Source: Planctomycetes bacterium syqfu (GTDB lineage: Bacteria; Planctomycetota; Phycisphaerae; Phycisphaerales; Phycisphaeraceae). From it: 64,000 bases of DNA. Where the stretch lies: contig CP087563.1 in assembly GCA_020974905.1 (NCBI GenBank), positions 2,728,001 to 2,792,000 on the forward strand, read 5' to 3'. Shown one piece after another: positions 1-64,000 of the stretch. Under the pieces are notes generated by a model. That model saw only the letters and a list, made by a program, of their open reading frames with translations, searched no databases and had not been told where the DNA came from. A program made the position numbers and the translations under genes. Within the stretch, counting starts at the first letter, position 1, and each line of letters starts with the position of its first letter.

Positions 1-661
1 GAATCAGCCAGTTTTCGTCATAAGGCAAACGATAAAGATTCAACGCATCGCGATAAGCGGTATAGCGATTACGTACACCCGGCAATTGCGTCTCCAAAGT
101 GATCGCACCGGCGTAACCGATTTGATGATGCCCAAGATCGTGCAGATGCCCCATCGCTTCCAATGAACCCCGATAGACATCCTGCATGCAATAGTCGATG
201 GGAAGATTCTCCACCGCACCAAACACCTGCACATTAGGCAGTCGAGTAAGCTCCTTTTCCAACTCCTTGTATTGATACATATAACCAAGCGGACCAACCA
301 CTGTCGCCTCTACACGGTGCTCTGCCAATTGCGTCAATGCCTGCTTGACCTGATCCAATTGGCCATTGGTCAGCATGATGTTGAGGGTGTATCCCATTTC
401 GCGAACATGCTGGCTGAGCATGTCCAAAACAGTCGAATAATGCGGATTCCTCGGGCTGGCACGCAGGCAGATGCCAATGGTTTTGGTCTTCCCCTTGGAA
501 AGTGACCGGGCCATATGCGATGGCTGATATCCGATCTTCTGAGCGTACTCACGAATGCGGTTGGCCGTCTTCTCGGCAACATTTTTTCGGTAATTAAGCG
601 CATTACTCACCGTCATCGGAGAAACACCTAAGTCTTTACCTATTTTATAAATAGTTGTCAT
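1..661 (-). CDS. LacI-family transcriptional regulator (3' part cut by window edge)
   Basis: The frame opens at an ATG at 661 and stays open to the window edge, giving about 220 residues of a regulator that is normally 330-350. The N-terminus, MTTIYKIGKDLGVSPMTVSN, followed by ALNYRKNVAEKTANRIREYA, is the LacI helix-turn-helix and hinge. The stretch after it (TIGICLRASPRNPHYSTVLD) starts the periplasmic-binding-protein-like effector domain. Family knowledge says such proteins bind DNA as dimers and let go when a sugar binds. A palindrome lies just upstream of the start, so autoregulation is likely. The ligand cannot be told from this part; the nearby sulfatase and lyase genes make a sugar released from a polysaccharide the natural guess. 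Confident family call, unknown target. Confidence 0.9.
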   Translation of the reverse strand, partial: MTTIYKIGKDLGVSPMTVSNALNYRKNVAEKTANRIREYAQKIGYQPSHMARSLSKGKTKTIGICLRASPRNPHYSTVLDMLSQHVREMGYTLNIMLTNGQLDQVKQALTQLAEHRVEATVVGPLGYMYQYKELEKELTRLPNVQVFGAVENLPIDYCMQDVYRGSLEAMGHLHDLGHHQIGYAGAITLETQLPGVRNRYTAYRDALNLYRLPYDENWLI

Positions 662-684
662 TGTTCAGTATCTATAAGTTTATG

Positions 685-707
685 TTTACCGGTAAAATTT
701 TACCGGT
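685..707. promoter_or_regulatory. Palindromic LacI-type operator upstream of the LacI gene
   Basis: Positions 688-707 form a perfect 20-bp palindrome, ACCGGTAAAATTTTACCGGT. Its left half together with the three preceding bases is itself a perfect 12-mer, TTTACCGGTAAA (685-696), with the central CG typical of LacI-family operators. It lies 24 bp upstream of the LacI ATG at 661, so it probably mediates autoregulation. Two overlapping half-sites could hold two dimers. The position fits; binding is inferred. Confidence 0.7.
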
Positions 708-1097
708 CTAATATCTCAAGTCAACCAATTGAGATACAAAATTTTGATTTATTATCAAATCAAAGTGCCAACACTCAAATCAATCGAGTAGGTATTCATG
801 ACGTAAAAAAGCTGAAGATTGATTTTAAAGCTACGGTAAAACCCATACTTAACTCAATAGTTACAGGCAGTCATGTCACATAGGCATTAGCATTAATCAA
901 CTCATGAAATGTAGCAGATCACGCATCGATTCGCCCAGTTTCCAGTGCCAAATTCGGTGCCAGGAAAACCGCCCCGGTGCCAGAAATGGTGCCAAACGTC
1001 AGTCTGGGATAGGCGTTTGCTGTCAATTGCTGACAAAAGAACTGCGATTATGATCAACCCCAGAATCGCCCTAACTCTCGCCCTGTGCGCAAAATAA

Positions 1098-1128
1098 ACA
1101 ACGGCTGACATTTGCTGTCAGCCGTTGT
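1098..1128 (-). terminator. Intrinsic terminator just after the tRNA-Gly 3' end
   Basis: A perfect 13-bp stem (ACAACGGCTGACA and its complement) with a 5-nt loop. On the minus strand it is followed by TTATTTT. It starts six bases after the tRNA-like 3' end, so it looks like the native terminator of the tRNA gene whose 3' half remains at 1134-1177. Confidence 0.7.
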
Positions 1129-1133
1129 CAAAG

Positions 1134-1177
1134 AGCGGGTGAACGGACTCGAACCGTCGACAATCACGTTGGCAACG
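1134..1177 (-). pseudogene. 3' half of tRNA-Gly(GCC), probable attachment-site scar
   Basis: On the minus strand this 44-nt stretch reads, in order, the anticodon loop TTGCCAA (anticodon GCC), the 3' strand of the anticodon stem, the variable loop, a T-arm with GGTTCGAGTCC and the acceptor strand CACCCGC followed by T. The 5' half that should pair with it (GCGGGTG acceptor, D-arm) is absent: the bases before the loop do not pair with CGTGA. An exact 3' half starting at the anticodon loop and keeping its terminator is what integration of a tyrosine-integrase element leaves at its far end. In that model the element lies at higher coordinates and the older chromosome at lower ones. No second copy of this core was seen in the window. 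Confidence 0.75.
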
Positions 1178-1489
1178 GGGTGTTGTGGGTTGCAAGTATC
1201 GATTTATCAAATATTTAAGTGACGTGCGTTAAACAGTGCCGGATTCGGTGACATGGGGACAATTTAACATAAATTGCGTCTTCATAAGGTGTTGCGAATA
1301 TTATCACTCGGTGCCGATTCTGCCTGGTTCTATCCCTTGACCACGACGTTGGGCCGTGTGGCGTTTGGGCGTGTTGGGTGGCCACGGTTACCACTATGAC
1401 AATCAAACGCCGTGTTGCCAAACCTCGTAACAATTCGCAGTACCGCTACACTGCAATCAATTTGACGCAAAGTATTGGCCCTGGGAATA
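1178..1489. other. Gene-free stretch between tRNA scar and sulfatase
   Basis: No convincing coding frame is visible. Short frames here lack ribosome-binding sites and read as low-complexity basic peptides. The neighbouring interval 720-1090 also has no gene and carries four GTGCCA repeats near 945-1000 of unknown meaning. Confidence 0.5.
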
Positions 1490-2866
1490 TCAAAATACAA
1501 TTGGCACATTTTTGAGTGCGTCATCATATTTGTTCATACGCTTCTGCAATGCATCGACCAATGACTCAATGATCTGTTCATCGCCTGCTTTGCCATAGAG
1601 ATCTTGGGTTTCCCATGGATCGTTTTGAAGATCAAATAGTTGTACCTTGTCCGTGCCCGGATATTGCGTGCCTGACTGCTGTTCCTGTTTGTAATAGCGA
1701 ATGAGTTTGTAACGAATGTCTCGAACACTTCGCTGCAAATCGAGGTACAGGCTAAACACGTGTGAATGTGGCGAGTCATGGCCAGCCATCACAGGCACCA
1801 GATCACGGGCGGTCACCGTGTCGGGTATGTCGATCCCCAAAAGATTGATCAAGGTTGGATACAAGTCCGGCGTCTGCGTGATCTGTTGCAAGGACACACC
1901 CCTTGGCACACCCGGCCCCCGGAGTATCAGCGGCACCCGCACCGAGTGTTCATACATATTCTGCTTGCCCATTAAGCCATGCTGACCGACAGCCAGTCCG
2001 TGGTCAGCGGTGTAGACGACAATGGTGTTCTCCAGTTCACCGCGTTTTTCCAGTGCATCAAGTATCAGCCCCATGTGATGGTCCTGATGACTGATGATCG
2101 CGTAGTAATCTGAGATGTGCTGCTTGATTTGTGCTTCATCCCGTGGAAAGTCGGCAAGCGCTTCATCACGGATCGTGAGATGGCCCTGGTCAAAAGGATG
2201 CTGTTGTTGATAATTCTCAGGCAGCGGTATCTTGTCAGCAGGATACATGTCTTGATAAGCCTTGGGGGCTTGGCGTGGATCATGAGGTGAAGTAAAAGCC
2301 ACGTTCAAGTAGAACGGTTTGATGCCATCATAGTGATTCAAAAAATCCAATGCAGCATCCGTGAACCGCTCGGTGGAATGCTTGTCTTTGATGTGCTCCT
2401 GGCTTTTGTCGTACTGGCAATGAGGGTCATAGTCATAGGTAGGCACAGCATAGTGATCGCTCATACCGCCGAAGAAAATTTCAGCCCCGTCAGCAAACGA
2501 ACGATTGCACGAGGCGTGATCGTTGTGCCATTTGCCGATCATGTATGTGTGATAGCCAGCCTTGCCCAACGCCTGTCCTAAGGTCACACGGTCAGGATCA
2601 ATGGTGCGAACATCCGGCGGTTTGTGATCTCGATAGTCTTTGTGAAGGGAAGCTTCATAGACACACGTGCCGGTATGCAGAGCAGCACGGGTGGGAATGC
2701 AAACGGCTGCACTGTAACCACCCGTATGCCAATTCTGTGTAAACGTCACCCCCTCGCGGATCAGTCGGTCCATGTTGGGTGTCTTAACTGTCATGTCGCC
2801 ATGTGCAGCAATCGCATCAAAACGATGGTCATCTGCCATCATCACTAAAACATTCGGACGTTTCAT
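1490..2866 (-). CDS. Type I sulfatase (formylglycine-dependent, S1 family)
   Basis: A 458-residue sulfatase. The N-terminus NVLVMMADDH gives the metal-binding aspartates at residues 12-13. The activation motif C56-I-P-T-R60 is the C-type signature, in which Cys56 would be oxidised to formylglycine by a sulfatase-modifying enzyme. Later, VYTADHGLAVGQHG supplies further metal ligands. The family hydrolyses sulfate esters on sugars. The length is normal. No signal peptide is visible: the protein begins directly with MKRPNVLVMM, and an in-frame stop (TGA) lies seven codons before the chosen start. It may therefore act inside the cell on imported oligosaccharides, unlike most secreted planctomycete sulfatases. 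It is followed downstream by nothing on this strand; the fold-back element at 2951-3090 lies in its 5' region. Substrate unknown. Confidence 0.93.
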   Translation of the reverse strand: MKRPNVLVMMADDHRFDAIAAHGDMTVKTPNMDRLIREGVTFTQNWHTGGYSAAVCIPTRAALHTGTCVYEASLHKDYRDHKPPDVRTIDPDRVTLGQALGKAGYHTYMIGKWHNDHASCNRSFADGAEIFFGGMSDHYAVPTYDYDPHCQYDKSQEHIKDKHSTERFTDAALDFLNHYDGIKPFYLNVAFTSPHDPRQAPKAYQDMYPADKIPLPENYQQQHPFDQGHLTIRDEALADFPRDEAQIKQHISDYYAIISHQDHHMGLILDALEKRGELENTIVVYTADHGLAVGQHGLMGKQNMYEHSVRVPLILRGPGVPRGVSLQQITQTPDLYPTLINLLGIDIPDTVTARDLVPVMAGHDSPHSHVFSLYLDLQRSVRDIRYKLIRYYKQEQQSGTQYPGTDKVQLFDLQNDPWETQDLYGKAGDEQIIESLVDALQKRMNKYDDALKNVPIVF

Positions 2867-2950
2867 ATCAAAGTATACCTGTCAAAGCATCATTCAAAAT
2901 CAGCAAACAAATTGCCTTACAGACAACTACACAGCTATAGCAGATTGCAT

Positions 2951-3090
2951 CATTACTTGCCGCTTTGCAATACCCGCTCAATTGCCCCGCAGGAATCGGC
3001 TAACGCCACTTCCCGCGGCTTTATCGTGAATATAAAAAGCCGCTGGAAGCCGAAGGATTCGGGCGGGTGCCTTGTTGCGGCAAGTAATAA
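2951..3090. repeat. Long imperfect fold-back element
   Basis: About 140 bp that folds on itself. The outer arms TTACTTGCCGC (2953) and GCGGCAAGTAA (end about 3088) are perfect complements. Inner arms follow in order: ACCCGC with GGGCGGGT, GAATC with GATTC, CTTCC with GGAAG, and GCGGCTTT with AAAGCCGC around a central AT-rich loop. It sits 85 bp upstream of the sulfatase start. It could be a bidirectional terminator, a MITE-like insertion or a structured 5' leader. The rest of 2867-3249 holds no credible gene. Confidence 0.65.
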
Positions 3091-3249
3091 CACAAACGCC
3101 TCTAAGCCTATTGACGTAGCAGAAACATAGAACCCAGGTTGAGAACCCATCGAACAACAAAGCAAACTTTTCACAACGGATGCGAGGTCGTTTATCGTAT
3201 TGCAACCAGGCGATGCAATCCCAGGAACGCATGGCTTTATTGCGTGGAA

Positions 3250-4728
3250 TCATTGGCATTTGGTGATGACAACATATTGACCATTGGGCGTAGCAGTCAA
3301 CTGATTTTGCTGACCATTTGAAAGTGTGATGGTAATGGGAACAGACGCCTGACCGCGTGTGATCAATCGAATGAGTGCGCGATCTTGAAGTTCCAAACCG
3401 GACCAGATCACGCCGTCGTATTCCGGTTCAGGCCACTCGAAATTCATCGGCTGGCCATTTTCCAGAAAGTCACGATAGGTCAGCGTTTCTTCCATAATCG
3501 CACGCGTGTCTTCGATACATTGGAAATTTTTCAGCGCACTTTTATTGCTACTGGGGTCCGGATCCGTACTGGTATGAAAGACGTACATGCCATCATTACC
3601 GCGCAGCCACATGTGACGCATCATCTCACGATAGGATGGGCGTGACATGCCAAGGGGAAAGTCATCACTCGTATCGACGAATGGACCGATGTAGGAAATG
3701 ATGGGACAGTTGATGGGTGTGTTACGGGCGGTGGAGCTGAAAGTGCGCAGCGTCATATGATAAAAAATTTCATCGACGCGTTGCTGCGTCGCTTCCTGGG
3801 GTTCGATATAACGCGAAAGGTGTCTGCCATAGGCATAGACATTGGGCATGCTCACCACCCCATCAGCCAGTTGGCGGACAGCATGTGTATTGCCCAACAC
3901 ATCAAAAGCAGGGGTTTGATAACCTGAGTCGACAAAGCAGTAATTGCCCCAGAGAGCATTTGGCGCTAGCGTGGCGAGCGTTTGCAGGTAGATTTGATTA
4001 AATATCTCAGCTCTTAAGTCTGAGGTGTATTGTTTGAATATCTCAAAACTGTTTGCAGCATCGGGATTCAACAATTTTGCCCTGTTTTCCGGGACTTTGT
4101 TAAAAGCATAAAAGGTGCCGTTCCAGGGTAAAGGCTGGGTTTCATGGTCAGACCAGAGACCGGCGATGGGCAATCCAAGTTGAGTAAACGCTTGGATATT
4201 TTCACGGAGATTACCAACAGCCAGGCTGGTATCAAATCGATCGACCACCGGGAAGGACTTATCTTGCCAAGTGACCCAATTATTCTGATCGGGCCACAGA
4301 CCTTCAACCGCAAACGGGATATGCGGGATGAGCAAATGCAATGGCAGTCCGGCATTGACGATCGCCTCAGCCAAGCGTAAATGTTTTGCCTCAGGTAAGC
4401 CGGCACGTTGATCAGCATGCTTGTGAATGATCTGAACGTTGAGTAACACACCCCGTGATGCCAGCGCATTGATCACGTCAACCATCTCATCCATCGACGC
4501 CGTCGCCGGATCAAACGGCAGATCCGGTTGACGCCAAAGCATGATCATCTGCCTGTCGGTCATATCCACAGTCATCGGTTGGACATGTTCCAGAAAATGC
4601 TCAACGTCAAAAGGAATCTGGTCTTCTGCATAGACGCTATTTAATGATGTTCCCAACAACAGAAGACTGCCAAGTAGCAGGCAGATTCCACATGGTAGAA
4701 GTCGAAATGGTTTAGGTAACTTTTTCAT
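3250..4728 (-). CDS. Secreted protein of unknown family, TIM-barrel-like
   Basis: A 492-residue protein with a clear signal peptide: a basic start MKKLPKPFRLL, a Leu-rich core and a likely cut after SVYA near residue 34. A ribosome-binding site (AAGGATC) precedes the ATG. The body has alternating hydrophobic strands and helices (VLLNVQIIHKH, LPLHLLIPHIP, IAGLWSDHETQ), as in a (beta/alpha)8 glycoside-hydrolase-like barrel. The DHE in GLWSDHETQPLPWNG is a possible active-site cluster. I do not recognise a named family. It lies 20 bp downstream of the lyase-like gene 4749-7697 on the same strand, so the two are almost surely co-transcribed and may attack the same polysaccharide. Confidence 0.6.
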   Translation of the reverse strand: MKKLPKPFRLLPCGICLLLGSLLLLGTSLNSVYAEDQIPFDVEHFLEHVQPMTVDMTDRQMIMLWRQPDLPFDPATASMDEMVDVINALASRGVLLNVQIIHKHADQRAGLPEAKHLRLAEAIVNAGLPLHLLIPHIPFAVEGLWPDQNNWVTWQDKSFPVVDRFDTSLAVGNLRENIQAFTQLGLPIAGLWSDHETQPLPWNGTFYAFNKVPENRAKLLNPDAANSFEIFKQYTSDLRAEIFNQIYLQTLATLAPNALWGNYCFVDSGYQTPAFDVLGNTHAVRQLADGVVSMPNVYAYGRHLSRYIEPQEATQQRVDEIFYHMTLRTFSSTARNTPINCPIISYIGPFVDTSDDFPLGMSRPSYREMMRHMWLRGNDGMYVFHTSTDPDPSSNKSALKNFQCIEDTRAIMEETLTYRDFLENGQPMNFEWPEPEYDGVIWSGLELQDRALIRLITRGQASVPITITLSNGQQNQLTATPNGQYVVITKCQ

Positions 4729-4748
4729 CGTGCAAAGATCCTTGGTTA

Positions 4749-7697
4749 TTATTTACCCATGCTCAAGACGGATAACGGTCCTTTGAGACGTTGCCCGCCC
4801 ACAAGGTAAATTTCCGGTTGCTGTTGATAGGTCAGTAAAACAAAATGATCGTGGGTTTGGGTCGAAAGCATCAAACCAATGGCTTGGGTTGCCGGCTGAA
4901 CATGGCCGACTTGATCGGTCACCTCCACGCGCGTGATGGATGTGAAGTTGTTGGTTTCTCTGGGCGCTCGTCCAGTAAACACCGTTGCCAACCAGGCATC
5001 TTGACGGTCCTTAAAACGGAGTATGTGCAGCGGTAGTTTCCTGGGATGCCAATTGGTTTGAGAGGTTGCGTGCAACCATGTCATGCCATCGCCTATTGCA
5101 CGGAAGTTGCCCTGATTGCCGCGTCCCATGGGATACTCGATGTTGACCTCTGAAATGACATCATGAAACAATTGTGGCGATTGAAGGTATTGATACCCAT
5201 CGCCCTGCTCGCTTAATGCCGGGAATGCCGTTGCGTCAGCCAATCCCTTTTGCTTACCCAATGCATCGGGCGGGAGCATCCAGAGAAAATCAAAGTCGTG
5301 AGGTTTGTCCGCCTGGGCCTGATCAATGACCAACCCAATGTCATCGATGAGTAACATTGCCCGCGACCAGACGACGCCTGGCCAACCTGGACGAGTCGAA
5401 GATCGCCGCCAAAGCCCAATGGTATTGCCAGCGTCGTCGGTCTTACTGATGAGCATCTGTGCACTCAAAGATGAACCGACATGACCATCAACCAGCAAAC
5501 CGTTGCCCGACGCGGAGGTATAGGAAAACTTGCTGTTTTGATACCCGTAACCAATGCGCATCGACTGGTAATTGATGGGACGTTGCCCTCGGTAAAACGC
5601 GGGTGAAAGCAGCACAATTCCGCCACGATAGACCGGACTCCCCCAATTGATTGTGGCTGCCATTTTCAAATTCTGTTCTGTGTCAGTTTGTCGGAAAACC
5701 GTATAGCCGGCATGTTCAAGTGTGGAGATGCGGGGTAAAACTTGCCCTGCGACTGTTTGCTCCAATGGATGTTTCAGCCCCTCCCACGTGTCTGTGAAGT
5801 CCTGGGCAATTTCAATAAACTGCGGCTCAGGCCAATGATGTGCAGCACTCAGATAAACGGCTGGTGACTTGCGCACACGACCGTCCAATGCCCGGGCAAT
5901 CGGAGCTTCAAACAAACGCTTAAAAGTCGGTGTGTATGCGGGGACCCCCAACTGATCCAGGCGGTCAGCAAAATGCGTCATGGGTTTAAGCGACGCAAAG
6001 TGATATGCCTGATCGCGTTCGACGGAATAGCCATCTGCATCAAAATCATCTGCCCATTGCTGCTTGATTCCCGCGGGGCCGTCCCATGCTTCGGCAGCAA
6101 GGTCATAACGCTTGGCAAGCAAAGCCGCCCCACCGTAGCTGGCGTTGACTTCGGCTTGCTGGTTGGAAGCCACGCGGTGAATGCGGATCACCTTGGCAGC
6201 CTCTGCCATGAGATTCTCTCGAATCAAAGTTTCCTGCTCAGCCGTCAATACGCCCGAACCCAACACCATATCTGCCGCATCCACCAACGGCTCAAACCAC
6301 CAGGACTCCTGGAGCATCGCCCAACCAATTTTGGCCTGAAATGCTGTACTTCTAGGGTTAAAGCAGGGATAGTCGGGGTAGCGACTGGCATACTCAAGGA
6401 GTATCTTGCCTGCCTGTTTGTAATACTCAGACTCGCCGGTTAAGTAACCGACTTTGGCTAACTTCAAAGCACCTTCTGACAAATAGCGATGATGCATATA
6501 AGCTTCGGCTTTGATGACCTTTTCGGGAAATTCATTGATGGCCACATAGGCTTTCCGCCCTTCGGACCAGACTTTGCCAATCCCGTGATAACGCAGCGGC
6601 TTGTTGGTTTTCCGATCATAAAATGAATTGGGATTGCCATGCAGAATGTCCGGGGGTGTGGTGTCGATGGTCAATAAAATTTGAGCTTGCTCCATCAACT
6701 TTTTCCCACGTCGGGATTGAAGGTATGCTTCAACGCGCTTGGGATCAGCCTCGGGTAAAAACCACGGATGAGGCTTGGCTTTGGGCGGAACGACACCAAA
6801 CAGGTACTCGGGCACGTAACCCACCGTCGGCTGTAACAGTCTCTTGCCTGTGGAAGCATCCACTACCCATACCCCCACCGATTCGGCATACAAAGGAGAC
6901 AGGCCATCAAGTTGCTGCCTGGGACACTGTATGGTCACCGTCACCAACTGTTCACCGTTTGCAGCCAGTTCAATATGCTGCGGATGAACAACAGCTTGAA
7001 AGTGTTGGAGCTGTTGGGAATCCAATTGCATGTCAAGCGATTGCGGTTTTGAAAGCTTGTTATGCAGCAACAGGCGATGTGTAATCTTCAAACCATTGGC
7101 CGAGATTTCTGATTGATAACGTGGCTTGGCATCGGTCAATTTCAGACCCGAAGTTGAGAACTGGACCGGTCCCAATGCCATCTTTAAATGGGGGGATGCT
7201 TCGGTGACACCTTTGGGACTGAGCTTGGCAGTCAACTGGACGCGGACTTTCTCGTAGGTTCGCTCAAAGCGGTAAATATCGTCATCCATTGCCATGTTCA
7301 ACTGCACGCGATGTTGTTTGCCATCGGCATGGCGGATACCGAGTTTTTCCAGGTAATAGCGCCGGTGATCCGTGGAAGCGGGATAGCCAAAAACTTCCAG
7401 GACGAGGGAGGATTCACTGCCGAGAAGAGTCACATCAAACGATACGACATCAGCGTTGATGGCTTTGAGTTGATCGCGATCAAACTCAGCAGCAACTTTG
7501 TACGCACCCGCCGGTTTTTCGACATCAAGCAGCTGCGATGCTTCTGGGTGAGCCGATTGGGGTTGGATGATGTGATTGGGTTGCTCGACCCCCTGCCAGT
7601 TTGCCTGCAACGTTGGCTGAGCATGAAGATTGACTGCGAACATGCCACTTAAGACAAGTATTGTTAATGTGAGCATGATGGGTTTGGGCAAGCACAT
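4749..7697 (-). CDS. Secreted polysaccharide lyase-like protein (heparinase II/III or alginate-lyase-like)
   Basis: A 982-residue secreted protein; signal peptide MCLPKPIMLTLTILVLSGMF, cut likely after NLHA near 26. Residues about 30-310 look like beta-sandwich. The middle (about 330-620) is helical with Trp/Tyr-rich segments, FQAKIGWAMLQESWWFEPLV and NQQAEVNASYGGAALLAKRY, as in the (alpha/alpha) toroid of heparinase II/III and PL8/PL17-type lyases. The C-terminal third (GYTVFRQTD, then LLVDGHVGSSL) resembles the beta-sandwich of that superfamily. Asn/His/Tyr residues in NASYGG and RDQAYHFASL are candidate catalytic positions. Family knowledge: such enzymes cleave uronic-acid polymers by beta-elimination. 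Exact substrate unknown; PL family assignment is tentative. Operon with 3250-4728. Confidence 0.68.
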   Translation of the reverse strand: MCLPKPIMLTLTILVLSGMFAVNLHAQPTLQANWQGVEQPNHIIQPQSAHPEASQLLDVEKPAGAYKVAAEFDRDQLKAINADVVSFDVTLLGSESSLVLEVFGYPASTDHRRYYLEKLGIRHADGKQHRVQLNMAMDDDIYRFERTYEKVRVQLTAKLSPKGVTEASPHLKMALGPVQFSTSGLKLTDAKPRYQSEISANGLKITHRLLLHNKLSKPQSLDMQLDSQQLQHFQAVVHPQHIELAANGEQLVTVTIQCPRQQLDGLSPLYAESVGVWVVDASTGKRLLQPTVGYVPEYLFGVVPPKAKPHPWFLPEADPKRVEAYLQSRRGKKLMEQAQILLTIDTTPPDILHGNPNSFYDRKTNKPLRYHGIGKVWSEGRKAYVAINEFPEKVIKAEAYMHHRYLSEGALKLAKVGYLTGESEYYKQAGKILLEYASRYPDYPCFNPRSTAFQAKIGWAMLQESWWFEPLVDAADMVLGSGVLTAEQETLIRENLMAEAAKVIRIHRVASNQQAEVNASYGGAALLAKRYDLAAEAWDGPAGIKQQWADDFDADGYSVERDQAYHFASLKPMTHFADRLDQLGVPAYTPTFKRLFEAPIARALDGRVRKSPAVYLSAAHHWPEPQFIEIAQDFTDTWEGLKHPLEQTVAGQVLPRISTLEHAGYTVFRQTDTEQNLKMAATINWGSPVYRGGIVLLSPAFYRGQRPINYQSMRIGYGYQNSKFSYTSASGNGLLVDGHVGSSLSAQMLISKTDDAGNTIGLWRRSSTRPGWPGVVWSRAMLLIDDIGLVIDQAQADKPHDFDFLWMLPPDALGKQKGLADATAFPALSEQGDGYQYLQSPQLFHDVISEVNIEYPMGRGNQGNFRAIGDGMTWLHATSQTNWHPRKLPLHILRFKDRQDAWLATVFTGRAPRETNNFTSITRVEVTDQVGHVQPATQAIGLMLSTQTHDHFVLLTYQQQPEIYLVGGQRLKGPLSVLSMGK

Positions 7698-7763
7698 GAT
7701 GGTTTAAACACTCCAAAACAAGTGTGCGTACTGGCAATGATAGTTTGGAAAAATAGACTTGGA

Positions 7764-8510
7764 TCAGTGATAGAAGCCGCGGTTGTTATGCCACCATTCT
7801 GACGGATCAGGTCCGCCCAGATCAGCGCCTGAATTGTTACTCACCGATCCGACATGCCAATCCAGGTACATGACATTGGCTGAGCCCAGATGACGCAGTC
7901 CCATCAAGTAAGTCGTGCTGAAGTAACGTCTTCTGACTTCGATTGAATCATCTGCAACAGAACCAAGCAACGAAGGACGCGGATAGTCCGAATACCGATG
8001 GCCTGACTTGACCGGATCAGATTCTGTCGTATTAAAAACATAGCCGTTTACTGCATTGGATGTGGGGAATTGGGCATAGGCTGCATATTCACTGTCCAGC
8101 GGTCGCTTATCTTCAGGACAGACAAACATGGTGGTATAACCAGGATCGAAGGTGTTAGGCCCTGAATAAGCAGAGATCACATGCCACCATGAATGACGAG
8201 TGGTCGAAAAGCGTGGATCAAGTCGATTGTTGTAGCGATTACCGGGTAGTTGGTCGTTAACATCCATGATGAATTGCGACAGTGATATGCCATGGTTATG
8301 CAGCATGGTTGCGCATTTGATTTTACGCGCAGAGGCCCGCGCACTTGAAAGAGCTGGAAGCAAAATGGCAATCAACAAGGAGATAATCGAAATCACCACA
8401 AGCAATTCAATCAACGTAAAACCGTCAGACAATCGCGTCCGCTGGGCATGTCTTGGGAATTCGGGGAGATTTTGAAGCGTGAGAACAGTATCATCAATGC
8501 TGGCAATCAT
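7764..8510 (-). CDS. Pseudopilin-like protein (prepilin N-terminal methylation domain, DUF1559-like)
   Basis: About 248 residues. The start at 8510 is chosen because GGAGG lies 7 nt upstream; a longer frame begins at 8555 without such a site. After a roughly 30-residue leader comes the prepilin site [20 protein letters not shown], with the hydrophobic spine of a type II secretion or type IV pseudopilin. The rest, with KCATMLHNHG early and a C-terminal NVMYLDWHVGSV, matches the planctomycete/Lentisphaerae paralogue family with an H-X9-DG-like ending. These proteins occur in dozens of copies per genome; their individual roles are not known. It faces the GntR gene 8588-9709 across a 77-bp shared control region, so that regulator probably controls it. 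Confidence 0.9.
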   Translation of the reverse strand: MIASIDDTVLTLQNLPEFPRHAQRTRLSDGFTLIELLVVISIISLLIAILLPALSSARASARKIKCATMLHNHGISLSQFIMDVNDQLPGNRYNNRLDPRFSTTRHSWWHVISAYSGPNTFDPGYTTMFVCPEDKRPLDSEYAAYAQFPTSNAVNGYVFNTTESDPVKSGHRYSDYPRPSLLGSVADDSIEVRRRYFSTTYLMGLRHLGSANVMYLDWHVGSVSNNSGADLGGPDPSEWWHNNRGFYH

Positions 8511-8557
8511 AAACATGCCTCCATGACATGTAGTAAAACGAACCGTGCGACACAATC

Positions 8558-8575
8558 AACCTGTATAGATAGGTT
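8558..8575. promoter_or_regulatory. Candidate operator between pseudopilin and GntR genes
   Basis: AACCT (8558-8562) and AGGTT (8571-8575) form an inverted repeat with an 8-bp TATA-like spacer in the short intergenic region between two divergent genes. The position 13 bp before the regulator ATG fits autorepression by the GntR protein. Inference only. Confidence 0.4.
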
Positions 8576-8587
8576 ACAGATAATACT

Positions 8588-9709
8588 ATGACTCCCAAGC
8601 CAACCAGTCAAGCTTCAAATGCAGTTTCGCGTCAGAAAAAGATCAACCGCGCCAAAGGCAAGCCGGTTTATCAGCAGATTCAGGACTTTATTCTCAGCAA
8701 TATTCATAACGGGACATGGCAACCCGGACAACCAATCGAAAGCGCCCCCAAACTTTCCAAGCAACTGGGCGTGAGTTATTCAACCGTCTGTCGTGCAATA
8801 GATGCTTTGGTGAGTAAAGGATTGCTGACCACCCGTTTTGGTGCCGGAACGTATGTCGCCGAATCCGCTTTGGAATACAGTGTCTTATGGATCAACGGAC
8901 TGGCACTAAACGGCGGGGATATCAGCCCTTACTTCCTGAATAGTTTTGATATCGGTACCAATATCCTCAATGAAAACAACATCGAAATCGATTCGATCTG
9001 GATTGGACTGGGTGAAAACCCCTTAAAGCGACCCAAAATAGCACGTGGTGAAGTCTTGACAAGATATAACGGTATCATTCTCCACGCCTGTCATATCAAG
9101 CACCCCGTTCGCAAAGTGCTGGAAAAATACGATATCCAATTTCTGGACTTGTTTCATGGCAATGATAATCCGGTTATCGCGCCTGTGATGGAGATCTCTA
9201 AAAATTTGATTGATCAATGGAATCAACAAGGCAAACGCAGTACCGTGATCATGCGCCAGCATCACCAATTTATGACTTTGGATCATCCTGAGAAAATCAT
9301 CACCGGAGATCGTGGCGGTCAATCGCAAAATGAACGAGACGGATTTCATGCGGCCATGAAACGACTTGCAGCAGGAACGGCGCCGGATTGCTGGCTGGTC
9401 TTGGACGACATCGTGGCAAGAGGTGTCACCCGGGCAATCCTGCTATATCACAGTCAAAATCGTGACACGAATAAAAGCTTTCCCAATGTCACAATCCTCA
9501 GTAGCGATGGACAGGCTTACTGGCACGGAATCCCGACGGATTACATTCTGATTCGAACCAAGCCGATTTTTGAAATGTCAATTTTACCCTTCGTCGATAA
9601 GATCAAAGGCAAAGAACCACGCCGAATCAAACCTGGGAAATTGGCTCGATATGTCAAATCTGATGACCCGGAACTGGAATACTTGAACCCGATTGGCAGC
9701 CATGGGTGA
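8588..9709 (+). CDS. GntR-family regulator with LacI-like sugar-binding domain (AraR type)
   Basis: A 373-residue regulator. Residues about 25-95 are a GntR winged helix: KPVYQQIQDFILSNIHNGTW, then PGQPIESAPKLSKQLGVSYS and GLLTTRFGAGTYV. The remainder shows strand-helix repeats (YNGIILHACHIKHPVR, FLDLFHGNDNPV, CWLVLDDIVARGV) of a LacI/GalR periplasmic-binding-like effector domain. Bacillus AraR has this arrangement, so it probably responds to a sugar. It diverges from the pseudopilin gene and stands next to the lyase operon, making that operon its likely target. Confidence 0.87.
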   Translation: MTPKPTSQASNAVSRQKKINRAKGKPVYQQIQDFILSNIHNGTWQPGQPIESAPKLSKQLGVSYSTVCRAIDALVSKGLLTTRFGAGTYVAESALEYSVLWINGLALNGGDISPYFLNSFDIGTNILNENNIEIDSIWIGLGENPLKRPKIARGEVLTRYNGIILHACHIKHPVRKVLEKYDIQFLDLFHGNDNPVIAPVMEISKNLIDQWNQQGKRSTVIMRQHHQFMTLDHPEKIITGDRGGQSQNERDGFHAAMKRLAAGTAPDCWLVLDDIVARGVTRAILLYHSQNRDTNKSFPNVTILSSDGQAYWHGIPTDYILIRTKPIFEMSILPFVDKIKGKEPRRIKPGKLARYVKSDDPELEYLNPIGSHG

Positions 9710-9779
9710 TGTTCTTCCTGCAATCGCTGCTGAACCAGAAACAACGCCTGGAGAAGAAGGTTGAGCAGGAACGGATGTC

Positions 9780-9980
9780 ATGGCCAAGCTGCCTGAACTT
9801 TTGGTGCAGATTCTGGCATGGATCAAGGATCATGGCAGTGCCTCGGTCAGTGAGTTGTCCAAGGCTACGGGCGGCAACCGGAACACGATCAAGGATCATT
9901 TGCGTCGCCTGGTTGAGGATGGCCAACTGACAAAGCACGGTGCTGGACGGGGAACGTGGTACGCCCAACGTATCCAGTAA
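9780..9980 (+). CDS. Small winged-helix DNA-binding protein
   Basis: 66 residues forming a single compact winged helix: LLVQILAWIKDHGSASVSEL, recognition helix region GGNRNTIKDHLRRLVEDG, and a wing QLTKHGAGRGTWYAQ. An in-frame stop at about 9762 limits the start to ATG 9780. AGGA lies upstream. It resembles stand-alone DUF977/MarR-like HTH peptides. It is 70 bp downstream of the GntR gene and could be co-transcribed. Partner and target unknown. Confidence 0.65.
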   Translation: MAKLPELLVQILAWIKDHGSASVSELSKATGGNRNTIKDHLRRLVEDGQLTKHGAGRGTWYAQRIQ

Positions 9981-10125
9981 AAATGGCATCTCACTCCCCC
10001 GTACTGTTACAACACTGAAAAACAGATAACCGCGCCAGCCAGATCCAACAGTAATTTACAAGTGGAAAAAAAGCAGACTCTTCTATAAAATACTGTTCAA
10101 TATTGAATAACGAAAGTGCTCTGAC

Positions 10126-11310
10126 ATGAAAATCACAGAAATTGAAATCAGCAATTTCAAATCGCTAGTCGATTTCAATCTCAAACTGTCAAAGTTTAAT
10201 TGCTTGATCGGGTTGAATGGTTCAGGCAAATCAACAGTACTTCAATGCATTGACTTTCTTTCCCAACTTGTCATTGGAGATATTGGCAATTGGCTCAAGC
10301 AACGAAATTGGAAGCCTACCGATTTAAAAACGAAAATTCCTTCGAATCTCGCATCAAAGCAAGTATTTACGTTTAAAATTTCCTTTAAAACAAACGAAAC
10401 TGATAAATCAGAATATTGGACAGGAACATACAATCTCTCCAAAAAATATTGCACGTCAGAAGAAATTCACGTATCTAATTATTCCTTAAAAACTGACAAA
10501 AGCCTCGTATCTATAACAGATACAAAAACAGGCAGCAAAGAATCATATCAGATTAATACGGTCTATGAAGGATCCATTTTAAGCTCATTGAAAGAAGAAC
10601 TCCTTCCTGACCCTATTCTTAAATTCAAAAAATATATTCTCTGCATTAAGTCTCTAGAATTGCTCTCTCCGGAGTACCTTAGAATGCGTACTCGAGATGC
10701 AACAAAAAGCCTGATGCTTGGCGGCCAAAATTTATCCTCTTTTTTACACAGTATGTCTCCGTATAACAGGCAGAAACTAATTGATAAACTAAAGAAAGCA
10801 TATCCAAGATTAAAAGAAATCGTCGCTAAAGCTCTGAGATTTGGATGGAAGAAAATTGAAATATCTGAAGTTTACCCTGATTATGCGACGAATAATGAAC
10901 ACACAATCACAACTGAAGCTCGGCATATTAACGACGGTATGCTTCGCTTGATAGCTATTTTATCAGAATTAACAACATCTGACAGTTTTGTTCTTTTTGA
11001 TGAAATCGAAAATGGATTCAACCCGGAATTAATCGAGTTTTTAATTGATACTTTAACATCCTCATCCCAACAGATAATTGTAACAACACACAGTCCCATG
11101 ATACTAAACTATCTCGAAGATAACATCGCGGAATCTGGCGTAAATTATCTCTACAAGACAACCATAGGTCACACAAAATCTATTCCCTTCTTTACAATCC
11201 CCTCACTTGCAGAAAAACTCCATTTTATGGGGCCCGGCGAAGCCTTTGCAGATACTAATCTTACTAATCTCGCAGATGAAATTAAACAGTTAAATGCTCA
11301 GGAGCAGTAA
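10126..11310 (+). CDS. OLD-like AAA ATPase (RecF/ABC-type), defence module component
   Basis: A 394-residue ATPase of the AAA_15/AAA_21 type. It begins MKITEIEISNFKSLVDFNLK, the classic start of RecF/OLD ATPases. Walker A is GLNGSGKST near residue 27. Near the C-terminus come the signature/Walker B region SFVLFDEIENGF and the H-loop VTTHSPMILN. No fused TOPRIM domain is present; a TOPRIM-like protein is encoded two bases further on, in 11313-12014. Such ATPase plus TOPRIM/DUF4276/DUF4435 pairs are known from phage-defence systems such as PARIS, where the ATPase senses a phage trigger and releases a nuclease partner. The base composition is distinctly AT-rich against the flanks, suggesting transfer. 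The defence role is inferred. Confidence 0.85.
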   Translation: MKITEIEISNFKSLVDFNLKLSKFNCLIGLNGSGKSTVLQCIDFLSQLVIGDIGNWLKQRNWKPTDLKTKIPSNLASKQVFTFKISFKTNETDKSEYWTGTYNLSKKYCTSEEIHVSNYSLKTDKSLVSITDTKTGSKESYQINTVYEGSILSSLKEELLPDPILKFKKYILCIKSLELLSPEYLRMRTRDATKSLMLGGQNLSSFLHSMSPYNRQKLIDKLKKAYPRLKEIVAKALRFGWKKIEISEVYPDYATNNEHTITTEARHINDGMLRLIAILSELTTSDSFVLFDEIENGFNPELIEFLIDTLTSSSQQIIVTTHSPMILNYLEDNIAESGVNYLYKTTIGHTKSIPFFTIPSLAEKLHFMGPGEAFADTNLTNLADEIKQLNAQEQ

Positions 11311-11312
11311 GA

Positions 11313-12014
11313 ATGCATTTTTTAATCAGCGGCGAAGGTCCTACAGACATTGGCCATGGACCTGATAATATTAAAATTTGTAACATCAGCGAATTCAATA
11401 TTGGCCCAATGACTCTAATTATTGACAGGATAGTTGCAAGCATGCAAGGGCATTCAATAATCGATGAATCTGCATGCAGCTTTGTCACCAAAAAACATCT
11501 CATTGAAAGAACACCGAAGGGATTTAGATTTCCAGGGAAAAAACAAGCTAAAGAAACACTTTATTACGAACGTAATGCAAGAACACTTGCAATTATCGCG
11601 AAAGAATTACAAAGTCAAAAAAATAAAACTGTAGTAGCCATTCTCTTTCGTGATTCTGATGGTACAGCATCATCAGGCAGAGGTCTTTGGAACGACAAAC
11701 TCCAGTCAGTTTACCGTGGTTTTACCAAAGAAAACTTCTGTAAAGGCGTACCAATGATCCCCAAGCCTAAATCTGAAGCTTGGCTTATTTGTGGATTAAA
11801 GTCTACGCCATACCATAACTGCATTGCACTTGAGTCCCGCTCAGGCAATGACAAATCGCCAAATTCTCTAAAAAAAGAACTTCAGTCTTTATTCGAAGAA
11901 AATGTGACTTCTCAATTTCTAAATGAAAAAGTCAGAACTGCTATTAATATCAACAAGCTTGACATGCCAAGCTTTAACGAGTTCAAGAATAGGCTTACTG
12001 AAGCCATAGATTAA
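11313..12014 (+). CDS. TOPRIM-like/DUF4276-like partner of the OLD-like ATPase
   Basis: 233 residues. The N-terminus MHFLISGEGPTDIG supplies the conserved TOPRIM glutamate (GEGPTD), and the middle segment VVAILFRDSDGTAS supplies the acidic DSD, the expected DxD-type metal site. The segment MIPKPKSEAWLICGLK matches the PxxExEAWLL pattern seen in DUF4276 proteins. The ribosome-binding site (CAGGAG) lies inside the end of the ATPase gene and the gap is 2 bp, so translation is coupled. By family analogy this is the effector nuclease of a two-gene defence unit. I cannot say whether it is a true PARIS AriB, a DUF4276 protein or a separate lineage. Confidence 0.72.
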   Translation: MHFLISGEGPTDIGHGPDNIKICNISEFNIGPMTLIIDRIVASMQGHSIIDESACSFVTKKHLIERTPKGFRFPGKKQAKETLYYERNARTLAIIAKELQSQKNKTVVAILFRDSDGTASSGRGLWNDKLQSVYRGFTKENFCKGVPMIPKPKSEAWLICGLKSTPYHNCIALESRSGNDKSPNSLKKELQSLFEENVTSQFLNEKVRTAININKLDMPSFNEFKNRLTEAID

Positions 12015-12130
12015 CTTTCATATCAAACAATATTTATATACGTAAATGCACAAAATCACTCAATTAAAATAATTATCGCAAATTTCATTTTCGAACACCA
12101 ATTTGCTTTATATAACTACCTAGACCAATA

Positions 12131-14467
12131 ATGGAAAATTACACATTCAAGTCTCTTTCTGATGCAGATTTTGAAAACCTCACTTGCGATCTTATGCAAA
12201 GTGAACTTAGTATAAGGCTGCAAAGCTTCACAAAAGGCCGAGACAGCGGAATAGATCATCTACACGGAAGTCATATACATGACTCTACAATCATTCAATG
12301 CAAACACTATTGCAACTCGAAATTTTCTAATTTAAAATCAAAAATAACACATGAAGAACTATCTAAAATACAAAAAATAAGCCCAAGTCGCTACATACTG
12401 GTAACATCACTACCATTAACACCTTTAAACAAAGAAGAATTGTTTCACATACTACATCCATATTGCTTGGGCATTAATGATATTTATGGCGCTGACGACA
12501 TAAACAATTTATTAAGAAAGCACTCAGACATTGAATCTGCACATTACAAATTATGGCTTACAAGTACCGGCGTATTAACAAAAATACTTCACAAAGGCAT
12601 GGCTGTTTGGAATTCAATGAACAAAAATGACATCGAACATAAAATGTCACTTTTCGTTCAAACACCTGCATTTCAAAAAGCACTTGCAATTATCAATAAT
12701 CACAACTACTGTGTATTATCAGGCATTCCCGGCATAGGAAAAACCACTCTGGCCCAAGTTTTAGTAACTAAATTATTTGATAGTGGCTACAACCTGATAA
12801 CAGTGCGCGACAACATTTACGAGGCTCTAGACCTACTAGACTTGACAAAAAAGAACGTTATTTATTACGACGACTTTCTAGGGCAATCAAGTATCCATGA
12901 ACGCTTAGGAAAGAATGAAGACAAGGGTATAATCCGTCTAATCACCGAGGCAAAGAACAGCACAAATTTAAAATTAATATTAACTACTCGTGAATACATA
13001 CTCGAAGATGCCAAGCGTATATATGAACCGCTAAACAATAATGATTTAGATATAGCAAAGTGCATCATATCTGTTCAGGATTACACTCGCGGAATTAAGG
13101 CCAGAATATTTTACAACCATCTATTTTTCTCAAAACTTGACTCCGCATACATTCGCGCAATAATTCAAGATCAAAACTACAAAAAAATTATTGATCACGC
13201 CTGCTATAACCCAAGAATAATTGAATGGATGACACTAGGCAATGGTGCCAGTGGCATAACGCCTAGCAAATATGCCTCGGAATTTATAGAGGTTCTCAAC
13301 AACCCAACACAGGTTTGGGAGCATGCATTTGAGAACCAAATTAGCAGTGACGCAAGAATTGTTTTATATTGCCTTGGAACTGTAAACGAATGGATTGGTG
13401 ATGACGAAATTTTTGAGATGTGGAGTAACTACAAATTCTCATCGAATAATAAACCCACTCTCAACGAGCAAAAAAAGCAATTTAAAGACTCGCTCAGAAT
13501 GCTTGACGGGTCTTTTATTCGTTCAAAAAAGGACATAGAAAAAAAGATATCTTTTTCATTCTATGACCCATCAATCAAGGATTATGTACGACGCAAAATT
13601 GTATCAGATCCAAGCATTATATTCGAGCTGATCCAGACGGCTTGTTATTTTGAGCAAATATCTTGCTTAATTCATTTATCACCCTGCAATGGGCAGATGG
13701 AAAAGAAAATAACCAACATCATTCCCTGCAATCAAGACTTATACAATGCCATTCCAAGAACATTCCAGAAGCATCCTCCAACTTATATTTCCATAAATTA
13801 CTATGGAAGCAATAACCCGAAATGGATTTCGACGGTATTTAATCTTGGAAACAGACTGAGCGACATTGGCACATGGTCTGTTTTTTATAACTCAAACGAT
13901 CTTCTTCAATTAGCTTGTAATTTGGCACGCAGCATAATTGATTGTGGAGAAATAGAGAAAATATCCTCCGTGGAGGTTACCGACTTCTTAACTATCCTAA
14001 TTGGCAAGGCAAGCGAAAATCCCTTGATTCCAAGCATCCTAAACTCAATCATATATACGCTTTCATCCTTCATGAAAAACTCATATGAATGCAAAGAATG
14101 GATTGAGTGGTCCAGATTTTTAAATGACAACTCCAATTATTTCACCAGAGAGTTTCTAGATGATTGGAAAGAACATTTTACAATATTTTGTTCTGACGAA
14201 CTTAATGTCATCATGGAGAATGCGCATAACTCAAGCCATGCTGAAGACTGGTTTGATCAACTAAACGAATTAGCTGGTATTTGGCGTTACCCTATTAACG
14301 ATCTACACAATGATTTTGACGACTGGCTCGAAGAAAAAAAGTCTAACGAAGAAGAACCTGATTATGATGGCGAAAGAGATTGGTTTTATCCTGATGATAC
14401 AGACCATATGACTGGAAGAGACAATGAAATTGAAAGTCTATTCGATTCGCTTGGTGAAGACAAATAA
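12131..14467 (+). CDS. Mrr-type restriction nuclease fused to a STAND NTPase (nSTAND3-like)
   Basis: A 778-residue fusion. Residues 5-125 are a restriction-endonuclease fold: FENLTCDLM, then G36-R-D-S-G-I-D42 and, 14 residues later, Q56-C-K58, the D...QxK site of Mrr-like PD-(D/E)XK nucleases. Residues about 185-330 are a STAND ATPase: Walker A SGIPGIGKTT near 196-206, Walker B NVIYYDDFLG near 241-251, and a sensor-like LKLILTTREYIL. The C-terminal half is helical with no repeats I can name and ends in a very acidic tail. Family knowledge: STAND proteins sense a phage or cell-state signal and activate the attached effector, here probably DNA degradation. It is shorter than Avs proteins (over 1000 residues) and lacks their obvious repeat sensor. 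AT-rich like the two genes before it. Confidence 0.85.
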   Translation: MENYTFKSLSDADFENLTCDLMQSELSIRLQSFTKGRDSGIDHLHGSHIHDSTIIQCKHYCNSKFSNLKSKITHEELSKIQKISPSRYILVTSLPLTPLNKEELFHILHPYCLGINDIYGADDINNLLRKHSDIESAHYKLWLTSTGVLTKILHKGMAVWNSMNKNDIEHKMSLFVQTPAFQKALAIINNHNYCVLSGIPGIGKTTLAQVLVTKLFDSGYNLITVRDNIYEALDLLDLTKKNVIYYDDFLGQSSIHERLGKNEDKGIIRLITEAKNSTNLKLILTTREYILEDAKRIYEPLNNNDLDIAKCIISVQDYTRGIKARIFYNHLFFSKLDSAYIRAIIQDQNYKKIIDHACYNPRIIEWMTLGNGASGITPSKYASEFIEVLNNPTQVWEHAFENQISSDARIVLYCLGTVNEWIGDDEIFEMWSNYKFSSNNKPTLNEQKKQFKDSLRMLDGSFIRSKKDIEKKISFSFYDPSIKDYVRRKIVSDPSIIFELIQTACYFEQISCLIHLSPCNGQMEKKITNIIPCNQDLYNAIPRTFQKHPPTYISINYYGSNNPKWISTVFNLGNRLSDIGTWSVFYNSNDLLQLACNLARSIIDCGEIEKISSVEVTDFLTILIGKASENPLIPSILNSIIYTLSSFMKNSYECKEWIEWSRFLNDNSNYFTREFLDDWKEHFTIFCSDELNVIMENAHNSSHAEDWFDQLNELAGIWRYPINDLHNDFDDWLEEKKSNEEEPDYDGERDWFYPDDTDHMTGRDNEIESLFDSLGEDK

Positions 14468-14795
14468 AATAGTGTTCATTTTTGACACAGTCAGCACAAT
14501 GAACAATATCACAATATCACAATATCACAAGACAAAATTTTGTGGGCAAACGGATTTGTCTATTGTTTCTTGATCAACTTTCATAACTGACGTATCACAA
14601 AACTTGTGTGGGCGCCTTCGGTCTGAACGAGTGGGTTGAGCGGTAATACACGTTTTCACAATTTAGTGGAAGTGCCAAATCCTACAGAACCCCGAATAAC
14701 TAAACTCCAGAAAGTTCAACATTAAAAAGGTGCACTGCTCACTGTGGCCTGATCGCCTCTGGTCAGCTGTTGTCGAATATCACTATTTTGACGGA
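14468..14795. other. Gene-free stretch with AATATCAC tandem repeat
   Basis: No gene is visible. It contains three perfect 8-bp tandem units AATATCAC at 14505-14528, two similar short hairpins (CACAA...TTGTG) near 14526 and 14598, and at 14626-14643 a segment (CGAGTGGGTTGAGCGG) resembling the accessory-gene repeats further right. It separates plus-strand defence genes from minus-strand accessory genes, so it should hold the terminators of both. Confidence 0.5.
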
Positions 14796-15443
14796 TTATT
14801 TGTGTTTGCTGTTCCACCGTTTTGCAAAGAGTCGATTGTGATAATCAAGATACTTCTGATCGATCCGATGCTTTAAATGGAGATGTTTAAGACCGGCCAA
14901 CGTCAACTGGATAGCCTTGAGGTCAAGCAAAGCATGGCAATTGGAGCATACACAAAGCATATTCTTGATCGAATCAGGACCATTATTGCCCAATCCTTGA
15001 ATGTGATGAGCTTCGGCGTAAGGCTGACCAGATGGAAGTATAATTTGCTCGCCACATACTTGGCATCGACCGTTGTACATCGCTTTAATCAGCCGGACCA
15101 GCTTTGGATCACGCTTATATTCGGATATTTCTCGAGAACGTCGAACAGACGATTCGTGATCGTCGATTGTTCCAGCATCGTAGCCAGCATCATGTCCGAT
15201 CAGACGAAAACGAGACTGCTCGATTTCGTCGAAAATTGCATTGCCAGTGAATTTTTCGAAGCCAGGGCAATAACGATAGAGAGTTTGCCGAAGAGTAGTG
15301 TCGTAATTGTGATCATCCTTATATGGTTCATACGAGTCATTCCGAGCAACTGCGATATGCTGTCGTAATTGTTCCCAAGTCGCCGTTCCATTAAGCGCGT
15401 GAAACGCGCGAATCAGTTCGTCATGCGACAGAGAATCTGCCAT
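14796..15443 (-). CDS. HNH endonuclease domain protein with N-terminal winged-helix-like region
   Basis: 215 residues. Residues about 130-195 are an HNH nuclease: CQVCGE, then AEAHHIQGLG (the catalytic His pair), a following Asn region GPDSIKNMLCVCSNCHALLD, with two CxxC zinc knuckles. The first 100 residues (DELIRAFHALNGTATWEQLR) look like a small helical recognition domain. Such stand-alone HNH proteins include McrA-like modification-dependent enzymes and homing-type nucleases. First of four small minus-strand accessory genes; a shared repeat lies 15 bp upstream of its start. Defence is the likely role. Confidence 0.85.
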   Translation of the reverse strand: MADSLSHDELIRAFHALNGTATWEQLRQHIAVARNDSYEPYKDDHNYDTTLRQTLYRYCPGFEKFTGNAIFDEIEQSRFRLIGHDAGYDAGTIDDHESSVRRSREISEYKRDPKLVRLIKAMYNGRCQVCGEQIILPSGQPYAEAHHIQGLGNNGPDSIKNMLCVCSNCHALLDLKAIQLTLAGLKHLHLKHRIDQKYLDYHNRLFAKRWNSKHK

Positions 15444-15455
15444 ATCTATCTACCC

Positions 15456-15495
15456 TTTCCACTCAGTTGACTAGTCGTGGGATTATGACGAAAGG
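15456..15495 (-). repeat. Accessory-gene repeat, copy 1
   Basis: Aligns without gaps over 40 bp to 16438-16477; the core CTCAGTTG....AGTCG.GGGAT is shared. It lies 13-52 bp upstream of the HNH start. Its orientation relative to the gene is the same as in copies 2 and 3. Could be an integron attC-like site or a shared promoter/operator. Confidence 0.6.
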
Positions 15496-15595
15496 TGAAT
15501 TTCATATTATAGCCGGAAGTATTACAAGCTTAATTTGTCGTTGCTAGCATTCGCCGTATCGGGCAACCGCAGAGAATAAGATGGTCGGATGTGAA

Positions 15596-16159
15596 TCAGT
15601 CAATCCGGTCCCAACGGTCTTTGGTTTGATTCGTAACATCTGTACCACTGACATTCTTGAGGGTTAAGCTCCCATTTTGATGTAGATGAATCGTTATTTG
15701 CATTGTGGTACCTTTTTCAGCCCAGTTGATCACATCTTCATTATCGCGATAGTCATCAAATATAGCCTTAGGAATCACTGCGGTAACGAATCTCTCGTCA
15801 TTGGTATCACGCATAACGAGTACCAAATAGTAGTCTTGCCCCGCAGCGTTTAGGTACGCATTCTCACCAAGTGAAAATGTGTACTTCTCTGTGGTTGACG
15901 AACCTCCCGAACCTGGAAATGCAGTTTTCACTTGAATGCGGTAAAGTTTTTGGGGATTGTTAGGCTTAAAAGCGATGACATCTATACCTTCGTCTACAAC
16001 TGCACGCGAGACATTAAATCCACGAGCGAGCAATTCAGCCATGACATAATGCTCACCCGCGCCACCAACGTAAAACCTTGTGGGTTTGTCAAGATTAGCT
16101 TTCGCCGATGCTTTCTTGGGGGTTACCTTCCTCTTGGTCAGCTTTTTCCGAGTCATCAT
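15596..16159 (-). CDS. PD-(D/E)XK nuclease-like protein
   Basis: 187 residues. After a Lys-rich start comes the pattern GAGEHYVMAELLARGFNVSR, then DEGIDVIAF and LYRIQVKTAF. The glutamate, the GxD and the QxK motifs in this spacing are those of group I intron-type or DUF4365-like PD-(D/E)XK nucleases. The ribosome-binding site AAAGG precedes ATG 16159. It follows the small gene 16177-16422 by 17 bp and is surely co-transcribed with it. It could be a restriction-type nuclease or a repair enzyme; the context favours defence. Confidence 0.72.
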   Translation of the reverse strand: MMTRKKLTKRKVTPKKASAKANLDKPTRFYVGGAGEHYVMAELLARGFNVSRAVVDEGIDVIAFKPNNPQKLYRIQVKTAFPGSGGSSTTEKYTFSLGENAYLNAAGQDYYLVLVMRDTNDERFVTAVIPKAIFDDYRDNEDVINWAEKGTTMQITIHLHQNGSLTLKNVSGTDVTNQTKDRWDRID

Positions 16160-16176
16160 TCGTGGACCTTTACTGC

Positions 16177-16422
16177 CTAATGCTTCTGCTCTGTTGTCAA
16201 AGAGGAACTGTCAACGATAATTTCTCCAGATCGTACCAACGCATCAAAAATTTCAAGACTAAATGTTTGGGCCGATGTTGGAAAATCAGTGATATAAAAA
16301 CCAATTGTCCGAAGCTTGGCTCGGATAACTTTCTGTTTCTCGCGAGGTACTCTTACTTTTTCACGGAGTAACGTACGAATTTGGGATGCCTCATTACCCG
16401 AGAATGATCTCCTGCCTTTCAT
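16177..16422 (-). CDS. Small basic protein partnered with the PD-(D/E)XK protein
   Basis: 81 residues, MKGRRSFSGNEASQIRTLLR then EKVRVPREKQKVIRAKLRTI and a C-terminal helix FSLEIFDALVRSGEI. It is strongly basic in its first half and has a fold-like hydrophobic pattern. I cannot assign a named family; it may be an antidote, a specificity factor or a DNA-binding partner of the nuclease encoded 17 bp downstream. A copy of the accessory repeat lies 16 bp upstream. Confidence 0.65.
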   Translation of the reverse strand: MKGRRSFSGNEASQIRTLLREKVRVPREKQKVIRAKLRTIGFYITDFPTSAQTFSLEIFDALVRSGEIIVDSSSLTTEQKH

Positions 16423-16437
16423 CTTTTCCCCCTAAAG

Positions 16438-16477
16438 TTTCCGCTCAGTTGCCCAGTCGCGGGATCTTGGCGAGCGG
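16438..16477 (-). repeat. Accessory-gene repeat, copy 2, with an inverted partner arm
   Basis: This copy pairs with an inverted partner at about 16540-16565 (CTGGCAACTG against CAGTTGCCCAG, extended by further short matches), so the whole 130-bp interval can fold into one imperfect hairpin. That is the general architecture of integron attC sites, but the canonical GTTRRRY core is not seen. Confidence 0.55.
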
Positions 16478-16559
16478 TTAAGGACAAGACCCCGGAACGA
16501 TTTATAAAGTCGAATGTGCAGCTGCAGACTCAGACACGTCTGGCAACTGCAACGGACAG

Positions 16560-16958
16560 TTAGCCACCGACCGTCAATCCAGAACGCCGAATATAATCGT
16601 CCAAAGTACCTTGGTCATCAACCGCTCGTGCGAGAAGATAGCTGCCTCGTGGAATTTCAGTTGTCTGATGCTCAGGTAGAGGGAGTTCTGCACGATCACC
16701 ATCAACAGAGACCAGCATAAATTCATCGATGAATGAAGAACCGTAATAGATGTCGTAGTGAACGCGATAAGCACTTGGATCAGGATGACTGTTGGCCCAT
16801 TGTTCACGGAATTCACGCATCGGTTCATCGGCCGAATTGCGTTTAATGATACGAAGCTTGACATCGGAACGGAGAAGGTGCGATCTTTTGGAGTCGTTGT
16901 AAATCCATTGGCCTGCTTCGTTACTGCGTACCATATCCATAACTTCGTCGTATGTCAT
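16560..16958 (-). CDS. Hypothetical accessory protein
   Basis: 132 residues, MTYDEVMDMVRSNEAGQWIY, a central basic part, and a C-terminal SYLLARAVDDQGTLDDYIRR. No motif or family recognised; soluble, without signal peptide or membrane segment. The frame is a clean stand-alone gene bounded by repeat copies on both sides, which is why I treat it as real. Confidence 0.6.
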   Translation of the reverse strand: MTYDEVMDMVRSNEAGQWIYNDSKRSHLLRSDVKLRIIKRNSADEPMREFREQWANSHPDPSAYRVHYDIYYGSSFIDEFMLVSVDGDRAELPLPEHQTTEIPRGSYLLARAVDDQGTLDDYIRRSGLTVGG

Positions 16959-16980
16959 GTATGTCTCCAGGTAGCCAGCT

Positions 16981-17006
16981 TCTGGCTAAGTTGCGCAAAG
17001 ACGGGA
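16981..17006 (-). repeat. Accessory-gene repeat, copy 3
   Basis: A shorter match to the other two copies: GGCTAAGTTGCGCAAAGACG corresponds to CGCTCAGTTGCCCAGTCGCG. It begins 23 bp upstream of the start of 16560-16958. It also sits next to a small inverted repeat, AGCCAG..CTGGCT. Confidence 0.5.
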
Positions 17007-17167
17007 AAACATCCCCCCAGATATCACTATCATTTTCCACCCAAGCTACTGCTTGTCAATGTTTTTAATATGCCAAGCTAAGAATAAGCCTACCCATAAC
17101 CCACATTGACTGCGATATACCCTGCTTCCCTGCTAATCCCAGTGATGATGAAACCCCATCCGCGCAT

Positions 17168-17186
17168 AAAAAAGGCCCGGCCTTTC
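17168..17186 (-). terminator. Intrinsic terminator after the integrase gene
   Basis: On the minus strand AAAGGCC, one base, GGCCTTTTTT: a 7-bp stem with a T run, about 95 bp after the integrase stop. The rest of 16959-17279 holds no gene and is a candidate place for the left prophage end. Confidence 0.75.
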
Positions 17187-17279
17187 AGAAGAAAAGTGCC
17201 GAGCCATTCCGGGGGCTGTGTTATGGCATCCAATGTATCCGTCCTACCTGCCCATGTAAAGCCCCAATATCCCTCATCC

Positions 17280-18680
17280 CTAAAGAGCAAAATCCGGCAA
17301 CGCATTGACCGCACCATTGACATCGAGCAAGGCGGGATCGGTGTAGAAGTTGGTGGTCAGTTCGATCCGACTATGCCGCATGGCAGCTTGCGCGACGCGG
17401 GGATGAACACCGGCCACGGCCAGGTGGGTGCCAAAGGTTGTGCGCAAAGCATGGATGTCGATGACGCGGCCACGCGCGTCGGTTTTAGAGATTCCAGCGG
17501 CTTGGCAGTCGGCGTCGAAGACACGAATGCCCGGCGGGTTGTCGAAGAGCAGCGCCTTGTATCCCTGTTTGCTGCGATGTTCCAGATGTTGCCTGATCTT
17601 TTCAACCACGTCGGCACGCAATGGCAACCGGCTCTCCTTACCGCTCTTGGATTGGTTTGCGTAGAGTTCAAAGTACGGCGCGGGCTTGGCATCAAGGAAC
17701 AATTGGCCAAGTGTCAGGCTTCGCAGTTCCTTGTGGCGCAAGCCAGTCGACACCGCCATCAGATAAAACAGTGCGCGTTCCCGGCCTAGACGTTCGAGTT
17801 TGTTGATGTGGGGTTTCTTGAGTTTGGATAAGCCGCGCTCGTAGCAGGGGTCCAGATTCTGCGGTGTAATGGTTTCGTATTTCCAGGTTTGGCGGCCTTT
17901 GCGTTTGGACTTGGGGATTTCAATCTTGCCACGGCCCCATTCGGCAATCGGACGCAGTGCCGCAGCGCGGAGCAGGCTGCCGACTTCCTCAATCGTCAAT
18001 GCTCTGCGGATGTGGCGACGGTCACTGGCACGATCCGCTTTCTGCACCATGCTCAGCGGGTTGGCGACGATGCGTTGTTCACGCACAAGCCAGTTGCAGA
18101 AGGCATGCATCGAGATGACATACTCGTTGCGCGTGGCAGCGGCCATGTCTTTGTCTTCAGCTTTGCTGAGCCAACGGTTCATGGCGTCGCTGGTGATATC
18201 GGCCAGCTTCTTGATCTTCAAGTCTCGAACCAGAATATTGAGTCGGCTCTTGACGTTCTTGCGATAGTTGTCCGAGACTTTGCGCCCACGCACGCGCTTG
18301 ATCTTAAGATGCTCAAGGTATTTTTCGATGTGATCAGTGATGGCTGCCTTGCTGTGTTCAGCCACTTCAATTTCCTGCGGCGTGATGAAACCGGCACGGA
18401 TTTTTTCCTGTTCGGCCAGGACATCGGAGAGCACGCGCTGGGCAGCCTGCTCATCGCGGCAGCCGGTGGAGATGCGTTTGTCGTTACCGGCATGATCGGT
18501 ATACCTGGCATACCAGACTTCCGAAACGTACATCATGCGTTTACCGTCTTCGGCTAATGGTGCGGTTTTGAGTCTGCCGTGCTTTGTTCGCCATTGGACG
18601 GTGGGCTTGCCACGACGGGTAACGATTTCCGCACCGTCGGGCATGGGGAGCGGGTAGGTTTTCTTGTACAGGTTGGCCAT
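17280..18680 (-). CDS. Tyrosine site-specific integrase (prophage)
   Basis: A 466-residue tyrosine recombinase. The N-terminal half includes an arm-type/SAM-like DNA-binding part (ITDHIEKYLEHLKIKRVRGR and STALL-type helices ending VREQRIVANPL). The catalytic domain has the first arginine in STGLRHKELRSLTLGQL, the HxxR box in IHALRTTFGTHLA, a second histidine in AMRHSRIE and the nucleophile in NFYTDPA. Family knowledge: it inserts and excises the element at attP/attB sites. It is the last gene of the left-reading phage block, with an excisionase-like HTH just upstream. The exact att site was not found. Confidence 0.93.
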   Translation of the reverse strand: MANLYKKTYPLPMPDGAEIVTRRGKPTVQWRTKHGRLKTAPLAEDGKRMMYVSEVWYARYTDHAGNDKRISTGCRDEQAAQRVLSDVLAEQEKIRAGFITPQEIEVAEHSKAAITDHIEKYLEHLKIKRVRGRKVSDNYRKNVKSRLNILVRDLKIKKLADITSDAMNRWLSKAEDKDMAAATRNEYVISMHAFCNWLVREQRIVANPLSMVQKADRASDRRHIRRALTIEEVGSLLRAAALRPIAEWGRGKIEIPKSKRKGRQTWKYETITPQNLDPCYERGLSKLKKPHINKLERLGRERALFYLMAVSTGLRHKELRSLTLGQLFLDAKPAPYFELYANQSKSGKESRLPLRADVVEKIRQHLEHRSKQGYKALLFDNPPGIRVFDADCQAAGISKTDARGRVIDIHALRTTFGTHLAVAGVHPRVAQAAMRHSRIELTTNFYTDPALLDVNGAVNALPDFAL

Positions 18681-18803
18681 GGGTACTTCGTTTGCCTTTC
18701 ATGCAAGTGTCGTGTGGTGGTGACACATTGAGCCTCAACTCGGCTCAGTTTACAAGGCACATCTGCGGGATTTTATGCTTATTTTTCAGGGGTTTAGCGG
18801 GTT

Positions 18804-19040
18804 TTACTTCCGAGTGCGAACTGACGGACAACCGGCATTGATCCACTTATCGATCACGTTGCGATTCCAGCGAACCAGCATGCCCAATCGCACGGGCGCG
18901 GGCATGCGTTTGGTGTCGCAGAGGCGATACACATGACGTGAACTGCAATTAAGCATCGCGGCAACCTGATCCACCGTCAGCATGACAGAGGACGGCTTAG
19001 CATCAGCGTACGAATCAATAACGGTGGTTTGGGTGATCAA
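18804..19040 (-). CDS. Excisionase/AlpA-like helix-turn-helix protein
   Basis: About 79 residues. The body MLTVDQVAAMLNCSSRHVYR followed by LGMLVRWNRNVIDKWINAG is the AlpA/MerR-like excisionase HTH with its wing. I place the start at the TTG at 19040 because AAGGAG lies 6 nt upstream; other starts lack it. Next to the integrase on the same strand, so it probably directs excision or controls the integrase. Confidence 0.85.
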   Translation of the reverse strand: MITQTTVIDSYADAKPSSVMLTVDQVAAMLNCSSRHVYRLCDTKRMPAPVRLGMLVRWNRNVIDKWINAGCPSVRTRK

Positions 19041-19074
19041 GAACAACTCCTTCTATATAGATACGGTGACAGAT

Positions 19075-19431
19075 TCACAGGGATCGAAGCAACCATCGCC
19101 ACCAGACGCGCGGCAGACCTGACCAACCGGCACGGTTCATCGTGGCCATGCGGGATTTGCAACTGGTGCAGGGACGCACGAGGCCCAAGGTGGTAACTTG
19201 GATGAACATGGACAGCCATGTGCCGGGTGGCAGGATGCGACGGGGCTTTGGTGCGGGAACATCAACCCACTTACCCAATGGACACTTTGATGCTGGCAAA
19301 CTGGTTCGGGATTTGAGATCGGCTCCGTCGATGGCACAGTTGCATTTGCGATCCGGATGGGACACGCATGCGACAGCATGTTCGCATTGACGGCAGATGG
19401 ATCGGCGCGTGTTGATGAAGTCGGTGGACAT
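19075..19431 (-). CDS. Small Cys-rich phage protein
   Basis: 118 residues from ATG 19431, preceded by AAGGAA. The first half, RRSICRQCEHAVACVSHPDR then CNCAIDG and SKCPLGKW, has seven cysteines and resembles zinc-knuckle phage proteins that end tail modules. A longer frame extends to 19890 but overlaps the gene 19445-20212 fully and has low-complexity composition, so I reject the extension. Role unknown. Confidence 0.6.
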   Translation of the reverse strand: MSTDFINTRRSICRQCEHAVACVSHPDRKCNCAIDGADLKSRTSLPASKCPLGKWVDVPAPKPRRILPPGTWLSMFIQVTTLGLVRPCTSCKSRMATMNRAGWSGLPRVWWRWLLRSL

Positions 19432-19444
19432 AATAGTTCCTTGG

Positions 19445-20212
19445 TTAAATGCCTGGTGTGGGATCACTGCATGATCCGTCGCCATTGGATTCGCCGACGA
19501 TGCAGTTGTCTTCTTCGTCCATACAACTCGTTTCGTCGAGGACTTCGATTTGCAGTTGGACGCGAGCAGGATTGTCGTAGATATTCCAGATGTTGGTGCA
19601 GATGCTGTGATTGTGCAGTTCATCACTGAGGATCGATGCGCTGCGGCAACTTCCGGGTGCGGATGGGATGCAGGCGGCAAAGATGCGTCCGCAACTGTCT
19701 TCTGAATCTTCGTTGGCATAGCCATCGACGGTGACATACCAACGCGTGGTGCCATCACCATCACAGCCTGCGAGTACCATGGCATCAACATAACTGCCAC
19801 AGGCTGCACCTTCGGGGACGATGCCGTATCCCTGCCAACGCGGGCCGGTGATGGTGTCGCTCTCGCAGTTGGGTTGGGGGTGACCACCAATCATGCCCGA
19901 GTGTCCGCAGCCTGGACAGTATGGCGGGTTCCATGCACCGCAACTGAATGGAATCTCGATGGTGTTACCCATGAATGCGGGATCGGTGCAGCAGCAACGC
20001 TCGTGCGTGTTGCCGTAATCGATCAATTGCCAGGTGATGCGGATGCGGGATTGGTTGGTGAAGCAGCACGGGCCACATGCACAGGCATTGGCTGGCACTG
20101 GTTCCTGGCCACAGCATTTGCCGCAGATCATGAAGAGGCCATCTTCGGTTAAGCCCAACTCACCTGAGCCGGATTTAAGTGGGTCAAGATCAAACTCGCC
20201 GTTACTCCCCAT
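19445..20212 (-). CDS. Cys-rich virion-associated protein (hypothetical)
   Basis: About 255 residues from ATG 20212. That ATG overlaps the stop of the upstream gene by 11 bases, the normal coupling in this block. It is rich in cysteine, with CGKCCG, CACGPCC, RCCCTDPAF and CPGCGHSG, and has no signal peptide. A mostly beta protein with disulfide or zinc clusters is likely, located at the end of the tail module where baseplate or receptor-binding proteins sit. No family recognised. Confidence 0.65.
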   Translation of the reverse strand: MGSNGEFDLDPLKSGSGELGLTEDGLFMICGKCCGQEPVPANACACGPCCFTNQSRIRITWQLIDYGNTHERCCCTDPAFMGNTIEIPFSCGAWNPPYCPGCGHSGMIGGHPQPNCESDTITGPRWQGYGIVPEGAACGSYVDAMVLAGCDGDGTTRWYVTVDGYANEDSEDSCGRIFAACIPSAPGSCRSASILSDELHNHSICTNIWNIYDNPARVQLQIEVLDETSCMDEEDNCIVGESNGDGSCSDPTPGI

Positions 20213-21101
20213 CGTCACAAACCTCCACGGCCAAAGTTTCGTTGGCGTCATACAGGATGAATTCACGTGAGCCATCGTAGGGATTGGTGACGTAGTAACC
20301 TGTGCCGATGACGCCATCGCCGGTTGCTGGTGCGGTGACGAGTTTGCCTGCAGCGGGACGTTGCTTGAGGGGCGTCATTTCTTCACCGAGAATCGTGCCG
20401 TCCTCTTCTTCGTCGTAGGCGTCGATGGTTTTGACGAAGTAGGTGCGATCACATTGCGTGGTTGCGTCGCCATCGGTTGAACCACCGTCCTGCCAGACTT
20501 TGCAGGGAATGAGCGTCGTGGTGTCGACCAGGCTGGGCACACCGAGCTTGACGATGGCCCAACACGGTTCACCGATGGGGACTTCGGGTTGACTCCATAA
20601 AATCTGAGTGCTGCCTGTGGCCGATGATGCCATGATCGCCGGGAAGCCCACAGGTGCTTTGGCAAATTGATGGGTTTCATCGGTGATGATGATCCGTACC
20701 TGGCACACACCTTGAATCATGGCACGGCCAACTTGTCCTGCACGGATCGGTTCAAGCAGAATGGCGTGTTTGTCCATCGCCACATGGGTGTCCAGTTCAG
20801 GGAACACACCGCTGAAGACGATCTGATCAACAAAGCTGCCCTCCATATCCATGATGGTTTGCGGTTCGTGTACCGAGTCTTCGATGCCGAGGATGAAGTA
20901 CCGCCAACAATCCATGGGCGAATCGTTTTTAACCCAGATCACCCCGCTAGAAAGTTGGGAGGATGATCGTTGGTATTGCTGGGCGAGTTTCTGGCGCGGC
21001 TTGATGCGCTCACGAAAATCCTGTGCCGCATCAATAAACGCGTTGTATGTATTAGCCGGGATCACCAAAGGATCGCCACTGCTGACTTTTTTCAATGTCA
21101 T
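20202..21101 (-). CDS. Phage hypothetical protein, tail-end region
   Basis: 299 residues. The first 60 (MTLKKVSSGDPLVIPANTYN and following) look helical, and the rest appears beta-rich (IVFSGVFPELDTHVAMDKHA, VRIIITDETHQFAKAPVGFP). Proteins beginning with the SSGDPLVIPANTYNAF pattern recur in planctomycete genomes near phage-like genes, but I know no function. Placement between the putative baseplate gene and the Cys-rich gene suggests a fibre or baseplate component. Confidence 0.6.
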   Translation of the reverse strand: MTLKKVSSGDPLVIPANTYNAFIDAAQDFRERIKPRQKLAQQYQRSSSQLSSGVIWVKNDSPMDCWRYFILGIEDSVHEPQTIMDMEGSFVDQIVFSGVFPELDTHVAMDKHAILLEPIRAGQVGRAMIQGVCQVRIIITDETHQFAKAPVGFPAIMASSATGSTQILWSQPEVPIGEPCWAIVKLGVPSLVDTTTLIPCKVWQDGGSTDGDATTQCDRTYFVKTIDAYDEEEDGTILGEEMTPLKQRPAAGKLVTAPATGDGVIGTGYYVTNPYDGSREFILYDANETLAVEVCDDGE

Positions 21102-21125
21102 GATTGGATGCTCCGTGGCCGGGGT

Positions 21126-21995
21126 TTAGGTTCCGATGTCCAATAGGCTGAAGTCGGCTGATTCATAAACTTGTTCGACGTAGGCAGCGACTGGGCGGCT
21201 GACCATGGCCATCGCGTCCATGTCCTCGACATCGGCATATCGCACCCACAGGTACTCCCAACCCTTCTTGGCAATACCAGTGATGCTGCCAATGGTGATG
21301 CCGGTTTTGTTGGGCGATGCAGCGAAGCGATACGTGATCTCCCAATCCCCGCCCCCGGAAGTTCCGTCTGTAAATTCCGTACCATGCAACGTGCCCGAAG
21401 CACCGAGGAACAAACACTCACCCGCAGCCAACCCACGGAACGTTGCGTTGTTGACTTTGCCAGTGAGTTGAAAAAGCGTGCCCTTGTATTCCGGCGTCAC
21501 CTGCTCGACGGTGAGGTAATGTGTTTCGCTGAAGTTGTAGATCGGCACCGTGATATCAACGCCCTGAACTTCCGCATTGCCATTGGTGTTGGACACGCCG
21601 ATCGCACCATTGAAGTTTGGCGCAGAGGGAATCGACGAGTCGGCATACGAACCCACGGTGTCCAACGACTGGGTGATGTGCTGTGTGCCACCCATCGTGT
21701 CAAAGCTATAGGTATACTCGCCACTGCCGGGGTCCGGATTTGAACTACCTCCACTCGATGTTGACGTGGCTTCAGCGTAACGCACACTGGCATCCCAATA
21801 CTCTTCGCTGATCGGTTCGATCTGCACGGACTGCATAGGTAAACCGTCATAGGTTTCGGGCGCAAAGTTTTCGACAGCAGACTTGATCGCCAGATCGTCA
21901 TCGCTGCCACTGGCAATGTAGGTCAATGTCACCTGAGCATTGTTGCCTGTGGTGCTCTGTCGACTGTCATATTTTTCGGCAACGGTAATAGGCAT
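21126..21995 (-). CDS. Phage hypothetical protein, probable tail-tip/baseplate component
   Basis: 289 residues. Begins MPITVAEKYDSRQSTTGNNA, then a beta-rich body and a Gly/Ser linker (TSSGGSSNPDPGSGEY). A later part, GDWEITYRFAASPNKTGITI then GWEYLWVRYADVEDMDAMAM, is conserved-looking. It follows the tape measure gene by 16 bp, the usual position of distal tail or tail-tip proteins. No family recognised. Confidence 0.6.
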   Translation of the reverse strand: MPITVAEKYDSRQSTTGNNAQVTLTYIASGSDDDLAIKSAVENFAPETYDGLPMQSVQIEPISEEYWDASVRYAEATSTSSGGSSNPDPGSGEYTYSFDTMGGTQHITQSLDTVGSYADSSIPSAPNFNGAIGVSNTNGNAEVQGVDITVPIYNFSETHYLTVEQVTPEYKGTLFQLTGKVNNATFRGLAAGECLFLGASGTLHGTEFTDGTSGGGDWEITYRFAASPNKTGITIGSITGIAKKGWEYLWVRYADVEDMDAMAMVSRPVAAYVEQVYESADFSLLDIGT

Positions 21996-22011
21996 GAATT
22001 ACTCCAGGGAA

Positions 22012-24384
22012 TCAACTGAAAGACAAAGACGAACTGCCACCGCCACCATTCTGCACTTCGTTATAAAGTTTTTTGACGTAACGAGCGGTGTCTTCACTGG
22101 CGGCTGCGGTGCGTTGGGCAATTGATTGATTTGTCATGAGCCCCTGCAACGCTACGGAATTGAATGTGCCGCGCGACTGCTGGTTGGGACTCAGCGAACC
22201 GATCTGACCGCCCAGTTCAGCGAGTTTCTTCTTGAGGGTGTCGATCAGGTTGTCGGGCGATGCAGGTTGATCGCCTGCTTGGGCACCTTCCGGGGGTTTG
22301 TTTTGAGCGGCCTGCTGGAGAAGTTGCTGGTATTCAGCACGTGTCTTTTCCAGATCGTCCAAGGCCGTGGCCATCTGTTTTTCGTACTGGGTTTGACGAT
22401 TCTTGTTGCCAACAGCCTGTTCCTGATCGATGAGGTTCTGCTGGGTTTGGCGTTCGTGGTCGATGCGTGCCAAGTCCGAATCATATTGTTGCTTGTTCTC
22501 AGCCAGTGCTGCATCGCGTTGTCGAGTGATGTTGGCCTTATCCGCGTTGGCATTGGTGCGGGCGATGTTGATCGCCATGTCGACGTTGTAGTCTTTGTCG
22601 AACAGGCCGATCAGATGGTGCATCCCTTCCTCAACTTTGAGCTGGGCAGAGCGGAACGTTGACTGCAATCCCGCCGTCATCGTCGTCCATGCATCGGAGA
22701 GGAACGTTGTGGTTTGAACCCACAGGATGCGAAGGCCATGCCAGGCATCGACGAGGACTTTCGTAACTTTATAGAAGGCTTGGCTGGCCACATTGACGAT
22801 GGTGTACTTGAAGCTATACCACAGCGATTCAACTTGGTAGATGCCGCGTTGCCACTCGACTTTGAGTGCCTGCCAGAGAATCTTGGCTGCCAGACTCAGA
22901 TCACCCGATGCCAACGCATCGCGGATTCCCTGCCAGGCAACAAGGGCGCGATCCTTCAGATCATTGAATCTTTCACTGAGCCAATTGAGCGTCTTTGACG
23001 CAATGTCCGTCATGCTCAGGATGGCAATGCCGATCCCTGCGGCTGCAACGATGACCAGACCCATTGGTGAGATCAGTGCGCCCAGTACCGTGAGTAACGT
23101 GCCGATCACACCCACCGATCCGGTGATGATGCCCGACAATCCACCAAAGATGAACGCCACCGCCTGGGCCGCCACACCAGTGGTCATCAGGATCACACCG
23201 ACAGCGGCGATCCCTGCAATCACCAAGGCAGCAGATCGAACAAGGGATTGGTTCTTGGATAACAGATCGATCACGATTCCGGCATACTGCGAGACGATGG
23301 CAGCCGCTTTGGCCACAGGTTCGCTCAAGGCTTCACCCATAATGCCCAAGACAATAATGCCAGCCTGCCTGATACGGTTAAAAGCATGCGTCAATGTTTT
23401 GCTGAGTTTGGCATAAGCCTTGTCGGCCAGGCCCGCGCGATTCTGCATCGCATCCAGGTCGGATTCAAAACCCTTGAGATTGTTCAGGGCTGGGACGATG
23501 CCACGCAGTGCCGCCGAATCGGGGAACAACTTGGCCAACACATCAGGCGGGAGCTTGGCGAGTTTTTCCATGACACCATGCAACCCTTCGGTCCTGAGCG
23601 TCGTGGTGTTCATTTCAAAACCAAGCTCATGCGCCAACTTGGTGGCATCTGCGCTGGGCTTGAGGAAGCTGCGCAAAATGCCGTTGACTGAGTCGATGGC
23701 CGTGGTGGTGCGCAGGCCGTTGCGCGTGAGTGTGGCGATCATCGCGCCCAGTTCGTCCAAAGGCAGGCCCGCGCTGGCGGCAGTCGAAGCGACCATACCG
23801 ATCTGCGGGGCCAGTTCGGCAAACGTGGTTTTGCCACGTTGCACAATACCGAACAACCAGTCGGACACATCACCAGCTTGTTCGGCGGCAAGGCCATAAC
23901 TGTTGAGCACCGTGGTGATGGCATCGGCTGCCGTGCGGGTGTCGGTCAACCCCGCCTTGGCAGACTTGGCGGCAACACCCAGCACATCCAGTGCTTTGGC
24001 TAGAGCAATGGAAGCTGACAGGATGTCATACAAGCCACCGGACAACGCCTCGGTGGATTCCCCAAAACTGACCGCCATTTTGCGGATGCCTTTGGTGAAG
24101 CCGTCCATGTATTTTTCAGCATCACTGTCTGAGAGCATGGTGGCGACGGTAGCCATCTGCTGCTGAAAATCCGCGTAGATTTTCAGACCGGAGAGCAGAG
24201 GCACCGCCGCCACCGCAGACACGGCGGTCAGTCGCTTGCCGATCTCGCCAACAGACTTACCAAATGCCTTGACGCGTTTCTGCGCCTTGTCGAGACCACG
24301 GACGAGCTTGCTGTCTTGCGTGGTCAGCTCAATGTACGCAGCCCCGGCGCGAATATTCCGACTGTTGGCGATACCTGGCGACAT
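22012..24384 (-). CDS. Tail tape measure protein (TP901 type)
   Basis: 790 residues. An N-terminal helical part, GAAYIELTTQDSKLVRGLDK, leads into the TP901 core with QQMATVATMLSDSDAEKYMD, ALSGGLYDILSASIALAKAL and GMVASTAASAGLPLDELGAM. Next come several strong hydrophobic stretches between about 370 and 470, then a coiled region RIDHERQTQQNLIDQEQA and a Pro/Asn-rich end. It sets tail length and helps DNA entry. The length would suit a tail of roughly 110-120 nm by the usual residue-length rule; this is inference. A long tail means a siphovirus or myovirus; no sheath gene was seen. Confidence 0.92.
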   Translation of the reverse strand: MSPGIANSRNIRAGAAYIELTTQDSKLVRGLDKAQKRVKAFGKSVGEIGKRLTAVSAVAAVPLLSGLKIYADFQQQMATVATMLSDSDAEKYMDGFTKGIRKMAVSFGESTEALSGGLYDILSASIALAKALDVLGVAAKSAKAGLTDTRTAADAITTVLNSYGLAAEQAGDVSDWLFGIVQRGKTTFAELAPQIGMVASTAASAGLPLDELGAMIATLTRNGLRTTTAIDSVNGILRSFLKPSADATKLAHELGFEMNTTTLRTEGLHGVMEKLAKLPPDVLAKLFPDSAALRGIVPALNNLKGFESDLDAMQNRAGLADKAYAKLSKTLTHAFNRIRQAGIIVLGIMGEALSEPVAKAAAIVSQYAGIVIDLLSKNQSLVRSAALVIAGIAAVGVILMTTGVAAQAVAFIFGGLSGIITGSVGVIGTLLTVLGALISPMGLVIVAAAGIGIAILSMTDIASKTLNWLSERFNDLKDRALVAWQGIRDALASGDLSLAAKILWQALKVEWQRGIYQVESLWYSFKYTIVNVASQAFYKVTKVLVDAWHGLRILWVQTTTFLSDAWTTMTAGLQSTFRSAQLKVEEGMHHLIGLFDKDYNVDMAINIARTNANADKANITRQRDAALAENKQQYDSDLARIDHERQTQQNLIDQEQAVGNKNRQTQYEKQMATALDDLEKTRAEYQQLLQQAAQNKPPEGAQAGDQPASPDNLIDTLKKKLAELGGQIGSLSPNQQSRGTFNSVALQGLMTNQSIAQRTAAASEDTARYVKKLYNEVQNGGGGSSSLSFS

Positions 24385-24439
24385 AAGAAGGTTCCGACAT
24401 ACGAGGGATCAGAAAAGGACTCAACAGACGGACGAACAA

Positions 24440-24907
24440 CTACGCGGTAGCGACCGTTCCACTAGACACCGTCGTCTTGCGGCCTTCGTCCAAACCTTTG
24501 TTGAAGGAGGCTTCTTTTTCTTTACGGAGTTTGCCAGAGCCGAGGAATAAACCCAACAGTCCAGATGCTGCAGGCAGCATGGGACCGAGGACGGGAACGC
24601 CTGCAACGGTGGGACCGATTTCATCGAGTGCCGACAGTGAGAGTTGATTCACCATGTTGCGGATTTCGTTGGCATGTTCGATGTTGGATTTCCACTGGCT
24701 GCCCGCGGTTTGCATGTGCTGATACCAGAGTTGGTACTCGCTTTCGGCTTCGTTGAGGGAGATGGTGCTGGCCAGGCCCGTCTGTTGCTGAATCGTGTTG
24801 GGCGTTTTGACGTGAATCATGTCACCCATGTCGCAGCCCGCAAAACTCAGCAGGCCAAGGACGACAAATGTGAGGATGAACAGGAAGATCAGGTGGTTGG
24901 TTTTCAT
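24440..24907 (-). CDS. Small predicted lipoprotein in the tail module
   Basis: 155 residues. The N-terminus, MKTNHLIFLFILTFVVLGLL followed by SFAGC, is a signal sequence with a lipobox-like LSFAGC at residues 21-26. A second hydrophobic glycine-rich part, VPVLGPMLPAASGLLGLFLG, lies near 105-125. The start overlaps the stop of the chaperone-like gene as ATGA. A lipoprotein between tail chaperones and the tape measure is unusual; it may be a superinfection-exclusion protein, a lysis helper or a tail-tip factor. Confidence 0.65.
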   Translation of the reverse strand: MKTNHLIFLFILTFVVLGLLSFAGCDMGDMIHVKTPNTIQQQTGLASTISLNEAESEYQLWYQHMQTAGSQWKSNIEHANEIRNMVNQLSLSALDEIGPTVAGVPVLGPMLPAASGLLGLFLGSGKLRKEKEASFNKGLDEGRKTTVSSGTVATA

Positions 24908-25203
24908 TGTGGTTTTTTCCTTTGGCTTCCGGGAGAAGGAATGAAAGTTTTCTTGAGTAGTGCCATGGCATCGCTGGTGTCCAGAGGGATCACCTGCGAT
25001 GATTGGCTTTGGGCAAACGGATCAAAGTCCGCTGCTTTGAACGTGTGGGAACGATTGAACGTCAGCAGATTGGCAAGCAATGCCATCAGGTTGGATGTAT
25101 GTTGCCAATCCTGTTTCTGGCGAGACTGGGCCATCTCGTAGAGTTCACGTAGCGTGAACGGATCGGGATGGACACCCAAAACGCCTGCCAGTTGCCAGAT
25201 CAT
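24904..25203 (-). CDS. Tail assembly chaperone-like protein, second component
   Basis: 99 residues, MIWQLAGVLGVHPDPFTLRE then LYEMAQSRQKQDWQHTSNLM. The all-helical pattern with WQHTSNLMALLANL is typical of gpGT-type second tail chaperones that precede the tape measure gene. Overlaps both neighbours by four bases. No frameshift site needed, since it has its own start. Confidence 0.65.
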   Translation of the reverse strand: MIWQLAGVLGVHPDPFTLRELYEMAQSRQKQDWQHTSNLMALLANLLTFNRSHTFKAADFDPFAQSQSSQVIPLDTSDAMALLKKTFIPSPGSQRKKPQ

Positions 25204-25652
25204 GTCTTGGCAGGTTGCAGCAGGTGTTCGAGTTGCTGCTGCAACTCTGGACTGTCCAGTTGGGCACTGGCTATTTCCAAGGCTTTTTCCTCGACCTGGC
25301 GAAGCTTGGCTAGTGCTTTCTTGAGCACCTGCCGCTTCGCTGCGGGGAAAAAATCTGCCAACTCCTGAAGCAACGCTGTGGTCGCATGATCGATCACATC
25401 GCCTGCCAGAGCCTGGCCGAATTGTTCGTCGCTGACGTTGGCCGATTGGGCTTGCTGCTGGCAGATGACAAACAAAACATCGCAGAGCAGGATCGGATCA
25501 GTGGACAGTTTTTCCAGCAGATGGGACTTACTATCCAGCACGTCCAGCAGGTTGACGCCGACAAGTGCCTGAACCCGTTTGATGGTGGCGACGGTGATCT
25601 GAACGGTCCATACGCGGCCATCAGGACTTCCGGGGGCAGTGAAGGTTTGCAT
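25200..25652 (-). CDS. Tail assembly chaperone-like protein, first component
   Basis: About 150 residues from ATG 25652, which forms a TAATG overlap with the stop of the tail-tube exon; a longer in-frame start at 25676 lies within that exon. Begins MQTFTAPGSPDGRVWTVQIT, with a long helical second half, ADFFPAAKRQVLKKALAKLR. Position between tail-tube and second chaperone fits. It probably binds the tape measure during tail assembly. Confidence 0.68.
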   Translation of the reverse strand: MQTFTAPGSPDGRVWTVQITVATIKRVQALVGVNLLDVLDSKSHLLEKLSTDPILLCDVLFVICQQQAQSANVSDEQFGQALAGDVIDHATTALLQELADFFPAAKRQVLKKALAKLRQVEEKALEIASAQLDSPELQQQLEHLLQPAKT

Positions 25653-25876
25653 TAGCTGCCACCTCCATCCACCCAAGTCGGTGCGCGGGTGACATAGGTT
25701 GGCTTGACGGTGACGTTGACGGTGATGGCTTCTTCGAGCGGTTCGTTGCGCGTGAAATTGGTGACCGAGAAGTCAGCGTCCAGGCCACTGCCACCTTCAC
25801 CATCAAGAACGGCCATGGCGATGGGTGTGTTGTTGAAGTAGGCACTCTTGATGGCAGAAAAGCCTTCGTCATCAGT
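25652..25876 (-). CDS. Tail tube protein, 3' exon
   Basis: The 75-codon end of the major tail protein, starting in the TDDEGFSAIKSAYFNNTPIA region and ending TWVDGGGS. A reading frame continues into the intron up to 26062, but that part translates domain V/VI RNA sequence and is not protein. Joined in frame to 28359-28562 it makes a protein of about 142 residues. Segments such as GLDADFSVTNFTRNEPLEEA show the beta-rich tail-tube pattern. Confidence 0.8.
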   Translation of the reverse strand, partial: TDDEGFSAIKSAYFNNTPIAMAVLDGEGGSGLDADFSVTNFTRNEPLEEAITVNVTVKPTYVTRAPTWVDGGGS

Positions 25877-28358
25877 GTGGTGTAGGCCAAGGAGTTGCAC
25901 CCTGACCCCAACCCCAAACCGGGCGTGCAAGTTTCCAAGCACCCGGCTTTCCCGATATTTCTTGACATTATTTTGCATAGGTCTTTTCCTTGTGACAAGA
26001 CAGACACAGGGTCTGCATGTTTTCCAGATAACTTGCCTGCACAAAGCTGGCAAAGCTTTCAACGGGTTTGATATGATCGGCCTGTGAGGTTGCTGCTGTG
26101 ATCGGCTTGCCGCATTGGCTGCATATCATGCCGTCACGTGCCAGGGCCTGATGCTTCAGGTCCATGCCGCCGGGTCTGTTCTTTTCGTGGATGTAACGAT
26201 CGCCGTCCACTTCAGAATCAGATTCGTAGTCGCCGTTGCCCGGTACATAAGGTTCGGGGCCACCTTGGTCCCATGCCATGCGTATGTCGCGGAATTTCGC
26301 GAGCGTGCATGTTGAGAACATTCCAATGTAGCTTCCGAATGTGTACCCGCGAAGGCACTTGGCAGTGGATATGTCCTGTTTGCGACATATCGTTTTGACG
26401 GCTATCCAGTAGGCATGATGGTCCAGCAAGGACGACACGACTGAATAGTTGTGGGCGATCTTGTAATAATGAGCCCATCCCCGTACAACTGCCGAGCCCC
26501 GGATCATGCGGACGGCAATCGACTCCTGTTGGGGTCGATGCCGAATCGCTTTCGCCAGGCTTCGCTTGGCGTTGGCCACTGCTTCCAGCGGAACCTTGAT
26601 CTTCGCAGCGTGGTGGCCACGTCTGACAACACCCATTTCCAAGCGGAAACTAAGAAATTCAAAACCCTCGCGGACATGCGTGATGTGCGTCTTTTCCTCC
26701 GAGAGTCGCAGGCCGCAGTTGACGACAAGGAACTCACGGATTTCCTCACGGAGATTCTCGGCATAACGCTTTGAAGCCCGCGTGATGAACACACACCAAT
26801 CATCGGCATAGCGGACAAACCGAAGGTTCGGCTCCCGGTTATACCATGCTCGCCGACTGGCCAGATTGTGTGAACCCTTTGCATGCAGGAACCAGTCCAG
26901 CTTGTTCAGGACCACGTTGGCCAGTAGCGGTGAGACGACACCGCCTTGAGGCACGCCTTTCTCAGTGGGATGGACGATACCCTCAATTTCCACGCCTGAT
27001 TTAAGGAACAGACGAATCAGATTGAGGAATTTGTTATCCATCACCTTTTCCCGCAAGGCTTGGAGTATTGCCTTGTGCGAGATCTCATCGAAACACGCCT
27101 TCACATCGCCTTCGATCACCCATGTGAACTGACGGTTCATCAGGTGTTTGCATCGAAAGATGGCATGATGCGTGCTTCTGTTGGGCCGAAACCCGTAGGA
27201 ATCGTCATGGAATTCGACTTCAAAGATTGGTTCGATTGCCATACGGACAGTCTCTTGCACAATCTTGTCCCGCAGGCATGGAATACCAAGCTTACGCGGT
27301 TTCCCGTTGGGCTTGATGATCACACTGCGCCGCAGGGGCTGAGGACGATAGGTTCCATGTTTCAATTCCAACCGAAGTGCTTCCAGTTCCTTGGTCAGTG
27401 TTCTTTCAAACACGGACACGGTGATACCGTCAACACCCGGTGCTTTGCCTCGGGAACGTGTCATCACGCGAGCACAGGCTTCTGCGATCCATTGCGGATG
27501 ATGCAGCAGGTCCATCAGGTTCCGCACTCGGCCATCGTACGAATTGACCGGAAACAGAGGTGATCCTGATTCCCTGTGTTGCTTGTGCATACGTGACTGT
27601 TCCCACAGTCTTCTCTGGACTTCTTTCACGTTCATCGGAAACCCTTCCAATTGTTAAACCTTTCCGTCGTCCAGAACGAAACATCCTGCCTCCCTTCGCC
27701 ATGTGGACGGCTTTCCCGTCCTCGGACTACTACGGAGGCTCCGCCACTTGGTCGCCTCATCGGTGTGGATTCAATCAATTCCATATGGATCGACCTATCC
27801 GTGTGAGCACCGTTTGCCGGACCGTCCGGCGTTCTACTCGACCAAGCTTCACTGGTTCCTTTGCTGACACAATTCGCTTTCGCGTAGGTTCCGACTCTCG
27901 GGGCACCCAACAGCGTTCCGCTGCTCCTCCAAACACCGTCAGATAGTTGACCACTCTGACGACTACGGAACTCCTGCGAGTTCGTCAGGACATTCGACTG
28001 GAACAATATCGTTTGTCCGTTTGGATCATTCCCTATTCTGGACATTACCCCAGACGGCTTCTGTGTTATCAGGAATGAGGCTCTCATTTTCCGAAGGTGC
28101 AAGTCAGTTTCCTAATTAAGTAACCATACGAAAGCACTACCTTGAGAGACTGCCACGGCTAAGAAGCATTGCCTGTGTCTCCCGTTGTCCGGGGAGCTCT
28201 TTTGCCGAACCGGCTCACACATTCCGGTCGACTTACCCCGTAGGTACGGTGGACGGCCAAACGTCCACGGTGTGCGATCACACATTGTCAAGCAAAGTAT
28301 CTCGTGCTGTTGATTGCTTGTTGCCAAGCACTCAAGCAGCGCGATACATCAGTCGCAC
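25877..28358 (-). mobile_element. Group II intron inserted in the tail tube gene
   Basis: About 2.48 kb. On the minus strand it begins GTGCGAC directly after GAT, the end of exon 1; GTGYG is the group II 5' consensus. Near its 3' end a domain V-like segment (about 25910-25955) has AAGCCGGGTG, GAAAC and CACGCCCGG, followed by a domain VI-like hairpin and an AC end. The encoded reverse transcriptase lies inside domain IV. The exact 3' border is set by in-frame joining and the AY end; it could be three bases off. Same orientation as the host gene, so self-splicing would restore the tail protein. Confidence 0.88.
25968..27635 (-). CDS. ltrA: Group II intron reverse transcriptase/maturase with HNH endonuclease
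   Basis: About 555 residues from ATG 27635 with GGAAGGG 5 nt upstream. Reverse transcriptase domains run in order: GKAPGVDGITV, RPQPLRRSVIIKPNGKPRKL, the SYGFRPNRSTHHA block, VPQGGVVSPLLANVVLNKLD and the active-site RYADDWCVF. Then come the maturase X domain (RGWAHYYKIAHNYSVVSSLL) and a C-terminal HNH with CSQCGKPI, ADHIKPV and LCLSCH. All catalytic residues are present, so the protein should be active in splicing and retrohoming. Confidence 0.95.
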   Translation of the reverse strand: MNVKEVQRRLWEQSRMHKQHRESGSPLFPVNSYDGRVRNLMDLLHHPQWIAEACARVMTRSRGKAPGVDGITVSVFERTLTKELEALRLELKHGTYRPQPLRRSVIIKPNGKPRKLGIPCLRDKIVQETVRMAIEPIFEVEFHDDSYGFRPNRSTHHAIFRCKHLMNRQFTWVIEGDVKACFDEISHKAILQALREKVMDNKFLNLIRLFLKSGVEIEGIVHPTEKGVPQGGVVSPLLANVVLNKLDWFLHAKGSHNLASRRAWYNREPNLRFVRYADDWCVFITRASKRYAENLREEIREFLVVNCGLRLSEEKTHITHVREGFEFLSFRLEMGVVRRGHHAAKIKVPLEAVANAKRSLAKAIRHRPQQESIAVRMIRGSAVVRGWAHYYKIAHNYSVVSSLLDHHAYWIAVKTICRKQDISTAKCLRGYTFGSYIGMFSTCTLAKFRDIRMAWDQGGPEPYVPGNGDYESDSEVDGDRYIHEKNRPGGMDLKHQALARDGMICSQCGKPITAATSQADHIKPVESFASFVQASYLENMQTLCLSCHKEKTYAK

Positions 28359-28562
28359 ATCCCACATGAGCGTGAACTCGACACTGCCATTCTTGAGCGT
28401 AGCGATGGTAGCACGCCAACCATTACTCGCTCTCGTCGTGACATCGGCCTCGTTGGTCTCGAGGTTAAGCGTGACATCCTTTGTGTTTGTCAGCTCACTT
28501 GTTGCGGTTGTGCCGGCCGCGCCGTAGTACAACTTGGCCTGCATCCCTAAACGGATGGACAT
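28359..28562 (-). CDS. Tail tube protein, 5' exon
   Basis: 68 codons, MSIRLGMQAKLYYGAAGTTA to VEFTLMWD. The frame continues for a few codons into the intron (VRLMYRAA) before a stop, so without splicing only a truncated protein would form. Placed between virion morphogenesis genes and the tail chaperones, the standard position of the major tail protein. With the 3' exon it reads LMWD/TDDEGFS across the junction. Confidence 0.8.
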
Positions 28563-28598
28563 AAAAAATCTCCTATTTTGAAGGGTTATTTGTGTGGT

Positions 28599-29003
28599 TT
28601 ATCGAATCGAGCCTGCCCAGAATCGCGGCAGACGCGGTAAGTTTTTACTTAAGGCTGGTCCCATGAATGGCCTCTTTCTAAAGTTGCCACCACGGAAACG
28701 CCCCCCGAATTCATGGGCCATGGCCGACGGGCCAACGTGGGCGAATCCTGGGCCGATCAACACGTGGTCGTTACCTTCGCGGGCATAGACGATGGCACGC
28801 CGCAGTTGGCCGTGTCGTGTACGTGGTGGCGAACCGGGTGGCGCATAGCGTTTACTTCGTCGAATGCTCCGCCTAGCTGTTAACCGAATCGCTGCACCGG
28901 CATGGCCCAGGCTCTCAAAACTCGCCTGGTTCATTTTTTGCCGGATCAGTTTTCGGTTCAGCCCCCCGAAAGCCCCCGGAGGTTTGTAATGCACACGCAG
29001 CAT
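28599..29003 (-). CDS. Phage virion morphogenesis/HK97 gp10-like tail-completion protein
   Basis: 134 residues, basic. AGAAIRLTARRSIRRSKRYA, PPGSPPRTRHGQLRRAIVYA and HVGPSAMAHEFGG fit the gp10/Mu gpG-type head-tail joining family, in which AHEFGG is characteristic. It acts at the head-tail interface. Eight-base gap to the upstream gene, 36 bases to the tail tube gene. Confidence 0.7.
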   Translation of the reverse strand: MLRVHYKPPGAFGGLNRKLIRQKMNQASFESLGHAGAAIRLTARRSIRRSKRYAPPGSPPRTRHGQLRRAIVYAREGNDHVLIGPGFAHVGPSAMAHEFGGRFRGGNFRKRPFMGPALSKNLPRLPRFWAGSIR

Positions 29004-29010
29004 GTATTCC

Positions 29011-29442
29011 TCACTTTGTGATCCGATACGTCAACGTCAGCACCGACGTGAACACTCTTTGATTGGCCAGATGCTCCGGATCGTAGATGGGAACATTCTC
29101 TACCTTGATCCAGATCGCATACGGCATGTCAGTCAATGGTTGGCGTTGCAGGTAGTCGGCGACCTGCTCAACCAATCCACTTAAAGCCTTAACAGCAGTA
29201 TCGATTTGATCCTGTGGCACGCTGAGTTTTTGCTGAATACCGATATCAACCTGACAGTCATATTGGCTAAGCTTGCGTGTGATGCTTTGAACCTGCACAC
29301 CACGCGGAACAACGCTGACAGTTAACTCCCGCAACTGTGACAGATCGTGAATGGGTAACACTTGCCGTTTGGCATTGGTGACGATCTCCGATTGATTGAG
29401 TTGTGAAGTTACTGCATCAGCCAGGTCAATGGTCATTTGCAT
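29011..29442 (-). CDS. Tail terminator-like protein
   Basis: 143 residues, MQMTIDLADAVTSQLNQSEI then a beta-rich body ending VFTSVLTLTYRITK. The size, the alpha start with strands at the end, and the position between the gp10-like gene and the connector genes are those of a tail terminator (minor tail protein U-type). Family not recognisable by motif. Confidence 0.5.
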   Translation of the reverse strand: MQMTIDLADAVTSQLNQSEIVTNAKRQVLPIHDLSQLRELTVSVVPRGVQVQSITRKLSQYDCQVDIGIQQKLSVPQDQIDTAVKALSGLVEQVADYLQRQPLTDMPYAIWIKVENVPIYDPEHLANQRVFTSVLTLTYRITK

Positions 29443-29461
29443 ATTTACCCTCGCCCCCAGA

Positions 29462-29692
29462 TTAACCCCGGAAAATACTAAAAAGAATGTTCACCAGACT
29501 CGTCACACCGGCACCGGCGATCAGCCACATCCAACGGGCATGGCGAATCGCATTTTGTTCCAGGCGATCCAGACGAATGTTGATGCCCGGTTCACCGTTA
29601 CCACGAATGGCGTGATCAAGCCGGTCGAGCTTGTTGTGCAGTTCATCGAACTGAGAACAACCGCCAACGTCCTGTGAATTACATTGGTTCAT
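29462..29692 (-). CDS. Small membrane-anchored coiled-coil protein (XhlA-like)
   Basis: 76 residues. The first half is a heptad-rich helix (FDELHNKLDRLDHAIRGNGE, INIRLDRLEQNAI); the second is one membrane segment WMWLIAGAGVTSLVNILFSI. This is the layout of XhlA-type holin helpers. It sits inside the connector cluster, overlapping its upstream neighbour by four bases, an odd place for a lysis protein. It is the only lysis candidate in the prophage. Confidence 0.6.
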   Translation of the reverse strand: MNQCNSQDVGGCSQFDELHNKLDRLDHAIRGNGEPGINIRLDRLEQNAIRHARWMWLIAGAGVTSLVNILFSIFRG

Positions 29693-30054
29693 GTACTTGT
29701 GTCTCCCAGTAAACGGGTGTGAATACGGAGGGTCGTGTGGTACGGGTCGCAGTAGCGATAGCAGCCATTGTCACCAAAGTTGGTGACCTCGTATTGCTTA
29801 TTAGCCATTGTCAGGACATCGCCGGGTTCAGGTTCAAACTCTGCCGGAAAGTCATCAGCATTGATCAAAAAATCCCACATGCTTGATTCGATGGACACGC
29901 CACCGACCGTGGACTTTTCATACTTGCTGATGCCCGGCGAAGCATGGATGGTGTACGAGGAGTCGCCTTGTTGGTAAGCGACTTCCTGCGTACACCATCC
30001 TGCCCTCACCCCGGCGAGCCACTGCATGCCTTCTTTCATGTAGTCTCTGGCCAT
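29689..30054 (-). CDS. Head-tail connector/head-closure-like protein
   Basis: About 121 residues from ATG 30054 (GGAAGG upstream). Begins MARDYMKEGMQWLAGVRAGW; the end region FEPEPGDVLTMANKQYEVTN resembles head-closure proteins that seal the portal. Its 3' half carries a 55-nt hairpin in the DNA (29946-30000). Position after the DUF2190-like gene supports the call. Confidence 0.55.
   Translation of the reverse strand: MARDYMKEGMQWLAGVRAGWCTQEVAYQQGDSSYTIHASPGISKYEKSTVGGVSIESSMWDFLINADDFPAEFEPEPGDVLTMANKQYEVTNFGDNGCYRYCDPYHTTLRIHTRLLGDTST
29946..30000. repeat. 55-nt near-perfect hairpin inside a connector gene
   Basis: Arms GGATGGTGTACG and CGTACACCATCC are perfect; they continue inward with AGGAGTCGC against GCGACTTCCT with two one-base bulges, and an 11-nt loop. 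It is within coding sequence, so the structure is either a coincidence of codon choice or a selected element. Confidence 0.7.
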
Positions 30055-30088
30055 TTTTTCCTTCCCCCCCGGAAGTTTAGACCGGGAG

Positions 30089-30421
30089 TTAGGCAGTGAG
30101 TTTGACGCGGACGGTGGCATCGTTGTCACCGGCATCAGCTACAGCTTTACCCATGTACTTGCCTTCGATTTCGGTGGGCGTCACGTATTTGTTGGCCGAA
30201 TCCCAGTAAAGCTTGGTGCCCGTGGTGATGGCCATGCCAGGGCCACCGATCTTGGGCACATCGAAAATGCCAGTAACACTCAAGCTGCCCAACGTGTTTG
30301 CAGCGATGTCGAGCTTGGCGATTGCCACCAAGTCTTCCTGGACAACGACGTCGCCAGCGACCACGTCAGCGGCTGGGGTGTAATCGATTCTGTCACCTTT
30401 GTGAACGAATGTTGCAATCAT
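30089..30421 (-). CDS. DUF2190-like capsid decoration protein
   Basis: About 110 residues from ATG 30421, with GGAG 8 nt upstream; the longer frame to 30496 has no such site. MIATFVHKGDRIDYTPAADV, then VVVQEDLVAIAKLDIAANTL and TKLYWDSANKYVT. This is the DUF2190 pattern, small beta proteins that decorate capsids. Follows the capsid gene as expected. Confidence 0.8.
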   Translation of the reverse strand: MIATFVHKGDRIDYTPAADVVAGDVVVQEDLVAIAKLDIAANTLGSLSVTGIFDVPKIGGPGMAITTGTKLYWDSANKYVTPTEIEGKYMGKAVADAGDNDATVRVKLTA

Positions 30422-30525
30422 GTAAAAAATGCTCCTATGAGAAGAAAAGATCAAAAATAGCTTTTTTTCAAGGTGGAAAACTACAGACACTTCCAATAAC
30501 TTCTTCAGAAGAAAACTTCCGGAGG

Positions 30526-32598
30526 TTACGCTTCGCCCTTGAGTTTCACAGCACCGCGATGATCCTGTTCACGAACCCCGAAGTCGATAAAGCCCCTAAA
30601 CTGCACACCGAGCGTTGAAAAATCTGCGTCGGTTTTTTCGACGGTCGGACGGTCGACACCGTTTAGGAACGCCACCTCGATTGCAGACAGTCGATTCGGA
30701 TCAGCCAGCAGATACCACGCCTTGTTGGATGCGTTGGTGAAGCTGGTATTGGAGAGATATACGCTGGACACCACGTCGAACTTGCCCGCATGCGGATTCG
30801 TCGACGGCTTGGGCTTGTTGGTCGTGGTGGTTTCGTTGAGTTGTAAACTCTTCATCAGCATTTCGGCAGCCACCTTGAGGCCGGGTGGAACGAGCAGCAG
30901 TGATGGCATGATGCCAAGGGGTTTGCCATTGGGCTTGACCTGCTGGGCGAACAGGATTTCCGCAGCGGTGAGACCGTCGATGGACAGCGCGGTGTCGGCC
31001 CCTTCGCTGTAGTTGTTGTGATCGGCGTGAAAGAATGCTTTGCCGTCGGCCTGTGTGGGGTTACTTAACCACAGAGCCCACACAGCTTCGGCGATGGCTT
31101 CAGCCGCGCCCATGCCGATCTGGCGAGGGATGTCGGTGAAAGCACCAAGGTCATCGTTGATGATCATCTGGCGGGTGAGGGCGAACATGATGCCGTGGGT
31201 GTCGGCCTTCTGGCCGAACTGCTGTTCGTCGAGTTGCCCATGCTTGATCTCACCATCGGGGCCGACTTGCTGGAACTTGAACGACCCGGTCATGCGGTAA
31301 CGGGTGTGTTCCTTGAAGTCATTGACGCTGGCGACCTTGGCGATACGACGCCAAGCGTCTTCGACATAGTTGTAGCCTTCAAGCAACATCTTGTTGGCGA
31401 TGTTGGAAAGCACACCCGGCAATGATGCACTGCTGAAGGCAGCCTGTAACCAACCGGTGGCATCACGTCGGAAGCGGGGAAGCTGCTGGCCACAAGCCAT
31501 TTCGCAGAACTCCTGCACGCCGATACCACGGAGTTTGTCAGCAGCTTCGAGGACGGGTTCGGCATACAGAGCCTGGACCCGACTGCTGGGCAGGCCGCTT
31601 GCCATCAGCGCGACGGCTTCGAACACTTGCGGGTTACTGGGGCGCGACGATTGGCCGGTCCCCTGGATGGCCACCGGCACTTGCGGACGCGACGCGCGAA
31701 GCACATGCAACTCGGTCTTGGTCACATCCCAACCTTCCTCGATAGCCTGGGCTTCGATGTCCGGATGTTTGCCATCACAGGTGCTGCGGATGGCCTGGAT
31801 GCGACGGGTTTCCTCAGCCATCTGCTTGCGCATCTGCATCATCGGTGCTTCGGGTGCCGGGGCATCCGAGACATCCTGCGTTGCACGCGCGGCAATGGCG
31901 GCAGGACTCGCGGGTGGCATGGTCGGCGCTTTGGGCGGTGCGGGGTCGGTGGTCGGAGGTGTGGCCGGCGCAGGGGCGGCGACGGTGGTGGTGGACTGCT
32001 GCTGGGCGGTGGTTGCTTGGCTCTGTGTACCATGCGGCATAGACGATTGCTCCTTGCTGTTGGCTGCGATGCGGGCAGACGTAGACGAGTCTGCCCCGTT
32101 GTCGACGAATGAAATCTCTTTGAGGACGGCCTTACGAACGACGTGAATCGGGCCGTCAAAGGTCCGGCCGTTGACGGTGACGTTCTGACCATTGGGAATG
32201 AACTGTGCATCGACGACGGCGGCACCGATGCTGGCCTGCCACGGGAATCCGTTCTGGCCGCTACGAATCACGTCGCGCGCCCAACTGGTGTCGCGGCTGA
32301 CCAGGCCTTCGGCGACGAGGGAACCGTTTTCCACCGCAACGCGCTGCGTATGGCCGACGCCCTGGCGTGATTGGTGATCCAGTCGGACGGGAATGTCCTG
32401 ACGATCAATGGCCAGACCTTCCAGGTCCACCACAACGGGATGAGGAAAGCCTTCGATCCGCATCAGGCCACCGGTGTAGGCAACCATCCGAAACTGGGGA
32501 ATGCCCGATTGTTTTTCCCCAGCCGCCTCGATGGTCAGTGGGCAGATGAACGACAGTTGGTCAGGCAGTTGTTGGGTTGGCGACAGTGTCATCGTCAT
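30526..32598 (-). CDS. Prohead protease fused to major capsid protein
   Basis: 690 residues. Residues 1-190 are a prohead protease: VRLDHQSRQGVGHTQ with the catalytic His and FPWQASIGAAVVDAQF with the Ser. A Pro/Ala/Gln/Thr-rich linker of about 90 residues follows (TVAAPAPATPPTTDPAPPKA). Residues about 300-690 form a Mu gpT/HK97-like major head protein with SNIANKMLLEGYNYVEDAWR, FALTRQMIINDDLGAFTDIP and VWALWLSNP. Such fusions are known in some phages, and the linker may act as the scaffold. An ATG at 32040 inside the fusion has AAGGAG 9 nt upstream and could give a separate scaffold-capsid product. Overlaps the portal gene by 38 bases. Confidence 0.88.
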   Translation of the reverse strand: MTMTLSPTQQLPDQLSFICPLTIEAAGEKQSGIPQFRMVAYTGGLMRIEGFPHPVVVDLEGLAIDRQDIPVRLDHQSRQGVGHTQRVAVENGSLVAEGLVSRDTSWARDVIRSGQNGFPWQASIGAAVVDAQFIPNGQNVTVNGRTFDGPIHVVRKAVLKEISFVDNGADSSTSARIAANSKEQSSMPHGTQSQATTAQQQSTTTVAAPAPATPPTTDPAPPKAPTMPPASPAAIAARATQDVSDAPAPEAPMMQMRKQMAEETRRIQAIRSTCDGKHPDIEAQAIEEGWDVTKTELHVLRASRPQVPVAIQGTGQSSRPSNPQVFEAVALMASGLPSSRVQALYAEPVLEAADKLRGIGVQEFCEMACGQQLPRFRRDATGWLQAAFSSASLPGVLSNIANKMLLEGYNYVEDAWRRIAKVASVNDFKEHTRYRMTGSFKFQQVGPDGEIKHGQLDEQQFGQKADTHGIMFALTRQMIINDDLGAFTDIPRQIGMGAAEAIAEAVWALWLSNPTQADGKAFFHADHNNYSEGADTALSIDGLTAAEILFAQQVKPNGKPLGIMPSLLLVPPGLKVAAEMLMKSLQLNETTTTNKPKPSTNPHAGKFDVVSSVYLSNTSFTNASNKAWYLLADPNRLSAIEVAFLNGVDRPTVEKTDADFSTLGVQFRGFIDFGVREQDHRGAVKLKGEA

Positions 32599-34072
32599 TA
32601 ACGTTGGTCTCCTGAGAAGATGAAGAAGAAGATTGTGTTGGCTGACTCTCCGATACGGTCAGCCCCAGTTGCACCATAAGTTTGGTTTCCTTGGCACGCT
32701 GGCGAAGCTCGGTTTCCCAGTCCTTGCCCTGGCGGGCATATTCAGCGGCCAGCGTGGTGGTATGGCTGCTCAGACGTTTGGCCTGGGCGTTGGCCTCCTT
32801 GGCCGGGTCCACATGTTCCGTGCCATCGAAAAACCAGCCCTTTTGCAGAGGTAACGGACGCCCGGACAAGGTGGGCATACTGCGCACAGTGCGCAGTATG
32901 GAGAACTCGGGCGTGAGCATCGCCTCGCGTATCCACGCGTTGAAGATTTGGTCCAGCACGATTTCGGCCAGGTGCATCTGTTCAACGCGGATAGACTTGT
33001 AATAGGTCTGATGGTCAAGCCGCCCTGAGGCATAGTTGTATCCGGCGGAGTTAGCCGCGGCGATGTTATATGGAAGGTTCAAACACCGCGCGATCTCGTT
33101 GAGAATCTCGTGCTTAAACTCAGCGTAGGTGGTTGCCGGTTGTTGCGAATCGATCTGCCCAAGCCGCCAGCCGTCGGGCAACACTGTGGCCATGCGCTTC
33201 TCAAGCGACACGATGTCCATGGGATCAAGTGCCTGGGCTTCACCGTTGGCAGGCGAATCGGTGTACAGCACGGCGGCAAAGTCGGCAGCGGTTTCCGCAG
33301 CGGCAATCACCGCCAAGGTGTAACGGCGCAGTTGGGCGAACAGTGGCAGCGCGGGTGTGATCTCCGGAATGCCACGATGCTGCTCAGGCCTATCCGCACG
33401 GAACCAGTGGATTACCGAGCCGGCAGGTACCTCGTCACACTGCGACATCCATGTGCTGTAATTACCCAGGCTGCCGGGATGCTGACGCAGGATCGAGTAG
33501 AACTGTGGGTTGCCAAAGCTGTCGAGAATGACACCGTCCACATCGTTGCGTGTGGGCAACATCACCGACGATGGGGACGTGATGCGATCCGCTTCGATGA
33601 GTTGCAGATCCATGGCCACCGGCGAATCGATGTTGGGATTGAAGGACAGGACACCGAACGCTTCACCATCGGTACTCTTGGCCATCCGCATGGTGCGGAG
33701 CTTGGATGCCAGGTTGACCGCCTTGCTCCACTGGGCAAAGGCATCTTCGATCTGGCGGTTAAGCGTGTCGTGTTTGGTGAGAAGTTGCAAACGCGGTCCG
33801 GTACCGATGCAGTCGTTGGCCAGTGTCAGCACAATGCCCTTGGCATAACTGTTGTTGGCCACCTCGTACCGGGCACGTTCACGCAGTTTCTTGCGGATGT
33901 CCGCAGACGCTGCACAATCAGCCGACATGGCATCGGCCATCGCCCAGTGGCGGGCATTCTCTGCCGTGGTCTGCGCCGCGTCATAACGCGCCCGCACCAC
34001 GTTGGCCACTGGCACACTGTGTGTCTGCTGCTTGGATTTGGATTTTTTGAACCAATTCGGAATTCGCATCAA
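32561..34072 (-). CDS. Portal protein (lambda gpB family)
   Basis: 503 residues. Early region WFKKSKSKQQ, then VRARYDAAQTTAENARHWAM, RERARYEVANNSYAKGIVLT and LANDCIGTGPRLQL, the lambda-type portal signature. The later part, HWFRADRPEQHRGIPEITPA, is also diagnostic. Twelve copies form the ring for DNA entry. Start overlaps the gpW-like stop as ATGA; ends in a Ser/Gln-rich tail. Confidence 0.93.
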   Translation of the reverse strand: MMRIPNWFKKSKSKQQTHSVPVANVVRARYDAAQTTAENARHWAMADAMSADCAASADIRKKLRERARYEVANNSYAKGIVLTLANDCIGTGPRLQLLTKHDTLNRQIEDAFAQWSKAVNLASKLRTMRMAKSTDGEAFGVLSFNPNIDSPVAMDLQLIEADRITSPSSVMLPTRNDVDGVILDSFGNPQFYSILRQHPGSLGNYSTWMSQCDEVPAGSVIHWFRADRPEQHRGIPEITPALPLFAQLRRYTLAVIAAAETAADFAAVLYTDSPANGEAQALDPMDIVSLEKRMATVLPDGWRLGQIDSQQPATTYAEFKHEILNEIARCLNLPYNIAAANSAGYNYASGRLDHQTYYKSIRVEQMHLAEIVLDQIFNAWIREAMLTPEFSILRTVRSMPTLSGRPLPLQKGWFFDGTEHVDPAKEANAQAKRLSSHTTTLAAEYARQGKDWETELRQRAKETKLMVQLGLTVSESQPTQSSSSSSQETNVNDDDTVANPTTA

Positions 34073-34266
34073 ACCGTGCCTCCGGGATTGACCTTGTAAA
34101 TCTTGATACCTAAACCTTTGGACTGAGCAGCCTTCTTCGACGCCAGGTAGCGATCCACCGCGATCTGGTCTTTGAGTGAATGCTGCTTGACGTGTTGGCC
34201 GTCGACCGACACTTCAGCCGGTGCGGCCGCGTTTTCTTCGATGTTGTTTTCAATGGAGTCGCTCAT
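34069..34266 (-). CDS. Small gpW-like head-tail joining protein
   Basis: 65 residues. An acidic start (MSDSIENNIEENAAAPAEVS) precedes QHVKQHSLKDQIAVDRYLAS, a helix, and a C-terminal KGLGIKIYKVNPGG. It stands in the terminase-gpW-portal position typical of lambda-type phages and has the right size. The motif match is weak, so the call rests mainly on context. Confidence 0.55.
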   Translation of the reverse strand: MSDSIENNIEENAAAPAEVSVDGQHVKQHSLKDQIAVDRYLASKKAAQSKGLGIKIYKVNPGGTV

Positions 34267-34298
34267 GATTTCCCTCGGACTTATGTGGTGTCCCTACA

Positions 34299-34359
34299 TT
34301 ACTAGTTGCCGATACCCCGATTTTTCACGAGTGATTTTTGCCAAAAAAATGAAAAAAGT
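34299..34359 (-). promoter_or_regulatory. Promoter-like block upstream of the structural operon
   Basis: Aligns without gaps over 61 bp to 51276-51336, including 16 identical bases at one end (TTACTAGTTGCCGATA on the plus strand) and a GAAAAAAGT run at the other. Lies 33 bp upstream of the gpW-like ATG. See the matching block for discussion. Confidence 0.6.
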
Positions 34360-34391
34360 GCAGATTGTTGGGGTGCGTCGTGCCGATCTGC

Positions 34392-37300
34392 TTAAAAACG
34401 GCGCTGTTGCATGTCGGAAAGCTTCATACGCGGACGCGATTGCACACTGCGTGACTCAACCCCGGGAAGTGAGACACCTTGAATCGACGCAGCTACCGCA
34501 CAACCGACGAGACAATCCAGCCAGTGATTGTCCGGACGCGTGGCACGAAGTTTCCACTCATCCACAGTACGACCTTGAGCCTGAGATTTGACGCGGTATT
34601 CAGCCGTCAGGTGATCGGCAAGCAAACGATGTGTTTTGACATCACGACCAAACAGGGACAGGCAGCCTGGATCACCCATGGATACTGACAGACGTGCATG
34701 AACAAACGTCTTCCAGTAATTGGTGTCGATCAAGGCATGGCGAACCTGACGCTTGCCCACCGTGTTGGGAATGCGCCAGTGCAGACCAACGCGGTCTCCC
34801 CGCTTACGGCGGTATTCACTGAAGGGAATACTTGATGCTCCGACATAACGTCCATGACTGGGCAATAGCAATCCTGCGTGTTGGCTTTGCCGACAGAATT
34901 GGTACACCACATCGGTACTCTGGCCCCAATTGGCATCAATCAAACAACGGTCGATGCGCATTTCCGCTCCATCGTCCCTGTGATACGTTGCCGCAAGTTT
35001 TTCGGCGGTGAGTATGTCCAGTCCCGCATAGATCTGGCCTTCAACCCCTGCGCCCGGTGCGGCACGGCTGATCGTGGATCGGATATCACGCAGTGTGTAA
35101 TAGGCGCGTTTCTGCTCGGGCCATGTGCCATAGTCGATGATGTAGCCGGTAAAATTCTCCTCCCAGCCGCAGAGCATCCAGAACAAAACCTTCTGCTGCA
35201 CATCGATGAACATCGTCAGGTGGTTGCATGCCAGCGGGATGATGGTCTGAGGGTGACCATTGGTTTTGGCAGCGATGGCGTCGGCGGTCAGCATCTCTTC
35301 GCCCACGGATTCGATGATCGGTTCGTTCTGGTATTCGGCAAAAAACGCTGCTTCATCACGCAAGCGAAGATTCATCGCATGCTGCAAGGCTGATAGTTCG
35401 TCTTCGTTGTACCGTTGCGGCCAGGCAACATTACTGCCTGCATCCATTGCTTCACGATTGCTTCGGTAAAACTCGGTAGCCTGCGAACCATCCCCATCGT
35501 TCCTCAAACTGTCAGCACGAATCTCAGCATATTTTGCCCAGAGCTTCTCCGCATTGGCATCGGGAAAAGAGTAGATCATCTTCGTCCGCTCCCCCTGCCA
35601 TTCCGGGTGTTTGTCCCGGTCGAGGATGTTGTCAGCCATATCCCCGGGCCGGATCACGGTGCAGGCCATGAGTCCCGCAATTTTCTTGCCGGGGCCAGCC
35701 ATGCCCAGCACGTCACCGGCCAGGATTGCTTCGCGTCGCTGACTTTGCGAGGGTGACCATGCGGACTCGGTGGTTTGCGGATCGTCGACCAACACCAACT
35801 GTGGACGCACAACCTGCCCATCGGCACGAGCATAGTTCTGGCCTCGAATATCGCTGCCCTTCATTCCGCTTGATGAAATAACAATGCCCGACGACAGGCT
35901 GCCTTCAATCACCGGCAACACCACACGATCTGATGACCAGTCGATGCGCGTGGGCTCACCTTTGTATTTTTGGCCTTTCTGCCGATTGGTAATTCGCTCA
36001 AGACAGCGAATGGGATACGTGACCTCCGGGAAATCCTCCTGCAATAACGGATTGGTTTCCAACCAGATCTTGATGTTCTCCAGCAGGTCACGGGCGCGTT
36101 CGGCACTGGCGGCAACCAGACAGATAAAGGGGGACGCACCGATCAGAGCCGCCCATAACACAGCCGTCTGGCATAAAACTGTGTTGTGCGTGGGGACCAT
36201 TTTGCGCCCGGCTAGGTAAAGATGCGATGGAGAATCCACCTGGATGCACCTGACCGGCACCGACTCGGTTGGCGTGATCGACACAATACGACGCGACGCC
36301 GACAACGGGCGTGTCTTGGGAACCGGACGTAACCGCTCCTGCTTACGCTTGAGCCGAAACACCTCGATATTTTTATGAACCGTAAAATGAAACCGGTGAT
36401 ATGGCCCCAAGCGTTTGCCGTTGAGCTGGACATATTTTTCACTGCGACCGTATTTGATACCCAAGGTACTGAGCAGTTCACCAAAGCCATCAGCAAGCTT
36501 CGGATATTTGATAATGATCTCACAAGCCCCCTTTTTACTGACATGGCCATCCGTATCCATCATGCCCTGTAATAAATCCAGACGCTGTTCATGCCCGGCG
36601 CGAAGGTACTTGGTAGGAATATGTTTATTCTGCAAAAGATTGAGTTTACGAAGCCTGCCCTGGAATGACGTTTTGTTGCGATAAGTGCGAGTCATCCATC
36701 CGGTGCAGGTATGACTCTTTTCATCCACCACCAAGTCACGCAGCATTTCACCTGACCAACGGATCTGGTCACAGATTTCCGGCGCATCCCACTGGGCCAG
36801 CGTCACTGAAGCCCTGCGGCAAGTGCCATCACCTAACCACACACCCAAGGCATATGGATCAATGAGCAGATTCTCATTGAACACCTGCAACGGCTTGGCA
36901 AGTGGAATGCGGTAACGCTTTTCGGATCGCCCACGTTTGTTGGGTAGGTCCACCCGATCTGCCATGTACTTGGTGGTAAGTGTCAGTGGATTTTTTCGAC
37001 TGTACCGATCATTCACCGTCCAGAGATGTTCGGCATCACAAACGATTTCTTCACCATCGCTGAACCGGACGCGGTAGCACGGATGATTATGCATCACCTC
37101 GGTGACATGGGTCACACGACACATTCGCCCCTGTTCATCGAATAAGGTGTCACCAACTTTGACATCACCCATGGTGGTCCACCCGCTGGCCGTGGCCAAC
37201 GGTGTGTCCAGTGCCAGGGCTTTACCTGATCCGCGCGGCATGGCCATGGCAAACAGTCCACCGGTGCGCACGGCCTTCTCAATTTTTGAAATGACCGTCC

Positions 37301-37718
37301 TGTGGTCTGCTGACCAGGGCAAGTAAAAAACCTCGGCAAAGTAGGTTTCGCAAAACTCTCTGAATGATGCAATGCATCGAGCCTTGCGATCCGGGTCAAC
37401 GACTGCCGGTATCTCCCCGATGTCCTGAGCCGAACGTACGGCCTCCGCATTGCGCTCGGCCTGACGTGCTTTCTGCTCTTCATAACTCAAAGGACCAGAC
37501 TTGGGTTTGGCATATTCCAATGTCAACCATGCGGCATATCGGAACAGATCCACCGTTTGCGGATTGGACGGATCACTGATGCTGTAGCCAGCTCGGTTGC
37601 GGTGGCGACGCAGTTGGAATTCCGTCAATGGTTCAGCATTGGGGATATCGATGGCGTTGACGATCCGCAACAGGTCGGCCGGTCGGAGTTGGCGTGGGTT
37701 AAATGACTTCTTACTCAT
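34392..37718 (-). CDS. Large terminase subunit interrupted by an intein
   Basis: 1108 residues, of which 346 are intein. After removal the terminase is 762 residues. Walker A spans the splice point: MPRGSGK at 160-166, then T513. Walker B is QLVLVDDPQT. The RNase H-like nuclease domain has TMFIDVQQKVLFW and CLIDANWGQ aspartates and RPDNHWLDC at the end. It packages DNA from concatemers into proheads and cuts it. It follows the small-subunit candidate with an 8-base overlap. Function depends on intein removal, since the P-loop is split. Confidence 0.93.
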   Translation of the reverse strand: MSKKSFNPRQLRPADLLRIVNAIDIPNAEPLTEFQLRRHRNRAGYSISDPSNPQTVDLFRYAAWLTLEYAKPKSGPLSYEEQKARQAERNAEAVRSAQDIGEIPAVVDPDRKARCIASFREFCETYFAEVFYLPWSADHRTVISKIEKAVRTGGLFAMAMPRGSGKALALDTPLATASGWTTMGDVKVGDTLFDEQGRMCRVTHVTEVMHNHPCYRVRFSDGEEIVCDAEHLWTVNDRYSRKNPLTLTTKYMADRVDLPNKRGRSEKRYRIPLAKPLQVFNENLLIDPYALGVWLGDGTCRRASVTLAQWDAPEICDQIRWSGEMLRDLVVDEKSHTCTGWMTRTYRNKTSFQGRLRKLNLLQNKHIPTKYLRAGHEQRLDLLQGMMDTDGHVSKKGACEIIIKYPKLADGFGELLSTLGIKYGRSEKYVQLNGKRLGPYHRFHFTVHKNIEVFRLKRKQERLRPVPKTRPLSASRRIVSITPTESVPVRCIQVDSPSHLYLAGRKMVPTHNTVLCQTAVLWAALIGASPFICLVAASAERARDLLENIKIWLETNPLLQEDFPEVTYPIRCLERITNRQKGQKYKGEPTRIDWSSDRVVLPVIEGSLSSGIVISSSGMKGSDIRGQNYARADGQVVRPQLVLVDDPQTTESAWSPSQSQRREAILAGDVLGMAGPGKKIAGLMACTVIRPGDMADNILDRDKHPEWQGERTKMIYSFPDANAEKLWAKYAEIRADSLRNDGDGSQATEFYRSNREAMDAGSNVAWPQRYNEDELSALQHAMNLRLRDEAAFFAEYQNEPIIESVGEEMLTADAIAAKTNGHPQTIIPLACNHLTMFIDVQQKVLFWMLCGWEENFTGYIIDYGTWPEQKRAYYTLRDIRSTISRAAPGAGVEGQIYAGLDILTAEKLAATYHRDDGAEMRIDRCLIDANWGQSTDVVYQFCRQSQHAGLLLPSHGRYVGASSIPFSEYRRKRGDRVGLHWRIPNTVGKRQVRHALIDTNYWKTFVHARLSVSMGDPGCLSLFGRDVKTHRLLADHLTAEYRVKSQAQGRTVDEWKLRATRPDNHWLDCLVGCAVAASIQGVSLPGVESRSVQSRPRMKLSDMQQRRF
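36183..37220 (-). mobile_element. Class 3-type LAGLIDADG intein in the terminase P-loop
   Basis: 346 residues (167-512 of the precursor). It begins ALALDTPLATASGWTTMGDV, with Ala instead of the usual Cys/Ser, and ends MVPTHN before Thr. The W-C-T triad of class 3 inteins is present: Trp233 in block B (EHLWTVND), Cys491 in block F (RCIQVDSPSHLYL), and Thr513 as the first downstream residue. The homing endonuclease has two LAGLIDADG-type motifs, LGVWLGDGT and LLQGMMDTDGH. In class 3 inteins the block F Cys takes the first nucleophile role, so the Ala1 is not a defect. Confidence 0.87.
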
Positions 37719-37935
37719 CGTTCATTTCCTCCACTTCCGGTCGTGCCAGGAACGCCACATACTCGATCAGGCTGAATGTGCCGTCGGCACGCAGCAGTTG
37801 GCCATCATCGACGACCTGTTGAATCTGCTCTTCATCGATCCGGCGATTGAACGCCTTGGACAGAATCTGCGTCGCCTGCGGCACTGTCACTGCCGTCATT
37901 CTCAATGTCTTTGGACTATCTGTAGCTTGTGTCAT
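37711..37935 (-). CDS. Probable small terminase-like protein
   Basis: 74 residues: TLRMTAVTVPQATQILSKAF, NRRIDEEQIQQVVDDGQLLR, ADGTFSLIEYVAFLARPEVE. A compact HTH-like helical protein with an acidic end. Position directly before the terminase, with overlapping stop and start, fits a small subunit. No clear family match; could be another regulator. Confidence 0.5.
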   Translation of the reverse strand: MTQATDSPKTLRMTAVTVPQATQILSKAFNRRIDEEQIQQVVDDGQLLRADGTFSLIEYVAFLARPEVEEMNDE

Positions 37936-38036
37936 CAGAATTCAAAAAAGCCTTAAAAATAAGGGTAAACATCGCATTATTAACTGGATTACTGAGGTGA
38001 TTCATGGCTTCATGTGTCTATAGAAAGGCCAACAAC

Positions 38037-38231
38037 ATGAAAGCAAAAACCACCAAACGCACACAGGCATACAAGGACGCAACGGTCAACGAGATCGCTC
38101 AGCGCATCCTCAACATCGACACCTTACAAACACGCAAAAGTGATTCTTTGGACTTCCACGACGTCGCGGTCTGGAGCATCAAAGAAGCGTTGGAAGCCGC
38201 CTTTGAAGCCGGGCGCAAGGCCGACCATTAA
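38037..38231 (+). CDS. DUF6900-type small protein
   Basis: About 64 residues from ATG 38037. QRILNIDTLQTRKSDSLDFH and DVAVWSIKEALEAAFEAGRK match the DUF6900 pattern of one-domain proteins of plasmids and phages. Function unknown. First of four plus-strand genes in an otherwise minus-strand prophage. Confidence 0.75.
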   Translation: MKAKTTKRTQAYKDATVNEIAQRILNIDTLQTRKSDSLDFHDVAVWSIKEALEAAFEAGRKADH

Positions 38232-38252
38232 CCCTTCGCATAGGAGAAACAC

Positions 38253-38513
38253 ATGCGAATCACACGTATTGAATTTGCCGGACAAACAGGCATCTTTGCC
38301 ATCATCAAGCGACCACATGAAGCCAAACAGATCGAGGTTGAGATTCTGCACCCCAACAAGGAAGGCACCCATTGGGTGAAAGCAAACGACGAAGACGAAC
38401 TGTTTTCGATGGCAGCCTTCCTGCAACAAATACTCGACGGCTACGAAGGCACCATGGAAGAAGCATCCTGCTACTACAACGCGCTGCTCTGTATCAGCGA
38501 CATCGGAATTTGA
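38253..38513 (+). CDS. Small phage hypothetical protein
   Basis: 86 residues, MRITRIEFAGQTGIFAIIKR then IEVEILHPNKEG and LFSMAAFLQQILDGYEGTME. AGGAGA lies upstream of the ATG. A small alpha/beta protein, probably soluble. No family recognised. Separated by 21 bp from the DUF6900 gene and 9 bp from the next. Confidence 0.6.
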   Translation: MRITRIEFAGQTGIFAIIKRPHEAKQIEVEILHPNKEGTHWVKANDEDELFSMAAFLQQILDGYEGTMEEASCYYNALLCISDIGI

Positions 38514-38522
38514 GGAACCAAC

Positions 38523-38765
38523 ATGGCAACGAAAAAACAAACTGCCCAAGACGTCTACGCCCAACACCGAAAAGACATCACCAGCCTGATGCTCTGGCTG
38601 GAACTCGAGCTGGAAAAGCATCGCATCAACGCCAAAGGTAAGACCGACAACTGGGCGATAACCGAAGACCTTCAACTCACTCGAAAACAATTGATAGAGG
38701 CACTGGCCTCGCTTTCCCATAGCGAACAACACGAAATCGAAGACCTGCTCAGCGAAAGTCGCTGA
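38523..38765 (+). CDS. Small helical phage hypothetical protein
   Basis: 80 residues, MATKKQTAQDVYAQHRKDIT, SLMLWLELELEKHRINAKGK, LTRKQLIEALASLSHSEQHE. Almost all helix, charged, no membrane segment. GAGGA precedes the ATG. No family recognised. The stop is 39 bp before the next start. Confidence 0.6.
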   Translation: MATKKQTAQDVYAQHRKDITSLMLWLELELEKHRINAKGKTDNWAITEDLQLTRKQLIEALASLSHSEQHEIEDLLSESR

Positions 38766-38804
38766 GCATTTTTGTTTACACACTACAAGAAGGACAAAAT
38801 CACC

Positions 38805-39350
38805 ATGAAACCAGAAGACATTCAAATCGGCGTCACATATCTTGTCGGCCTCGCAGGCAAACAGGTTCCGGTCCAGATCACCGAACCCCACCCCTCTGGC
38901 ACCGGCTGGTTGGGTAAGACAATCAAGACCGGCAAGCAGATCACGATCCGCTCTGTCCAACGGATTCACCGAAAAGCCGGTGACGATAAACAGGTCGGCA
39001 ACGCGGTCAACCCCAAGGCAAAACAAACCAAAGCGACGACAGATACCACTGACTCTCAGAAACGTGACACGGATAAACCCACCGCGACATGTGGCAAGCA
39101 GGACGGTGACAAGCCCATGAGTCTGATCAACGCGGCTGCCCATATCCTGGCTCAAGACAACCAGGAGCCCATGCGGTGCAAAGACATCGTCGAGCAGGCC
39201 ATTGAGCAAAAAATCTGGCAACCCGGCAAGGGACTGACGCCTGCCTCCACCCTTTACGCAGCAATCGGCAGAGAGATCAAAACCAAGGGAAACGCCAGCC
39301 GATTCGTCAAAGCCGAACGCGGTAAGTTCACAGTAACTACTAAGGATTAA
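38805..39350 (+). CDS. HARE-HTH domain protein
   Basis: About 181 residues from ATG 38805 (AAGAAGGAC upstream). N-terminal KOW/Tudor-like beta part, EDIQIGVTYLVGLAGKQVPV. Then a Lys/Thr-rich linker, and a C-terminal HARE-HTH: MSLINAAAHILAQDNQEPMR, CKDIVEQAIEQKIWQPGKGL, TPASTLYAAIGREIKTKGNA. This domain binds DNA in restriction and chromatin contexts. Here it may regulate phage genes or recognise DNA modification, given the two methyltransferase genes next door. Confidence 0.8.
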   Translation: MKPEDIQIGVTYLVGLAGKQVPVQITEPHPSGTGWLGKTIKTGKQITIRSVQRIHRKAGDDKQVGNAVNPKAKQTKATTDTTDSQKRDTDKPTATCGKQDGDKPMSLINAAAHILAQDNQEPMRCKDIVEQAIEQKIWQPGKGLTPASTLYAAIGREIKTKGNASRFVKAERGKFTVTTKD

Positions 39351-39358
39351 AACATCAC

Positions 39359-40003
39359 TCACGACAACACCTCCCCCTTTACCCCGGCATCCGTCGGGGT
39401 TTTATCAGTGGCATTCGCTGCAAACACTGCCTTCGCAAATCCTTTGGGTGTTTCACTTCGAAGATTCTGCCGATCCTCTGACGGTGGCATTTTGATGATA
39501 AGACTGCCCAGCACCGGTTCGACACGATGCTTGGGCGGCATCACAAAATCATGTCCCGTCCACAGGCATGTCTTCTTGGTCCATGGATCACCGTAGTCGC
39601 ATGGATCAAAGGTGTAGTCCGGTTTGCGATAATGACTGGAAATCACCGACACCGGATTCTCAACCATCCATGGCGCATCGGTCCATTCGCATAGTCGAAC
39701 GCAGGCACCGAAAATATCAATCGACTCGGACAGAGCGCGCAGCCCCTTGTGACGGAACCATCGCGCACCCGAAACCGCAATGTGCGTGCATGGTGGAAAC
39801 GCAAACGCGATGGCATAACGCCGGTGCGGTGGCAGCCAGTCCCGCACATCCGCACCGACGCGCACCAGTCGACTGTTCCGGGAGTCACGATGAATACCCG
39901 ACTCATGGCGCACGTCCACGATCCAGCATTCATAACCAGCCTTGAGCCAGGGCTCAACGATGTTGCCGGTGTAGTCGCAGAGGCTCAACACAATGCCATT
40001 CAC
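39359..40003 (-). CDS. Dcm-like DNA cytosine methyltransferase-like protein
   Basis: 214 residues. The central AFAFPPCTHIAVSGARW has the PPC motif of C5-cytosine methyltransferases; the N-terminus MNGIVLSLCDYTGNIVEPWL and the WMVENPVSV (ENV-like) match it. It is shorter than full Dcm enzymes, lacking an obvious large recognition domain, a form common in phages. Overlaps the upstream methyltransferase gene by four bases. Probably self-protection against host restriction. Confidence 0.8.
   Translation of the reverse strand: MNGIVLSLCDYTGNIVEPWLKAGYECWIVDVRHESGIHRDSRNSRLVRVGADVRDWLPPHRRYAIAFAFPPCTHIAVSGARWFRHKGLRALSESIDIFGACVRLCEWTDAPWMVENPVSVISSHYRKPDYTFDPCDYGDPWTKKTCLWTGHDFVMPPKHRVEPVLGSLIIKMPPSEDRQNLRSETPKGFAKAVFAANATDKTPTDAGVKGEVLS
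39381..39403 (+). terminator. Terminator of the plus-strand cluster
   Basis: ACCCCG, 8-nt loop, CGGGGT followed by TTT on the plus strand, 31 bp after the HARE-HTH stop. It lies within the end of the convergent methyltransferase gene. Confidence 0.7.
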
Positions 40004-41376
40004 TCGGACACCTCCACAACTTCGGAAGTGCCGGCAACGATACGTTGAGCTTTCTTACCAGTGAACTCTTCCCAGCGCTTGACGATCACATCGCAATACA
40101 GCGGATCGATTTCCATCAGGTACGCATGACGATCAGTCTGTTCGCAGCCCATGAGTGTCGAGCCACTGCCACCGAATAGATCGAGTACGTTTTCACCGGG
40201 TTTGGATGAATACTGAATGCAGCGGACGGCCAATTCAACGGGTTTTTCCGTCAGATGCACCATGGCCTGTGGATTGACCTTCTTGACGTGCCAAAGGTCG
40301 GTGGCATTGTTTGGCCCGTAAAAATGGTGGCCTGCGCCTTCCTTCCAACCATAGAAGCAAATCTCAAATGCTCCCATGAAGTCCTTGCGGGTTAGTACTG
40401 GGTGCTGCTTGTCCCAAATTACGCCTTGCGAAAAATACAACCCTGCTGCTTTGATCGGTGCGGGATAGTTGCCGAGGTTGGCATAGCCGCCCCAGATGTA
40501 AAATGAACCGCCGGGTTTCATGACACGCGATGCATTGGAGAACCAAGCCAACAGCATCTTGTCGAAATCCTCATCACTGACGAAATCATTAGCCAGCGGT
40601 CGATCCTTGGCCCGCATCTTCTGCTTGGCCTTCTTGGCATCGGTAGCACCCCGTGCTTTGTCAAAACTCTGGTGATGAAGCTGGGCTTTCTTCTCTCCAA
40701 ATGAACTTAAACCCGCTGCAATAGCGGTGTTACTGCGAGGTTCAACTTTCACGTTGTACGGCGGATCGCTGGAAAATAGATCAATCGTCACACCATCCAG
40801 CAGACGGTTCAGATCTTTGGGAGAACTGCTGTCACCACACATCAGTCTGTGATTGCCCATCACCCAAATGTCACCAGGTTGTGTGGTCGCAGCATCGGGC
40901 GGTTCGGGAATCGAGTCGGGATCAGTTAAACCTTCCTTCACACCTTGTGCTTCGGTCATGAGTTGGCCAAGTTCCTCTTCGTCAAACGCGAGGATATCCA
41001 TATCGAATCCACCTTCACGCAGTTCGTTGAGTTCGATGGGAAGGATCGACAAGTCCCATTCGGCAATTTCACCGGTACGGTTGTCGGCCAGGCGATAGGC
41101 ACGAACCTGATCAGGCGTCAGATCGGTGGCCAAATGCACCGGCACCTTGGCAAGGCCGAGTTGCATGGCTGCCTTCCAGCGCGTGTGCCCGGCAATGATC
41201 ACACCGTCTTCATCCACGACGATGGGTTGGCGAAAGCCGAACTCCGACAGCGATGCAGCCACGGCATCCACTGCCTTGTCATTGATGCGTGGATTGCGCT
41301 CGTAGGGTTTGACGTCCTCGATATTGCGAAGTTCAACTTTGAAATTGGAAGTGACGATGTTCTGAGTTGCGGTCAT
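40000..41376 (-). CDS. ParB-like domain fused to N6-adenine/N4-cytosine DNA methyltransferase
   Basis: 458 residues. Residues about 15-100 are a ParB/Srx-like domain (YERNPRINDKAVDAVAASLS, VIIAGHTRWKAAMQLGL). Then a methyltransferase with the catalytic FSSDPPYNV and, near the end, ENVLDLFGGSGSTLMGCEQT as the AdoMet loop. Order (catalytic before AdoMet) is that of the beta class. The fusion is common in phages. Modifies phage DNA, possibly linked to the Dcm-like enzyme. Confidence 0.92.
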   Translation of the reverse strand: MTATQNIVTSNFKVELRNIEDVKPYERNPRINDKAVDAVAASLSEFGFRQPIVVDEDGVIIAGHTRWKAAMQLGLAKVPVHLATDLTPDQVRAYRLADNRTGEIAEWDLSILPIELNELREGGFDMDILAFDEEELGQLMTEAQGVKEGLTDPDSIPEPPDAATTQPGDIWVMGNHRLMCGDSSSPKDLNRLLDGVTIDLFSSDPPYNVKVEPRSNTAIAAGLSSFGEKKAQLHHQSFDKARGATDAKKAKQKMRAKDRPLANDFVSDEDFDKMLLAWFSNASRVMKPGGSFYIWGGYANLGNYPAPIKAAGLYFSQGVIWDKQHPVLTRKDFMGAFEICFYGWKEGAGHHFYGPNNATDLWHVKKVNPQAMVHLTEKPVELAVRCIQYSSKPGENVLDLFGGSGSTLMGCEQTDRHAYLMEIDPLYCDVIVKRWEEFTGKKAQRIVAGTSEVVEVSE

Positions 41377-41391
41377 ATAATCTCCATATGA

Positions 41392-41893
41392 CTATTGGTT
41401 GAATTGCTGAAAAATGTTTCGGCGCGTTCACAACAAACTGTGCCTAATAACGTGGCTCGTTCCGCCGCCATCGAAAAGGTTGTTGCCGGGAAGGAACCAT
41501 GCACAATCGGCCCCGTTTGGCCCCTGTGGCCGACCTAGACAATGGCATCACATGGCCAGCCTTTTTGCCCGGACGCCACAAACGCCAACGTGTGGCGATG
41601 TTGGGTATTCAATTCAGGCGACGTAAATAGGATCAGAGCCAAAATAGAAAACCGATATTCCCACGCGCGTACGCGCACATACACGTCGTGAGGTATAAAT
41701 AGAGAGAGAGGGTGTTTTTCTATATATATTCTTCATAAGCTCTTGTCTTTCTGCTTTTTGCGATTTTGAGAAAACCGCTTTTTCACTGCGCGGTTTTCTG
41801 CGGTTTTCTCCGGCAATCTGGCTTGCCACACCTTTTGGGGCTTTGAAATGGGTGTTTTTCGGAGAAAACCTCCGATGCTTTCTCCCCGGTGAT
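41392..41893. promoter_or_regulatory. Repeat-rich intergenic region between primase and methyltransferase
   Basis: About 500 bp without a convincing gene. It contains alternating CGCG and GT tracts (41664-41680), a GAGAGAGA run, a TATATATA run (41720), and GGTTTTC repeats: two direct copies about 41790-41812, and inverted GAAAACC copies at about 41771 and 41862. Iterated A/T-rich repeats next to replication genes suggest an origin or operator; this is inference. Confidence 0.45.
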
Positions 41894-44164
41894 TCATAGA
41901 AGTATCCATCCCGTTCGGGGCTTGGTGCTGCCTTCCACGGTTTGAAACAGAATCCGCTTCTGCTTTCTCAGAGCTTCAAGCACACTGTCATACATATTGG
42001 GACTGGTGGCCAGTTGTCGGCGCAAACGCCAGTCGGGTGTGGGATACAGACGCTGCTTGCCACTTTCCTGGCAGCGTCGGAGATAACGCAATGCTTTTTT
42101 ACAGACCGCATCAAACTCGTTAGTACTGACATATTGATAGGCCATGTACAACATGCGTTGCACCTGATGTTCAACGAACGCACTGGCCCAGCGCACAGCA
42201 TCGACACTGATTTCCGGTTGGGTGTGGTTTTCACTGCATGCGTAGAGCAGCGCGAGCTTGCGTGCGTTTTCGTTGGCACGGCCCCACACCGTCATCGCCA
42301 CTTCATCTTTGCGATCTTCAGCTTGAGCATATTCGTCGTCGGCATGCTGACGAAAATCAGTAATGTGCTGCTTTGCTTCATCGCTGTAGGGCACAATGAC
42401 GGGCACGGGATAAAAGCCAATGAGGTTGCCACGATGTTCACCAGGCTGATAGTTGCCCCACCAGCGCGCGGTTTCGACGAGACGGTCGGGCATGCTGTCA
42501 ACGAGTCCCGGTTCCTGACCTGGTGAACGCTTACCCGTATCGACGATGACCATGCGGGCAAAGAAGCCGTTGGTGAGCATGCGTTCGGACATGGCCTCGT
42601 AATAGTGGGATGGTGTTGCCGTGCCGAAGACGGTGAGATGGGGTTGATGAATCACACCTGGAATACGCGGCTTGCCCGCCTTGGATCGCATGGAATACAT
42701 CATGCTGGCAGAGGAAAATAATTCCAGCAGCACAGTCATGATCGACTCGTTGCGTGCATCCTTGGACTTGTTAACCGACTGAAGGATGCCGTCGATCTCG
42801 TCAGTCTGGTACATCGTGCAGGGCTGAGTAGCCAGTTGATCCTCGATACCTTCACCGGATGCGAACTTACGACAGAGCGAATCGGTCATGTTGGCTGCAA
42901 TAGCCAGGTGGGCATTGATCTGTCGTGGGTAGTTTTTACCCGCAGAAGATGAACCAAGGGCAAGCAGATAAATGTTGGTGCGCAGATCACCCGCTTCCCG
43001 TACCTTGCGCCCGCATAAATAGGATTGCATGGCCAGAGCGCCACAGAAGGCCATCCCCAACGACGGGTACGGCGCATTGGCCATACAGAAGTCGACCACC
43101 TCACCGATGAACCCTGGAATGTAGAGCAGATTTTCGGGCAAAGGACCGGGATCGGGCACCGTTGAAGTGACATCATCCTGTTCATCAGCATCGAGAATCC
43201 CGGACAGGTCAACATCGGAATTGTCCACGGCATCGAGATCGTCACCGAACCCGTACAGCGCCAATGTCCTGCTCGCAGCGGAAAAATCACCACCGTGTTC
43301 CAGCAATGCATAGACCGCAAATGGCGCATAACCTTGCTCAGGTTCAAACGGAGCAGCGTTGGAAGAGAAGACATAAAACACGCGATCCTTGAGTGACGCT
43401 GACCAGCAGGTGTCTTTGCCGGGGCGACGCCAGTATTCATTGTCACCCGGTTCTGCCAACTCCCAACCGTGTGTGCGTAACAGATCACGCACATCACCAT
43501 GCTTGTTGTAAGCATCGCCCGGCCTGTTAAGGTTGTGCGAATTGTGGGCCGGTGTGCCGCACATGTTCGATTTATGCGACGCTGTCTGGCTGACATTCGC
43601 ACCATCAATCACTGGCGGCAAATACTCATTGAGTTCCCATGCGGTTTTCAGCAACGTGTCGCGTTGGGATTCAGTCAAAACGGGCAGGTCGCACATATCA
43701 CCCTGCATCATTTCATAACCCGGCGTCGGTGAACACAGGAACAGTCCACCTTCACCACGGGTTTCGATGAGGGTTTGAACCTTGTCATCAACCTTGCGCT
43801 GGGCCAGTTTGATGTTGCCACAGACAGGCGTATCGCAACGGTAGATTACGTGCATGCCCCCGGAAGGTGTCGATTCGATCACCAGGTGGTCACGCAGATC
43901 AGGATCGATACGATCCATCCACGCGGAGAACAATTCACCGCCGCCGTCAAAATCGATGATCTCCAGGTTGCCGGAGACGGTGCCGCAGATGATGCACAGT
44001 GCATCGTTCCATGGCCACATGGCCATTTCATTGCATTGAGGTAACCGCTGTTGATATTGTTTCCACTTGCCAATGGCCGGACGTTTTTCCGCACGAATAG
44101 CAGGCAGGACAGATAAACCCGTATTTAAGTAGTTTTGAGCAATGGGTAAGGTTTCGGACATCAA
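41894..44164 (-). CDS. Primase-polymerase/helicase replication protein (DUF3987-like)
   Basis: 756 residues. N-terminal primase/polymerase domain: GLSVLPAIRAEKRPAIGKWK, CIICGTVSGNLEIIDFDGGG with the DxD metal site and STPSGGMHVIYR. The middle and C-terminal parts are DUF3987-like, a superfamily-3-type helicase, with P-loop GSSSAGKNY and LVETARWWGNYQPGEHRGNL. Makes primers and unwinds DNA at the phage origin. Followed by the 500-bp repeat region. Confidence 0.87.
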   Translation of the reverse strand: MMSETLPIAQNYLNTGLSVLPAIRAEKRPAIGKWKQYQQRLPQCNEMAMWPWNDALCIICGTVSGNLEIIDFDGGGELFSAWMDRIDPDLRDHLVIESTPSGGMHVIYRCDTPVCGNIKLAQRKVDDKVQTLIETRGEGGLFLCSPTPGYEMMQGDMCDLPVLTESQRDTLLKTAWELNEYLPPVIDGANVSQTASHKSNMCGTPAHNSHNLNRPGDAYNKHGDVRDLLRTHGWELAEPGDNEYWRRPGKDTCWSASLKDRVFYVFSSNAAPFEPEQGYAPFAVYALLEHGGDFSAASRTLALYGFGDDLDAVDNSDVDLSGILDADEQDDVTSTVPDPGPLPENLLYIPGFIGEVVDFCMANAPYPSLGMAFCGALAMQSYLCGRKVREAGDLRTNIYLLALGSSSAGKNYPRQINAHLAIAANMTDSLCRKFASGEGIEDQLATQPCTMYQTDEIDGILQSVNKSKDARNESIMTVLLELFSSASMMYSMRSKAGKPRIPGVIHQPHLTVFGTATPSHYYEAMSERMLTNGFFARMVIVDTGKRSPGQEPGLVDSMPDRLVETARWWGNYQPGEHRGNLIGFYPVPVIVPYSDEAKQHITDFRQHADDEYAQAEDRKDEVAMTVWGRANENARKLALLYACSENHTQPEISVDAVRWASAFVEHQVQRMLYMAYQYVSTNEFDAVCKKALRYLRRCQESGKQRLYPTPDWRLRRQLATSPNMYDSVLEALRKQKRILFQTVEGSTKPRTGWILL

Positions 44165-44184
44165 TCAAAAAGTCTCCATGAGGT

Positions 44185-46953
44185 TTAAAAAGGAATGTCA
44201 TCGTCATCGGGCCAGACATAATCGGGCTCGTCGGGGGTACTGTTAGTGGCTACTGCCGTGGGAATTGATCCCAATTCGTAATTGATAATGCGGTCGAATT
44301 TTTCACCGGTGACTGAGCGGACGGTGATGGACAGTGGTTGGGCCAACGCCCCGGCTTCAGCTAACTCAACCGCCTGTTCTACGGTGTCAGGCATGGGTTC
44401 ATTGGTTCGAGCCTGCCACCATGTGTATGCTTTCTGCCAGGCGTAGCTGCCCTTAGGATGTGCCACGCATATCCATTCGCTGTGGTATTCATTGAATCCA
44501 CATCGGTAATCGACACGCAGTGTCTTGGGATGTTCGGGTGGTGCGCCGCGTTTGGTGTGGATGCTGTAATACACCTCACCCACGTCGTAATCCGTCTCAG
44601 TTACTTCACCGGACAACACACCTGCCGTCGAAGCACTGCCATCATGTTTATCCCGCTCAGGTGGCGGGAATTCATGGCCGCAGTCCGGGCACACGCTGTA
44701 CGACGCATGAATCAATGCCTGGCAGTTGGGACATTCCTTGGCCGGTGCTTCTGAACTACTTTTCCGATCCGACTTATCCTTGATCTGAAGCGCATCCACC
44801 GGGCCATGTCGTAAAATATTGCCACCAAAATCCAGCACCAGGCAGTTGGTTTTGGCCGGATGCAGTCGGAATCCCCGACCCAGCATTTGATAGTAAAGTC
44901 CCGGTGAATTGGTTGGACGCAGCAGCGCGACACAATCAATGTTTGGTGCATCGAAACCCGTCGTCAGCACATTGACGTTGACCAGGTATTTGAGATCACC
45001 ATCCTTGAACCGGCGCAGAACGTCATCACGGAAGATGCCCGAACTATCGCCGCAGACGAACCCACATTCGTGGCCCATGTCACCCAAAACGCGCTGCACA
45101 TGTTGGGCATGTTGCACGCTTGCAGCAAAGACCAACACGGAATGACGATCTTTTGTCTGCTCGACAATCTCCCGACAGGCTGAATGAACGAGACCATCGT
45201 CATCCATCAAGGCTTCAACTTCACCAGCAATAAACTCACCGCCTCTAATATGTAGATTAGAGGTATCTGCCTTGCGTCGTCCTGCTTTGGTTTTGAGTGG
45301 GCACAGGTAGCCTTGAGCAATGAGTTCCTTGACACCCACTTCATAGCAAACGTGGTTGAGTAGATGTTCCGGAGCTGGGCCACAGATGGTGCCACTGGTC
45401 ATGCGATATGGAGTCGCCGTCAAACCGATGAGTCTGACGTTGGGATTAACGAGCTTCGCCTCGTTGAGAAACTGCTGGTACATCCCCTCACCGTTGGGTG
45501 GGAGCATGTGGCATTCATCCACAAGGATGAGATCAAAACGATCCAATTCCGCTGCTTTGCGATAGACTGATTGAATGCCAGCCACGATGATGTCATGCTC
45601 CGTATCCCGACTCTTGAGCCCTGCTGAATAACAGCCGATCCGATACCACAGATCGGGCGCCATCGCGTGCAACTTGTCAACGGCCTGCTCGATCAATTCC
45701 TTGACGTGGGCCAGAATCAACACGCGGCCATTCCAATTTTTGACAGCATCGGAACATATCTTTGAAATCACCGGCGTCTTACCACTATTGTGATGAACCA
45801 TGAAATGGCCATCGACATAGAGATGATCACCATCCAGTGTGAAACCATAGAACTGATCACGTCCGATCGATTCGACCTTGAATCCCGTCCGCAGAACGTC
45901 TTTCTTCTGCATTCGGCGTTGTGGTTGTCGACGTGCCAAACGACAAGGCACATCCTGAAAATCACCCCAGATTGATAAACGGAAGAACCAACCACCTACT
46001 CCGGTCTGACATGAACAGTATTTCTGCGTGCAATGTGCTGCAAACCCCAAGCTTCGGACAAGGAACATCAGGTCGGTTGCCAATTCCCTGGATTGAGTCA
46101 CATAATCGCAACCGCTCTTGGTGCTGCTCCCATCACTATCCATCAGGCCCGCCAGTAACTGCAGGCGTTCATGTCGTGTAGCAGTCAGATAGGCATGTGG
46201 GATAAATTTTTCACCTGAATGTTTACCCATTAACCCCAACGCACTGATTGCTTCGGCAAAGATGTTGGCACGCCCAGTGTCTTTGACGATTCGATAGGTC
46301 GGGCATTTATCCCCCGACTGCTTGACGGTGACGCCGCAATTGATGCTATGGGCATAATCGATCCATGCATCTGCGATTTCGCTGTCTGCCGTGGTCAGAT
46401 TGATGGTCTCATCCACAAACGAACCATCGCCAAGCAGTAGGCCCAGGATGTATGGTGGAATGGGCAACAACGGACGATGTGAAAACTCCACCGGCACATG
46501 ACGAAGTTTGCGGAGATGCCGCCAGTACCTGGATTGCTCCAGGTACTGGCGCACCGTGACATTGTCGATTTCACCACCACGCCGGTAGCATGCAAAGTCA
46601 CGCTTGCCTTCGTTGGTACAAACCAATGAAAGGACGTGATCGCTGTTGACGATGAAAGGTTCACCTTTGTGTGGTGTGATTCGGTACATCTCATCTTCAC
46701 CACGACACAATGCTTCAACACGCCGTGGCTGGCTATCCGGCCCCATAAGCCTGTCGCCGACCACTACGTCTTCAACGGGTTTGACCATACCGTCGAACAT
46801 CAGGATGGGATGTCCCTTGGCATGACAGCCAGTTGGCAGCACGAGACAAGGATTGTCATCTCTTGTCCGCAGATGCTCATACACCGCATCCACCGCCTCA
46901 ACCTGATATGGGCGCAGGGTGATCACAGGTTGTTGAGCACAAGCCTGTATCAA
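44185..46953 (-). CDS. Superfamily 2 DEAD-like helicase interrupted by an intein
   Basis: 922 residues with a 347-residue intein. The extein helicase of 575 residues has motif Q-like ITLRPYQVEAVDAVYEHL, Walker A PTG|SGKTP across the splice point, Walker B ILVDECHMLPP, motif III-like LIGLTATPYRM, and motif VI LYYQMLGRGFRLH. A zinc ribbon CPNC...CPDC follows, and a C-terminal domain with WPDDDDIPF. Replicative or recombination-type helicase of the phage. Overlaps the ParB-like gene by four bases. Confidence 0.92.
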   Translation of the reverse strand: MIQACAQQPVITLRPYQVEAVDAVYEHLRTRDDNPCLVLPTGCHAKGHPILMFDGMVKPVEDVVVGDRLMGPDSQPRRVEALCRGEDEMYRITPHKGEPFIVNSDHVLSLVCTNEGKRDFACYRRGGEIDNVTVRQYLEQSRYWRHLRKLRHVPVEFSHRPLLPIPPYILGLLLGDGSFVDETINLTTADSEIADAWIDYAHSINCGVTVKQSGDKCPTYRIVKDTGRANIFAEAISALGLMGKHSGEKFIPHAYLTATRHERLQLLAGLMDSDGSSTKSGCDYVTQSRELATDLMFLVRSLGFAAHCTQKYCSCQTGVGGWFFRLSIWGDFQDVPCRLARRQPQRRMQKKDVLRTGFKVESIGRDQFYGFTLDGDHLYVDGHFMVHHNSGKTPVISKICSDAVKNWNGRVLILAHVKELIEQAVDKLHAMAPDLWYRIGCYSAGLKSRDTEHDIIVAGIQSVYRKAAELDRFDLILVDECHMLPPNGEGMYQQFLNEAKLVNPNVRLIGLTATPYRMTSGTICGPAPEHLLNHVCYEVGVKELIAQGYLCPLKTKAGRRKADTSNLHIRGGEFIAGEVEALMDDDGLVHSACREIVEQTKDRHSVLVFAASVQHAQHVQRVLGDMGHECGFVCGDSSGIFRDDVLRRFKDGDLKYLVNVNVLTTGFDAPNIDCVALLRPTNSPGLYYQMLGRGFRLHPAKTNCLVLDFGGNILRHGPVDALQIKDKSDRKSSSEAPAKECPNCQALIHASYSVCPDCGHEFPPPERDKHDGSASTAGVLSGEVTETDYDVGEVYYSIHTKRGAPPEHPKTLRVDYRCGFNEYHSEWICVAHPKGSYAWQKAYTWWQARTNEPMPDTVEQAVELAEAGALAQPLSITVRSVTGEKFDRIINYELGSIPTAVATNSTPDEPDYVWPDDDDIPF
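45787..46827 (-). mobile_element. Class 1 LAGLIDADG intein in the helicase P-loop
   Basis: 347 residues (43-389). It begins C43 (CHAKGHPILMFDGMVKPVED) and ends MVHHN389 before Ser390, the canonical Cys1, His-Asn, Ser+1 arrangement. The endonuclease motifs are ILGLLLGDGSF and LLAGLMDSDGS. It splits LPTG from SGKT, the same P-loop position as the terminase intein though the two inteins share little beyond family motifs. Confidence 0.92.
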
Positions 46954-47780
46954 TCGATCACCTCCTCGGGCAACATGAATTGTTCAACGGTGATCGGATA
47001 GATGCGGCGAGGATTTTCACCATTGAGCCAAGCAGTCAATACGCGTTCGACCTTGCCGTACACTTCTTTTTGCAAGGTTCGATTGCGCGTACTGCCCATG
47101 ACCATCAGTTGATTGCGCAGCTTGATGATGGTGGAATCCCATGGGGTTTCAGACACACCGGTGGACAGGACACGGCAGAACTGGGCCAGCTCATCGTGAT
47201 CGACTGAGTACCAGGCTCGTGCGATCACGGCACGCACATAGCCCACAGCAATGCCCTTGGTCTTGGTGGCTACATGTGCCGTCGCAAACTGCACGGCATT
47301 GATGTGCTGATCCATCAATACGACTTCTTTGTAATAGGCCAACCTCTTGCCATCACCCAGACCACGAATCATTTCGCGCAAGGTGGCGGTATGGTTGGGA
47401 GACACACCATCCAGGCCGAAGAGCCCATTGAGTCGCATGCGATCCACGACCGTGCGGGCTTTCATACCATCGATGGCATCGACGCTGTCCACGGATATCC
47501 CGAAGGACACGGCCATGCGGATGGTGCAACCGGATTGAAGGATGGCCCAGAGTCGGTGCTGACCGTCAACCAGAATGCCTTGATCACTGAAGGCAATCCC
47601 TTGATGAGTCATGCGCCACTTACCTGCCTCCATGTCTTGGGCCAGGATGTCGACGTGCTTGGGATCAATGCGCCGGTTGCGGACATTGCCTTCGAGCCAT
47701 TGGGTTGCGAGATCCGGGTTGATGTTCATGTATGTGGTTTTGACCTGGGGAATAGGTTTACTGGTGAGTGTTGCGATCAT
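46950..47780 (-). CDS. ParB-like nuclease-domain protein
   Basis: About 276 residues from ATG 47780, with GGAAGGAA upstream; a longer frame to 47852 runs into the upstream gene. LATQWLEGNVRNRRIDPKHV, ILVDGQHRLWAILQSGC is the ParB/sulfiredoxin-type box. The remainder is helical. Family members bind or nick DNA and use CTP in some cases. A second ParB-like gene lies immediately upstream. Confidence 0.8.
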   Translation of the reverse strand: MIATLTSKPIPQVKTTYMNINPDLATQWLEGNVRNRRIDPKHVDILAQDMEAGKWRMTHQGIAFSDQGILVDGQHRLWAILQSGCTIRMAVSFGISVDSVDAIDGMKARTVVDRMRLNGLFGLDGVSPNHTATLREMIRGLGDGKRLAYYKEVVLMDQHINAVQFATAHVATKTKGIAVGYVRAVIARAWYSVDHDELAQFCRVLSTGVSETPWDSTIIKLRNQLMVMGSTRNRTLQKEVYGKVERVLTAWLNGENPRRIYPITVEQFMLPEEVID

Positions 47781-48531
47781 GCTTGGTTCCTTCCTTGCGA
47801 GAGATGATGCGAATGGCTTCGGCTGCCAATTGCTGCATATAAGGTTTGCCATAGAGGCCGATCATGCATTTGGCAGCGAGTTGGGGATTGTTCAAAGGCA
47901 ATGACACCGCCCGCATGGGAACGGGGCTGTGTTCACTGTGACAGGCTTTGGGACGATAGACTTTTTTAGGTGGCTGAGATGATTCAGGGCGACCGATGTT
48001 CCCGGTGTTCATTTGGCTGGGTTTGCCAGTGCGATGGTGAATAAAGGTTCGATTATTTTTTTGAATTTTTTCATACTGGGGAATTTCCCCAGTATGAAAT
48101 TTTCTTGTGTTGCCAACAGTTTTATGATCAACCCCACACTGCTTGGCGATTTCTCTGTCGGACCATTGCCCCCACTCCGCATCTTCCAATAGTGTTTGAA
48201 TGGCTTTACGCTTGTCCTCGTTGGTTCGACGCAGACCATGGGTGGCATTGGCACCGACTGAATAAAGGATCGCATCGCGACATGTGCCTTGCTGGACATC
48301 AACCGCAATCGCTTCACGTTCGGCTCGTTTACTTGCCCAGTAGCGATGGAAACCATCGGCCAACCAAAAGGTTGAACCGTCGTGAAACACGGTCACTGGT
48401 GGCAGATCGACACCGTCGGTGTACAGGTCGGCATATTCAGCCACGACATCTTCATCAATGGCAACACGCGGTTGTGTGCCGCCATCGATGCGAATCTGAT
48501 TGAGTTTGAGTGTTTGAATTTCAGTTGTCAT
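47758..48531 (-). CDS. ParB-like partition/regulatory protein
   Basis: About 257 residues from ATG 48531. Sequence: LKLNQIRIDGGTQPRVAIDE, DGSTFWLADGFHRYWASKRA (ParB box), GANATHGLRRTNEDKRKAIQ, and the HTH WSDREIAKQCGVDHKTVGNT. So it has both the ParB nuclease/CTPase-like fold and a central HTH. A 31-bp palindrome lies in its own coding sequence, just after the HTH. Probably a phage regulator or partition-like protein. Confidence 0.85.
   Translation of the reverse strand: MTTEIQTLKLNQIRIDGGTQPRVAIDEDVVAEYADLYTDGVDLPPVTVFHDGSTFWLADGFHRYWASKRAEREAIAVDVQQGTCRDAILYSVGANATHGLRRTNEDKRKAIQTLLEDAEWGQWSDREIAKQCGVDHKTVGNTRKFHTGEIPQYEKIQKNNRTFIHHRTGKPSQMNTGNIGRPESSQPPKKVYRPKACHSEHSPVPMRAVSLPLNNPQLAAKCMIGLYGKPYMQQLAAEAIRIISRKEGTKHDRNTHQ
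48069..48099. repeat. 31-bp perfect palindrome inside the ParB-like gene
   Basis: Arms TTTCATACTGGGGAA and TTCCCCAGTATGAAA, 15 bp each, perfect complements around one central T. Flanked by T-runs on both sides. It codes for part of the linker after the HTH. It may be a binding site for the gene's own product, a parS-like site or an internal terminator. Confidence 0.75.
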
Positions 48532-48934
48532 AAAGGTGATTACTTTCAAGGCTGGGCATCGGGCTGCCGCACAGTGGGCAACGATGAAGTGGGTACTCAT
48601 GGATTCGCACAACCAGTTGGCCACTGGGGATGGGGAGTCTGCGACGCGTGACAAGTAAATCAACTTGTGAATCGTCGAGATAGATGCCTGCGTGCTGCAT
48701 TGAATCCAGCGATGCTTTCTGGATGTTGTCCAGATCACGTCTGCGCCGATCCGGTGGAAACGCATCCATTGCTACGGCAAGGCGTCCGTCCCGTGGCGGT
48801 TGGCCGCCCATCCCCTGGCACTGTGTTTTGACCTGCTGGCGATAGGCACGACCTTGACGACTGATAAGTGTTCGCCCCCTGAAGTGTCGCCAGTAGTGAT
48901 TCACCGACGGTGGATACGGCAAGACTAATTCCAT
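48521..48934 (-). CDS. RusA-like Holliday junction resolvase
   Basis: About 137 residues from ATG 48934. LVLPYPPSVNHYWRH at the start and FPPDRRRRDLDNIQKASLDS followed by GIYLDDSQVDLL are the RusA motif with its aspartates. Cleaves recombination junctions before packaging. C-terminal CPLCGSPM may be a zinc half-site. Overlaps the next gene by 11 bases. Confidence 0.9.
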   Translation of the reverse strand: MELVLPYPPSVNHYWRHFRGRTLISRQGRAYRQQVKTQCQGMGGQPPRDGRLAVAMDAFPPDRRRRDLDNIQKASLDSMQHAGIYLDDSQVDLLVTRRRLPIPSGQLVVRIHEYPLHRCPLCGSPMPSLESNHLYDN

Positions 48935-48945
48935 GCAACACCCCC

Positions 48946-49410
48946 TTAGCGCTTCCACGGTGCAGGACCATCGGACACCGGCTTCTGAGACGTAGTGTTG
49001 GAAGTTTCGGGGGATTGCTTGGGCTCGAACCCCTTGATTTCATTAGTCAGTTCGTCGTTGTCAGCCCGTTTTTTCAGCTTGACATTGACGACCAACGGCA
49101 AGTTGTGAAGATCGGTGCTGTCCTTGGGCTGCATTACATTGACAGCCCGGCAGATGGCCGACAGATCGCCACGGGCAATTTTCACTGCCGTCGCGTTTGG
49201 ATTGTCCAGGTTCAAACGAGCCCATAGCACGCGCCCTTTGAAGTCGCCTTCCAGAATACTGAGAGTGAGTTCGAGGTAGCTGCCGTCGCCATTTCGAGTT
49301 TGCTTGGTTTCCGACGCTGTGATCGCAGCCAGATATTTGCCTGCCGGGATCGGTTCGAATGCCGTGTTGGGTTCGACATCATTTGCGTTAAAGCCGTTGA
49401 GATTAGCCAT
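48946..49410 (-). CDS. DUF669-type single-stranded DNA-binding-like protein
   Basis: 154 residues. GFNANDVEPNTAFEPIPAGK, SYLELTLSILEGDFKGRVLW, ARGDLSAICRAVNVM, with a disordered tail ending GPAPWKR. This is the DUF669 pattern found with phage annealing systems. It lies between the RecA-like ATPase and RusA genes, consistent with a recombination cluster. Confidence 0.85.
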   Translation of the reverse strand: MANLNGFNANDVEPNTAFEPIPAGKYLAAITASETKQTRNGDGSYLELTLSILEGDFKGRVLWARLNLDNPNATAVKIARGDLSAICRAVNVMQPKDSTDLHNLPLVVNVKLKKRADNDELTNEIKGFEPKQSPETSNTTSQKPVSDGPAPWKR

Positions 49411-49469
49411 AGAGATATTGCTCCATTAAGGGGAAAATGGTTTGATCGTTGGATGGGTTGAAAATAGGG

Positions 49470-50267
49470 TTAATGTTTGCGCTTGGCGGTTTGATTGGAC
49501 GTGGGGGTGTCGGCTTGCACCATCGCCTCCATCAGGGCGTACCAGGACAGCGGCAATTCCGTTGGCAGGCCGTAACGGTTCTTGGCAATACAGGCCGGAC
49601 TACCCACGCAACGCATCACGCGCTCGCCACCATCTTTACCCAGGCCGGATGCGAGTGTGCGGTTGCGATTGAAGCCAGCGTCCTCTGTTTTGGTGATGAT
49701 CTTGCGTGTGGCAAACAACACAGCATCGGCCCACTCAGTGAGAACCGCATTGGCATGTTTATGCAGACGCGGGGAAAAACGGTCATACGCGCCGACCTCG
49801 GGATCGGAGAAAGTCTCCACCTTGGCGTGAGCCAGCAAGATGATGCACATGTTTTGCTTGGTGCGTAACGTATCCAAGCCAGTAAGCAGCATGCGCCAGT
49901 GTGTCAAGGCATGCGTGTAGCCACGGGCATAACCACCATCGACTTTTTCAATGCTGTTAACGCCGTAGTCTTTACAGAGTCGATCCCATATAAGACGCTC
50001 GAGCCAGTCGAGGGAATCGATAACCAACGTCTGGTATTCGTGATCTTCTTTGATCAACGAATCAATGGCATTGATGACATCATCGAACTTCGTTGCCAGT
50101 GGAAAACTGGCACAATCAATCTGATCCAAACCGTCTTCGGTTTGGATGAAAATGGGACTGGGTGCCTGCGATGCCGTGGTGGATTTACCGATACCCTCGG
50201 TGCCGTAGAGGATGATACGCGGGGGTGATTGACGTTTGCCAGTGTGGATCTGTTGCAATAGCGACAT
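49470..50267 (-). CDS. RecA-like AAA ATPase (Sak4-type)
   Basis: 265 residues. Walker A YGTEGIGKST near residue 22, Walker B YQTLVIDSLDWLE near 75. The later part ends in LPTELPLSWYALMEAMVQAD. Compact RecA-like ATPases of this kind (AAA_24) act as phage single-strand annealing proteins with a partner exonuclease; a RecE-like gene lies next to it. An unusual hairpin precedes its start. Confidence 0.87.
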   Translation of the reverse strand: MSLLQQIHTGKRQSPPRIILYGTEGIGKSTTASQAPSPIFIQTEDGLDQIDCASFPLATKFDDVINAIDSLIKEDHEYQTLVIDSLDWLERLIWDRLCKDYGVNSIEKVDGGYARGYTHALTHWRMLLTGLDTLRTKQNMCIILLAHAKVETFSDPEVGAYDRFSPRLHKHANAVLTEWADAVLFATRKIITKTEDAGFNRNRTLASGLGKDGGERVMRCVGSPACIAKNRYGLPTELPLSWYALMEAMVQADTPTSNQTAKRKH

Positions 50268-50309
50268 GAATCAAATTCCTAGATATGATGATCGTGACCA
50301 ATACAAAAC

Positions 50310-50364
50310 GTCACCTGCTCCGAACTCCCCGCCCCAAAAACAAATTGGGGCGGGGAGAGGTGAC
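50310..50364. repeat. GC-rich hairpin in the leader of the RecA-like gene
   Basis: CTCCCCGCCCCAA (50325-50337), 7-nt loop, TTGGGGCGGGGAG (50345-50357), perfect. An outer stem GTCACCT/AGGTGAC (50310-50316, 50358-50364) has an 8-nt bulge on one side. No T run follows. It lies between the exonuclease and ATPase genes and may regulate their ratio. Confidence 0.7.
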
Positions 50365-50403
50365 ATGTTGATGAAAACTTCCGGGACAACTTCCGGGGGG
50401 GGG

Positions 50404-51228
50404 TTAAGCGGCGTTTAGTAGACGCATGGTTTCGTAACCTGTGGGCCAATGGTCTTGTTTGTGTGCTTGCTTGAGCCGTTCAATCGCTGCATGGTTTTCG
50501 CGGCGTGCCTGTTCAAGTGTTTGTTCGCTGACCTGCCAGACACCACAGCGGAATGGCTCGGATTTTTCGACAGCGATGAGATACACAGGCACGAGTTCAC
50601 CAGTCACTTTCGCAAGCATGTCCTGGTAAAATGCCATCTGGTTAGGATAGCGCCAACGACGGGCTTCAAACTCGAAGCGATCAAGATCATTGGTGGTCTT
50701 GACATCTGCAATGCCCAGGTGAGGATGAACCCAGTCCAAGCGTGCTTGACTGGCCATACCACAGTATTCCGTGCGAATCACACCTTCGGATCGGCCATAG
50801 AGCAACAGGTCGATGGCCGTACTGTTCATACTCACGCCACTGGCTAAATTCTCGATCAGGTCCATGTCGCTGTAGTGAACACCCGGTTTACCTTGGTCCT
50901 CAGCCCACTCGCTGAAGGCTTGGGTGTCTTTACCGAAAGGTTTACTCGTCTTGGGATTGATTGGGCCACCGAGAGCGAACTGTGATTCATACGCATCGCG
51001 GCCTTCGAGAATGCGGCAGTGCGTCGCGCGGCCGATCAGCATGGCAGCGGTTTCTTCGCGTTCGAGCAAGCCCAGTTGCTTCTTACGGTACAACCACGGG
51101 CAGTTCATGAAATCGATGAGTTGATGGCTCGACAGGTAGCGAGCTGCCTGAGCGTGGTACTCATCTGCGGGTTCCGTCCCCAGCACGTCCAGGTCGATGG
51201 TCAGTTCCGGTTCTTCAATCTGCGTCAA
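50404..51228 (-). CDS. RecE-like PD-(D/E)XK exonuclease
   Basis: About 274 residues. I choose the TTG at 51228 because AAGGAGG lies 5 nt upstream; a longer frame reaches 51378 without one and runs through the promoter-like block. SSHQLIDFMNCPWLYRKKQL, GRATHCRILEG, then the active site QARLDWVHPHLGIADVKTTN (D...DxK) match RecE/DUF3799. Degrades one strand to feed the annealing ATPase. First gene of the early block. Confidence 0.88.
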   Translation of the reverse strand: MTQIEEPELTIDLDVLGTEPADEYHAQAARYLSSHQLIDFMNCPWLYRKKQLGLLEREETAAMLIGRATHCRILEGRDAYESQFALGGPINPKTSKPFGKDTQAFSEWAEDQGKPGVHYSDMDLIENLASGVSMNSTAIDLLLYGRSEGVIRTEYCGMASQARLDWVHPHLGIADVKTTNDLDRFEFEARRWRYPNQMAFYQDMLAKVTGELVPVYLIAVEKSEPFRCGVWQVSEQTLEQARRENHAAIERLKQAHKQDHWPTGYETMRLLNAA

Positions 51229-51275
51229 TGCGGCCTCCTTGGTTATGGGACGGAAAAAAACTCCCGCCCTCATAG

Positions 51276-51336
51276 TTACTAGTTGCCGATAGGCCCAAAA
51301 ACGACGAGCGCTTTTTCCGAAAAAAGTGAAAAAAGT
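51276..51336 (-). promoter_or_regulatory. Promoter-like block upstream of the early operon
   Basis: 61 bp matching 34299-34359 without gaps (about three quarters identical). The arrangement on the minus strand is A CTTTTTTCA tract, a central CTCGT, and TATCGGCAACTAGTAA close to the genes. Lies 48 bp before the RecE start. Two operons of the phage thus appear to share one control element. Confidence 0.6.
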
Positions 51337-51497
51337 CAAAGTCACCTGGCTTTTACCTGTCAGCCACATGGCAAACACATGTCAGCCATGTGGCAAACGC
51401 GTGACAGGTCAATCGATATATACGGTTCGATACGGGTTCGTCATGATCGTGAATCGTCGCATGGATGCGGTGCAGTAAACAGTCATGGAGGACACGC

Positions 51498-52037
51498 ATG
51501 TCGAACAAGCACGTCAAAGAAATTTTTCGTCAGTATTCAGGAGCCCTGGAATCCTGGCAGATCAGGTTAGCCTTCGGGCGCATCAAGCGATTCAAGTTGC
51601 CACCGCACACGTGGGATGACGTGATGCAGGATTTGGCGATTCTGCTCTGGTCATTTGAGTTTGATCCGGAAAAAGCAGGTGAAACCAAGGTCGAAACGAT
51701 TCTCACCCGGATGATGGACAATCACATCCGCATGCTACGTCGTTGCTATGCCAGACATCAGACAATGCTGGAACGGTTGGAGGAGATGTTGAAAATGTCA
51801 CAGCCCGAGCCACCGATTCCCGATGATCTGGCTGCTTACACCGAATTGCATGAGACGATTGCCAGTCTGCCAGTGTTTCAACAGGAAGTTTGCAAAGCCC
51901 TGATGCATGGTGACAGCATCCAGGCCATTGCCGACAACACGGGTCGGGCACGGGGGACCATTCAATTCCACATGCAGTGTATCGGGCAGGTGTTGACCGA
52001 CAAGGGATTTGATATGGGCTTCGAGCAAGGCGCATAA
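51498..52037 (+). CDS. Sigma-70-like regulatory protein
   Basis: About 179 residues from ATG 51498 (GGAGG upstream). SWQIRLAFGRIKRFKLPPHT, then WDDVMQDLAILLWSFEFDPE resembling sigma region 2, and a C-terminal FQQEVCKALMHGDSIQAIAD, NTGRARGTIQFHM resembling region 4 HTH. It is divergent from the early operon. It could be a phage-specific sigma factor acting on the shared promoter-like blocks. Distant similarity only. Confidence 0.65.
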   Translation: MSNKHVKEIFRQYSGALESWQIRLAFGRIKRFKLPPHTWDDVMQDLAILLWSFEFDPEKAGETKVETILTRMMDNHIRMLRRCYARHQTMLERLEEMLKMSQPEPPIPDDLAAYTELHETIASLPVFQQEVCKALMHGDSIQAIADNTGRARGTIQFHMQCIGQVLTDKGFDMGFEQGA

Positions 52038-52040
52038 TAA

Positions 52041-52061
52041 AACCCGGCGATTAACCGGGTT
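52041..52061. terminator. Bidirectional terminator
   Basis: AACCCGG, loop, CCGGGTT between the convergent sigma-like and HTH genes. Weak T-runs on both sides. Confidence 0.65.
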
Positions 52062-52091
52062 CGTGCAATCACTCATCGTGACAACGTGCAT

Positions 52092-52517
52092 TTACCTTGC
52101 AGTAAATGTGCTACCGCGCTGTCCCTTGAGATTCATGCGTGTGAGCTTACCGGCCTTGGCTAATTTGGCGAGTGTGTTACTGGCCATGCCGCTTCGCCCT
52201 TCCTTGATCCAGTGTTCGTTGACTTGAGCCGTGGTGCACTCGGGGTTGGCTTGCACAAAAGCCAGCACCGATTCATCGCCAGTCAGTGCATATGCGCCAC
52301 GGCCACGCTTGGTGGGTTTAATCGGTGCTTGAACTTGAGCGACCATGCTTTTGGCCGGACGCCCACGACGTGGCTGAACTGGCATCGATTCAATATTCAT
52401 TCCCAGTTGCTGGAACGTCGAATCAATCGCTTCAATAGCCTGGACATGATCTGCACGTTCGGCTTGAAGCTTGCCAACCAGATTGAGTAATTCAGTAGAG
52501 GTTGCGGTTTGTGACAT
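52092..52517 (-). CDS. Winged-helix DNA-binding protein with N-terminal coil
   Basis: About 141 residues from ATG 52517 (GGAG upstream). The start, ATSTELLNLVGKLQAERADH, is helical. RRGRPAKSMVAQVQAPIK is an AT-hook-like linker. The C-terminus ALTGDESVLAFVQANPECTT, AQVNEHWIKEGRSGMASNTL, AKLAKAGKLTRMNLKGQRGS is a winged helix. Probable regulator at the right end of the prophage. Confidence 0.7.
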   Translation of the reverse strand: MSQTATSTELLNLVGKLQAERADHVQAIEAIDSTFQQLGMNIESMPVQPRRGRPAKSMVAQVQAPIKPTKRGRGAYALTGDESVLAFVQANPECTTAQVNEHWIKEGRSGMASNTLAKLAKAGKLTRMNLKGQRGSTFTAR

Positions 52518-52602
52518 CGTAAAAAAACTCCGAAAGAAAAAAGTTAAAGCCCGGTACATGCTGCAACGACATTGACGCAGCACAACAGGAAAGTTTGGAC
52601 AA

Positions 52603-53445
52603 TTAAGTGTTTTGTAAGTCGAAAAAAAGTTCTTCAGAAAAATCGTCATGGCATTCAACCGTGATCCAGTCGAGTAAGTGATAACCAATACGATCATTCA
52701 CAATGACATCGTGCATGCCGCAATTAAGGGAAAGACGATCAAGCATAATCCTCTGAATTCGCCGACGAAGTGTGCGAACGGACTGAACCGCCGAGGGTTG
52801 AGAAACCTGTGGACCGAGTCGGTTAGCCAATACATCGCTGCTGATACATACGAAGCGGTCCTGAGCGTTTTTGTCTTTGAGAATGTTCAGAATGCTCCAG
52901 GCATAGCCCTTCTCACCAGCCAAAGCGATGGTCTCATCGCAAAGCTCAAAGCGCGTGGGATAAACAGCCAAGACGCCACCAGTGAATGGCTTCATCTGCC
53001 CTGTGATAATGGGTTCGGAAAGAGAAAGCTGACGTCGAAACTTCCGGAGGACATCACGTATGACATAGAGCAGTGTTCGGCCTGTCGTCGGGAACGGCTT
53101 GGAGATACTGCCGTCAACCCCAAGCTCGCTGAGTTCCACCATCAAGTCAACGCATTGCTGATGCTGGCCTGTCATCAAAATGACAGGAACGCGCCGTTGC
53201 GTCCGCGCACGAATCTGCTTGAGTAGGTTGGCCCCGTAATCTGGTGAACCCTCACCGCCTGGGCGTGAAGGAATCTTCAAGTCCAATAGAATCAGGTCGT
53301 ATTCGTGGGAAGCCAGTAGTTCGTTGGCTTCCTGCTGGTTCGTTGCCCAGTCGCTGGCACATCCCAGCGATGCAAGGCAATCATCAATTGTTTTAGTTTT
53401 AATCTGCTTATCATCTTCAACGACGAGAAACCTCATTCGTCGCAT
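52603..53445 (-). CDS. Response regulator with unusual C-terminal domain
   Basis: About 280 residues. REC domain: FLVVEDDKQIKTKTIDDCLA, phospho-acceptor LILLDLKIPS, VILMTGQH, and VDGSISKPFP. C-terminal part KGYAWSILNILKDKNAQDRF, VSQPSAVQSVRTLRRRIQRI looks like a winged helix of the OmpR-like class. No kinase gene nearby. Could be host or prophage; it is on the phage strand and next to its last gene. Confidence 0.85.
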   Translation of the reverse strand: MRRMRFLVVEDDKQIKTKTIDDCLASLGCASDWATNQQEANELLASHEYDLILLDLKIPSRPGGEGSPDYGANLLKQIRARTQRRVPVILMTGQHQQCVDLMVELSELGVDGSISKPFPTTGRTLLYVIRDVLRKFRRQLSLSEPIITGQMKPFTGGVLAVYPTRFELCDETIALAGEKGYAWSILNILKDKNAQDRFVCISSDVLANRLGPQVSQPSAVQSVRTLRRRIQRIMLDRLSLNCGMHDVIVNDRIGYHLLDWITVECHDDFSEELFFDLQNT

Positions 53446-53799
53446 GCCCTTTCCGCTCACATATTGGAAGGGTGATCGTACTATCGTCCCGGAAATGAGA
53501 CGGAACCACCATGAGCAAAAAACTAATTCGTCAGGCTAGCCCCCCAGCCTGAGCTTTACTACTTAAACCGATATGAACCAAGTGGGATGAAGGAGACTGT
53601 GTGCAAACTTTCATCTCCACTATCGGCGACAACAATGTAGGCTATGGCTCATCGACAATCAACTTTATATCGACGATTTGCTTCTAAAACATCCACACAT
53701 TTGACCACAACAACACCAATGAATCTCTATTTAAAAAAACAATATTAGCACAATAAAAAGACATAACATATCTCATATCGTTCACAAAATACTAGTATT
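53446..53799. other. Gene-free AT-rich stretch, candidate right prophage end
   Basis: Contains a hairpin CAGGCT...AGCCTG at about 53531 and otherwise AT-rich sequence. No gene. It is the boundary between the prophage-type genes and the second carbohydrate region, so the right attachment site probably lies here, but no direct repeat with 16960-17280 was found beyond CCCCCCAG. Confidence 0.45.
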
Positions 53800-56487
53800 C
53801 TAATTCGCTACACCTGATAAAATTACTGCAGACACAGATCTTGCTGGCAAACTAACAGAAAGAGTAGGGTTATTTACTTTATTCATATTAAAGCTAGATA
53901 AATCCACAATTGCATTCATTTCATCTGTAATATCAGTAAAAATTGATTTTACAGTATAAATTTCTGTATTTGCTTGAAAATTACTAACATTTATAACACA
54001 TTCTGCCTTAGAAGTACGATGGCGATTAGTAATTAACAGAACAAGCTCAGGATTCGACTGATCAAAACTATTGTAAAATACATGCCCTAGAAGCATAGGT
54101 ACGTATACATCAGTATCCTGAACTTTGACCGCGAATTCAGGAAACAATTCCTCCGAACTTGCCATTCTGCCACGCGCATACTTTTGATACAAAGCCATCA
54201 CTTCTCCAGTTGGATTGACTTTGAATCCAGAATCCAGGCCACCTTTACTTAGTGAAAATCCCGGATTTACAGCCAAACTGGAAACATGAGCAAAAAAATT
54301 AAAAAACTGAGCCTCATCAACACCCGCTTTCCAAAACGTATCGATCATGCCAGGGATATGCAATGCTGCAGTCATATCGGTTGACAGAGTTGTATCTGAA
54401 TAATTTTCTGGGTGTAAATTCCATTCTGACGCAATAACATCAAAACGGTTCTCCAGATCAAATTTTCTGATTGTTGACATGCAGGGGTTAATTCGGAGCT
54501 TTGACATAACTTGTGATCCAGCAACCTTGCCCCAATAATCTCCAACCTGGCCATTCTTCCAATAATTACTTGTACAATATGGATGGATTACTAAAAATGA
54601 TATTGCTTCTGGTTTATTATCAAATAATTCGTGGAGCATACTGGCATTCCATCCATCGTCATAGTCATGCAATGGAACACCTACCGACACATTCGAGTTC
54701 ACACTATGGATTCGATCAGCACAATCAATCGCATATTTCCCCATTTGTATTGGGTCCCATTTTCCGTTCTGGAAAAAGTATGGCTCATTCCAAACCTCCC
54801 ATTTGTTTAGCCCCAACGGAAACAATTGCATCACAACATTTCTAGCTATTGAAGAGGGAAGTTGATACGAGAATAAATTGCTGTCAGTCTCATCATGGTA
54901 TTCCGCATCTTTACCCAACCAACTTTTATGCATAAATGTATTGACATATCCTGATACATTTAAAGCTTGATTTATTGTTGGTAAATAAGTATTCCATAGT
55001 GTAATACTTGGAAATGATGCAGAATATGCTGGCCACAATCTAAAGCTTGTCCCATCCAAGTCTGGGAACACACTGGCCAAATACTGATCCGGAAATGCAA
55101 TAGGCTCCAAACCACTTGTTGAAGCGGGAATCATTCCAACACCTAAGACACGTCGATTAACCTCTGTCAGAAGATTCGAACAATCCACATTAATGCCACA
55201 CAAATCAGGATCAGGTAACCATGGCGAACTATGAGAAGCAATAAAAATATCTACAGTATGTTTTCCATAATCATTCGAAATACCTGCTGACATGGTACTT
55301 AAACAAACTACATCACCTTTTCGAACTTGAAAAGATGTCAAGTTCTTCACAACACCAGAATCATTTTCTGACACAATGCCACTAAGAAGATTATAGTATC
55401 TAGTCCCTGACAAGATTGCATCTATCGCCCACCTATAAGATCCAAAACTCGGAGTTCCCATTGCTATAGTAAGATCAATCTCCATGTCCTCAGGTGCAGT
55501 CCAGCGCGCCCCAAGAATCCTGTATTCTCTCCCATCAAACAGCAATTCTTCTTCAAATTCATCAACGGATATTCGCAAATTCCAGGGAGTAACATCCAAT
55601 GCTGTATGCCCAAACCCATGGACACTACCTTCATTAATGGATTTATTAAGCAAAGGAATCGTTTCTGGCGTACGATTTTGCCATGACGTTTCAGACATTA
55701 CTAGAGTTCCACCAAAGTATTCCCATGACGGATACTCAATGTTATCGCAACCTATCGCAGGCAATGTCGCGACACTCGGGAAATCTGTTTTGATATTAGC
55801 TTTGTAGGTCAAGGCTACTTGTAAGGACGAAGTAAATTTACCATATTCCCAATCGACTTCACCTCCAAATGAAATACAGCACATATCGCCAGCAGTTAGT
55901 GCAACCCCAGAGATGTGAAAATTATCACCTTTATCAGAAGTCAATTCTCCAAATCTAATATTACGTGTCAGCATACCATTGTGAATAATATCGACTGCCC
56001 ATTTACATGAAAAATATCCTACTGGACTCATTGTACCAGTAAACTGATATACGCCTGTTGAAGGAGCAATCCAACGATATCCAATAATACGCTTTTCACG
56101 CCCATCAATAATTATATTTCCAGAAACATGATCTTTCCCAATACGAAAGTAATAAGGGCTAATGTCAATGGATGGCGAATTGAATCCTGAAATCTGATTT
56201 TGCGTATCAGTAAATGCTCCATTTAATAACGAAAACAAATGTGGCTGCCGATCTTCCCAGCCTGAAGAATTAAAATACGGTGAACTGCTGTAAAACTCCC
56301 ATATCACGTCATTGCCATCTGATATCTGTGACGGCAAAGATACTTCTTCTGGGAAATCTGCATTTAGAGACCAGTTATTCTTTGCATTCAAATTCATTGA
56401 AAACACAAAGGATAGAACCGGAACTATCAATATAGCAAATAAAATACTAGCTTCTTGCCTCTGAATATTTACGCAATAACTTTTCAT
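53800..56487 (-). CDS. Secreted clan GH-A glycosidase with two tandem beta-sandwich domains
   Basis: About 895 residues from ATG 56487; signal segment EASILFAILIVPVLSFVFSM. Two consecutive homologous domains of about 170 residues follow: FPEEVSLPSQ...GREKRIIGYRWIAPSTGVYQ and FPSVATLPAI...GREYRILGARWTAPEDMEID. Then a TIM barrel with acid/base WEVWNEPYF (Glu near 567) and nucleophile ASEWNLHPE (Glu near 687), as in GH39/GH51/GH30-type enzymes. A C-terminal beta domain ends LSVSLPARSVSAVILSG. AT-rich relative to its neighbours. Likely arabinofuranosidase- or xylosidase-like; the family number is uncertain. Confidence 0.8.
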   Translation of the reverse strand: MKSYCVNIQRQEASILFAILIVPVLSFVFSMNLNAKNNWSLNADFPEEVSLPSQISDGNDVIWEFYSSSPYFNSSGWEDRQPHLFSLLNGAFTDTQNQISGFNSPSIDISPYYFRIGKDHVSGNIIIDGREKRIIGYRWIAPSTGVYQFTGTMSPVGYFSCKWAVDIIHNGMLTRNIRFGELTSDKGDNFHISGVALTAGDMCCISFGGEVDWEYGKFTSSLQVALTYKANIKTDFPSVATLPAIGCDNIEYPSWEYFGGTLVMSETSWQNRTPETIPLLNKSINEGSVHGFGHTALDVTPWNLRISVDEFEEELLFDGREYRILGARWTAPEDMEIDLTIAMGTPSFGSYRWAIDAILSGTRYYNLLSGIVSENDSGVVKNLTSFQVRKGDVVCLSTMSAGISNDYGKHTVDIFIASHSSPWLPDPDLCGINVDCSNLLTEVNRRVLGVGMIPASTSGLEPIAFPDQYLASVFPDLDGTSFRLWPAYSASFPSITLWNTYLPTINQALNVSGYVNTFMHKSWLGKDAEYHDETDSNLFSYQLPSSIARNVVMQLFPLGLNKWEVWNEPYFFQNGKWDPIQMGKYAIDCADRIHSVNSNVSVGVPLHDYDDGWNASMLHELFDNKPEAISFLVIHPYCTSNYWKNGQVGDYWGKVAGSQVMSKLRINPCMSTIRKFDLENRFDVIASEWNLHPENYSDTTLSTDMTAALHIPGMIDTFWKAGVDEAQFFNFFAHVSSLAVNPGFSLSKGGLDSGFKVNPTGEVMALYQKYARGRMASSEELFPEFAVKVQDTDVYVPMLLGHVFYNSFDQSNPELVLLITNRHRTSKAECVINVSNFQANTEIYTVKSIFTDITDEMNAIVDLSSFNMNKVNNPTLSVSLPARSVSAVILSGVAN

Positions 56488-56570
56488 GATTTTGCACCCA
56501 TGACATATTTTGTCAATCCGTACATTTAGAAACGACAGAGAGTTCAATATTTCACTAGTGAGAACATTCT

Positions 56571-58190
56571 TTATTGTGATAATTTTATTTGAATTGCAGA
56601 AAGGCTGTGTGCAGGAAGTGTAATAATCAGGTCTGTATCGGGCTGCAGTTGTTGTGCATGTATTTTCGGAACTATTGCTTCTGAATTATCGCCTGACAAA
56701 ACTGACACATTTATACCCATAACGGTTTTTGATAAATTATGAAATTGTGGTATTAAATCAATTTTGTTGTCCGGATGCTTGTTTACGACCATCAAATTGA
56801 TCTGGTCACCATTCACACATGCAGTCACAGTTACATAAGGCACAACACGTGGCTGCCCTTGTTTATCTTTTATCTCCCAATTCCATACAAATCCGGGGCT
56901 GATTACGTTGGAACGGATTCTATTTCCACGCATGTGATCGCCAAACATTTTAAATACGTAATATGTTGGCCATTTCTCTTCTGCTTCTCGGCCTTGAAAT
57001 AGTCCGAACGATCCACTATTGAGTGCAAATACCTGAGCAGCATCCATTCCTTCTTCGATGAACGCTTGTAGCGTAGACGCTTGAAATAATGCAACAGCCA
57101 GATCGCGAGTTGGTTCCCCAGGCCAATCGTATCGTTGTGGGTGCGTATTCCATTCTGTACAGACTAGTTCCCACTTTCCCTGCCCATAATGGTCTACAGC
57201 AGCCCGATCATTCTTAACCATTTTCCTGACCTCGGTCGCATATGCTACACGCCCTAAATAACTGCCGTAGATGTCCCATTGCTGAAACCATTTCGTGTCG
57301 TAGTAATGGTTGACCACAAAATCAATCAAATCCCTTCCGTTCTCTGAAAGGTAACGTAAAAAATCTTGATTCCATTGGTCATTGACATCACCGTAGATAT
57401 GAGGCCCGACTTTGATGGTGGGATCTACTTCCTTCATTTTCCTGGCAGCATCAAGACAGAATCTTGCATGGTCGATTGCGGGCCAACCACCATTTTGCGA
57501 AAACCTTGGTTCATTCCATAGTTCCCAGTATTGAATTCCGATGCCATCGGGATGATTTTTGTACGATGATCTGTTAATTTGCTTGACTCGCTGCGCAAAC
57601 GCATCAGGTGTCTGATGACCGAACAGATTATGATCGTCTATTGATTTGTAATAAATCTGTTCTTTTGGATGTGCAACGCCATCAAAGAAAATGTAGCACC
57701 TTTCAGGCTTGACATGATTGATAAAATCAAGCCACCAGTTCGTCCAACCAGGAGTAGTGCGATTCCACAATCTAACACTCCCACCTGTTAAAAATGGCTT
57801 TACAGCGTCGATGGCCTGAGTTGAATATGGAACAATTTCTCGTTTGCCATGAATCATTTCTTTAGCAGGCCACATCACACACGCACCTAAGACATTCCGA
57901 TTCACTGGCCCCAATTCTTGACCAACATCAATGGAAACATACGAACGTAGATTTGTTGCTGGATGCTGCCAAAACTGATTTTGTCGAACAGTAGACTCTT
58001 CCGTTTTTTTCGCAGCTTGCGATGGGTCGGCAGCCATATCCATCGAATTATTGCTTTTATCAACTACCTTGTCTGGGTTCTTTGCAGATTGTGCCATACA
58101 GCTTGATATTTCATTAATACACAAACTGATGCAAATAAACATGCCAAAACATATCATACGAAAAAATTGAGAACGCGCACTTTTTACCAT
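56571..58190 (-). CDS. Secreted GH-A glycosidase (GH51/GH39-like)
   Basis: About 539 residues. N-terminal membrane/signal segment SQFFRMICFGMFICISLCIN. Barrel with NRNVLGACVMWPAKEMI (start), acid/base YWELWNEPRFSQNGG (Glu near 226) and nucleophile VCTEWNTHPQRYDW (Glu near 345). C-terminal beta domain ends LPAHSLSAIQIKLS, the typical GH51 ending. Paralogous in its barrel to the 53800-56487 enzyme but without the tandem N-terminal domains; 84 bp upstream of it, same operon. Confidence 0.85.
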   Translation of the reverse strand: MVKSARSQFFRMICFGMFICISLCINEISSCMAQSAKNPDKVVDKSNNSMDMAADPSQAAKKTEESTVRQNQFWQHPATNLRSYVSIDVGQELGPVNRNVLGACVMWPAKEMIHGKREIVPYSTQAIDAVKPFLTGGSVRLWNRTTPGWTNWWLDFINHVKPERCYIFFDGVAHPKEQIYYKSIDDHNLFGHQTPDAFAQRVKQINRSSYKNHPDGIGIQYWELWNEPRFSQNGGWPAIDHARFCLDAARKMKEVDPTIKVGPHIYGDVNDQWNQDFLRYLSENGRDLIDFVVNHYYDTKWFQQWDIYGSYLGRVAYATEVRKMVKNDRAAVDHYGQGKWELVCTEWNTHPQRYDWPGEPTRDLAVALFQASTLQAFIEEGMDAAQVFALNSGSFGLFQGREAEEKWPTYYVFKMFGDHMRGNRIRSNVISPGFVWNWEIKDKQGQPRVVPYVTVTACVNGDQINLMVVNKHPDNKIDLIPQFHNLSKTVMGINVSVLSGDNSEAIVPKIHAQQLQPDTDLIITLPAHSLSAIQIKLSQ

Positions 58191-58319
58191 TTCGATTCTA
58201 TCTTCCATTTCACTGAATCAATCATTGACTTGACATTATGATCGCGCAAATGACTGACAGTCACTTAACGCCTTTGATACAATATGTATTACCCCCCAAA
58301 AAATGATCTAACCTTAAAG

Positions 58320-58973
58320 TTAAGGCAGATTCCAATCACTGCTTCCAATATTATCTCCGCCGACCGCTGTCACATGTCCGTCAGCGAATCCCACGCTCAG
58401 CGAATTGTTATGACGGGCATCTAATCTTCCTCCATTTTCTGCACGATATCCCCAATAATCAATAAACGGACTTGTAACATTAGGCCAGAATGTAGTCGGA
58501 TTGACCAGATGATCCGCTGTCCATCGTGTTGCAGATGGTTGATATAGGGATTCAAGTCTTACACCTGAAAGTCTAAAGTTAAAACCATAATGAGGATATT
58601 GATATGATGAAAGGCTACTGGAAGGCCTTGCGTCTTCGGAGGGGCAATTCAAAAGCGAATTAACACGCCCTGTTGATCCATCCCTCCTGGCAGAAACATA
58701 ACCATTAATAACCAGAAATCGCTGATACTCCTGCATTGGCCAAACACCATATTTTTGGCTGGGCAAATGACCAAGATCACTGGCATATATTTCCATGGAT
58801 ATCCAAAGCTGCCGGATATTGTTTACGCACTTCATCTGCCGTGCAGATTCACGTGATTTACCCAAAGCTGGTAAAAGAATTGCTATCAATATCGAAACAA
58901 TCGAAATCACAACCAAAAGTTCTATAAGTGTAAAACCACTGTACTTTCCACGACTGATTGTCTGTGTCGACAT
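58320..58973 (-). CDS. Pseudopilin-like protein (DUF1559-like)
   Basis: About 217 residues. Short leader, [12 protein letters not shown], then [54 protein letters not shown]. The C-terminal [19 protein letters not shown] is the H-X9-DG-type end. GAGG lies before the two adjacent ATGs. Follows the same plan as 7764-8510: one pseudopilin beside carbohydrate genes and a GntR regulator. Probably co-transcribed with the glycosidases. Confidence 0.9.
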
Positions 58974-59158
58974 CATTACCTCACATTTATATTGTTAACG
59001 TACATAATTGACAATGGCTATATAACAACATCACTTATATAAAGAACCCTGACAAGATCAATTAACAAAATAACCTGATAGTTCAAAAGACAAGGATTTC
59101 CGCCACAAACAATATAGAGACACAAAGTACTGTTTTATCCTACGCGTCTCTGATTAAT

Positions 59159-59869
59159 TCATTGCATATTATTAATGTACTGTATATATTCTTCACGCCC
59201 GAAATTCACATGTTCGCGTGCTTTTTCATCTGCCTTTTGAATATCACCTGAGGCGATCACTTTGACCATATCAAGATGCCAATTGGCTGGGACTTTCTTG
59301 ATTCCACTGCTTGCCCAGCACATAAGCATCATTTCACGAAACCAAAGTTTTTCCAGTTGTTGATGAAGCGGTTTACAGTTTGCAGCCTTGGCCAAGTTCA
59401 TATGAAAAGCCATATGCATCTGCATCCCTTCCTGTGATGTCGTTTCTTGTGCCAACATCGCCCCGTCGACTTGCCCTGCCTGGTAGTACAGCTCATTGAG
59501 ATCAATTTGATTGACTCGTGCCGTACAAAGACGGGCTACCTGTGACTCGAGGGCCTCGCGCAGCTGGATGTCGTCACGCAGTCCCTGTTCATTGATCCTG
59601 CGAACACATGTGCCACTGTATGTTCGGTGTTCGACAAGGCCGTCGTTTTCCAGACGGCGCAATGCTTCCATGATGGTGATCGTGCTGACCCCAAGCTGCC
59701 CGCTGAGTTGCCGCCTGACCAACTTGGCTCCAGGCTGCAATTGGCCACAGGCGATTTGATCTCGGAGCGAAGCGTAAGCCTGCTGCATGAGGGTTTCGTT
59801 GGCTATCGTCGCTTCTGGAGCCGATTGACTGGAGCGAACTGCGTTTTTCTTCTCTGAGTATGCTTTCAT
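59159..59869 (-). CDS. FCD-type GntR regulator
   Basis: About 236 residues from ATG 59869; a TTG at 59917 is possible but would place the operator inside the gene. Winged helix: LMQQAYASLRDQIACGQLQP, RRQLSGQLGVSTITIMEALR, NDGLVEHRTYSGTCVRR. Effector domain all helical (FCD), LREALESQVARLCTARVNQI, HMAFHMNLAKAANCKPLHQQ, with metal-type histidines. Divergent from the lyxose isomerase operon, its likely target. Confidence 0.9.
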   Translation of the reverse strand: MKAYSEKKNAVRSSQSAPEATIANETLMQQAYASLRDQIACGQLQPGAKLVRRQLSGQLGVSTITIMEALRRLENDGLVEHRTYSGTCVRRINEQGLRDDIQLREALESQVARLCTARVNQIDLNELYYQAGQVDGAMLAQETTSQEGMQMHMAFHMNLAKAANCKPLHQQLEKLWFREMMLMCWASSGIKKVPANWHLDMVKVIASGDIQKADEKAREHVNFGREEYIQYINNMQ

Positions 59870-59872
59870 GTG

Positions 59873-60041
59873 TGATATATTATGCAACCACCCGCCAGAC
59901 GTCCACTCATCCCCCAAAATTTTCTAAAATAGGCACAAATCTTAGAAAACAACTAAACTCCGGGCGTAATACCAGCCATTTACGGTATTTTTTTAGAAAA
60001 CAAACCCAACACACTTGCCTGTATTGTTAAATAATATATCA
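59873..60041. promoter_or_regulatory. Paired inverted operator half-sites for the GntR regulator
   Basis: TGATATATTAT at 59873-59883 and its exact complement ATAATATATCA at 60031-60041 stand next to the two divergent starts, 148 bp apart. Each lies at the start of one gene, as expected for a shared regulator that may loop the DNA. Inference from position and symmetry. Confidence 0.55.
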
Positions 60042-60061
60042 TTTTGGACAAGGAGATCACC

Positions 60062-60784
60062 ATGAAACTGACTCGATCTGTCATTAATCACAGCATTGAC
60101 CGCGCCTTACGCGTACTGGATAACTTTGGCATCAAGCTTCCACCCTATGCCTACTGGACACCTGATCAATGGCAACAGGCAGGCGAAGAGTGTGATGAAA
60201 TCCGAGCCTGCATGCTTGGTTGGGATGTGACGGACTTTGGGAGCAATGACTTTGAGCACATTGGCCGGACACTTTTCACCTTACGAAATGGCGTCAACGG
60301 GCATGAGGCCTATGGGAAAGCTTATGCTGAAAAAATCATCCTTGATCCTGAAGGCCAGCGAGCACCTGCCCACTTTCATCAATCCAAGCAGGAAGACCTG
60401 ATCAATCGTTTCGGGGGGAACCTGTTGGTCGAAATGTACAAGGCGGATGATGACGGCCAACGCTCCAATGAAAAGTTCAATGTCCAGATCGATGGACAAA
60501 CTCAAACCGTTAAACCTGGTGAGTTGATTCGACTGGCTCCCGGACAAAGTCTTTGCATTTGCCCAAGAACCATCCATCAGTTCTGGGGCGAACATGGGAC
60601 CGGTTATCAAGTGGACGGCATTGGTTACACGGTCAGCGGTGAAGTGAGTAGCGTCTGCGATGATCACAACGACAATTTCTTTCTGGACGACATGTGTCGG
60701 TTCCCGCAAATTGTTGAAGATGAAGAGCCGCGATATGTACTCTGTCATGAGTATCCGAAGGTTGCAGCATTGTCTGCGTCCTGA
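60062..60784 (+). CDS. D-lyxose isomerase-like cupin enzyme
   Basis: About 240 residues from ATG 60062 (AAGGAG 6 nt upstream). The metal ligands are visible: HFHQSKQEDLINRFGG (two His and Glu) and RTIHQFWGEHGTG (His). The sequence MKLTRSVINHSIDRALRVLD, then WDVTDFGSNDFEHIGRTLFT is typical of D-lyxose ketol-isomerases. Converts D-lyxose/D-mannose to the ketose. It probably processes a pentose or related sugar released by the glycosidases. Confidence 0.88.
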   Translation: MKLTRSVINHSIDRALRVLDNFGIKLPPYAYWTPDQWQQAGEECDEIRACMLGWDVTDFGSNDFEHIGRTLFTLRNGVNGHEAYGKAYAEKIILDPEGQRAPAHFHQSKQEDLINRFGGNLLVEMYKADDDGQRSNEKFNVQIDGQTQTVKPGELIRLAPGQSLCICPRTIHQFWGEHGTGYQVDGIGYTVSGEVSSVCDDHNDNFFLDDMCRFPQIVEDEEPRYVLCHEYPKVAALSAS

Positions 60785-60836
60785 CATATATTGGTATCCC
60801 ATCATTGATTCAATGACTAGACCAACAGGGAACCAG

Positions 60837-62615
60837 ATGCCCAGCACACAATGCAAAACAGACGATCCACGTCATGCCAGCCAAGGCCTGCCCATTGGAC
60901 AACATGGCTATGCTGATCAACCCAATCTCGTTCAAACGGATGACGGTGCGTGGTTATGTGTGATGACAGTAGGTGCAGGTGAAGAAGGCGAAGCGGGACA
61001 ACATATCATTTCCACTCGCAGTATGGATCAAGGTCAAACGTGGTCAACACCTGTTCAAATCGAACCCCCAACCGGACCCGAAGCATCCTGGGCGGTCGCA
61101 TGCAAAACACCGAGCGGGCGCATCTTTGTTTTCTATGTCTACAACGCGGACAATCTGCGAACCATTGTAGCAGACAAAGATGCTTATCCCGAGGGCTTTA
61201 CCACGCGCGTTGATTCACTGGGCTATTATGTCTATCGCTGGTCTGACGATCATGGGCGAAGCTGGTCTGACCAACGTATCACCATCCCCGTACGCGAATC
61301 AGCCATTGATCGCACCAATACCATGCAAGGTAAAGTGCGTTTTTTCTGGAATGTCAGTTCGCCGCAATTGATCTATCAGCAGCAAAGCCTCATCGTCCCA
61401 TTGCATAAAGTCGGTGGGTTTGGCAGCGGATTTTTTACACGTTCAGAAGGCTGGTTCGTACGTAGCGATGACCTGTTACAACTGGACGACCCGGCACAAG
61501 CCACGTGGCAAACCTTGCCAGATTGTGACACAGGCTTGCGGTCACCCGATGGCCCGATTGCTGAGGAACAATGCTTGACAGTGCTATCCGATGGGAGTTT
61601 ATTCTGCACCTATCGCACGATTGATGGGTATGCCTGCCATGCCTACAGCCGCGATGGCGGACACACATGGACCGACTCAGCATATATGACGGATCGGCCC
61701 GGTGGTCGAAAAATCAAGCATCCTCGCGCAGCAAACTTTGTCTGGCAGGTTCAACCAGGTCTCTATCTTTACTGGTATCACAACCACGGCAAATCATTTC
61801 ACGGACAGTACTGGGATGCATACTGCAATCGCAATCCGGTATGGATTCGCTTCGGCAGGGAAGTCAAGACCAAAGATGGCAACGTACTCCATTGGTCGGA
61901 GCCGGAAGTCCTGCTCTATGACGAACATTATCAGCAGCACCGATTTTCCTATCCCGACTTGATTGTTGAGGACGACACATGGTTTATCTCCGAAACACAA
62001 AAATCCATCGGTCGTATCCACCCAATCCCAAAAGCATTGCAGGAGATCGGTAAAATCTGGGCAGGATTGAGTCAACCGATTTCACGGGCAACTCTGCTCA
62101 ATGAGGGAGTGTTATCTATCGCATCTGTTGGGGATGAAGTGCAAATTGCTTTACCTTCATTGCCTTTATTTAATCAAACGACAGCCGATTCATTACCGGG
62201 ATTGACACTGCAATTGCAGATTCAAAACTGCGTACCCCACACACTCCTTGATAATCGTGACGACTCAGGCAAAGGCATCGCACTTCATATCACAGAGCAA
62301 GATACAGCACGTTTCATCATGTCCGATGGTAAACACACATGCCAATGGGAGTCTGATCCGCTGCCTGATACTTGCCCTCTTATGCTAGGTGTCATCGTTG
62401 ATGCAGGTCCAAAGATCATCAGCTTTGTGGTCAATGGTCAATTCAATGACGGCGGCACAGATCGCCAGTTTGGTTGGGGGCGATTCGATTCCGAGTTAAC
62501 TGATATCAACAGCCAGCAACCTGTAGAACTCAGCCCCCATATCAACCACCTGCACCTGTTTAATCGCCCCCTGCTACACAATGAACTAGCTATTCTGCAA
62601 GATCAAAGTGCTTGA
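60837..62615 (+). CDS. Sialidase-like beta-propeller protein with LamG-like C-terminus
   Basis: About 592 residues. A six-bladed propeller with Asp boxes (S-x-D-x-G-x-T-W): STRSMDQGQTWS, YRWSDDHGRSWSD and YSRDGGHTWTD. Catalytic arginines may be in ADQPNLV/SWAVACK surroundings but are not certain. The C-terminal 150 residues (FNDGGTDRQFGWGRFDSELT) look like a laminin G/ConA-like sandwich. No signal peptide, so it may be cytoplasmic. Sialidase family does not prove sialic acid as substrate. The start at 60837 is preferred over 60813. Coupled to the isomerase. Confidence 0.82.
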   Translation: MPSTQCKTDDPRHASQGLPIGQHGYADQPNLVQTDDGAWLCVMTVGAGEEGEAGQHIISTRSMDQGQTWSTPVQIEPPTGPEASWAVACKTPSGRIFVFYVYNADNLRTIVADKDAYPEGFTTRVDSLGYYVYRWSDDHGRSWSDQRITIPVRESAIDRTNTMQGKVRFFWNVSSPQLIYQQQSLIVPLHKVGGFGSGFFTRSEGWFVRSDDLLQLDDPAQATWQTLPDCDTGLRSPDGPIAEEQCLTVLSDGSLFCTYRTIDGYACHAYSRDGGHTWTDSAYMTDRPGGRKIKHPRAANFVWQVQPGLYLYWYHNHGKSFHGQYWDAYCNRNPVWIRFGREVKTKDGNVLHWSEPEVLLYDEHYQQHRFSYPDLIVEDDTWFISETQKSIGRIHPIPKALQEIGKIWAGLSQPISRATLLNEGVLSIASVGDEVQIALPSLPLFNQTTADSLPGLTLQLQIQNCVPHTLLDNRDDSGKGIALHITEQDTARFIMSDGKHTCQWESDPLPDTCPLMLGVIVDAGPKIISFVVNGQFNDGGTDRQFGWGRFDSELTDINSQQPVELSPHINHLHLFNRPLLHNELAILQDQSA

Positions 62616-62657
62616 GAATATCATGTAATATTTGCTACAGATGATCGCTACACGTTC

Positions 62658-64000
62658 CTAACGTGTTGATTCTATGGAATAGGTCAATTCGCCCATATCC
62701 CAACAACGCAATGAATCAATGGTGAACTTCGTCGCGCTGAGTAATGAGACATGTAAACAATCCAAGCTTGTGGGGTAGACACGTTGTGACATGGCGTTTC
62801 TGCCGTTGGCAAAGATTTCGATGACCGAGCAATCCACAAACACACGCAAGTGTAATTTTTCGCCTTCATGTAAGGTGAATGGAGCTTTCTGGAAAGGCGT
62901 GTTCTCTTGTTGAAGCGAGATCCCGGGCAATTGGCAAATGGTATTCGAATTATAGACATCCTTACGCGATCCCATGCGACTGCTGTCAATGCCCCAGATA
63001 CCGGCTTGGGGATCGATGATGATCTGTGCGTACTCCCTGGAATCTGATGATTCAAGAACACGCAGCACAATCTTGTCGCTCATTTCAGAGATAACCATTT
63101 CCAATTCAAATGCATTGCTTGTGATGTCAGGTAATCTCATCGGTTTTGAATCACCAGCCAGTTCGATTGCATCAAAGCAGGTTTCATGGCCACGCAGTTG
63201 TTTGTATTGCTCAGGAATCTCCCAGTGAACCTTCCCACTTTCTGCATCCAGGGACATGACGCGCGGCAGAGCCATGATCTGGTTTCCAGACTGCGGTGCA
63301 GCATCCAATTGTTGATCTGTCATCCAAAACCAAACAATTCGACGCCCCTGATCATCCAGACAACTTTCCGGTGCGAAAAGCGATCCTCCGGGATGGTTCA
63401 AACGATGATGAGACTGTGGCACAAACGTCCCCGCAATATAATCACCAAGATAGTACCGGGCACCATACAGATGACTGATTCCCATCAGGACATAACGATC
63501 TTCCAACTTAAAAAAATCGGGACAAGCCATATCTTCACAGGGTTCGGTCCACTTATCATTGGGCATATAAAATGGCCGTAGGTACTCCCAATGCACAAGG
63601 TCATCCGAGCGAAACATGTATGCCGTATCACGCTGTAAAAAAGGTTTGGCGCGGGAACCGAATATTGCGACATAATGATCAGCTTCGCGCCAGACATGAG
63701 GATCAAACACATGATAAACCTGATCCTGTGGCTTGCCGATCGTTTCCGGAACAACCGGATTGTGTGCCGATTTTTTCCAGCGAATCAAATCGTCGTCTTG
63801 TGCGGTGGCAATACAACAACCACTACCAACACCGTGATACACCAATGTCGGCCGACCGTGTTTATCAATCAATGCACAACCGCTGAAGATACCAACTTCA
63901 GGACTCTGATCATCAGGAACCAATGCTGGAGGATGAATGACCCATTCAAGCATATCCACACTGGAAGCGTGCCCCCAACAGTTACCCCGATGTGGTAGTT
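62658..64000 (-). CDS. GH32 family beta-fructosidase-like enzyme (5' end beyond window)
   Basis: 447 codons open to the window end. The first residues, RGNCWGHASSVDMLEWVIHP, match the GH32 WGHAxSxDLxxW block, so the real start and the WMNDPNG nucleophile lie upstream; a GTG at 63959 is therefore internal. Five-bladed propeller: VFDPHVWREADHYVAIFGSR (the DP transition-state residue) and CEDMACPDFFKLEDRYVL. At the place of the usual EC acid/base the sequence has AC; a Glu three residues earlier could take over. C-terminal beta sandwich LHLRVFVDCSVIEIFANGRN is the GH32 signature. Confidence 0.9.
   Translation of the reverse strand, partial: LPHRGNCWGHASSVDMLEWVIHPPALVPDDQSPEVGIFSGCALIDKHGRPTLVYHGVGSGCCIATAQDDDLIRWKKSAHNPVVPETIGKPQDQVYHVFDPHVWREADHYVAIFGSRAKPFLQRDTAYMFRSDDLVHWEYLRPFYMPNDKWTEPCEDMACPDFFKLEDRYVLMGISHLYGARYYLGDYIAGTFVPQSHHRLNHPGGSLFAPESCLDDQGRRIVWFWMTDQQLDAAPQSGNQIMALPRVMSLDAESGKVHWEIPEQYKQLRGHETCFDAIELAGDSKPMRLPDITSNAFELEMVISEMSDKIVLRVLESSDSREYAQIIIDPQAGIWGIDSSRMGSRKDVYNSNTICQLPGISLQQENTPFQKAPFTLHEGEKLHLRVFVDCSVIEIFANGRNAMSQRVYPTSLDCLHVSLLSATKFTIDSLRCWDMGELTYSIESTR

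Follow-up and report, generated by a model that had tools for sequence, protein, structure and literature searches.

What is the insert that splits the Walker A loop of a prophage terminase in the window (the whole stretch of 64,000 nucleotides analysed here), and how did it come to be there? A sequence-only reading had taken it for a class 3 intein with an apparently intact LAGLIDADG endonuclease, lying in a planctomycete-type prophage. The comparisons of sequence and predicted structure described below make it very probable that this phage terminase large subunit houses, within its Walker A loop, a class 3 intein whose LAGLIDADG homing endonuclease is complete.

Terminase gene, insertion site and prophage

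The open reading frame at 34392-37718 matches both the Pfam family GpA_nuclease (PF20454, E 1.3e-25) and the PHROG terminase large subunit (E 2.4e-74). The insert comprises precursor residues 167-512, between Lys166 and Thr513. It begins with Ala right behind GSGK, and its PTHN end abuts TVLCQT. Without the insert the terminase reads GSGKT, a complete Walker A motif. The originally proposed insertion site is the right one; on the minus strand, the limits 36183-37220 are correct to the codon. In a sequence search of the PDB, class 3 DnaB inteins rank first (6rix, E 3.7e-31; 6bs8, E 5.9e-31). Since, in addition, insert-free homologues join GSGK directly to T, the insert is not a product of chance. 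Coordinates of all features are collected in Table 1.

Table 1. Features of the terminase locus and of other mobile elements in the same prophage
Feature	Position	Strand	Basis or remark
Terminase large subunit precursor, lambda GpA-type nuclease domain	34392..37718	-	1108 aa; Pfam and PHROG matches
Walker A GSGK, end of N-extein	37221..37232	-	empty alleles read GSGK-T
Putative class 3 intein, 346 aa, GSGK/T junction	36183..37220	-	PDB matches, empty alleles, AlphaFold model
Intein Ala1, no class 1 nucleophile	37218..37220	-	sequence
Trp B:12, W233 (intein W67), triad member 1	37020..37022	-	43/43 aligned full-length rows, 39 distinct
LAGLIDADG homing endonuclease domain (approximate limits)	36306..36866	-	Pfam LAGLIDADG_3 PF14528, E 1e-5; PI-SceI-like fold, Z 28.0
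LAGLIDADG motif 1, ALGVWLGDG	36825..36851	-	Asp 41/43, Asn 2/43
Endonuclease Lys, intein K199	36624..36626	-	43/43
LAGLIDADG motif 2, LLQGMMDTDG	36546..36575	-	Asp 43/43
Cys F:4, C491 (intein C325), predicted initiating nucleophile	36246..36248	-	43/43 rows
Thr G:5, T510 (intein T344), in PTHN, triad member 3	36189..36191	-	43/43 rows
Penultimate His and terminal Asn (H345, N346)	36183..36188	-	His 42/43 (one X), Asn 43/43
Thr+1, T513, predicted acceptor nucleophile and mature Walker A Thr	36180..36182	-	sequence
Second intein, class 1 (Cys1, HHN, Ser+1), 347 aa, LAGLIDADG	45787-46827	-	in helicase ORF 44185-46953
Group II intron	about 25877-28374	-	Rfam Intron_gpII 25877-25951, 50.4 bits
Reverse transcriptase with HNH domain	25971-27650	-	within group II intron region

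By its match to sister prophages the element spans about 17-51 kb of the window, and a PHROGs scan of ten of its proteins returned an integrase, a tape measure protein, a head protein/protease, a portal, a ParB-methyltransferase, a primase and a Sak4-like protein. Its description as a planctomycete-type prophage is supported by the planctomycete titles on 74 of the 80 cellular terminase relatives (the best 80 of 250), and from these relatives the host, too, is probably a planctomycete. The same prophage holds two other mobile elements. One, a class 1 intein, interrupts the Walker A loop of a ResIII/DEAD helicase; this site is occupied in one of 12 chromosomal copies, and the flanks adjoin in the other 11 (one of them broken). 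The group II intron is present in sister prophage B and absent from A2 and C, the three sisters compared. The window prophage thus unites three such elements, two inteins of different class (3 and 1) and a group II intron.

Class 3 signature, fold and endonuclease

Class 3 inteins, as described in the available parts of PMC3196547 and PMC5050341, have no nucleophile at residue 1 and carry Trp at B:12, Cys at F:4 and Thr at G:5. Residue 1 of the window intein is neither Cys nor Ser, and the original argument that Ala1 disables the class 1 route therefore stands. The triad had been given as Trp233, Cys491 and Thr513. The first two are correct, but Thr513 is the first C-extein residue (+1), and the triad Thr is T510. 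His B:10 (H65) is likewise present in 43/43 rows of our alignment, and H345, N346 and T513 complete the class 3 set. Among the eight Cys residues of the intein, C325 is the sole invariant one, the other seven varying in the 43-row alignment. Because these full-length rows were gathered by similarity to the window intein, the count of WCT triads is descriptive rather than an independent test. The motif comparison left out 12 of 49 candidate loci (L029, L030, L031, L041, L053, L054 and L056-L061), which were partial, distant or, for L029, on the same contig as L146. Class 2 inteins, according to the available part of PMC3196547, also have no residue-1 nucleophile, are otherwise class 1-like in their motifs and are known in KlbA. 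Absence of the WCT triad would mark that class; here the triad is present, and the host gene is a terminase.

On the insert, LAGLIDADG_3 was the only Pfam model above its cut-off, and neither the Hint models of Pfam nor the intein models of NCBIfam reached theirs. The class 3 assignment therefore rests on the PDB matches, the signature and a tree. An AlphaFold model of the intein, built with a 29-row alignment, has a mean pLDDT of 92.3 and a pTM of 0.91, and the predicted model has the Hint fold. With this model Foldseek ranks PI-SceI first (E 3.4e-17); among matches to the splicing domain only, the class 3 DnaB inteins 6bs8, 6riy and 6rix are best. VIA-align superposes the model on class 3 6riy with Z 21.6 (1.5 A over 130 residues, 52% identity) and on the class 1 intein gp41-1 (6qaz) with Z 18.4 and 25% identity, while a more distant class 3 intein of solved structure, AceL NrdHF (6zgq), scores below the latter (Z 16.1, 12% identity). 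For the whole model against PI-SceI (1jva_B), 336 residues align with Z 28.0 and 16% identity. Alignment to known class 3 inteins had been suggested as a check on the initial assignment, and the structural alignment agrees with it, the splicing domain being 51-53% identical to mycobacterial DnaB inteins. In the tree, 30 WCT inteins, including TerL1-e of Gaia (L210), split from four class 1 phage inteins with 100/100 support, in a sample of 30 of the 42 distinct WCT rows and a small class 1 set (n=4). One of these four comes from the same window; it has Cys1, Leu B:12, Gly F:4 and His G:5. Full signature, matches of sequence and predicted structure to class 3 DnaB inteins and grouping with WCT inteins thus all bear out the class 3 call.

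Ala at residue 1 blocks the class 1 route, and it might accordingly be argued that the insert began as a class 1 (or class 2) intein, has since lost the nucleophile at residue 1 and today either only cleaves or splices through direct attack by Thr+1. We regard this as very improbable in view of the full WCT triad, the splicing-domain identity to class 3 DnaB inteins just given and the tree, in which it joins the WCT inteins and not the four of class 1. Moreover, Ala1 and the triad are common to all nine complete alleles at the GSGK/T site, so that no recent loss of the nucleophile is involved. Two side observations concern the signature in other genes and phages. In the terminase large subunit of Acidovorax phage ACF1 (L212), an intein has Cys at aligned position 1 together with the full WCT triad and, judging by these residues, could initiate by either. 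Three WCT inteins (L062, L063 and L064, in genomes G056 and G048 of the host's order) lie in other ORFs of 641-1040 aa and are 28-38% identical to the window intein.

For a class 3 intein at this site, splicing, a branched intermediate, cleavage specificity and homing are what we infer, and the proposed mechanism draws on the class 3 chemistry described in the available parts of PMC7664689 and PMC3196547. The block F Cys325 (C491), helped by His65, Trp67 and Thr344, would attack the Lys166-Ala1 peptide bond directly, and the N-extein would move from Cys325 to Thr+1 (T513). Cyclisation of Asn346 would then free the intein and restore GSGKT and the ATPase, with a predicted length of the mature terminase of 762 aa. 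Because the P-loop is split, the unspliced precursor should be an inactive packaging motor. At the DNA level, terminase genes lacking the intein would be cut by the endonuclease at this codon junction, and their repair would copy the intein into them.

The earlier view of the endonuclease as apparently intact is upheld: both motifs are complete, and when the window copy (W) is compared with its sister A2, the domain shows dN 0.027 and dS 0.433, a ratio of 0.06. For the same pair dN/dS is 0.03 in each extein and 0.05 in the splicing domain. By motif and dN/dS the endonuclease is therefore intact-looking. K199 may, by comparison with PI-SceI, have a catalytic role; Lys293 of the intein is kept in 41/43 rows. 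These values also bear on whether the intein is dead and the prophage decaying, with neither terminase nor endonuclease working. Two of the 12 sister terminases are broken, and on a viral contig a truncated terminase carries a shortened intein (L031). Nevertheless, with the 1108-aa frame open, the low dN/dS ratios in exteins, splicing domain and endonuclease, and every catalytic position examined retained, we consider decay highly unlikely, and an intein with an intact-looking endonuclease remains the preferred reading.

Sister prophages and the history of the intein

The host genome is a single 7.38-Mb contig (95.8% complete), and its chromosome contains 12 related prophages, that of the window included; the empty and shortened alleles of the sisters lay beyond the reach of the original reading, made from one window. 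The portal gene has 12 close copies (90-100% identity) and two further matches at 23-24%; the other eleven portal proteins are 90-92% identical to that of the window, a heavy stacking of one phage family. Of the terminase, 10 close copies are complete (84-100%) and two are broken; a distant relative, at 39%, is also present. The intein site of the 12 prophages holds a full intein in two, a mini-intein in two and nothing in eight. W and A2 have 346-aa inteins that are 95% identical, and B and C have 159-aa inteins that retain Ala1 and the triad and are without the endonuclease domain, which falls in a blastn gap at 36289-36932. Six empty genes are intact and read GSGK/T (C1:3075853, 3347749, 5707361, 2930208, 3134192 and 1073628), the closest to the window copy being C1:3075853-3077640; in the two broken ones the halves adjoin without an insert. 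With empty, endonuclease-bearing and endonuclease-less copies side by side, all three allele types of a homing cycle are present in one chromosome. With the intein left aside, seven of the 10 intact terminases share at least 90% identity with one another, and these seven represent all three allele types.

Since empty alleles persist beside two endonuclease-bearing ones, homing is not going to completion in this host. The endonuclease may be unexpressed in lysogens, may act off-target or may have lost its activity. The terminase presumably belongs to the late genes and is then silent in lysogens; the intact empty alleles and the two broken ones differ from the window copy at 4 to 10 of the 36 nt around the site. 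A rule that a lysogen must be fully occupied, on the grounds that an endonuclease would destroy its empty sisters, was rejected, as eight of the 12 sister terminases are empty. The bin of L094 is a second such case, for it also holds the empty terminases L088 and L089.

Outside the host chromosome the intein is sparse. We fetched 143 terminase loci, some of them duplicate records: 80 cellular ones (the best 80 of 250 relatives, so that more distant alleles fall outside the count) and 63 on viral contigs. Three (L097, L145 and L201) were unreadable at the site; of the other 140, 135 are empty and five (L082, L091, L094, L146 and L173) are occupied, by inserts of 345-347 aa or, in L146, of 159 aa. 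In three other genomes of the host genus the intein was not found; two of them have the terminase. A draw of 392 genomes of the phylum gave six that match the intein, the host among them; the closest match outside the host, at 73%, is probably the same locus as L094. At E 1e-5 the intein matches 749 of 50,697 records of named phages, with the terminase of Rhodobacter phage RcKickapoo top-ranked at 40.8%, and 39 of 72,556 plasmid records, the top-ranked of them at 40.2%. In the shortened intein of the truncated terminase L031 (4001-4534) a different internal stretch of the endonuclease is deleted, so that, going by that sequence, the endonuclease was lost there independently. The same viral contig also carries L183, an empty terminase that looks intact.

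The nine complete inserts at the site form one clade (100/97) in an intein tree from which four of 46 rows were dropped as identical copies. In the terminase tree the occupied alleles are scattered, requiring six gains or losses, at least four of them forced by well-supported branches. This was a quick tree with SH-aLRT support only, built from 86 of the 143 loci plus four occupied own copies, with six identical rows dropped to leave 84. A single intein clade scattered over the terminase tree is what a homing element would be expected to show.

Synonymous divergence gives a second view of this history. At 4-fold sites W and A2 differ by 27% in the intein vs 51% in the extein (p 1.1e-6), and in the four pairs of W or A2 with B or C the intein differs by 27-32% and the extein by 46-53% (p 0.0018-0.0063). 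The internal control pair, B-C, shows 28% in the intein vs 31% in the extein (p 0.77). Given the lower divergence of the intein, it looks younger than the split of most sister terminase lineages. In an unrooted extein tree of the ten intact copies, W groups with an empty allele, L233 (99.4/98), and B and C stand beside two empty alleles (92.1/89). The trees are weakened by the fact that phage genes recombine.

Could the intein instead have been present in the common ancestor of these terminases and been lost repeatedly, with homing playing no role in where it is now found? An intein could be removed exactly if its gene recombined with an empty allele. Within the host, too, the intein tree does not contradict the extein tree, since among the closest alleles it resolves only B, C and L146 as a group and leaves W and A2 without resolved placement. 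Nonetheless, the intein is less diverged than the extein at 4-fold sites in five of six pairs, with the B-C control about equal, and in the extein tree W falls together with an empty allele; we therefore judge ancestry followed by loss to be unlikely. Homing by the endonuclease is, on these sequence comparisons, the likely source of the distribution. A recent transfer between W and A2 within the chromosome was rejected as the simple reading, as their inteins differ at 27% of 4-fold sites; the spread of the intein is older and probably took place in the phage population. Nucleotide identity between W and A2 is somewhat raised over about 150 codons downstream of the intein, but no clear co-conversion tract is seen in the 4-fold differences (22/57 in the first 120 codons vs 30/57 in the next 120).

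A more far-reaching possibility is that the sister prophages are a working system of intein alleles. An induced endonuclease would attack empty sisters or incoming relatives, mini-inteins would be immune survivors, and intact empty terminases would make up in trans for splicing that is slow or fails. Its basis is the interference between co-infecting phages that, according to the available part of PMC11620839, is documented for an intron endonuclease; we hold the idea to be a long shot. If true, endonuclease attack would convert or cripple empty terminase genes, the mini-inteins of B and C would be survivors that shed the endonuclease, and the chromosome would be a natural setting for an idea of Tori and Perler. 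As given in the available part of PMC3196547, they proposed that class 3 inteins could persist in spite of splicing badly, because the extein function is provided by a second phage present in the cell.

Comparison with known systems

For planctomycete phage inteins nothing was found in the titles and abstract openings searched, and for inteins in polylysogens there was no match in the journals searched; most subscription journals lie outside this search. The occurrence of empty, full and endonuclease-less alleles among the sister prophages of one chromosome is, to our knowledge, unusual. We consider this setting more useful than the intein alone: it offers matched natural alleles for the study of homing, endonuclease loss and the cost or benefit of an intein, and it bears on the survival of poorly splicing phage inteins where other copies supply the function.

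Two kinds of solved intein resemble parts of the window intein. Mycobacterial DnaB inteins (6bs8/6own, 6rix and 6riy) share with it Ala1, the WCT triad and the THN end; they differ in being only 139-146 aa long, too short for an endonuclease, and in residing in a replicative helicase. PI-SceI, the VMA1 intein, has the same combination of a Hint domain with a two-motif LAGLIDADG endonuclease, but is a class 1 intein of eukaryotic origin. Among the top-ranked of the 749 phage records, the terminase inteins of RcKickapoo and of Microcystis phage Mwe-JY05 (40.8% and 39.8% identical to the window intein) have, like it, the WCT triad and both endonuclease motifs. In the RcKickapoo intein, unlike that of the window, Arg aligns with position 1; the annotation of the Mwe-JY05 gene reads hypothetical protein and no more.

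The closest precedents are mycobacteriophage inteins. As reported in the available part of PMC5050341, class 3 phage terminase inteins are already known, with tested splicing and one tested endonuclease: the TerL inteins TerL1-c (Bethlehem) and TerL1-e (Gaia) both spliced, and TerL1-c of Bethlehem cut an inteinless allele. Like the window intein, both are class 3 WCT inteins located in a terminase large subunit, within its ATPase domain. The Gaia intein, with the same triad, is 37.6% identical to it in a whole-length alignment. According to the same source, TerL1-c lies in a poorly conserved helix and TerL1-e in Walker B, both in terminase_1 proteins, whereas the window intein separates Lys from Thr in Walker A, and its terminase has a nuclease domain of GpA type. 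The Walker A inteins described there are TerL1-a and TerL1-b, of which TerL1-a shares the Lys/Thr position (PMC5050341). The window locus would add planctomycete prophages to the known range of class 3 terminase inteins, and the GSGK/T junction of a terminase with a GpA-type nuclease domain to their insertion sites.
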